In this document: piece by piece, positions 1 to 33,666 of the stretch | Numbering within the stretch: the first letter of the stretch is position 1 | Layout of the letters: the number at the start of each line of letters is the position of its first letter | Source of the DNA: Candidatus Butyricicoccus stercorigallinarum | Lineage (GTDB): Bacteria > Bacillota > Clostridia > Oscillospirales > Butyricicoccaceae | NCBI GenBank assembly: GCA_019112985.1 | Contig: DXIG01000043.1 | Location: 1-33,666, forward strand | Length of the DNA: 33,666 nucleotides | Direction: 5' to 3' | Notes under the pieces: model-generated | What the model saw: the letters and a program-made list of their open reading frames with translations, nothing else | What the model was told of the DNA's origin: nothing | Database searches by the model: none | Translations under genes and position numbers: made by a program

Positions 1-432
1 ATGGACACGTTTGTGGAGCTCTATAACGGCGGGACGGTCAGGCTGTCAGATTTTGTGAACCGGAAGCAGGACAAGGATCTGCTGCTCTCCGTGATTGTCC
101 GGAAAGGAAAGCGGCAGTTCCGCTATGAGTCCATCCGGCAGACACAGACCGATTTCCCGGTTCTCGCCTGCGCCACGGTGACAGGCATTGTGCACGGGCA
201 GGAGACCTGGTATTTCTCCATCGGCGCGCGGCCGATGAAGGCGGCGCTTCTGGAGAAGAAATGGGAGATACCGAGAGATGCGTCAGAGGAAATGATCAGA
301 GAGTACGCACAGGAAGTGGCGGCTTCATTTACCTATGGAACGAATATGAGGGGAAGCGCGGAATACAGGCAGCACCTGGCGGAAGTTCTGGTTCGCAGGG
401 AGATCAGCTCGATCTTAGCGGAGGAGAGATAA
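1..432 (+). CDS. Xanthine dehydrogenase-type FAD-binding subunit, C-terminal part (probably truncated by the window edge)
   Basis: Protein resembles the C-terminal domain of CO dehydrogenase/xanthine dehydrogenase flavoprotein subunits; followed directly by 2Fe-2S and Mo subunits; lacks the FAD-binding N-terminus. Confidence 0.75.
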   Translation: MDTFVELYNGGTVRLSDFVNRKQDKDLLLSVIVRKGKRQFRYESIRQTQTDFPVLACATVTGIVHGQETWYFSIGARPMKAALLEKKWEIPRDASEEMIREYAQEVAASFTYGTNMRGSAEYRQHLAEVLVRREISSILAEER

Positions 433-433
433 G

Positions 434-886
434 ATGGAAGTACAGTTTGTTTTAAATAAGAAGCAGGTGAAGGTGGACGTGGGACCGGATGCGGTCCTGC
501 TGAATGTGTTGAGAGAGCTTGGCTGCAAGAGTGTGAAATGCGGCTGCGAGACGACCAACTGCGGTCTGTGCACGGTGTGGATCGACGGGAAATCCCGGCT
601 TTCCTGCTCTGTCCTCGCGGTGAGCGTGGGAGGACATGAGATCACTACCCTGGAGGGAGTGGAGGAGGAAGCGGCGGAGTTCGGCAGGTTCCTGGCGGAG
701 GAAGGCGCCGAGCAGTGCGGGTTCTGTTCCCCGGGATTTATCATGAATGTGCTCGCCATGGTGAGAGAACTGGAAGATCCGGGCATTGAGGAGATCAAGG
801 AGTATCTGGCGGGCAATCTGTGCCGGTGCACCGGCTACATGGGACAGATGCGTGCCATCCGCAAGTATATGGAGGTGGAAGCGTGA
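434..886 (+). CDS. Xanthine dehydrogenase-type 2Fe-2S subunit
   Basis: Cys motifs CGCETTNCGLCTVWIDG and CGFCSPGFIMN...NLCRCTGY typical of molybdenum hydroxylase [2Fe-2S] subunits. Confidence 0.93.
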   Translation: MEVQFVLNKKQVKVDVGPDAVLLNVLRELGCKSVKCGCETTNCGLCTVWIDGKSRLSCSVLAVSVGGHEITTLEGVEEEAAEFGRFLAEEGAEQCGFCSPGFIMNVLAMVRELEDPGIEEIKEYLAGNLCRCTGYMGQMRAIRKYMEVEA

Positions 887-3153
887 AATACGTCAATACA
901 GCGGTCAAAAAGCTGGATGCGGACGCGCTGGTACAGGGCAAGCCGGTGTACACCGACGACCTCGCGCCGAAGGAATGCCTGATCATCAAACTGCTCCGCT
1001 GTCCGCACGCGCACGCGAAAATCGTCGACATCGACACGACGGTCGCGGACAAGGTGCCGGGCGTCGAGCTGATCCTGACCTGCAAAAACGCGCCGCGTCA
1101 CCGCTATACCTCCGCCGGCCAGACCTATCCCGAGTGGTCGCCGTATGACCGCCTGCTGTGCGACGACACCATGCGCTATGTCGGCGACGTCGCGGCCATC
1201 GTGGCGGCGGACACCGAAAAGCACGCGGAGCAGGCGTGCAAGCTGATCCGCGTGACCTATCAGGTGCTCGAGCCGGTGCTCGATTTTGAAACCGCGAAGG
1301 ACAACCCCATCCGCGTGCACGACGACGACAGCTTTGCCAAGGCGCCGTTCCGCTATGAGCCGGAGCGCAACCTGATCACTTCCGGCCGCGAGGATTTTGG
1401 CGATTTCGACGCGGAATTCGCCAAATGCGCGCACACCGTCGACTGCACCTACTACACGCCCGCGCAGCAGCAGTGCATGATGGAGACGTTTCGCTCCTAC
1501 GCCTATATGGAATATTCCGGCCGCCTGACGCTGGTCTCCTCCACGCAGGTGCCGTTCCACGCCCGCCGCCATGTCGCAACCATGCTCGGCATTCCGTACA
1601 CCAAGGTGCGCGTCATCAAGCCGCGCATCGGCGGCGGCTTCGGCGCAAAACAGACCTCCGTCTCCGAGTTTTACCCGGCCGCGGTCACCTGGCTGACCGG
1701 CAAGCCGTCCAAGCTGCTGTTCACGCGGCAGGAGGCGTTCGCCTGCTCCAACAGCCGCCACCAGATGCGCGTGCGCGTGCGCGCGGGCTGCGACACCGAG
1801 GGCAACATCACCGCCATCTCGGTCGAATCGCTGTCCAACACGGGCGCATACGGCGAGCACGGCTCGACCGTCGTCGGTCTGGTCGGACACAAGACCATCC
1901 CGCTGTACAACAAGCTCAAGGGCGGGCGGTTCGTCTGGGACGTCGTCTACACCAACATGGAGCCGGCCGCCGCGTTCCGCGGCTACGGCGCGACGCAGGG
2001 AACGTTCGCGCTGGAATCCACCGTCAACCAGCTCGCGGAAAAGGTGGGCATCGACCCGGCCGAGCTGCGCCTGCGCAACATCGCGGAGGAGGGCGCGGAG
2101 GTGTTCATGACACCGGAAATCAAGCGCCTCAACTCCACCGGCCTGCGCGGCTGCATCACGCGCGGCATGGAGCTGATCGGCTGGAACGAAAAGCCGCACC
2201 GGCAGGTCATGCCGGACGGCAAGGTGCGCGGCATGGGCATGGCGATCTGTATGCAGGGCTCGGGCATCGCCAACGTGGACACCGCCTCGGTCGAGCTTCG
2301 GCTGGAGGATTTCGGCTTCTACACGCTGATGATCGGCGCCACCGACATGGGCACGGGCTGCGACACCATTCTGGCGCAGATGGTCGCGGACGCCATGCAC
2401 TGTCCGCTGGAAAAAATCATGGTGCACGGCGTCGACACGGACGTCTCGCCGTATGACCCCGGCTCCTACGCCTCCGCCTCCACCTATGTCACCGGCATGG
2501 CGGTCGTCAAGGCCTGCGAGACCATGCACGGCCTGATTTTGGACGAGGCCGCGGCGCGCATGAACGCCCCGCGCGAGACGCTCACATTTGACGGCGCGGT
2601 GATCACCGCCGCGAACGGCGCCTCGCTCTCGCTCGACGATCTGGCCGCCGCGCTCGTCGCGGGCCCGCAGACGCATCAGCTCGTCGCGACCGCCTCCCAC
2701 GGCTCCCCGATCTCCCCGCCGCCGTTCATGGCGGGCTTTGCCGAGACCGAGACCGACCCGGAAACCGGCAAGACCGGCGTCATCAAGATGGTCGGCGTCG
2801 TCGACTGCGGCACGCCGGTCAACCGCGCGCTCGCGCGCGTGCAGACAGAGGGCGGTCTGTCGCAGGGCATTGGCTTCGCGCTGTTCGAGGATGTGCACTA
2901 CCAGGCGGACGGCAAAATGATCACGGACAACTTTATGAATTACAAGATCCCGACCCGCATGGACACCGGTGAAATCGTCGTGGATTTCTCGAAGAGCTAC
3001 GAGCCGACCGGTCCCTACGGCGCGAAATCCATCGGCGAGGTCGTCATCAACACCCCCGCGCCCGCCATCACGCAGGCCGTCTATCTGGCGACCGGCGTGC
3101 GCGTGACCAGCCTGCCGGTCACGCCGGAGAAAATCCTGATGGGACACACGTAA
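883..3153 (+). CDS. Xanthine dehydrogenase-type molybdenum-binding subunit
   Basis: Probable GTG start at 883 overlapping the previous stop (GTGA), SD GGAGGTGG at 871; motifs GGGFGAKQ, AFRGYGATQG, GPYGAKSIGE. Confidence 0.92.
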   Translation: MKYVNTAVKKLDADALVQGKPVYTDDLAPKECLIIKLLRCPHAHAKIVDIDTTVADKVPGVELILTCKNAPRHRYTSAGQTYPEWSPYDRLLCDDTMRYVGDVAAIVAADTEKHAEQACKLIRVTYQVLEPVLDFETAKDNPIRVHDDDSFAKAPFRYEPERNLITSGREDFGDFDAEFAKCAHTVDCTYYTPAQQQCMMETFRSYAYMEYSGRLTLVSSTQVPFHARRHVATMLGIPYTKVRVIKPRIGGGFGAKQTSVSEFYPAAVTWLTGKPSKLLFTRQEAFACSNSRHQMRVRVRAGCDTEGNITAISVESLSNTGAYGEHGSTVVGLVGHKTIPLYNKLKGGRFVWDVVYTNMEPAAAFRGYGATQGTFALESTVNQLAEKVGIDPAELRLRNIAEEGAEVFMTPEIKRLNSTGLRGCITRGMELIGWNEKPHRQVMPDGKVRGMGMAICMQGSGIANVDTASVELRLEDFGFYTLMIGATDMGTGCDTILAQMVADAMHCPLEKIMVHGVDTDVSPYDPGSYASASTYVTGMAVVKACETMHGLILDEAAARMNAPRETLTFDGAVITAANGASLSLDDLAAALVAGPQTHQLVATASHGSPISPPPFMAGFAETETDPETGKTGVIKMVGVVDCGTPVNRALARVQTEGGLSQGIGFALFEDVHYQADGKMITDNFMNYKIPTRMDTGEIVVDFSKSYEPTGPYGAKSIGEVVINTPAPAITQAVYLATGVRVTSLPVTPEKILMGHT

Positions 3154-3169
3154 ACCAGACAGAAAAAAA

Positions 3170-3202
3170 ACGGACAGCCAGAAAAACAATCCGGCTGTCC
3201 GT
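3170..3202. terminator. Bidirectional intrinsic terminator between convergent xdh and tcdA genes
   Basis: A-tract, ACGGACAGCC ... GGCTGTCCGT, TTTT. Confidence 0.85.
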
Positions 3203-3203
3203 T

Positions 3204-3935
3204 TTAGCATCCCGCCAAATCCTTGATGACCTCTCCGGCCAGAATCAAGCCGGCGACCGAGGGCACAAAGGCGAGGCTGCCTGGCGCCCGCTTGTTGTTC
3301 TCCCCCGGCCGCCCCGGCACGGCGCTGTTCGCGATCTCGCGCCGGAGGGCAGACGGCTCCTCCCTGGAATAGACGGTCTTCAGGCGGCGGATGCCGCGCT
3401 TTTTCAGTTCGCGCCGCATGACGCGCGCGAGCGGATCGACCGAGGTCTGGTAGATGTCCGCCACCTCAAAGCGCGTCGGGTCGAGCTTGTTGCCCGCGCC
3501 CATCGAGCAGATGATCGGCACACCCGCCTGCTGCGCCCGGCAGACCAGCTCGAGCTTGGCGGAGACCGTGTCCACCGCGTCGATGATGTAATCGTATTGG
3601 CTCAGGTCGACGCGGTCGGCCGTCTCCGGCAGGTAAAACAGATTGTGCACGGTCACAACACAGTCCGGGTTGATGTCGAGAATGTGCGCGCGCATGACGT
3701 CGGTCTTCCGCCTGCCGAGCGTCGCCTGTGTGGCCACCAGCTGGCGGTTGATGTTGGAGCGCGAGACGACGTCGTCGTCAAACAGATCGAGCGCGCCGAC
3801 GCCGCTGCGCGCCAGCGCATCGACCGCATGGCCGCCGACGCCGCCGATGCCGAACACGGCCACGCGCGCCCGCGCCAGCCGCTCCATTCCCTCCGCGCCG
3901 AGCACCGCCTCAGTGCGCACAAATTCCTCCCGCAT
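3204..3935 (-). CDS. tcdA: tRNA threonylcarbamoyladenosine dehydratase (ThiF/E1-like)
   Basis: GIGGVGGHAVDALARSGVG, DxDxVSxSNINRQ-type E1-like motif and C-terminal layout typical of TcdA/YgdL. Confidence 0.88.
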   Translation of the reverse strand: MREEFVRTEAVLGAEGMERLARARVAVFGIGGVGGHAVDALARSGVGALDLFDDDVVSRSNINRQLVATQATLGRRKTDVMRAHILDINPDCVVTVHNLFYLPETADRVDLSQYDYIIDAVDTVSAKLELVCRAQQAGVPIICSMGAGNKLDPTRFEVADIYQTSVDPLARVMRRELKKRGIRRLKTVYSREEPSALRREIANSAVPGRPGENNKRAPGSLAFVPSVAGLILAGEVIKDLAGC

Positions 3936-4016
3936 GTCCTGTCCTCCCGGTTTTTCCCGTATTTTTCGTCTTCTCAGTATAGTACAGCCGCCGGCGCCCT
4001 GTCAATGCATCCGATG

Positions 4017-4045
4017 TTGCATTGGTGCGCGTTTGTTGTTATACT
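4017..4045 (+). promoter_or_regulatory. Predicted sigma-A promoter of cysE
   Basis: TTGCAT (4017-4022), 17 bp spacer, TATACT (4040-4045). Confidence 0.65.
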
Positions 4046-4060
4046 ATCATGGTAGGAAAT
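4040..4060 (+). promoter_or_regulatory. Candidate Rrf2/CymR-type operator overlapping the cysE -10 and start site
   Basis: TATACTATCATGGTAGGAAAT; 14/21 identical to CATAGTAGTTTAGTAGGAATT in the metY leader. Confidence 0.5.
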
Positions 4061-4099
4061 GGCTGCCCACAGCCGTTCATGTGTAAGGAGATCAAAACC

Positions 4100-5023
4100 A
4101 TGTCCCATTTCAACGACCATCTGGACGACATCGTCCGGCAGCTTCAGACCGGCTACCAGTCCAGTGATTTATTTTTCACCCGCGACGGCCTGGAGCGCCC
4201 CAACCGCAACGCCATCATTCAGATTCTGAACGATTTCCGTCAGCTGCTGTTCCCCGGCTATTTCGGCAACGAAAAGCCGACGCGCACCTCCGCCCCCTAT
4301 TTCGCCGGCCATATGCTGACCCGCATCTACGAGGAGCTGTATCCGCAGATCGCGCTGGCGCTCGCCTACCGCGAGGGCGGCTGCACCGAGCGCATCTCGC
4401 TGCGCGCCGAGGAGGCCGCGTCCGAGCTGCTCGGCGAGCTGCCGCGCATTCAGAAGCTGCTGCTCATCGATGTGGAGGCCGCGCTCAACGGCGACCCCGC
4501 CGCGGGCAGCCGCGAGCAGGTCATCTTTTCCTATCCGGGTCTGAACGCCATCTTCGTCCACCGCATCGCCCACGAGCTGTACCTGCGCGATATCCCGTAT
4601 ATCCCGCGCATCATGAGCGAATACGTCCACGGTCTGACCGGCATTGACATCAACTCCGGCGCGACCATCGGCGAATATTTCTTCATCGACCACGGTACCG
4701 GCGTCGTCATCGGCGAGACCACTGTCATCGGCAACAACGTCAAGATCTATCAGGGCGTCACGCTGGGCGCGCTGTCCACCCGCGCCGGACTCAAGCTGGC
4801 GGGCAAAAAACGCCACCCCACCATCGAGGACGACGTCACCATCTACTCCAACGTCTCGATTTTAGGCGGCCAGACCGTCATCGGTCAGGGCTGCACCATC
4901 GGAGGCAGTGCGTTTATCACCTCCTCCATTCCCCCGTTTTCGCGCGTCAGCGTCAAGAACCCCGAGCTGACCGTGGACGATTTCGGCGAAAAGGCCTATG
5001 AGGCGTCGGGCAACCAACCGTGA
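4100..5023 (+). CDS. cysE: Serine O-acetyltransferase
   Basis: Hexapeptide-repeat C-terminus, GATIGEYFFIDHGTGVVIGETTVIGNNVKIYQGVTLGALS; SD AAGGAG upstream of ATG 4100. Confidence 0.95.
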   Translation: MSHFNDHLDDIVRQLQTGYQSSDLFFTRDGLERPNRNAIIQILNDFRQLLFPGYFGNEKPTRTSAPYFAGHMLTRIYEELYPQIALALAYREGGCTERISLRAEEAASELLGELPRIQKLLLIDVEAALNGDPAAGSREQVIFSYPGLNAIFVHRIAHELYLRDIPYIPRIMSEYVHGLTGIDINSGATIGEYFFIDHGTGVVIGETTVIGNNVKIYQGVTLGALSTRAGLKLAGKKRHPTIEDDVTIYSNVSILGGQTVIGQGCTIGGSAFITSSIPPFSRVSVKNPELTVDDFGEKAYEASGNQP

Positions 5024-5060
5024 AAAAAGCGGCAGCCGCGCGCCCGCGCCGGCTGCCGTT
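5024..5060. terminator. Intrinsic terminator between convergent cysE and the rrf2 gene
   Basis: AAAAAA G CGGCAGCC ... GGCTGCCG TT; T-rich tail on the minus strand. Confidence 0.75.
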
Positions 5061-5083
5061 CCTCTGTCCATGCAATTGCGTGC

Positions 5084-5518
5084 TCAGATGGAATAAAAAT
5101 CCTCCATCGTCTCGCTGCGCGCGACGAGATCCGCCAGCGTGACGCGGTCCACGACGCCGTTGATCGCGTCGTTGAATTCCTTCCACAGCGTCAGCGTGAC
5201 GCACCGGTCCGCCTTCGGGCAGGTCTCCACGCCCTCCTCCACGCAGGCGACCGGCGCGAGCGAGCCCTCCGTCAGGCGCAGAATGTCCCCCACGGTGTAT
5301 TCCTCCGGCTCTCTGGCCAGACGGTACCCGCCGGACGAACCGCGCACGCTCTTGACAAATCCGGCCTTGGTCAAAATGCCGATGATCTGTTCGAGATACT
5401 TTTCGCTGATGTTCTGACGCTTTGCGATGGTTTTCAGCACGATATTTTCCCCGGTGTCGTGCAGCGCCAGATCGAGCATCAGGCGAAGCGCATACCGGCC
5501 TTTGGTCGAAATTCTCAT
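5084..5518 (-). CDS. Rrf2 family transcriptional regulator (CymR/IscR-like)
   Basis: MRISTKGRYALRLMLDLALHD...ISEKYLEQIIGILTKAGFVKSVRGSSGGYRLAREP; SD AAGGAGGGGG. Confidence 0.92.
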   Translation of the reverse strand: MRISTKGRYALRLMLDLALHDTGENIVLKTIAKRQNISEKYLEQIIGILTKAGFVKSVRGSSGGYRLAREPEEYTVGDILRLTEGSLAPVACVEEGVETCPKADRCVTLTLWKEFNDAINGVVDRVTLADLVARSETMEDFYSI

Positions 5519-5539
5519 CTCAAACCCCCTCCTTCCCCC

Positions 5540-5568
5540 ATTATATAATAGGGATACTGGGAATACAA
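5540..5568 (-). promoter_or_regulatory. Predicted promoter of the rrf2 gene with an embedded candidate operator
   Basis: Minus strand TTGTAT (5563-5568), 17 bp, TATAAT (5540-5545); GGGATACTGGGAATA at 5551-5565 resembles the metY and cysE motif. Confidence 0.6.
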
Positions 5569-5722
5569 GTTTTTCCTTTTGTTCTGTACAACATACACAG
5601 AACATCCCGGGAAAACCGGACGTATTTGCACAAAACACCGCAACCTTTATTTTTTGCTTGCATCCAGTGGAAGGAGATGTTATGATATTAACCAACGTTT
5701 TACAAACAGGGAGGTTTCTGTC

Positions 5723-6325
5723 ATGAAAAAGTCGGGCGCAATTCTCGCAGCCTGTCTGCTGAGCGTTGCCTTAACCGCCTGCGGCACAGCGCCTGCCGCG
5801 CCGGCGGGCTCTGCCGAACCGGCAGGCTCCGGTTCCGCTCCCGTCGAACCGGCTGCCCCCGCGGGCTCTGCCGAACCGTCCTCCGGCTCCGGATCTTCCG
5901 CCTGGGCGGACGATCCCAACACGCGCGTCTACCGCGACTGCTCGATCACCGTGCTCGATTACAGTCTCCACAAAGACCGCGACGGCGATCTCGCGCTGCG
6001 CGTGACCTACCGGTTCCAGAACAATTCCCAGTCGCGCGCGTCGTTCAGCACGACGGTCATCCCGAGCGCCTATCAGGGCGATTCGGAAGAACCCCTGGCC
6101 TACGCCACCCCCGCAGAGGCCGACCCGGAATATTCGGCCATGCTCACCCAGCTCGACCCGCAGGAGTCCATCCTCTGCGCCGGCTATTTCAAGCTGTGCT
6201 CTGCCGACAGCCCGGTGGAGCTGGAGGTCAAGGACCTGCTCGACAGCTCGGCGGAGGCGCTGCGCTGCACGCTGGACATCGCCGGTCTGACCGTGGAAGA
6301 GGCTGTCCCGGAGGTGGAAAACTGA
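5723..6325 (+). CDS. Lipoprotein with Pro/Ala/Gly/Ser linker and DUF5067-like domain
   Basis: Signal peptide with lipobox LTAC; low-complexity PAGSAEP linker; C-terminal beta-rich domain. Confidence 0.7.
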   Translation: MKKSGAILAACLLSVALTACGTAPAAPAGSAEPAGSGSAPVEPAAPAGSAEPSSGSGSSAWADDPNTRVYRDCSITVLDYSLHKDRDGDLALRVTYRFQNNSQSRASFSTTVIPSAYQGDSEEPLAYATPAEADPEYSAMLTQLDPQESILCAGYFKLCSADSPVELEVKDLLDSSAEALRCTLDIAGLTVEEAVPEVEN

Positions 6326-6337
6326 CACAATCCCATC

Positions 6338-6369
6338 AAAAAACGGAGTTCACACAGAACTCCGTTTTT
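6338..6369. terminator. Bidirectional intrinsic terminator
   Basis: AAAAAACGGAGTTC acacag GAACTCCGTTTTT between convergent genes. Confidence 0.9.
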
Positions 6370-6376
6370 CTTTTGC

Positions 6377-7327
6377 TCATTCCGCCGCGATGTAGATCAG
6401 TCGGTCGGGAAAGACATTGTCCTCGTCCGGCGCATCCGCGTCGTATACGGTCTCCGCGTCCCGGTCGGTGTACGCCGCATAACCGTCCGGCGCCTGCACC
6501 AGCGTGGGAATGCCCGCCGGGGCGACCACCGTTTCCGAAGACTGGTCGGGATAGCGCAGCGTGATCATGCGGCTCCAGTCCGCCTGCTTGACGTCCTCCT
6601 GCATGAAATCCGGCAGCGAGACAATGCGGTCGTTGTACGTCATGCAGCGAGAGCGCGTGCATTCTTTCACCGTGCCGTCGGTATCGGTAAACTGATAGGT
6701 GCGGAAGACGTCCAAAATGCGCAGCGTCTCCTTTTCCACATCGTATTCCTGCGTCGTGTAGGTATAGGTGCGCCCCGTGCTGTCCGTGAAGGACAGGGCG
6801 GAAATATCCGTGATGATGTGGTACGTATCGCCGCAGTCGGTGCACGAAACCATCGTCTCCCGGCTGTTGTACTCGCCGAAGCCGTACTGCCGGAACAGGC
6901 GCTCGGCATAGGTCATCTCCGCGTCGCCGCCCTCCGGGTCGTCCGCGAGCGCCATCAGGAAGGTCTCCTCCTCCTCGGTCACGGCGGCGTAATAGTCGGT
7001 ATCCTGCCGCGAAAAATAGTAGCGGAACGACTGGTTTGTGCTGCGGAAGCGGGAGACCAGGCCGAGCTCCTCGTCCCAGTACAGCGTCAGCAGCGCGTTA
7101 AATTCCGTGTTCTCCGGCCCTTCGCGCTGGCATGTGCTCAGCGACGGCTGGATGTTCGCCTGCCGGTACGCCTCCAGCGTATTCGCGGCATAGATTTCCT
7201 CCAGTGTCGGCGTATCCGCCGAAAGCGTACCGCTTCCCGCGTTCTCGTCTGCCGGCGCGCCGCAGCCCGCGAGCAGGGCGGTCAGGCACGTCGCGGCGGC
7301 AAGGGCTGCCAGTTGTCTCAGTTTCAT
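6377..7327 (-). CDS. Putative lipoprotein of unknown function
   Basis: MKLRQLAALAAATCLTALLAGCGAP signal/lipobox; no recognised domain. Confidence 0.7.
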   Translation of the reverse strand: MKLRQLAALAAATCLTALLAGCGAPADENAGSGTLSADTPTLEEIYAANTLEAYRQANIQPSLSTCQREGPENTEFNALLTLYWDEELGLVSRFRSTNQSFRYYFSRQDTDYYAAVTEEEETFLMALADDPEGGDAEMTYAERLFRQYGFGEYNSRETMVSCTDCGDTYHIITDISALSFTDSTGRTYTYTTQEYDVEKETLRILDVFRTYQFTDTDGTVKECTRSRCMTYNDRIVSLPDFMQEDVKQADWSRMITLRYPDQSSETVVAPAGIPTLVQAPDGYAAYTDRDAETVYDADAPDEDNVFPDRLIYIAAE

Positions 7328-7436
7328 ACGTTCGTCTCCATGATTGACTCAAAATTCCCGTGCAGCGGGCACGGGCTGCATGCCTATCGTACCATATTTC
7401 CCGTTTTGATGCAAGAAACGTGCCGGCGGCCGCCCG

Positions 7437-7841
7437 TTATCCGCCGAAAAAGCGCGCGATTTCGATCGCCGCGGTCTCTTCCGAATCCGAGCCGTGGATG
7501 AGGTTTTCCGTCGTCGTGTTGGCAAAATCGCCGCGGATGGTGCCCGGCAGTGCTTCGCCGAACTTGGTCGCGCCCATCAGCATGCGCATACCGGTCACCG
7601 CGTTCTCGCCCTCTATGATCATCGCCAGAACCGGGCCGGAGGTCATGTATTCGACCATCTGCGGGAAAAACGGCTTGTCCGCCACATGGGCGTAGTGCTC
7701 GGTCAGAATCGCCTCGTCCAGCTGCTTCAGCTCGCAGCGCACCATGCGGTATCCCTTCTTCTCGATGCGGGAAAGGATCTCCCCCGCCAGGCCGCGCTGC
7801 AGCGCGTCCGGTTTGAGCATCACATATGTCTGTTGCACCAT
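7437..7841 (-). CDS. ndk: Nucleoside diphosphate kinase
   Basis: Starts QQTYVMLKPDALQRGL; NTTTENLIHGSDSEETAAIEIARFF active-site motif. Confidence 0.96.
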   Translation of the reverse strand: MVQQTYVMLKPDALQRGLAGEILSRIEKKGYRMVRCELKQLDEAILTEHYAHVADKPFFPQMVEYMTSGPVLAMIIEGENAVTGMRMLMGATKFGEALPGTIRGDFANTTTENLIHGSDSEETAAIEIARFFGG

Positions 7842-7958
7842 TGTCTCTGTTCTCCTCTCCTAATCAGACCTTCCATGCGGTCGTTTATACAGTATTATAC
7901 CGGTTTTGCGCAGAATACGCCAGCTGTTTTTGGTTTTTTTCGCGCGGCGAACAAACAT

Positions 7959-7987
7959 TTGACAACCCGGCGCGCCGGTGGTATAGT
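7959..7987 (+). promoter_or_regulatory. Predicted sigma-A promoter of the que operon
   Basis: TTGACA (7959-7964), 17 bp spacer, TATAGT (7982-7987). Confidence 0.8.
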
Positions 7988-8003
7988 AGGGAAGAATGTA
8001 AAT

Positions 8004-8047
8004 CAGACAGTTCGTTTGCACCATCCTGTCTCTAAACAAAACCAGGG
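8004..8047 (+). ncRNA. Probable preQ1 riboswitch aptamer (class I-like)
   Basis: Stem AGACAG/CTGTCT with a 15-nt loop followed by A-rich tail CTAAACAAAACCAGGG, similar in layout to class I preQ1 aptamers; sits in the leader of queD-queE-folE-queC-queF. Confidence 0.6.
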
Positions 8048-8076
8048 CTACTGTATCCGGATCACGATCCGCTTGC

Positions 8077-8104
8077 AGCAGGCCGTTGCGGCTGCTTTTT
8101 GTTT
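8077..8104 (+). terminator. Intrinsic terminator/attenuator in the que leader
   Basis: AGCAGGCC GTTG CGGCTGCT hairpin (one mismatch) then TTTTGTTT, upstream of queD SD and ATG. Confidence 0.7.
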
Positions 8105-8121
8105 GCCCAAAAGGAGAAGCT

Positions 8122-8550
8122 ATGTATTATCTGAAGGCGGAGGCCAGCTTTGACGCGGCGCATTTTCTCGCCCGTTACGACGGCAAATGCCGCAACATCC
8201 ACGGACACCACTGGGTCGTCCACCTGCGCGTCTGCGGCGAGACGCTGCAGGACACCGCGCAGGAATCCGGCATGCTGGTGGATTTTTCCCAGCTCAAGGC
8301 GGATCTCAAGGCGATCGTCGAGCCGCTGGATCACACGCTGATCTACGAGGCGGGCACGCTGCGCGCGCAGACGCACGCCGCGCTGTGCGAGGACGGGTTT
8401 TCGCTGACGGAAATTCCGTTCCGCCCGACGGCGGAGCAGTTCGCCCGCTATTTCTTCGACCGCGCGGCGGCGCTGGGCTACCGCGTCGCGGAGGTGACGG
8501 TGTACGAAACGCCGAACAACTGCGCCTCCTACACCGGGGAGGCGGACTGA
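8122..8550 (+). CDS. queD: 6-carboxytetrahydropterin synthase
   Basis: FDAAHFL...CRNIHGHHWVV, LDHTLIYE, PTAEQFARYF motifs; SD AAGGAG. Confidence 0.93.
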   Translation: MYYLKAEASFDAAHFLARYDGKCRNIHGHHWVVHLRVCGETLQDTAQESGMLVDFSQLKADLKAIVEPLDHTLIYEAGTLRAQTHAALCEDGFSLTEIPFRPTAEQFARYFFDRAAALGYRVAEVTVYETPNNCASYTGEAD

Positions 8551-8553
8551 CGC

Positions 8554-9222
8554 ATGACACAGTTTTCTGTAGCGGAAACCTTCGTCAGCATCAACGGCGA
8601 GGGCGTGCGCGCCGGACAGCTGTCCGTCTTCGTCCGCTTTACCGGCTGCAACCTGCGCTGCTCGTACTGCGACACGCAGTGGGCGAACGACGCGCAGGCG
8701 CCGCACACCGACATGACGGCGGAGCAGATCTGTCAGGCCGTGCGCGAAACCGGCGTGCGCAACGTCACGCTGACCGGCGGCGAGCCGCTGCTGCGCGCGG
8801 GCATGGCCGGGCTGCTGCGGCAGCTGACGGAGGACCCGCAGCGGCGCGTGGAAATCGAGACCAACGGCAGCGTCGATCTCGCGCCGTTTACCGGCATCTC
8901 CCCCGCCATCACGTTTACCATGGACTACAAGCTGCCGGGCAGCGGCATGGAGGCGCACATGCGCACGGACAACTTCGCGCTGCTGACCGCGCGCGACACG
9001 GTCAAATTTGTCGCGGGCAGCCGCGCCGATCTCGACCGCGCGCTGGAGATCATCCGCGGCTACGACCTGACCTCCCGCTGCCATGTCTATCTCAGCCCGG
9101 TGTTCGGGCAGATTGAGCCGGTGGAGCTCGTGGCGTTTTTGCAGGAGCACGCGCTCAACGACGTCACGATGCAGCTCCAGATGCACAAAATCATCTGGGA
9201 CCCCGACCAGCGCGGCGTATGA
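8554..9222 (+). CDS. queE: 7-carboxy-7-deazaguanine synthase (radical SAM)
   Basis: [13 protein letters not shown], radical [23 protein letters not shown]. Confidence 0.95.
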
Positions 9223-9248
9223 GCGCCGCAGAAAGGGAACAAAACAGT

Positions 9249-9827
9249 ATGGCTATTGATACCAACGCAATCAGAGAACATATCCGCGGCATTCTCGTCG
9301 CGCTCGGCGACGACCCCGACCGCGAGGGGCTGAAGGACACGCCCGACCGCGTCGCCCGCATGTACAGCGAGGTGTTCGAGGGCATGAACTACACCAACGA
9401 ACAGATCGCGCACATGTTCGACAAGACGTTTGAAGACGAGATGGATTTCGCCAGTGACTCCAAGGATCTCGTCATCGTGCGCGACATCCAGCTGTTCAGC
9501 TACTGTGAGCACCACATCGCGCTGATGTACGACATGACCGCGACCGTCGCCTATATGCCGAACGGCAAGGTCATCGGCCTGAGCAAAATCGCGCGCATCG
9601 CCGACATGGTCTCCAAGCGCCTGCAATTGCAGGAGCGCATCGGCTCGGACATCGCGCAGATCATGCAGATTGTCACCGGCTCGGAGGACGTCGCCGTGCT
9701 CATCGAGGGCAGCCACAGCTGCATGACGGCGCGCGGCATCCGGCAGGCGAACGCGCGCACCACAACCACCACGCTGCGCGGACGGTTTTGCACCGATTCC
9801 GACCTGCAAATGAGACTGTATCGCTAA
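9249..9827 (+). CDS. folE: GTP cyclohydrolase I
   Basis: [35 protein letters not shown]. An ATG at 9219 overlapping the queE stop is an alternative start. Confidence 0.95.
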
Positions 9828-9840
9828 GGAGGACACCCGG

Positions 9841-10530
9841 ATGAAAGCTCTTGTTCTGGCCAGCGGCGGTGTGGACAGCACCACCTGCCTCGGTCTGGCC
9901 GTCGAAAAATACGGGCAGGAAAACGTCGTCGCGCTCGCCATCACCTACGGCCAGCTGCACACGAAGGAAGTGGACGCCGCCCGGCGCATCGCCGCGCACT
10001 ATCAGGTCGAGTTTCTGACGCTCGATCTCGCAAAAATTTTCCAGTACGACACCAAATGCTCGCTGCTTCAGGGCTCGGAGAACGAGATTCCGGAGGAGTC
10101 CTATGCCGAGCAGCTCAAAAAGACCGACGGCAAGCCGGTTTCCACCTATGTGCCGTTCCGCAACGGCCTGTTCCTGTCCTCGGCGGCCAGCATCGCGCTG
10201 TCCAAGGACTGCTCGGTGATCTATTACGGCGCCCACAGCGACGACGCCGCCGGCAACGCCTATCCGGATTGCAGCAGCGCATTCAACAACGCCATGCGCG
10301 ACGCGATCTACATCGGCAGCGGCGGGCAGCTGACCATCGAAGCGCCGTTTGTGCACGCCACGAAGGCGGATGTCGTGCGCGAGGGCCTGCGCCTCGGCGT
10401 GCCCTATGCCCTGACCTGGAGCTGCTACGAGGGCGGGAACCGGCCGTGCGGCAAGTGCGGCACCTGCCGCGACCGCGCGGCGGCATTTGCCGCCAACGGC
10501 GTCACCGACCCCGCGTTACAGGAGGACTGA
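9841..10530 (+). CDS. queC: 7-cyano-7-deazaguanine synthase
   Basis: [16 protein letters not shown]-loop; C-terminal [18 protein letters not shown] zinc motif. Confidence 0.96.
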
Positions 10531-10532
10531 CC

Positions 10533-11030
10533 ATGACCGGAAGAACCAGCGAAGAGACGCAGGGCATCTCCCTGCTCGGCAACCAGGGCACGAAATACCG
10601 CGACGATTACGCGCCGGAGGTGCTCGAAACCTTTGTCAACAAGCACCCGGAAAACGACTATTTTGTCAAATTCAACTGCCCGGAATTCACCAGCCTGTGC
10701 CCCATCACCGGACAGCCGGACTTTGCCACCATCACCATCTCCTATGTGCCGTCCGAGCGCATGGTGGAGAGCAAATCGCTCAAGCTGTACCTGTTCAGCT
10801 TCCGCAACCACGGCGATTTCCACGAGGACTGCGTGAACATCATCATGAAAGACCTGATCCGGCTGATGCAGCCCAAATACATCGAGGTCTGGGGCAAGTT
10901 CACGCCGCGCGGCGGCATTTCCATCGATCCCTACTGCAACTACGGCATGCCCGGCACGCGCTGGGAGCAGGTCGCCTGGAACCGCCTGGCAAACCACGAC
11001 CTGTATCCGGAAAAGATCGACAACCGATAA
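10533..11030 (+). CDS. queF: NADPH-dependent 7-cyano-7-deazaguanine reductase
   Basis: [44 protein letters not shown] preceded by GGAGG. Confidence 0.95.
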
Positions 11031-11032
11031 AC

Positions 11033-11070
11033 GAAAAAAGACATTTCCTTTGCCCGGGAAATGTCTTTTT
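11033..11070. terminator. Bidirectional intrinsic terminator between queF and sdaAA
   Basis: AAAAAA GACATTTCC tttgcccg GGAAATGTC TTTTT. Confidence 0.9.
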
Positions 11071-11082
11071 CTGTGCGGCGCG

Positions 11083-11958
11083 TCAGCCGCGCATGCGCCT
11101 GGCGATCTGCTGTCCGGTCGGCGTTGTGGCGAGCCCCTCCTGGCTCGTCTCGCGCAGGCAGGCGGGCAGCAGGTGCCCGATGCGGCGCATCGCGTCGATC
11201 ACCTCGTCCGGCGGAATCACGCTGCGCACGCCCGCGAGCGCCAGCTGCGCGCTCGTCACCGCATTGACCGCACCGGAGACGTTGCGCTTGATGCACGGCA
11301 CCTCAACCAGCCCCGCGACCGGGTCACACGTCAGGCCGAGCATGTTTTTCAGCGCCAGCGCCGCCGCGTGGACGATGTCCTCCGGCGCGCCGCCCTCCAG
11401 ATACGCCACCGCGCCGGCCGCCATGGCGCTCGCGGAGCCGATCTCCGCCTGACAGCCGCCCTCCGCGCCCGCGATGCTCGCGCTGGCGGCGATCACCTCT
11501 CCGATGCCCGCCGCGACAAACAGCGCCTCCACCATGCGCTCCTCCGGCACGCGCTTCTGCGCCTCACAGGCGAGCAGGACGGCGGGGATGACGCCGCAGG
11601 AGCCCGCCGTGGGCGCCGCGACAATGCGCCGCATACACGCGTTGGACTCCGCCATCTTCACCGCCTTTTCCATCACCTCCGACAGGTAATCGCCCACCAG
11701 ATGGCCGCCCTGCGCGCGGAACCGCGCGAGCTTTTCGCCGTCTCCGCCCGCCATGCCGCTGGCCGAGCGCAGCTGCGCGTCGTAGGCCGCGTCCGCCTCC
11801 TTCATCGCGCGGTACATGCCGCGCATCGTCTCAAACGACTGCTGCGCGGATACGCTGCGCTCCGCGCAGTCGTCCTGCAAAATCACCCGCCAAAACGGGA
11901 TGTTCTCCCGCTGTGCGCTGTCCAAAATGCCCTGCAATGTCTCAAACGCCACTGTCAT
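11083..11958 (-). CDS. sdaAA: L-serine dehydratase, Fe-S dependent, alpha subunit
   Basis: APTAGSCGVIPAVLLACE, CQAEIGSASAMAAGA, CDPVAGLVEVPCIKRN. Confidence 0.95.
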   Translation of the reverse strand: MTVAFETLQGILDSAQRENIPFWRVILQDDCAERSVSAQQSFETMRGMYRAMKEADAAYDAQLRSASGMAGGDGEKLARFRAQGGHLVGDYLSEVMEKAVKMAESNACMRRIVAAPTAGSCGVIPAVLLACEAQKRVPEERMVEALFVAAGIGEVIAASASIAGAEGGCQAEIGSASAMAAGAVAYLEGGAPEDIVHAAALALKNMLGLTCDPVAGLVEVPCIKRNVSGAVNAVTSAQLALAGVRSVIPPDEVIDAMRRIGHLLPACLRETSQEGLATTPTGQQIARRMRG

Positions 11959-12623
11959 TCACCGTCCTTCAGGCTGTAATATGTGACCTTCTGCACGCCC
12001 TCCAGGTGCTCCAGCCAGGCGATGGACGCCCGCGGCACCTCCTGGTCGCATTCGATGACCATGACGGCATATCCGCCGCGCGAGGCGCGGTACAGCTGCA
12101 TGGTCGCGATGTTGACCGACTTGTGCGCCAGCATGCTCGTCACCTCCGCGACATGCCCGGGCTGGTCGAGGTTGTGGACGATGAGCGTCGGGTAATCCCC
12201 CGAAAAGTTCGTGGAGATGCCGTCGATGCCCGCAATGTTGATGCGCGAGCCGCCGATAGATTCGCCCACCACCTCCAGCCGCCTGCCGTCGACGCCGGTC
12301 AGGTTCAGCTGGACGGAGTTGGGGTGCGCGTCGCGCAGGTCGGCCTCGCCAAACGTCACCTCCATGCCGCACGCCTCGGCGATGCGCAGGCTGTCCGGAA
12401 TGCGGCTGTCGTCCGTCTTCATGCCGAGCAGACCCGCCACGAGCGCGAGCGGCGTGCCGTGCCCCTTTCCGGTCGCCAGAAACGAGCCGTACAGCAGAAT
12501 TTCCGCCTTTTGAATCGGCTCCGCCAACAGCTTGCGCGAGACATATCCGATCTTGACCGCACCCGCCGTGTGCGAGCTGGACGGACCGACCATCACCGGT
12601 CCAATGATGTCAAATACATTCAT
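11955..12623 (-). CDS. sdaAB: L-serine dehydratase, Fe-S dependent, beta subunit (C-terminal ACT domain)
   Basis: MNVFDIIGPVMVGPSSSHTAGAVKIG; ACT-like C-terminus; 4-bp overlap with sdaAA. Confidence 0.95.
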   Translation of the reverse strand: MNVFDIIGPVMVGPSSSHTAGAVKIGYVSRKLLAEPIQKAEILLYGSFLATGKGHGTPLALVAGLLGMKTDDSRIPDSLRIAEACGMEVTFGEADLRDAHPNSVQLNLTGVDGRRLEVVGESIGGSRINIAGIDGISTNFSGDYPTLIVHNLDQPGHVAEVTSMLAHKSVNIATMQLYRASRGGYAVMVIECDQEVPRASIAWLEHLEGVQKVTYYSLKDGE

Positions 12624-12696
12624 GGCTTCTCCTTCCGTGCGCTGTGTTTGGGAAACATCGGGCGACGCCGCACCCGCAGGCCGTCCACCGTTTTCT

Positions 12697-12740
12697 GAAA
12701 AAAGAAAAAGGATAGCGGACGTTTGCAGACGCCGTTATCC
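12697..12740 (-). terminator. Intrinsic terminator, end of the ydjM-like gene and/or sdaAB leader attenuator
   Basis: Minus strand GGATAaCGGCGT ctgcaa ACGtCCGcTATCC then TTTTTCTTTTTTC. Confidence 0.85.
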
Positions 12741-12746
12741 TCTCCT

Positions 12747-12775
12747 ATTATATCCGCCCGCGCCCGGTTTTTCAA
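12747..12775 (-). promoter_or_regulatory. Predicted sigma-A promoter directed toward sdaAB
   Basis: Minus strand TTGAAA (12770-12775), 17 bp spacer, TATAAT (12747-12752). Confidence 0.65.
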
Positions 12776-12791
12776 CCGTTTTCCGCTCCGT

Positions 12792-13418
12792 TTACGGGAG
12801 CAGCCTCCGCAGGTCGGCCGCGCGCAGCAGCAGAACGCCGAACGCCGCCGCCCCGCCCGCGCAGCCCGCGGAAAACAGCGCGCGGTTGACCAGCCCCTTG
12901 GAGGAGCACAGGCCGAAGCTCAGTCCCCACGACAGCGGATAGAGCAGGCGCTCGTCGCGCCGGTTGAGCAGATCAAGCGCAAGATGGCTGACAAAGCCGG
13001 CGGCAAAGTACGGCGCCGCCAGCGGGAACATGAGATGCACGCACCCGGTCAGCAGCGCAAGCGCCGGGAGGGAGTGCATAAACGAGCGGTGCGGCTGCTC
13101 CTTGCCGAACGCGCAGAGCAGCAGAAACGCCGCCGCGCCCAGCACAATGCGCAGCGCGTTGCTGCTCTGCATCAGCCGCTCGTAAATGCCGAGGTGCAGC
13201 GCGCCCTCCGCCGCCGCGACCGCAAAGCAGGCCAGCCCCGCGAGGGCGATGATTTTGTCCGCGTCGCGGTGCGACTCCGACGTGCCGCTGTCGATGTCGC
13301 TGAGCACCGCGCCGACGGCGAGCGTCCCCGTGCCGATCACCAGCTCCGGCAGAGTCTGCGGGCGCAGAAGCGCCAGCCCGGCGGCCACGCCGACCGCCAT
13401 ATGTGTTTTTCCAAGCAT
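12792..13418 (-). CDS. Membrane-bound metal-dependent hydrolase, YdjM/DUF457 family
   Basis: MLGKTHMAVGVAAGL, SDIDSGTSESHRDADKI, HRSFMHSLPALALL, GFVSHLALDLLNRRDERLLYPLSW. Confidence 0.8.
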   Translation of the reverse strand: MLGKTHMAVGVAAGLALLRPQTLPELVIGTGTLAVGAVLSDIDSGTSESHRDADKIIALAGLACFAVAAAEGALHLGIYERLMQSSNALRIVLGAAAFLLLCAFGKEQPHRSFMHSLPALALLTGCVHLMFPLAAPYFAAGFVSHLALDLLNRRDERLLYPLSWGLSFGLCSSKGLVNRALFSAGCAGGAAAFGVLLLRAADLRRLLP

Positions 13419-13503
13419 GGTTTTTCCTTTTCTTTCTGTATGACTGTCAAATGTACCTGAGATGGGCGCGCCGCCCGCCGCGCGGCCGCATTTTTCTCCG
13501 TTC

Positions 13504-13517
13504 GTTGGATTTCCAAC
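13504..13517. promoter_or_regulatory. Inverted repeat GTTGGA-TT-TCCAAC upstream of the Fe-S protein gene (candidate operator)
   Basis: Perfect 6-bp arms with 2-bp spacer in the divergent intergenic region. Confidence 0.4.
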
Positions 13518-13581
13518 ATACCTGCGCCCCATGGCGGTGTATCATAGGGTCAGACAAACCGAACCACAGGAGGTCACAACG

Positions 13582-14244
13582 ATGATTCGCAGGATAATCA
13601 AAATCGATTCGGAAAAATGCAACGGCTGCGGCGCGTGCGCCAGCGCCTGCCACGAGGGCGCGATTGGCATGATCGACGGCAAGGCGTACCTGCTGCGCGA
13701 GGATTACTGCGACGGTCTGGGCGACTGTCTGCCCGCCTGCCCGACCGGCGCCATCTCCTTCGAGCAGCGCGAGGCGGCCGTCTACGACGAAGCGGCCGTG
13801 CAGGCGGCCAAGGCGCAGCGCGCGGGCGCATCCGGCTGTCCGGGCGCACAGGCGCGCGCGGTCGCGCCCGGCGGGGCGGCGAGCGCGCTGGCGCAGTGGC
13901 CGGTGCAGCTCAAGCTCACCCCGGTGCGCGCGCCGTATTTCCACGGCGCAGACCTGCTGATCGCCGCCGACTGCGCGGCCTATGCGCACGGCGATTTCCA
14001 CAACACGTTCATGCGCGGCCGCATCACCCTCATCGGCTGCCCCAAACTGGACGGCATCGATTACGCCGGAAAGCTGGCGCAGATCATCGCGGAAAACGAC
14101 ATCGCGCGCATCACGGTCGTCCGCATGGAGGTACCCTGCTGCGGCGGCATGGAGCACGCGGTCAGGCGCGCCCTGCAAGCGTCCGGCAAGCAGCTGCCGC
14201 TTGCGGTCGTGACGCTCACAACAAACGGAACCGTCCTGCGCTGA
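13582..14244 (+). CDS. 4Fe-4S dicluster ferredoxin-type protein with extra Cys-rich C-terminal region
   Basis: CNGCGACASACHEG and CDGLGDCLPACPTGAI clusters; C-terminal CPKLDG and CCGGMEHAV; SD AGGAGG. Confidence 0.85.
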   Translation: MIRRIIKIDSEKCNGCGACASACHEGAIGMIDGKAYLLREDYCDGLGDCLPACPTGAISFEQREAAVYDEAAVQAAKAQRAGASGCPGAQARAVAPGGAASALAQWPVQLKLTPVRAPYFHGADLLIAADCAAYAHGDFHNTFMRGRITLIGCPKLDGIDYAGKLAQIIAENDIARITVVRMEVPCCGGMEHAVRRALQASGKQLPLAVVTLTTNGTVLR

Positions 14245-14255
14245 CGCCGGAAAAT

Positions 14256-14298
14256 AGCCCCAAATCGACCGATTCGGTGCGGATTTGGGGCTGTTTTT
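14256..14298. terminator. Bidirectional intrinsic terminator
   Basis: AGCCCCAAATC ... GATTTGGGGCT followed by GTTTTT. Confidence 0.85.
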
Positions 14299-14301
14299 GC
14301 G

Positions 14302-15231
14302 TCAATCGACAAACATGGTGGTGGACAGATAGCGCTCGCCGGTATCCGGCAGCAGCGCCACGATGGTCTTGCCCGCGTTCTCCGGGCGTCTGGCCAGCTC
14401 GGTTGCGGCATGCACGGCCGCGCCGGAGGTGATGCCCACCAAAATGCCCTCCGTCCTGGCGATGGCGCGTCCGGCGGCGAAGGCGTCCGCGTCTGTCACC
14501 GCGATCACCTCGTCGTAGACCTGCGTGTCCAGCGTATCCGGCACAAAGCCCGCGCCGATGCCCTGCAAGCCGTGCGCCCCCGCGCGCCCGCCGGACAGCA
14601 CCGGAGAGCCCGCCGGCTCCACCGCCACGATTTTCACGTTCGGATCGCGTTCCTTGAGATACCGGCCCGTGCCGGTGATCGTGCCGCCCGTGCCCACACC
14701 GGCGACAAAGAAATCCACCTTGCCCTCGGTGTCCCGCCAGATCTCCGGCCCGGTCGTCGCGTAGTGCGCCTGCGGGTTGGACGGGTTGACAAACTGCCCG
14801 AGAATCACCGCACCCTCGATGGTGTGTTTCAGCTCCTCCGCCTTTTCGATGGCGCCCTTCATGCCGGCGGCGCCCGCGGTCAGCACGACCTCCGCGCCGT
14901 AGGCCGCCACCAGCCGGCGGCGCTCCACGCTCATCGTCTCCGGCATGGTCAGGATGACGCGATAGCCCTTCGCCGTGCCGACGGCTGCCAGACCGATGCC
15001 GGTGTTGCCGGAGGTCGGCTCGATGATCGTCGCGCCCGGGCGCAGCAGACCCGCCTGCTCCGCGTCCGCAATCATCGCGGCGGCGACACGGTCCTTCACG
15101 CTGCCCACCGGATTGAAATATTCCAGCTTGGCGACAAGGCGCGCGTTCAGGTTGTTCTTCTGTTCGTACTGTACCAGCTCGAGCAGCGGCGTGCCGCCGA
15201 TCAGCTGTGTCATACTCGTTGCGATAGACAT
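14302..15231 (-). CDS. cysK: Cysteine synthase A
   Basis: [24 protein letters not shown] (PLP Lys), [24 protein letters not shown]. Confidence 0.96.
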
Positions 15232-15286
15232 GGTTTTCAAACCTCTTTTCCAAAGTAAACCCAGGATGCCCCGACCATGGGGCGCG

Positions 15287-15307
15287 GATTCCCCGTCTGT
15301 TATGGTA
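15287..15307 (-). promoter_or_regulatory. Weak candidate Rrf2 site upstream of cysK
   Basis: Minus strand TACCATAACAGACGGGGAATC shares TA-N(n)-TA and GGAAT features with the cysE and metY motif. Confidence 0.25.
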
Positions 15308-15351
15308 CTACGTGCGGGGCAAAAAATCAATGCGTCCGGCGGCGCAAATCG

Positions 15352-16641
15352 TCATCCCGCCACCTGCCGGAACGCCTGATCGAGATCCCAGACGATGTCC
15401 TCCCAGTGCTCCGTGCCGATGGACAGGCGGATGGTGTTGGGATAAATGCCCTGCTGCCGCAGCTCCTCCGGCGTGCACTGGCCGTGCGTCGTCGTCGCCG
15501 GGTGGATGACCAGCGATTTGGCGTCCGCGACGTTGGCAAGAATGGAGAAAATTTGCAGCGAATCGATGAAGCGCTTCGCCTCGCGCTCGCCGCCCCGGAT
15601 GCGGAATGTAAAAATCGAGCCCGCGCCGTTGGGGAAGTACACGCGGTAGAGCGGCGCGTCGTGCGGGTTGAGCGACGGGTGGCAGATGGATTCCACCAGC
15701 GGCTGAGTCTGAAGGTATCGGAGCACCTGTTTGGTGTTTTCCACATGGCGCTCGACGCGCAGCGAGAGCGTCTCCAGACCCTGTAACAGCAGGAAGGCGT
15801 GGAACGGGGACAGCGTCGCGCCGGTATCGCGCAGCAGAACGGCGCGAATCTTGGTGGTAAACGCCGCGGGGCCGCAGGCCTCGGCGAAGCGGACACCGTG
15901 ATAGCTCGGGTCCGGCTCCACCAGCGTGTCAAAGCGCCCGGACGCCTGCCAGTCAAACGCGCCGCGCTCGACGATGACGCCGCCGAGCGTCGTGCCGTGT
16001 CCGCCGATAAATTTCGTCGCGGAATGCACCACGATGTCTGCGCCGTAGTCAAACGGGCGCAGCAGATACGGCGTCGCAAACGTGGAATCGACGACGACCG
16101 GAACGCCGTGCGCGTGCGCAATGTCTGCGACCGCCTGCATGTCGACCAGATTGCCGTTCGGATTGCCCAGCGTCTCAAAGAACACCGCCTTCGTGTTGTC
16201 GTCGATCGCCGCCTCAAAGTTGCGCACATCCTCCGGGTCGACGAAGGTCGTCGTCACGCCATCCCGCGGCAGCGTGTGCGCCAGATAGTTGTACGTGCCG
16301 CCGTAAATCGTCCGGGCGGCGACGATGTTGTCGCCGTTCTGCGCGAGCGTCTTGAACGTATAGCTCAGCGCAGCCGCACCGGAGGCGACTGCCAGCGCGG
16401 CTGTTCCGCCCTCCAGCGCCGCCATTCGCCGCTCAAAGACCTCCTGCGTCGGATTGGTCAAGCGCCCGTAGATGTTTCCGGCGTCCTCCAGGCGAAACCG
16501 CGCCGCCGCGTGGTCACAGCTGTGGAATACATACGACGTCGTCTGGTAAATCGGCACCGCGCGCGCGTCCGTCGCCGGGTCGGCCAGCTCCTGCCCGACG
16601 TGAAGCTGCAAGGTCTCAAAGTGAAACGCTCTCTCGCTCAT
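15352..16641 (-). CDS. O-acetylhomoserine aminocarboxypropyltransferase/cysteine synthase (Cys/Met PLP enzyme)
   Basis: FHFETLQLHVGQELADPATDARAVPIYQTTSYVF, GNIYGRLTNPTQEVFERRMAALEGG, HSATKFIGGHGTTLGG; MetY-like. Start within the longer 687-aa ORF. Confidence 0.92.
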   Translation of the reverse strand: MSERAFHFETLQLHVGQELADPATDARAVPIYQTTSYVFHSCDHAAARFRLEDAGNIYGRLTNPTQEVFERRMAALEGGTAALAVASGAAALSYTFKTLAQNGDNIVAARTIYGGTYNYLAHTLPRDGVTTTFVDPEDVRNFEAAIDDNTKAVFFETLGNPNGNLVDMQAVADIAHAHGVPVVVDSTFATPYLLRPFDYGADIVVHSATKFIGGHGTTLGGVIVERGAFDWQASGRFDTLVEPDPSYHGVRFAEACGPAAFTTKIRAVLLRDTGATLSPFHAFLLLQGLETLSLRVERHVENTKQVLRYLQTQPLVESICHPSLNPHDAPLYRVYFPNGAGSIFTFRIRGGEREAKRFIDSLQIFSILANVADAKSLVIHPATTTHGQCTPEELRQQGIYPNTIRLSIGTEHWEDIVWDLDQAFRQVAG

Positions 16642-16716
16642 GCTGTCCTCCTCTTTTTCCGGCGCGCGATGCGTCGGGCGGCATCCGCCGCACACCGCGC
16701 ATGACAAAGGAAATTT

Positions 16717-16737
16717 AATTCCTACTAAACTACTATG
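16717..16737 (-). promoter_or_regulatory. Candidate Rrf2/CymR-type operator in the metY-like leader
   Basis: Minus strand CATAGTAGTTTAGTAGGAATT, about +10 to +30 from the predicted start site. Confidence 0.5.
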
Positions 16738-16753
16738 ATTTGTGAACGGACTA

Positions 16754-16782
16754 AACATACCATGTTTGCGCCCGTCTGTCAA
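16754..16782 (-). promoter_or_regulatory. Predicted sigma-A promoter of the metY-like gene
   Basis: Minus strand TTGACA (16777-16782), 17 bp spacer, TATGTT (16754-16759). Confidence 0.7.
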
Positions 16783-16810
16783 GCGATTTCCCTCCGCCGG
16801 CAGCGGGCGC

Positions 16811-16838
16811 AAAAAGGGGGCGCGCCGCCGCGCGCCCC
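16811..16838 (-). terminator. Intrinsic terminator of the degV-family gene
   Basis: Minus strand GGGGCGCGC ggcg GCGCGCCCCC TTTTT. Confidence 0.75.
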
Positions 16839-16850
16839 TCTGTGATGCGG

Positions 16851-17702
16851 TTATGGATTGGCGAGTACGCCGATACCCAGCAGGCCCGGCCCGGTGTGCA
16901 CCGCGAGCGACGCGGTGATCTGTCCCTCCGCCAGAATCGTTCCCTTTTTGATCGTCTCGATCAGCTTCGGCTTGACCTGCGCCATCGTTTCCGGCGCGCC
17001 GCCGTGCATCAGCGCGAGCCAGGACGGGCCGCTGCCCGCCTTCGCCGCCGCGTGCTCCAGCAACTTGCTGACACCCGCCTTCGCGCCGCGGATCTTTTCG
17101 ACGGTGTAGTAGATACCCGCTTCGTCGCACGAGATGATCGGCTTGATTTTGAGCAGGCTGCCGACCACCGACGTCACCGCGCCGATGCGCCCGCCCTTGC
17201 GCAGGTACTCGAGCGTGTCCATGTAAAAGAACACCTTGGCGTCCGCGACCTTCTCCGGCAGCCGCCGACAGACTTCCTCGAACGAAACGCCGTTCTCCAG
17301 CTGAACCGCCGCCCACATCGCCAGCAGACCCGCGCCGATGGAGATGTTTCTGGTGTCCAGCACGAAGGAATGGAACTCCGGGTGCTCCTCCAGCACCAGC
17401 TTCGCCGTCTGGCATGTGCTGCTCAGGTTGCCCGAAATAAACACGCCGAGGATGTTTTCATAGCCCTCCGCCCTGAGCTGCTCCAGGACGGTATAAAAAT
17501 CCTGCATGACCGGCGTCGACGTGTGCGGAATCTCCTGCGGAAAGCGCCGGTACACCTCGGCGGCCAGCTCCACGCTGTCCACATGGCTCTCCGCCTCATA
17601 GGAAACGCGCAGCGGCAGCACGCGAATCGGATACCGCTCCAAAAAGGACTGCGGGACATCGCAGCCGGAATCCACAAGAATGGCTGTTTTTTTCTCTATC
17701 AT
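16851..17702 (-). CDS. DegV family protein (fatty-acid binding)
   Basis: KTAILVDSGCDVPQSFLERYPIRVLPLRV, TSTPVMQDF, FISGNLSSTCQTAKL, DTRNISIGAGLL. Confidence 0.93.
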   Translation of the reverse strand: MIEKKTAILVDSGCDVPQSFLERYPIRVLPLRVSYEAESHVDSVELAAEVYRRFPQEIPHTSTPVMQDFYTVLEQLRAEGYENILGVFISGNLSSTCQTAKLVLEEHPEFHSFVLDTRNISIGAGLLAMWAAVQLENGVSFEEVCRRLPEKVADAKVFFYMDTLEYLRKGGRIGAVTSVVGSLLKIKPIISCDEAGIYYTVEKIRGAKAGVSKLLEHAAAKAGSGPSWLALMHGGAPETMAQVKPKLIETIKKGTILAEGQITASLAVHTGPGLLGIGVLANP

Positions 17703-17862
17703 CGTCCATCCCTCACAGAAAATAGTTTTTATAACTATATTCAATAGCATTGCATAACGCAGTCTGTTTGTCAAGAGCGATTGCGCGCGCGTCCGTCTTT
17801 TCCGCTTGCCCTGCGCGCCGGTTTCGTGGTAAACTAATGCCATTCAAAGGAGTTGATTTCCC

Positions 17863-18243
17863 ATGCATACTTTTGGTTCCCCCTTGTCCGCCGAAGAGCT
17901 GGAATTTTGCATTTCCGCGCTCCAGCTCGCCATCGAAGACGCCGAACGCGAATTGGCAGCCGGCGGCCACAGCAAAGACACGCGCATCCGCATGAACGAG
18001 TACATCCAAAAGCTCGATGAGATTCAGGATCAGTTTCTGCTGCAAAACAACGCCTTCAAGTCCGCCGACCTGCTGCTGGTCAGCGACCTTGTGGAAGACG
18101 AGCGCGACCGGCTCAACGAGATACTCGACGAGCCGCACTGCACCGGCGAAATGCGGGCGGAGGCACAGCGCCATCTGCGCACGGCGAACAGCCTGCTGCG
18201 CAAGTTCAAAAAGTACTTTCAATCGTTTGGCGTCTCTCTGTAA
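17863..18243 (+). CDS. Small helical protein of unknown function
   Basis: 126-aa ORF with own upstream AAAGGAG; charged helical composition; ends before a terminator. Confidence 0.65.
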   Translation: MHTFGSPLSAEELEFCISALQLAIEDAERELAAGGHSKDTRIRMNEYIQKLDEIQDQFLLQNNAFKSADLLLVSDLVEDERDRLNEILDEPHCTGEMRAEAQRHLRTANSLLRKFKKYFQSFGVSL

Positions 18244-18278
18244 AAAAGCGCGTGGACTGCGCGCGCCGGTTTCGCACG

Positions 18279-18315
18279 AAAAAACAGGTGTACGATCGAT
18301 CGCACACCTGTTTTT
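18279..18315. terminator. Bidirectional intrinsic terminator
   Basis: AAAAACAGGTGT acgatcgatcgc ACACCTGTTTTT. Confidence 0.9.
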
Positions 18316-18330
18316 CTTATTTTTATATTT

Positions 18331-19596
18331 TTAACCGACCGAGCGCTCGTAGCGTCCCCATCGGCCGGAGCCGCCCAGCGCCGCGAGCAGTGCGAGCAGC
18401 GAGAACGCGACCCACACCCAGATCGCGGGCGCCCAGCCGAAGCTGTCCGCGACCGCGCCGATGCCGAAGCTTGACAGCGCCGAGCCGACATAGGCCGCGC
18501 AGTTGAGAATGCCGGTGACCGAAGAGGCGCGCCCGATGGCGCCGAAGTGAATCGGCATCAGGTTGACCAGCATGATGTTCGCACCGACCATGCAGGTGCT
18601 GGCCACCGTCAGCAGCAGCAGCGACGCCACTGCGCTGCTGTCGCACACAAAGCCGAGCAGCGACAGCGCCACAATCGTGACGGCGAAAAAGCCCGCCGAG
18701 CCCTTCAGCTCGTTGTGAATGTGGTTTTTGGCAATCGCCTTGGTGAGGAAGACGCCGGAGATGTTGACCAGCGGGAGGACGATGTCCAGCGCGACGGAGG
18801 CCGAGGTGCCCAAATGGAAGTTGTCCGTCATCAGCGACGGCAGCCAGGTCTGAATGCCGTCGCGCAGCATGCCGTGCGTCATCGAGGAAACCGCGGCGAG
18901 CAGCACGCCGGAAATCACCATCAGATGCAGCAGGCCGCCCTTCTGCCGGCTGCTGTGCTGGTGATGCAGCTCAATGATCTCCACCTCGCCGCGCGCCGCG
19001 ATGACGCGCTCAAACCAGCTCATGCCCGCAAACCACAGCACAGCCGCAGCCGCCATAACGGCACTGGAGACGAGGAAGACGCTGCGCCAATCCAAAACGG
19101 AGAGCAGCACCGACGCGAGCAGATAGGTCAGCACCGTCGCCAGCGGATAGGTCGCCGCCGCGTTGCTGCACACGCGCCTGCGCTGGTCGGGCGGCATCTG
19201 CTCGGCAAAAATGCGCGCAACCGGGGACCAGATGAGCGACTGGAACACGCCGTTGAGCGCCCACAGCGCGACCATCACCGCATAACTCCCGGTCAGACCC
19301 ATGCCCAGATTGAGCACGGCCGAGCCGAGCACGCCGGCAAACACCAGCTTCTTCGGGCTGACGTGGTCGCCGATCAGGCCGCTGAAAATCTGACAGACGC
19401 CATACGCGACAAACAGCGCCGTGCCGACAAAGCCCGCCTGCGCCTTGTCCATACTGCCGGATGCAATCAAATCGACCATGACCGCCGAATAGCTGAGCCG
19501 CCCGAACAGACCGACGATATATGTCGCGGCGCACAGCAAAAACAGCCTTTGCGACAGTGCGTGCGGGCACACGCGGCGCTCTCTGACCTGTGTCAT
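18331..19596 (-). CDS. MFS transporter (organophosphate/sugar-phosphate antiporter-like)
   Basis: Twelve hydrophobic segments; GLIGDHVSPKKLVFAG; GlpT/UhpC-like arrangement. Confidence 0.85.
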   Translation of the reverse strand: MTQVRERRVCPHALSQRLFLLCAATYIVGLFGRLSYSAVMVDLIASGSMDKAQAGFVGTALFVAYGVCQIFSGLIGDHVSPKKLVFAGVLGSAVLNLGMGLTGSYAVMVALWALNGVFQSLIWSPVARIFAEQMPPDQRRRVCSNAAATYPLATVLTYLLASVLLSVLDWRSVFLVSSAVMAAAAVLWFAGMSWFERVIAARGEVEIIELHHQHSSRQKGGLLHLMVISGVLLAAVSSMTHGMLRDGIQTWLPSLMTDNFHLGTSASVALDIVLPLVNISGVFLTKAIAKNHIHNELKGSAGFFAVTIVALSLLGFVCDSSAVASLLLLTVASTCMVGANIMLVNLMPIHFGAIGRASSVTGILNCAAYVGSALSSFGIGAVADSFGWAPAIWVWVAFSLLALLAALGGSGRWGRYERSVG

Positions 19597-19720
19597 ACTA
19601 CCTCTCCTCTTTTTTCGTGATCTTCTGAAACCTCACCCAGTATATTCCTTTATCCGCGAAGAATCAATACACATTGATGCCATGTTTGCGCGCCTTCCCC
19701 CGGCTTTTTCTCGGCAAAAT

Positions 19721-19760
19721 GCCCACCCGCTTCCGAAGGGAAACGGGTGGGCAGAATTTT
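19721..19760. terminator. Intrinsic terminator downstream of the aldo/keto reductase gene
   Basis: GCCCACCCG ... CGGGTGGGC with flanking T tracts. Confidence 0.75.
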
Positions 19761-19775
19761 TCCGTTCTGTGGGGC

Positions 19776-20621
19776 TCAGTACACCAGATTGTCGGGATCC
19801 AGGCCGGACCAGCCGCAGTCGGTCAGCGCGCTGATGCGGTCCATGTCCTCCGGCTCCAGCTCGAAGTCGAAGAGGCGGCTGTTTTCCGCGATGCGCGACG
19901 GCGTGACCGACTTCGGCAGCGGGATGACGCCGCGCTGCACATGCCAGCGCAGAACGATCTGCGCGACGGTGCGCGCGTATTTTTCCGCCAGCTCCTGTAC
20001 CTCCGGGACGGAGAAAATGCGCCCGGTGGCCATCGGGCTCCAGCCCTCCACCACCATGTCGTGCGCGCGGCAGTAGGCGATCATGTCGTCCTGCGGCATG
20101 CCCGGATGAATCTCGATCTGATCGACCATCGGCTTGATCTCGCAGTGCTCAAACAGGTTTTCCAGATGGCGCGGGCGGAAGTTGCTGACGCCGATCGCCT
20201 TGATGCGGCCGTCCTGATACAGCTTCTCGAAGGCGCGCCAGGTCTCGCGGTTCTTCTCCTCCCAGTTGTCGAAGTACTTGCGGTCGTGCGGCCAGTGAAT
20301 CAGGTACAAATCGAGATAGTCGGTTTGCAGCTTGTCGAGCGAGCGCGCGAATGCATCCAGCGTGCTCTGATAGCCCTGATGCGGGTTCCACAGCTTGCTG
20401 GTGAGGAAGATGTTCTCACGCGGGATGCCCGACTGCGCGATCGCCTGTCCGACACCCGCTTCGTTGCCGTAGGCCGTCGCGGTGTCGATGTGGCGGTAGC
20501 CGACGCGAAGCGCCTCCGCGACCGAGGCCGCCGCCTCGTCGTTCGGCGTCTTCCAGGTGCCAAAGCCGATGCACGGGATGCTCGTCCCGTTGCTGAGCGG
20601 CATGCGTGTCTGTAAGTCCAT
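19776..20621 (-). CDS. Aldo/keto reductase
   Basis: IPCIGFGTWKTPNDEA, GYRHIDTATAYGNEAGVG, DLYLIHWPHDRK, GVSNFRPRHLENL, LPKSVTPSRI. Confidence 0.95.
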   Translation of the reverse strand: MDLQTRMPLSNGTSIPCIGFGTWKTPNDEAAASVAEALRVGYRHIDTATAYGNEAGVGQAIAQSGIPRENIFLTSKLWNPHQGYQSTLDAFARSLDKLQTDYLDLYLIHWPHDRKYFDNWEEKNRETWRAFEKLYQDGRIKAIGVSNFRPRHLENLFEHCEIKPMVDQIEIHPGMPQDDMIAYCRAHDMVVEGWSPMATGRIFSVPEVQELAEKYARTVAQIVLRWHVQRGVIPLPKSVTPSRIAENSRLFDFELEPEDMDRISALTDCGWSGLDPDNLVY

Positions 20622-20683
20622 AACCAGTTCCTCCTGTCGTTTTTTTGTTGTCAAACGGTTTTCTTCTCTGTTTCAACCTGTAA

Positions 20684-20708
20684 AACGGTTCGGCGAGCGC
20701 CGAACCGT
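20684..20708 (-). terminator. Intrinsic terminator of the acyltransferase gene
   Basis: Minus strand ACGGTTCGGC gctc GCCGAACCGT TTTA. Confidence 0.8.
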
Positions 20709-20713
20709 CCGTG

Positions 20714-21682
20714 TTATGCGAGATAGGTGCCGATCTTCGGAATTTTCCGAATCACATAGGTCAGCGCGCCGGAGACGAGCAGCAGCCCGATGGCCGCGAC
20801 CGGGATAAAGACGCCCGCCGGGAGAACGACGCCCGCGCGGTTGAGCGCGCAGCACAGCGCCGCCAGCAGCAGCGGATGAATCAGATAGATGCCAAAGCTG
20901 AGCTGGGACAGCGCCGCAATCGGGCGCAGCACCCTGCGCGACAGGCGCATGCCGGACAGCGTGTTTTTGACGACGAGGAACAGCGCCATCGCGATGAGCA
21001 CCGCGTCGGGCGAGACAATCATCATCGCCGGGTCTGTGGTAAACGCCGTCGCGCTGAGCCAGAAACCGCGCAGCGTCAGCAGCAGGCAGAGGCCGCCGAG
21101 CAGATAAATGACGCGCAGCTGCTTGCGCGTGAGCATCGCGCTGCGCAAAAACCAGCCCATGACGAACACGGAGAGCAGGCCGAGGCCGAGCATCGCGTGG
21201 TCCATCAGGCGGGTCGTGCCCAGCTGAACCTGGAAAAACGGGTACAGACAGCCGAGCACATAGCCCAGAAGGACGGCAAACTGCAGCTCCTTCGGCTGCG
21301 CCGCGCGCGTGAAGACGCGCAGCGCCGGAGAAAAGGCGTACAGGACGATCATAACAAACAGAAAGTTCAGATACAGGCTCTGTCCGTTCAGCATGCCCTG
21401 CAATACGCCGCCGGTCGCCAGATTGACACCGACTGAGATCGGAAACCAGACCAGATAGGCGACCAGCAGGCGAAGGCCGTATTTGCGCGCCATGTCGCGC
21501 GGGCTGATGTACCAGCTGCCGTCGAGGAAAAACATGCCGCTGAGCATGACAAAGAGCGGAACCGCCCATGTGAACAATCCGCTCAGCGCCGTTCTGCCCG
21601 CCGCCATGGATACGCTGAGGAAAACCACGGCGATGCAGCTGAGCGCGCGCAGGACATCGGGGTAAACCATTCTTCGTTTCAT
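20714..21682 (-). CDS. Membrane acyltransferase family protein (acyltransferase 3-like)
   Basis: RMVYPDVLRALSCIAVVFLS N-terminus and about ten TM segments; SFGIYLIHPLLL near the C-terminus. Confidence 0.85.
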   Translation of the reverse strand: MKRRMVYPDVLRALSCIAVVFLSVSMAAGRTALSGLFTWAVPLFVMLSGMFFLDGSWYISPRDMARKYGLRLLVAYLVWFPISVGVNLATGGVLQGMLNGQSLYLNFLFVMIVLYAFSPALRVFTRAAQPKELQFAVLLGYVLGCLYPFFQVQLGTTRLMDHAMLGLGLLSVFVMGWFLRSAMLTRKQLRVIYLLGGLCLLLTLRGFWLSATAFTTDPAMMIVSPDAVLIAMALFLVVKNTLSGMRLSRRVLRPIAALSQLSFGIYLIHPLLLAALCCALNRAGVVLPAGVFIPVAAIGLLLVSGALTYVIRKIPKIGTYLA

Positions 21683-21828
21683 TGTGTTCAGATCATCTCT
21701 TTTCCAGAAAAATCATCGCTTGGGTTTTTTTGTCATATCTACAGAAAAAACCCGCGAATACATCATACCACATTGGAAAAACTATGAAAACAGATACACG
21801 CCATTTTTTTGTGAAGGAAGTGTGAATT

Positions 21829-22764
21829 TTGACAAATTCTCAAAAATGCGGCATCATCGGCTGCGGCAGCGTCGGCGCGGCGGCCGCTTACACGCTCGCC
21901 ACGCACGGACTGTTTTCCGAGCTGGTGCTCGTCGACACCAACCGGCAGCGCGCCCGCGGCGAGGCGATGGACATCAGCCACGGCGTCTCGTTTTCCCAGC
22001 CGTGCCGCGTCATCGACGGCGGCTACGACGACCTGCGGGATGCGGCCATGGTCATCATCGCGGCGGGTGTCGGGCAGCGCCCCGGCGAGAGCCGCCTCGA
22101 TCTGCTGACGCGCAACGCCGCCGTCATGCGCGCCATCATCGCGGAGATCACGCGCGTCTGCCCGGACGCCGTGCTGCTCATCGTCTCCAATCCGGTCGAT
22201 CTGCTGACCGCCATCGCGCTGCGCCTGTCCGGCTTTCCGCCCGCGCGCGTCATCGGCACGGGCACGGTTCTCGACACCGCCCGGCTGAAATTCCTGCTCG
22301 GGCAGGCGCTCGGCGTGGACGGCAGAAACGTGCACGCCTTCGTCATCGGCGAGCACGGCGACAGCGAGCTCGCCGTCTGGTCGGGCGCCAACATTTCCGG
22401 CGTCGATCTGGCGGATTACTGCGTCTGCCGCGGGCTGTCGGACGATTTTTCCGGGCTGTTTGAGTCGGTGCGGCGTGCGGCGTATGAGATCATCGAGGGC
22501 AAGGGCGCGACGTATTTCGGCATCGCCATGTCCGTGCTGCGCATCGCCACCTGCATCATGCGCGGCGAGCACAGCGTGCTGCCCGTCTCCTGCCATGCCG
22601 CGGGGCACTACGGGCTGGGCGACGTCTGCATCGGCCTGCCGTGCGTCATCGGGCGCGGCGGCGTGGAATCCGTGCTCGACATCCCGCTGAGCGGGGACGA
22701 GCAGCGGCAGCTGCACCGCTCCGCCGAAACGCTGCGGCAGGCCCTCGACCAGCTCGGCTTATAA
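21829..22764 (+). CDS. ldh: L-lactate dehydrogenase
   Basis: TTG start with SD GAAGGAAG; IIGCGSVGAAAAYTL; QRPGESRLDLL (Gln at specificity loop), VSNPVDLLT, IGEHGDSELAVWS. Confidence 0.88.
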   Translation: MTNSQKCGIIGCGSVGAAAAYTLATHGLFSELVLVDTNRQRARGEAMDISHGVSFSQPCRVIDGGYDDLRDAAMVIIAAGVGQRPGESRLDLLTRNAAVMRAIIAEITRVCPDAVLLIVSNPVDLLTAIALRLSGFPPARVIGTGTVLDTARLKFLLGQALGVDGRNVHAFVIGEHGDSELAVWSGANISGVDLADYCVCRGLSDDFSGLFESVRRAAYEIIEGKGATYFGIAMSVLRIATCIMRGEHSVLPVSCHAAGHYGLGDVCIGLPCVIGRGGVESVLDIPLSGDEQRQLHRSAETLRQALDQLGL

Positions 22765-22783
22765 CCAAATCGAAGCTTTTTCC

Positions 22784-22812
22784 ATCCACTGCCGCGCGCA
22801 GTGGATTTTCTT
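22784..22812 (+). terminator. Intrinsic terminator of ldh
   Basis: ATCCACTG ccgcgcg CAGTGGAT TTTCTTT. Confidence 0.8.
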
Positions 22813-22820
22813 TGCCCGCG

Positions 22821-22849
22821 TTGACTTCTTTTGTCGAAATCGCTATACT
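22821..22849 (+). promoter_or_regulatory. Predicted sigma-A promoter of the P-loop/CYTH gene
   Basis: TTGACT (22821-22826), 17 bp spacer, TATACT (22844-22849). Confidence 0.75.
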
Positions 22850-22888
22850 GAACATATGGCAACCTGTACACGGGAGGGATATCCTCAC

Positions 22889-24013
22889 ATGAAATCAATC
22901 ACAAAAATCGTCGTCACGGGCGGCCCGTGCGGCGGAAAATCCACCGCCATGACCTGGATTGAGAGCAACCTGACCAAGCGCGGCTACAAAGTCCTGTTTA
23001 TCCCGGAAACCGCATCCGAGCTGATTTTGGGCGGCGTCGCGCCGTGGACGGTCAGCTCCAACTATGAATTTCAAAAAGCGCTCGTCTCGCTGCAAATCCA
23101 GAAGGAGCGCGTGTTTGAAATGGCCGCGCGCAACATGGACGACGAAAAAATCCTGATCGTCGCCGACCGCGGCATTCTGGACAACAAGGCCTATATGACC
23201 GACGAGGAGTTTCACTCGCTGTGCCGCGAGCTGGGCAGCAGCGAGGTCTCGTTCCGCGACACCTACGACGCCGTCTTTCACCTGGTCACGGCGGCGCAGG
23301 GCGCGAGCAAATTCTACACCCTCGCCAACAACCAGGCGCGCACCGAAACGCCCGAACAGGCGATTGAAATGGATCAGAAGCTGATCTCCTGCTGGACGGG
23401 ACACCCGCACCTGCGCGTGATCGACAACTCCACCGACTTCAACACCAAGATGAAGCGGCTGGTCAACGAGATCACCCAGTTTCTCGGCGAGCCGGACCCC
23501 TATGAAATCGAGAGCAAATTCCTCATCCGCATGCCCGATCTCGACAAACTGGAGCGCATGCCGAACTGCAAAAAGGTGGAGATCATCCAGACCTATCTGC
23601 TCAGCAGCGAGCAGAACGTCGAGCAGCGCATCCGGCAGCGCGGGCGCGACGGCAGCTATATCTACATCAAGACCACCAAGACGACCGTCGCCAACGGCAA
23701 GCGCATCGAGACCGAGCAGCGCATCACCAAGGACGAATACCTCGATCTGCTCATGGACGCGGACACCTCGCTGCGGCAGATCCGCAAAAACCGCTACTGC
23801 CTGACGGAAAACAACCTGTATTTTGAAATCGACGTCTATCCGTTCTGGACGCGGCAGGCGCTGCTCGAGGTGCAGCTCAACACGCCGGAGCAGCGCGTGG
23901 TATTCCCCACCTATCTGACCGTTCTGCGCGAAGTCACGGACGACAGCGCATACAAAAATCACAGCCTCGCGCGCAGCATCCCGCCAGAGGAAGACGAAGC
24001 AGAAAATGCATAA
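22889..24013 (+). CDS. AAA_28-like P-loop NTPase fused to CYTH domain
   Basis: N-terminal VVTGGPCGGKSTAM Walker A, LIVADRGILD; C-terminal YEIESKFLIRMPD ... IEQRIRQRGRDGSYIYIKTTK ... EQRITKDEYLDLL ... LYFEIDVYP ... LLEVQL typical of CYTH. Confidence 0.88.
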   Translation: MKSITKIVVTGGPCGGKSTAMTWIESNLTKRGYKVLFIPETASELILGGVAPWTVSSNYEFQKALVSLQIQKERVFEMAARNMDDEKILIVADRGILDNKAYMTDEEFHSLCRELGSSEVSFRDTYDAVFHLVTAAQGASKFYTLANNQARTETPEQAIEMDQKLISCWTGHPHLRVIDNSTDFNTKMKRLVNEITQFLGEPDPYEIESKFLIRMPDLDKLERMPNCKKVEIIQTYLLSSEQNVEQRIRQRGRDGSYIYIKTTKTTVANGKRIETEQRITKDEYLDLLMDADTSLRQIRKNRYCLTENNLYFEIDVYPFWTRQALLEVQLNTPEQRVVFPTYLTVLREVTDDSAYKNHSLARSIPPEEDEAENA

Positions 24014-24018
24014 AAAAC

Positions 24019-24069
24019 GACCGGCGGCAGGCGCAAATCTCGCGCACAGCCGCCGGTCTTCTCTGTTCT
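24019..24069 (+). terminator. Intrinsic terminator
   Basis: GACCGGCGGC ... GCCGCCGGTC then a T-rich tract. Confidence 0.7.
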
Positions 24070-24078
24070 TTTTTTCGG

Positions 24079-25392
24079 TCACTTCTCCTCGTCGTCGCGA
24101 TGGGAGCGGCCGGTTTTTTTCCGTCTGGGAACCCAGTCGATTTTGACGCGCGCCGCCGCCGACGCGATCTGTCCGCCGGCGCGGCGGAGCCGCTCGCGCA
24201 CGGGCACGGCGGGCCCGGCCGCGTGCTTCGGGCGCTCCTGCTCGCGGAACAGAACCGGCTCGCCCGCGGGCAGTCCCTGCGCACGGCGGCGCTTTTCCCG
24301 CCGGGACACGCTGGCCACCACGCCGAGCGAGAGATACATGGTCACAATCGACGATCCGCCGTAGCTGAAAAACGGGAGCGTCAGACCCATGACCGGCCCG
24401 ATGCCGAGGCACATGAAGATGTTTTCAAACGTCTGGAACAGCAGCATGCTGCCCACGCCCACGCACAGCAGCGATGAGACCTGTCCCTGCGCGCAGTGCG
24501 CGACAAAAAACACGCGGAACATCAGCGCCATCAGCGCGGCGACGATCACCAGACAGCCGATCAGCCCCCACTCCTCGCCGGCCACGGCGAAGATGAAGTC
24601 GGTCTGCTTTTCCGGCAGCATATTGTTCTGCGTCTGGTTGCCCTGCAAAAAGCCTGTGCCGAACAGCTTGCCCGAGCCGATGGCGATGCGGCTCTGCTCC
24701 TGCTGCCAGAAGGTATCCGGCGCGATGCTCGGGTCGAACAGCACCAAAATGCGGTTTTTCTGCACATTGCTGAGCACCTGCCACAAAATCGGCACGGCAG
24801 CGCAGGCCAGAATCACGCCGCCCGCGAACCATTTCAGGCTGAGCCCCGCGGCGAACAGCATGAGCACGGCGATGAACACATAGGGCAGCGACATGCCGAC
24901 GTCGCTCGACGGCAGGATGATCGCCACCATCATCGCCAGCAGGTGCGCGCCAAGCTGCAACAGGCTGCGCACGCGGTTGAGCCGGTAGCGCAGCAGATTG
25001 ATGTGCTTGGCGAACGTGAAGATAAACAGCAGCTTGCCCAGCTCCGCCGGCTGAATGCCGATGCCGCCGAAGCGCAGCCAGCTCTTATTGCCGCCGTCCT
25101 CGTAGCCAAACAGGATGAGCGAAAGCTGAAACAGAATATTGACGAGGAAGACGATGCGCCACAGCGCCGCCAGCTTTTCCAGATTGACGCAGGACACGAT
25201 GACGAAGCCGGCGACGCCAAGCACAATGGCCAGGCTCTGGATGACCATATAGCGCGTGCTGCCGCCGTCCAGACTGTGCGTCGCGGAGAAGATCAGAACC
25301 AGTCCGAACGCCGAGCAGCACAGCGCGAGCAGCAGCAGAAAATAGTCCATCGCCACAAAGCATCGGCTCAGTTTCTCTTTCAAAAATTGCAT
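24079..25392 (-). CDS. FtsW/RodA/SpoVE family peptidoglycan polymerase, RodA-like
   Basis: FIFTFAKHINLLRYR, QPAELGKLL, LPSSDVGMSLPYVFIAVLM, GLTLPFFSYGGSSIVTMYLSLGVVASVSR; basic C-terminal tail. Confidence 0.9.
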   Translation of the reverse strand: MQFLKEKLSRCFVAMDYFLLLLALCCSAFGLVLIFSATHSLDGGSTRYMVIQSLAIVLGVAGFVIVSCVNLEKLAALWRIVFLVNILFQLSLILFGYEDGGNKSWLRFGGIGIQPAELGKLLFIFTFAKHINLLRYRLNRVRSLLQLGAHLLAMMVAIILPSSDVGMSLPYVFIAVLMLFAAGLSLKWFAGGVILACAAVPILWQVLSNVQKNRILVLFDPSIAPDTFWQQEQSRIAIGSGKLFGTGFLQGNQTQNNMLPEKQTDFIFAVAGEEWGLIGCLVIVAALMALMFRVFFVAHCAQGQVSSLLCVGVGSMLLFQTFENIFMCLGIGPVMGLTLPFFSYGGSSIVTMYLSLGVVASVSRREKRRRAQGLPAGEPVLFREQERPKHAAGPAVPVRERLRRAGGQIASAAARVKIDWVPRRKKTGRSHRDDEEK

Positions 25393-25409
25393 GAATGGGT
25401 GTTCCTTTC

Positions 25410-25431
25410 CGCAGGCGGCGGACCGCCTGCG
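25410..25431 (-). other. Leader hairpin directly upstream of the rodA-like gene SD
   Basis: CGCAGGCGG cgga CCGCCTGCG, perfect 9-bp arms. Confidence 0.6.
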
Positions 25432-25440
25432 CGGCTGCGG

Positions 25441-25465
25441 CTCTCCGCGCCGCCCGGCGGGAGAG
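25441..25465 (-). other. Second GC-rich leader hairpin upstream of the rodA-like gene
   Basis: CTCTCC-CGCC-GGGC-GGCG-C-GGAGAG (minus strand). Confidence 0.5.
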
Positions 25466-25724
25466 AAGACGCCTCCGTTTCCGATTTAATACCCAATAAT
25501 CATACCACCTTTGCCGCGGACGGTAAATAGTTTTTTGCCGCCATTTGCAGTTTCCTGCCCTCCGCCCGCGCCGGGCGGACAAAATTTTCCCGGCGGCGCG
25601 CGCTTTCCAAAACTCGGTCTTCATTTTTGCGGCATTCATGGTATAATAGAAACTATATTTATGCTCCGACAGCGGAGTCTGTTCGCATATCAACGCACAT
25701 CTCAGTTTGAAAAGGAGTTTTTTC

Positions 25725-27395
25725 ATGCTTACTGATATCGAAATTGCCCAGAGCTGCCGCATGCAGCCGATCCGCGATGTCGCGGCAAAGGCGGGTCTCG
25801 CGGAGGACGAGCTGGAGTATTATGGCAAGTACAAGGCCAAAATCTCCAACGACGCCTGGACGCGGCTGAAGGACAAGCCGAACGGCAAACTGATTCTGGT
25901 CACCGCGATCAACCCGACGCCCGCGGGCGAGGGCAAGACGACGACCACCGTCGGTCTGGGTCAGGCGCTCGACCAGATGGGCAAGCGCGCCATCATCGCG
26001 CTGCGCGAGCCGTCCCTCGGCCCGGTGTTCGGCATCAAGGGCGGCGCCGCCGGCGGCGGCTATGCGCAGGTCGTCCCGATGGAGGACATCAATCTGCACT
26101 TCACCGGCGACATGCACGCCATCGGCGCGGCCAACAACCTGCTGTGCGCGATGCTCGACAACCATTTGCAGCAGGGCAATGAGCTGCAAATCGACCCGCG
26201 CCGCATCGTCTTCACCCGCGTCGTCGACATGAACGACCGCGCGCTGCGCAACATCGTCGTCGGCATGGGCGGCCCGATGAGCGGCGTCCCGCGCGAGGAT
26301 CACTACATGATCACCGTCGCCAGCGAGGTCATGGCCATTCTCTGCCTCGCGACCGACCTGTCCGACCTGAAAAAGCGCTGCGGCGACATTCTGGTCGCCT
26401 ACCGTTACGACGGCTCCCCGGTGTTCGCGCGCGACCTCAAGGCGGACGGCGCGATGACCGTCCTGCTCAAGGACGCGCTCAAGCCGAATCTGGTGCAGAC
26501 GCTCACCGGCTCGCCCTGCCTGATGCACGGCGGCCCGTTCGCCAACATCGCGCACGGCTGCAACTCCATCTCCGCCACGCGCATGGCGCTCAAGCTGGCG
26601 GATTACACCGTCACCGAGGCGGGCTTCGGCGCGGATCTCGGCGCGGAGAAGTTCTTCGACATCAAGTGCCGCAAGGCGGGGCTGCACCCCGACTGCGTCG
26701 TGCTCGTCGCCACCATCCGCGCGCTCAAATACAACGGCGGCGTGCCCAAGGCGGAGCTGGGCGAGGAAAATCTGGAAGCGCTCAAGGCCGGTTCGGTCAA
26801 CCTGCAAAAGCACATCGAGAACATCGGCAAATACCACGTGCCCGTCGTCGTCGCGATCAACCGCTTCGCCTCGGACACCGACGCCGAAATCGAATACCTG
26901 CGCACGCTGTGCCACGACATGGGCGCGCGCTATGCGCTGTCCGAGGTGTTCGCCAAGGGCGCCGAGGGCGGACTGGAGCTGGCGCAGATGGTTCTTGAGG
27001 AAGCGGACAGCGGCAAGGCCGCCTTCGCCCCGCTGTATCCCGACGAGATGCCGCTGCGCGAGAAGATCGAGACCATCGCCCGCGAAATTTACGGCGCGGA
27101 CGGCGTCTCCTATTCCCCGGCCGCCGAAAAGTCGCTGGAGGCGATCACGCAGCTGGGCTACGGCAACCTGCCCGTCTGCATCGCAAAAACGCAGTATTCC
27201 CTGTCGGACGACGCGGCGAAGCTCGGCCGCCCGACCGGCTTTACCGTTCAGGTGCGCGCGGTGCGCGTCAGCGCAGGCGCCGGTTTTGTGGTCTGCGAGA
27301 CCGGCGCGATCATGACCATGCCCGGCCTGCCCAAAAAGCCCGCCGCCTTCGCCATCGACATCGACGCGGACGGCCACATCACCGGGCTGTTCTGA
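25725..27395 (+). CDS. fhs: Formate--tetrahydrofolate ligase
   Basis: [82 protein letters not shown]. Confidence 0.97.
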
Positions 27396-27826
27396 TGATG
27401 ATCCTGCAAACGCACAATGTCGCGGACACCGAGCGCGCGGGCGGCATGCTCGCGCAGAAGGTCTCCCCCGGCACGCTGGTCGCCTTTACCGGCGATCTCG
27501 GCGCGGGAAAGACGGCGTTCTGCCGCGGCTTTCTGCATGCGCTCGGCTATCCCGGCCGCGTCACCAGCCCGACGTTCGCCATTGTCAACGAATACGACAC
27601 CGATCTGTGCCGCGTCTGTCACTTTGACATGTACCGCATTTTGGACGAAGACGCGCTGTACGACATCGGCTGGGACGACTACTTCGACGGCGAGACCATC
27701 CTGCTCGTCGAATGGAGCGAAAACATCACGGACGCGCTGCCCGAGCGGCATATCACCGTGGATATCCGCCGCGGCGCGGAAGAAAACGACCGCACGATTA
27801 CGATAGACGGAGGAAACGCATCTTGA
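27395..27826 (+). CDS. tsaE: tRNA threonylcarbamoyladenosine biosynthesis ATPase
   Basis: FTGDLGAGKTAFCRGF Walker A, SPTFAIVNEYD, HFDMYRI. Confidence 0.94.
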   Translation: MMILQTHNVADTERAGGMLAQKVSPGTLVAFTGDLGAGKTAFCRGFLHALGYPGRVTSPTFAIVNEYDTDLCRVCHFDMYRILDEDALYDIGWDDYFDGETILLVEWSENITDALPERHITVDIRRGAEENDRTITIDGGNAS

Positions 27827-28554
27827 AAATTCTGACGTTGGAATCCTCCTCCCTGTCCGCCTCGGTCTGCGTGACGGAGGACACCAGACTGCTCGCGCAG
27901 TCGTTCCAGAACTGCGGTCTGACGCACAGCGCGACGCTGCTGCCGATGATCGACCACGTCATGACGACCTCCCAGCTGACGCTGGACGACATCGACGCCG
28001 TCGCCGCTGTCACCGGCCCCGGCTCGTTCACCGGCATCCGTATCGGCGTGGCCACGGCCAAGGGCATCGCAGACGCCAGAGACCTGCCCTGCATCGCCGT
28101 CTCCAGTCTGGCGGGCGCGGCGTGGAACGTCGCGCTGACCGACCGCGTCATCTGCCCGGTCATGGACGCGCGGCGCAGCCAGCTGTACAACGCGCTGTTC
28201 GCCTGCACAGGCGGCGCGCTCGAGCGCCTGACGCCCGACCGGCTGATCGTCAGAGCCGATCTCAAAAAAGAGCTGATTTCTTTGGGAAAATCTGTTCTTC
28301 TGGTTGGAGACGGCGCGCAAATGTGCTATAATGAGTTCATCGGCTGCGAGGCGCTGGATGTCGCTCTCGCGCCTCCCGGTTTGGTTTTTCCCTGCGCCCA
28401 CGGCGCCGCCATGGAAGCGCACCGTCTCGCGCAGGAAGGGCATCTGCTCTCCGCTGCACAGCTGCTGCCGTGCTACCTGCGTCAGCCGCAGGCTGTGCGC
28501 GAGAGGCTCGCACGCGAGGCCGCTCAAACCCCCGAAACTACGACAAAGGAGTAA
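27823..28554 (+). CDS. tsaB: tRNA threonylcarbamoyladenosine biosynthesis protein TsaB
   Basis: Probable TTG start at 27823 overlapping the tsaE stop; KILTLESSSLSASVCV, LTHSATLLPMIDHVM, VTGPGSFTGIRIGVATAKG. Confidence 0.92.
   Translation: MKILTLESSSLSASVCVTEDTRLLAQSFQNCGLTHSATLLPMIDHVMTTSQLTLDDIDAVAAVTGPGSFTGIRIGVATAKGIADARDLPCIAVSSLAGAAWNVALTDRVICPVMDARRSQLYNALFACTGGALERLTPDRLIVRADLKKELISLGKSVLLVGDGAQMCYNEFIGCEALDVALAPPGLVFPCAHGAAMEAHRLAQEGHLLSAAQLLPCYLRQPQAVRERLAREAAQTPETTTKE
28304..28332 (+). promoter_or_regulatory. Predicted intragenic promoter within tsaB, facing upp
   Basis: TTGGAG (28304-28309), 17 bp spacer, TATAAT (28327-28332). Confidence 0.45.
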
Positions 28555-28560
28555 CAAATC

Positions 28561-29190
28561 ATGGCTCAGGTTCACGTAATGAATCATCCGCTGATTGTAC
28601 ACAAGCTGTCTCTCATGCGCGATAAGTCCACCGGCCCCAAGGAATTCCGCGAGGCAGTGGAGGAAATCTCCACCCTGCTGTGCTATGAGGCCACCCGCAA
28701 TCTTCCGCTGAAGGAAGTCGAAATCGAAACCCCGATCGCCCGCACCAAGGCGAGCTTCATCTCCGGCAAAAAGCTGGCGATCGTCTGCATCCTGCGCGCC
28801 GGTCTCGGCATGGTGGACGGCGTGCTCGACCTGATCCCGAACGCCAAGATCGGCCACATCGGTCTGTACCGCGATCCGGACACGCTGCAGCCGGTCGAGT
28901 ACTACTGCAAGCTGCCGACCGATATCGGCAGCCGCGATGTCATCATTGTCGACCCGATGCTCGCGACCGGCGGCTCCGCCATCGCGGCCATTCAGTTCCT
29001 CAAGAACTACGGCGTGCAGAACATCAAGCTGATCTCCATTCTCGCCGTTCCGGAATCGCTTCAGGCCATTCAGGAGGAGCACCCGGACGTCGAGGTGTAC
29101 TGCGCGGCCATCGACGAAAAGCTCAACTCCAAGGGCTATATCGTCCCGGGCGTGGGCGACGCCGGCGACCGCCTGTTCGGCACCAAGTAA
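28561..29190 (+). CDS. upp: Uracil phosphoribosyltransferase
   Basis: [68 protein letters not shown]. Confidence 0.97.
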
Positions 29191-29204
29191 ATCAAAAAAA
29201 ATTC

Positions 29205-29242
29205 GGCCTGCTGCAAACCACACGATTTGCAGCAGGCCTTTT
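29205..29242. terminator. Intrinsic terminator of upp, bidirectional
   Basis: GGCCTGCTGCAAA ccacacga TTTGCAGCAGGCC TTTT. Confidence 0.9.
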
Positions 29243-29259
29243 GCTGTCTGAATTCCGGC

Positions 29260-30039
29260 TCACAGCGTGATGCTGCCGGTCTCCTTTCCGTTGAGAGCGA
29301 AGGCGAGCAGCGTCTCCCGGTCAATCGCCGCGAAATAGCCGGCGCGCGCATACTCGTCCGCATAATGCGTCTCAATGCGCGCAAGCAAGTCCCGCAATTG
29401 CAGCATGGTCGCGACCTCGTGCTTGCAGGTATAGCTGCAAATACAGGAGCAGACGAGGTCGCGAATCTCCCCGGCGTCGTGCAGAAACTCCACCTCATAG
29501 GCATTTCTGCCCTCCACGATGGCGTAGCCCCGCGCGCCGTCCAGGCTGAGATAGCGCACCCGGTTTTCCATGTAGTAGTTGTGCCCGCGCTCCGCGATGG
29601 CGCGGTTCACCTGCATCCCCTGCAAATCGTCCAGCCGGAAGACCGTGCCGTCGCTGCCGGTGACGAAGGTCTCCTCCCCGGCCGCCGGTGCGCGGAACCA
29701 GGGGAGTACCCGGCTGCCCGGCAGCGCCGCGCGGTCAAACGTCAGAAAATGACTGCCCGCCAGAAAGAACTGCCCGTGGACGTCGGTATCCACCCGGGCG
29801 ATAACGCGCCGGTAGTCGGACACCTTGATCTTAAAATTGTAGTTGACGTCCACGACACATCCGCGCATGCCCTCCAGCTTGCCCTCCACATAGACCATAT
29901 CGCCGCGGTGCAGGTCGAAGCGGTCGTTATAGTAGGCGAGCGTCATGTTCCTGCCCGCAAAATACACCTGAACGACAGAGTTGCGCGGCGCAGGCTGCTG
30001 GCTTTCCGCCGCAAATCCAATCTTTTCTGCCATAACCAA
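29260..30039 (-). CDS. SWIM zinc-finger domain protein of unknown function
   Basis: C-terminal CSCICSYTCKH (CxC-x(n)-CxH); the ~180-residue N-terminal region is not recognised. ATG at 30033 is an alternative start. Confidence 0.65.
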   Translation of the reverse strand: MVMAEKIGFAAESQQPAPRNSVVQVYFAGRNMTLAYYNDRFDLHRGDMVYVEGKLEGMRGCVVDVNYNFKIKVSDYRRVIARVDTDVHGQFFLAGSHFLTFDRAALPGSRVLPWFRAPAAGEETFVTGSDGTVFRLDDLQGMQVNRAIAERGHNYYMENRVRYLSLDGARGYAIVEGRNAYEVEFLHDAGEIRDLVCSCICSYTCKHEVATMLQLRDLLARIETHYADEYARAGYFAAIDRETLLAFALNGKETGSITL

Positions 30040-30172
30040 GTCCCTCCTTGCCGATTGCCGGCCGTCCTCTGCGGCAATCGCGGCACACCATACATCTGTC
30101 CGTCACTCTTTGTTATAGTATAGCACAAATCTGCGTCTCGCGAAATACCATCCCGCCTGTGTCCCGCGGTTT

Positions 30173-30670
30173 TTACGGCTGCGCCGCGGCGTCCTCCAGT
30201 GCGAACAGGGCGTTTTCGTAGTCCCGGACATAGTAGCGCACCTGCTTTCTGCCCCGCTGGAGAATCATGTGCCCCTCGGCCTCCAATTTTTCCTTTTGCG
30301 CCAGTGCGCCGCCGGGATATTTGGGATTCAGCTCTCCGTTGGCCTTCAGCGTCCGCCAATACGGCGTCTTGTCCTCCGCGCGCTGTTCGCTTGCCCAGGC
30401 GGCGATCGAGACAAAAATGCCCGCTGTGATCGGATCGGTAAAATCCGCGCCCGCTTTTTTGGCAAAATACGCGCGAATTGCGCCGACGGTAATCACCTTC
30501 CCGCGCGGAATGCGCTTCATAACCGCGTCATACGCGAGGGGTGGGGCGAAATACATCCGCTCTCCCCCGTATTTTTTCACGCTGGCCGGGTCGGAAATGA
30601 TCTGTATCTTCGGCATATCCTTGCTGTTGCGCAGCATGGCATTGAAATCCTTGGCCGCTTCCTTCGTCAT
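30173..30670 (-). CDS. MGMT family / alkyltransferase-like protein lacking the active-site Cys
   Basis: IPRGKVITVGAIRAYFA then TPYWRTLKANGELNPKYPGGALAQKEKLEAEGH; PCHR-equivalent is PYWR; SD AGGAGGT. Confidence 0.75.
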   Translation of the reverse strand: MTKEAAKDFNAMLRNSKDMPKIQIISDPASVKKYGGERMYFAPPLAYDAVMKRIPRGKVITVGAIRAYFAKKAGADFTDPITAGIFVSIAAWASEQRAEDKTPYWRTLKANGELNPKYPGGALAQKEKLEAEGHMILQRGRKQVRYYVRDYENALFALEDAAAQP

Positions 30671-30764
30671 GCCAACCACCTCCTGCCTTCAGCATACCGC
30701 ATTTCTCCGCCGCGCGCAATGAGACGGTTGTCCCTTTTTTCGCTGTTTCGCGCCGCATCCGGAC

Positions 30765-30800
30765 GCAAAAACCTCCCGCGCCTGCGCCGGCACGGGAGGT
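30765..30800 (-). terminator. Intrinsic terminator of the EFR1-like gene
   Basis: Minus strand ACCTCCCG ... CGGGAGGT TTTTGCG. Confidence 0.75.
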
Positions 30801-30843
30801 CTGTGGTAATCGGCGGTTGATACAAATCGGACGGTTCGCCGCG

Positions 30844-31602
30844 TTACAGGTACAGCTCGCACGCCTTTCGATCCGCGCACACCTTCTCCAGCATGGCGGT
30901 GATGGCGGCGAGCCGCTCGGCGTCCACCCGGCGCGCGCCATGGGGACAGCGGGCGACGCAGCGCATACACGAGATGCAGGCATCGCCGTCGACCTGCGCG
31001 GCGTCGTCCGGGCGGATGGCCTGCACCGGGCAGCCTTGCGCGCACAGCCCGCACTGCACGCAGGCCTCGGACGGCATCGGCACCATGCCGCCGCCGCGCG
31101 GTTTATACGGGCGGTTTCCGGGGATCTCCGGCCGCGAAATATCGCCCGCAGCCAGCTTTTCTTCAATGCTTGCGGCAAACTGCCGCAGGCAATCCCGGTC
31201 GTCCGCATCCGGCCGCCCGGCCGCAAACTGGCGGGCGATCGAGTGCTCCGCAATGGCGGCAATCGCCGCGACGACGCGGAACCCCGCCTGCTCAGCGGCA
31301 TCCTGTAATTCCACCAATGTATCCTCATACGCCCGGTTGCCGTAGACGCAGACCAGCACGGCAGCCGCGCCGTTTCCCCTGACCGCAGACAGGCGTTCGA
31401 CCGCCGCGCCCGGCACCCGGCCGCCATACGACGGCGCCGCGATCACGGCGACATCGTCCGGTTCGAGCGCGATGGCGGAAAAATCCACGCGGCTGTCGGT
31501 CAGATCGACCGGACAGACCGCTTCCTTCCAGGTGTCCGTCAGGATATCCACAACCTGTTTGGTTCTGCCCGTGGGGCTAAAATACAGTGCATACCGTTTC
31601 AT
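30844..31602 (-). CDS. Flavodoxin plus 2x[4Fe-4S] ferredoxin (EFR1-like)
   Basis: YALYFSPTGRTKQVVDIL flavodoxin-like start; CVQCGLCAQGCPVQAI and CISCMRCVARCPHGAR clusters. Confidence 0.9.
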   Translation of the reverse strand: MKRYALYFSPTGRTKQVVDILTDTWKEAVCPVDLTDSRVDFSAIALEPDDVAVIAAPSYGGRVPGAAVERLSAVRGNGAAAVLVCVYGNRAYEDTLVELQDAAEQAGFRVVAAIAAIAEHSIARQFAAGRPDADDRDCLRQFAASIEEKLAAGDISRPEIPGNRPYKPRGGGMVPMPSEACVQCGLCAQGCPVQAIRPDDAAQVDGDACISCMRCVARCPHGARRVDAERLAAITAMLEKVCADRKACELYL

Positions 31603-31801
31603 ATAGCAATCCCTCCATGCTTCGACGGCGCAGGCCCGCGCCGTCCGCTTGCAATTTTTCTCAAAAACGCATACAATCTTCGATAGAAGCAGTGTTTCGT
31701 CTGTCTTTCAGTATACTACAAAACAGGCGGAAAAGAAAGCGCCGGCCAGCGGCGCACCCGCCCGCAAACCGCGGTCAAACAGAGCAAAGGACGGTGACGA
31801 T

Positions 31802-32269
31802 ATGGCAAAGAGATATTATCTTGCTTACGGAAGTAACCTCAATCTGCCTCATATGCGCATGCGCTGTCCCCACGCCGCGCTGCTCGGCACAGCCGAGCTC
31901 AAGGGCTGGGCGCTGCTGTTTCGCGGCATCGGGACGGAGGTCTACCTCACCATCGAGCCGCGCGCGGGCGGCGTCGTTCCGGCGGCGGTCTGGGCTGTGA
32001 CCGCTTCGGACGAGGCGGCGCTCGACCAGTACGAGGAATACCCGACGGTTTATTACAAGCGCGACATCCGGCTGCGCTGCCGCAGCCTGCGCACGGGAGC
32101 GCTGCGGACGGTGACCGCCTTCGCCTACCTCATGCACGAAGCGTGGCCGGTCGGCCTGCCCTCCGCTTCCTATCTGAGAACCTGTCTGGAAGGGTATGAC
32201 GCATTCGCCTTCGACCGGACGATCCTGCTTGAGGCGTACGACAGCTGCCGGCGGCGCGCCGGGCGGTAG
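31802..32269 (+). CDS. Gamma-glutamylcyclotransferase-like (AIG2-type) protein
   Basis: YYLAYGSNLNLPHMRMRCP; LDQYEEYPTVYYKRDI. Confidence 0.88.
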   Translation: MAKRYYLAYGSNLNLPHMRMRCPHAALLGTAELKGWALLFRGIGTEVYLTIEPRAGGVVPAAVWAVTASDEAALDQYEEYPTVYYKRDIRLRCRSLRTGALRTVTAFAYLMHEAWPVGLPSASYLRTCLEGYDAFAFDRTILLEAYDSCRRRAGR

Positions 32270-32369
32270 GGGCGAAGCATGGAAAACGGCGCTATTCTGT
32301 GATATACTGAATGCAGCCGAGTATGGATACACTGGTAATGAAAAGCAGACGATCACAAGGAGTGCACCT

Positions 32370-33041
32370 ATGGATAAGAAGCATGGGGTAATTTATATTC
32401 TAACCAACCCGTCTTTCCCCGAATACGTCAAAATCGGCTATGCGGATGACATTGACCGAAGGCTGTCCGAGCTCAACCGAACCGAATGTACGCCGTTTGC
32501 GTTTCGCGTCTATGCGACATACGCGGTTCAGACACGGCTCACGGATTTGAAAATCCATCAAATGATCGATCGCATCAATCCCACGCTGCGCTCCATCGAC
32601 AATGTAAACGGCAAGAAACGCATCCGGGAGTTTTACGCCATGAGCGCAGAGGACGCATACCTGATGTTCGAGGCGATGGCCGAAATCCATGGAACGACCA
32701 AATTGCTCAAAAAAGTCCGCCCGGACAAAAAGCAGGAAGAGGAAGAAGCGACGGCAAACGAGGTGAAAGAAATCACACGCGAAAAATTATCGCCCTTTTC
32801 CTTTGATCTGGTTCAAATTGCGCCCGGCGAAGAGGTTGAATTTTGGTACACCACCAAACTGAACTCCGGAATCGTGTGTAAGGTGGCGGACAGCAAGCAC
32901 ATCGAGTACGAGGGCGAGTTGTATTCTCTCTCCTCTTTCGCGACGAAAATGCTCCAGTCCAAACACGGTGTACAGGGTCCACGATATTTCAAATACAAAG
33001 GCGAATGGCTGAACGATATCCGCAACCGGCTCGGCGTATAA
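32370..33041 (+). CDS. GIY-YIG (T5orf172/MUG113-type) nuclease-fold protein with possible RAMA-like C-terminal domain
   Basis: GVIYILTNPSFPEYVKIGYADDIDRRLSELN; C-terminal LYSLSSFATKMLQSKHGVQGPRYFKYKGEWLNDIRNRL; SD AAGGAG. Confidence 0.82.
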   Translation: MDKKHGVIYILTNPSFPEYVKIGYADDIDRRLSELNRTECTPFAFRVYATYAVQTRLTDLKIHQMIDRINPTLRSIDNVNGKKRIREFYAMSAEDAYLMFEAMAEIHGTTKLLKKVRPDKKQEEEEATANEVKEITREKLSPFSFDLVQIAPGEEVEFWYTTKLNSGIVCKVADSKHIEYEGELYSLSSFATKMLQSKHGVQGPRYFKYKGEWLNDIRNRLGV

Positions 33042-33084
33042 GCGAGGCGGCCAAGTACCGCTCTGGTCTTTCGGGCAAAAACAG

Positions 33085-33130
33085 GCACCGCAGCTTTGAT
33101 CCGCAAGAAGATCAAAACTACGGTGCTTTT
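33085..33130 (+). terminator. Intrinsic terminator downstream of the GIY-YIG gene
   Basis: GCACCGcAG..TTGATC ... GATCAAaaCTaCGGTGC then TTTTT. Confidence 0.75.
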
Positions 33131-33189
33131 TATGGGATGCGGCCGATTTGCTTGTAATATTGCGTCTTATCCGTCGTCTGCGGGATAAT

Positions 33190-33663
33190 TCACTCCGCTT
33201 CACTGGTTGAATGATCTGCATCAACCTTTGATAAATTAAGACGATAATACTTCATCCGTTTGATGATGTCTATCAAAAGCAGATCCGCTTTTTTGAATTC
33301 ATTCAAACGCCTGCGCACAGTATTTTCACTGCATCCGCAGACTTGTGCCAACTCAATCACGGTAATTCCATTTTCTGAAAAAAGCGCTGCCTGAATCAAA
33401 AGATCGAGCATCTTTGTTGTTGTCTGATCGGTTGAGTAAGATAACACAAACTGTTTGCACAGGTGCTCCCATTCATGGTATCTGGCGCTCAGATGGTCAA
33501 TAATCTCTTGCTGCGCATTCTGGATCATAAACAAAAACATATGCACAAATTCTGTCATATCCCCACGGCTGCGGGGATCATTACAATGTTCAAAGGCTTT
33601 ATAATATGTTGTCAGATGTTGTTTTATTGTATAAGAAAGCTGATAAGACGTAATGGCTTCCAA
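33190..33663 (-). CDS. Fic family-like protein, C-terminal region with winged-HTH (continues beyond window)
   Basis: YYKAFEHCNDPRSRGDMTEFVHMFLFMIQNAQQEI resembles the segment after the Fic core; C-terminal HTH ITVIELAQVCGCSENTVRRRLNEF; frame is open at the window edge. Confidence 0.6.
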   Translation of the reverse strand: MEAITSYQLSYTIKQHLTTYYKAFEHCNDPRSRGDMTEFVHMFLFMIQNAQQEIIDHLSARYHEWEHLCKQFVLSYSTDQTTTKMLDLLIQAALFSENGITVIELAQVCGCSENTVRRRLNEFKKADLLLIDIIKRMKYYRLNLSKVDADHSTSEAE

Positions 33664-33666
33664 TTG

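Follow-up and report, generated by a model that had tools for sequence, protein, structure and literature searches.

A shared palindromic operator points to an Rrf2-type cysteine regulon in Candidatus Butyricicoccus stercorigallinarum

In Bacillus subtilis, the complex of CymR with the cysteine synthase CysK is the described mechanism of Rrf2-type cysteine control (PMC3828012; PMC9338935). CymR is of the cofactor-free kind, while the three-cysteine members of the Rrf2 family are proven or predicted Fe-S binders (PMC5411485; PMC9338935). The DNA motifs of CymR and of IscR have been reported to be similar (PMC3828012). Cysteine control in clostridia has been described as little known (PMC2940859), with CymR-like control earlier proposed for Clostridium acetobutylicum (PMC3828012) and an Rrf2 candidate flagged in Clostridium perfringens (PMC2940859). 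Here we analyse a stretch of 33,666 nucleotides from Candidatus Butyricicoccus stercorigallinarum (hereafter the window), in which cysE, metY-cysK and a regulator gene probably constitute a cysteine regulon, predicted to be run by the neighbouring Rrf2 repressor via palindromic operators. This degree of confidence applies to the operator, the repressor and the regulon alone.

The window contains cysE, metY-cysK and the Rrf2 regulator gene (Table 1). An earlier sequence-only reading had linked cysE, the rrf2 gene and metY through a shared motif of about 21 bp, and cysK was missing from that finding. The CysE protein scores below the TIGR01172 cut-off and just under that of EpsC, and can be considered a divergent serine acetyltransferase with a long N-terminus. 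A gene for a TcdA/ThiF-like E1 enzyme (3204-3935, minus strand) is divergent from cysE, with the operator located in their common intergenic region; in genus genome G004, a TcdA-like gene has a candidate site of its own (L135). Rfam at the gathering threshold gave no match across the whole window, and T-box or riboswitch control is without Rfam support there.

Table 1. Genes, promoters and operator sites of the putative cysteine regulon in the window. Operators on the minus strand are given in gene orientation; ranks are among the 33,646 positions scored.
Feature	Position	Strand	Remarks
cysE promoter, TTGCAT-17-TATACT	4017-4045	+	read from sequence; both boxes kept in genus upstream regions
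cysE operator, GTTATACTATCATGGTAGGAA	4038-4058	+	over -10 box and likely start site; rank 2/33,646
cysE, serine O-acetyltransferase	4100-5023	+	TIGR01172 152.6 bits (cut-off 210.65); EpsC model 148.4 (cut-off 150)
Rrf2-family regulator gene	5084-5518	-	PF02082 143.5 bits (cut-off 30); Cys triad C92-x7-C100-x5-C106
candidate rrf2 autoregulatory operator, ATCCCTATTATATAATGGGGG	5535-5555	-	over -10 box; rank 6/33,646
rrf2 promoter, TTGTAT-17-TATAAT	5568-5540	-	read from sequence
cysK, cysteine synthase A	14302-15231	-	directly 3' of metY; TIGR01139 434.4 bits (cut-off 350.95)
metY, O-acetylhomoserine/O-acetylserine sulfhydrylase	15352-16641	-	TIGR01326 592.6 bits (cut-off 495.1)
metY-cysK operator, ATCATAGTAGTTTAGTAGGAA	16719-16739	-	about 15-35 bp 3' of -10 box; rank 1/33,646
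metY promoter, TTGACA-17-TATGTT	16782-16754	-	read from sequence

The operator is a palindrome of 21-23 bp, TTCCTACTnAnTnAGTAGGAA, that is conserved ahead of cysteine-synthesis genes in many gut Firmicutes. A palindromic search upstream of the cysE, metY and rrf2 genes of relatives, with the present genome omitted, yielded atTCCTAcTnAnTnAgTAGGAat. All palindromic runs recovered the operator, as did, among the unconstrained widths, only that of 21; non-palindromic searches at widths 17, 19 and 23 led to other motifs, that of width 23 falling in the leader-peptide region. The position weight matrix (PWM) of the relatives was used to score the window, with the mild circularity that its training sites had been chosen by one joint motif search. 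The metY site scores 22.5 bits, a value that shuffling its intergenic region never attained in 2000 trials, and the cysE site 16.1 bits, attained once in 2000. For the rrf2 site in the window the score is 6.4 bits, which 530/2000 shuffles attain, and this site is not significant alone. It was found that the metY site ranks first in the window for every PWM training set except the cysE-only set, where it is second, and it keeps first place when metY sites are omitted from the training. Trained on metY and rrf2 sites only, the PWM gives the cysE site 4.2 bits, a score reached in 315 of 2000 shuffles. Because of this low score, the case for the cysE site is made by genus conservation, the operator being kept in eight genus relatives, and by the independent cysK motif described below. 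Across the whole 2.1-Mb genome, TASTANNNNNGTAGGAAWT occurs at up to one mismatch at cysE and metY only; this string was derived from these same two sites, and the informative part is the absence of further matches. With a sequence model built from the relatives' sites, the metY site is the top match of its own genome and the only place above threshold. In the close relative G009 (L007, L067), cysE and rrf2 are retained together with the operator at cysE, but for metY the nearest match there is a paralogue of 47% identity.

The three strings named in the sequence-only reading are found where it had located them, and its account of promoter placement is right as far as the sequence can be read, each site overlapping or lying closely 3' of promoter elements. 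The string identity on which it relied fares differently. The cysE and metY strings do agree at 14 of 21 positions, but this is not above chance, since 14 or more identities arose in 219 of 300 shuffles of both intergenic regions. The third string, at 5545-5565, shares 8/21 positions with the cysE string and is some 10 bp out of register with the best match, at 5534-5555 (Table 1); its register is ruled out by both the PWM and the cysK-derived motif. Chance-level identity and a misplaced third site are what would be expected if the motif were a mere resemblance among AT-rich promoter regions, a view that we consider scarcely credible in light of the following independent tests.

For a test outside the genus, the 80 best Rrf2 relatives with titled genomes were used; most of these records are titled Lachnospiraceae, Oscillospiraceae or related groups, and many are metagenome-assembled genomes. 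De novo palindrome discovery upstream of the 37 cysK genes present among them, with zero input from the genus, produced TTCCTAcTaanttAgTAGGAA with a log-likelihood ratio of 205, versus 55 and 60 for two shuffled sets. This motif matches the palindrome from the relatives' promoters, and it again selects metY (26.2 bits) and cysE (11.4 bits; 1/1000 shuffles) as the first and second sites of the window, which argues against chance resemblance. The window's rrf2 site comes seventh and is not significant (219/1000 shuffles). The mean score of the same motif in the relatives' cysE, rrf2 and metY promoters lies, for each gene, above all 300 nulls. Conversely, sites are strongly enriched upstream of cysK outside the genus: with the genus PWM, a site of at least 14 bits is present at 23 of the 37 cysK genes (0.09 expected), and the same holds for 6 of 18 metY genes (0.05 expected). 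Shuffles and the independent motif together rule out a chance origin for the metY and cysE sites; for the rrf2 site of this species, chance could be the explanation. The local, Rrf2-linked cysteine regulon that had been suggested is thus supported by cross-species and cross-gene tests in place of string identity. The suggested autoregulation finds support in the rrf2 promoters of relatives and is weak in the present species.

Further members of the regulon were sought by scanning 12 genus genomes with the sequence model from the relatives' sites (E up to 10). The scan gave 19 distinct places, three of which are training sites, and 11 of the 16 others are located at cysteine or sulfur genes. 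These comprise genes for sulfate-binding protein (sbp; G002, G005, G006), cysK (G004, G006, G011), nifS (G011 only), gshA (G001), the metY gene of this window and the metY paralogues of G007 and G011, where the site overlaps the start codon in both. The E-values are individually weak (0.24 and up), and the weight of the scan lies in the identity of the genes reached. The remaining five places are without an obvious sulfur gene; matches in dnaA, thrE-like, glutamine-amidotransferase-like, ornithine-cyclodeaminase-like and TcdA-like neighbourhoods were left out of the regulon. A site of 15.4-23.3 bits is present at each of the six sbp genes whose upstream DNA could be read.

Gene order supports a link between the operator and the Rrf2 protein. 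The rrf2 gene adjoins cysE, or is at most 2 kb away, in six other genus members, and the metY-cysK order is kept in G003, G004, G005, G008 and G010. Distant Rrf2 homologues are often found beside metY or cysK: of the best 80 titled homologues, 40 have cysK no further than 4 kb away, 19 have metY and nine have iscS-like genes at such a distance. This linkage to cysE, metY and cysK across taxa, together with the operator in the relatives' rrf2 promoters, speaks against the operator being owned by another Rrf2 protein or a different regulator, with the neighbouring gene a bystander. At least two further Rrf2 genes in the genome (C66, C99) and the weak rrf2 promoter site of this species would be in keeping with such a bystander; the C66 protein, for its part, aligns poorly with the window regulator (31% over 120 residues). 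We regard this explanation as improbable.

Membership of the regulator in the Rrf2 family is further indicated by TIGR00738 (138.9 bits, cut-off 73.3). The protein scores below the cut-offs of both the CymR equivalog NF047409 (137 bits, cut-off 195) and the IscR equivalog TIGR02010 (128.2 bits, cut-off 207.55). Its cysteine triad is present in 30/30 homologues from the order and in 80/80 titled ones, allowing one residue of spacing tolerance, and is absent from the CymR structures 2Y75 and 3T8R. By sequence, the nearest solved structure is 4CIC, IscR of Thermincola potens (E 1e-35). The triad cysteines align with three serines of the 4CIC chain, which we take to be engineered substitutions of cluster ligands. 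In a 40-row tree with unresolved deep forks, the regulator is placed with neither CymR nor IscR. The label CymR-type, given in the sequence-only reading, therefore suits the target genes but not the protein, with its invariant triad and its score below the equivalog cut-off. These same two features weigh against the possibility that the operators and regulator proposed here are combined with sensing as in Bacillus CymR, where CysK would join at low O-acetylserine and steady the repressor on DNA, the triad being put to other use as a zinc site or thiol switch. The precedent in B. subtilis, a target class equal to that of CymR and the inclusion in the regulon of cysK, often beside the rrf2 homologue, would all agree with sensing of this type, which we nonetheless judge rather unlikely.

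We propose that a dimer of the neighbouring Rrf2 protein would bind the palindrome, with predicted occupancy of the cysE -10/start region, of a position just 3' of the metY-cysK start and, only weakly in the present species, of its own -10 box. Repression is the likely mode, because all three sites are placed to hinder RNA polymerase. Ample cysteine would lead to blocked transcription and scarce cysteine to release of the repressor; such relief upon cysteine shortage fits the target genes. The regulon is presumed to respond to cysteine, possibly with CysK as a partner. Fe-S cluster state, with cluster sulfur derived from cysteine, would be the most likely signal because the protein has an IscR-like cysteine triad. 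On balance we lean towards sensing via an Fe-S cluster in preference to a complex of the CymR-CysK type, the two not being mutually exclusive.

In addition to the operator, relatives often have a short ORF containing CGAATGTG in the metY leader; in G010, for instance, it reads MNHRIFITKEYTFYGRMCCC-stop. The corresponding R-M-C-x-C-stop pattern, CGNATGTGYNNNTGYTRA, has six matches in the 12 genus genomes, all upstream of metY or sbp, and the reversed control pattern has none. The leader ORFs concerned (L277-L282) are distributed over G003, G004, G007, G008 and G010. NCBIfam gave no match for any of six leader peptides, and Rfam on 20 metY loci returned a ribosomal L10 leader as the only match, with none at the leader ORFs. 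From its sequence, the short ORF looks like a cysteine-sensing attenuator and would be a second control layer over the same genes, metY and sbp. The metY leader of the window species (16642-16716, minus strand) is without CGAATGTG and reads TGTGCGGCGGATGCCGC; it is possibly a decayed leader. In some relatives the TGN codon following R-M encodes Trp or is a stop. For this reason, importance may lie as much in the nucleotides, or in the context of R-M, as in the cysteine codons. In other genera (L045, L047, L048, L060, L061, L064), what comes after the same CGAATG element is a stop codon or a different residue, as in WRCGRM-stop, so that R-M together with the nucleotides, and not the cysteine codons, may be what is conserved. 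It is conceivable, though we put this forward tentatively, that across Lachnospiraceae, Oscillospiraceae and relatives cysteine synthesis is under an Fe-S Rrf2 sensor that replaces the cofactor-free CymR, and that certain species control metY and sulfate uptake at two levels, through the operator and through a Cys-rich R-M-C-x-C leader peptide.

With the operator defined, a candidate put forward as regulator and the target genes named, direct testing is feasible in cultured members such as Roseburia faecis or Flavonifractor. Should the triad hold a cluster, a single protein would sense both the supply of cysteine and the Fe-S status, and CymR and IscR would look less sharply divided within the Rrf2 family than present descriptions have it. 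In the literature searched, which covered few subscription journals, no description was found of a triad-bearing regulator with this target set.

Among known systems, the CymR regulon of B. subtilis and Staphylococcus aureus is similar in its Rrf2-family control of cysteine genes, with cysK among the targets (PMC3828012). CymR differs in having no cofactor (PMC5411485) and no triad, and the window protein misses the CymR cut-off. IscR, as represented by T. potens 4CIC and the Escherichia coli protein, resembles the window regulator in the three conserved cysteines of the C-terminal part. It is, however, defined by control of Fe-S assembly, whereas the targets here serve the synthesis of cysteine and the uptake of sulfur, nifS being among them in a single relative. 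The predicted CymR regulon of C. acetobutylicum likewise has an Rrf2 gene (CAC2236) beside cysK and predicted CymR-type sites (PMC3828012), but was obtained with Staphylococcus-derived matrices, and the lineages considered here lie outside that work. Cpe1786 of C. perfringens is an Rrf2 repressor with 50% identity to CymR that is up in cysteine limitation (PMC2940859). Unlike the window gene, it is located beside iscS-iscU, and cysK of C. perfringens has a T-box whereas the window is without any Rfam match. The kind of regulon is already known; the variation lies in the pairing of these targets with a regulator that bears the triad.
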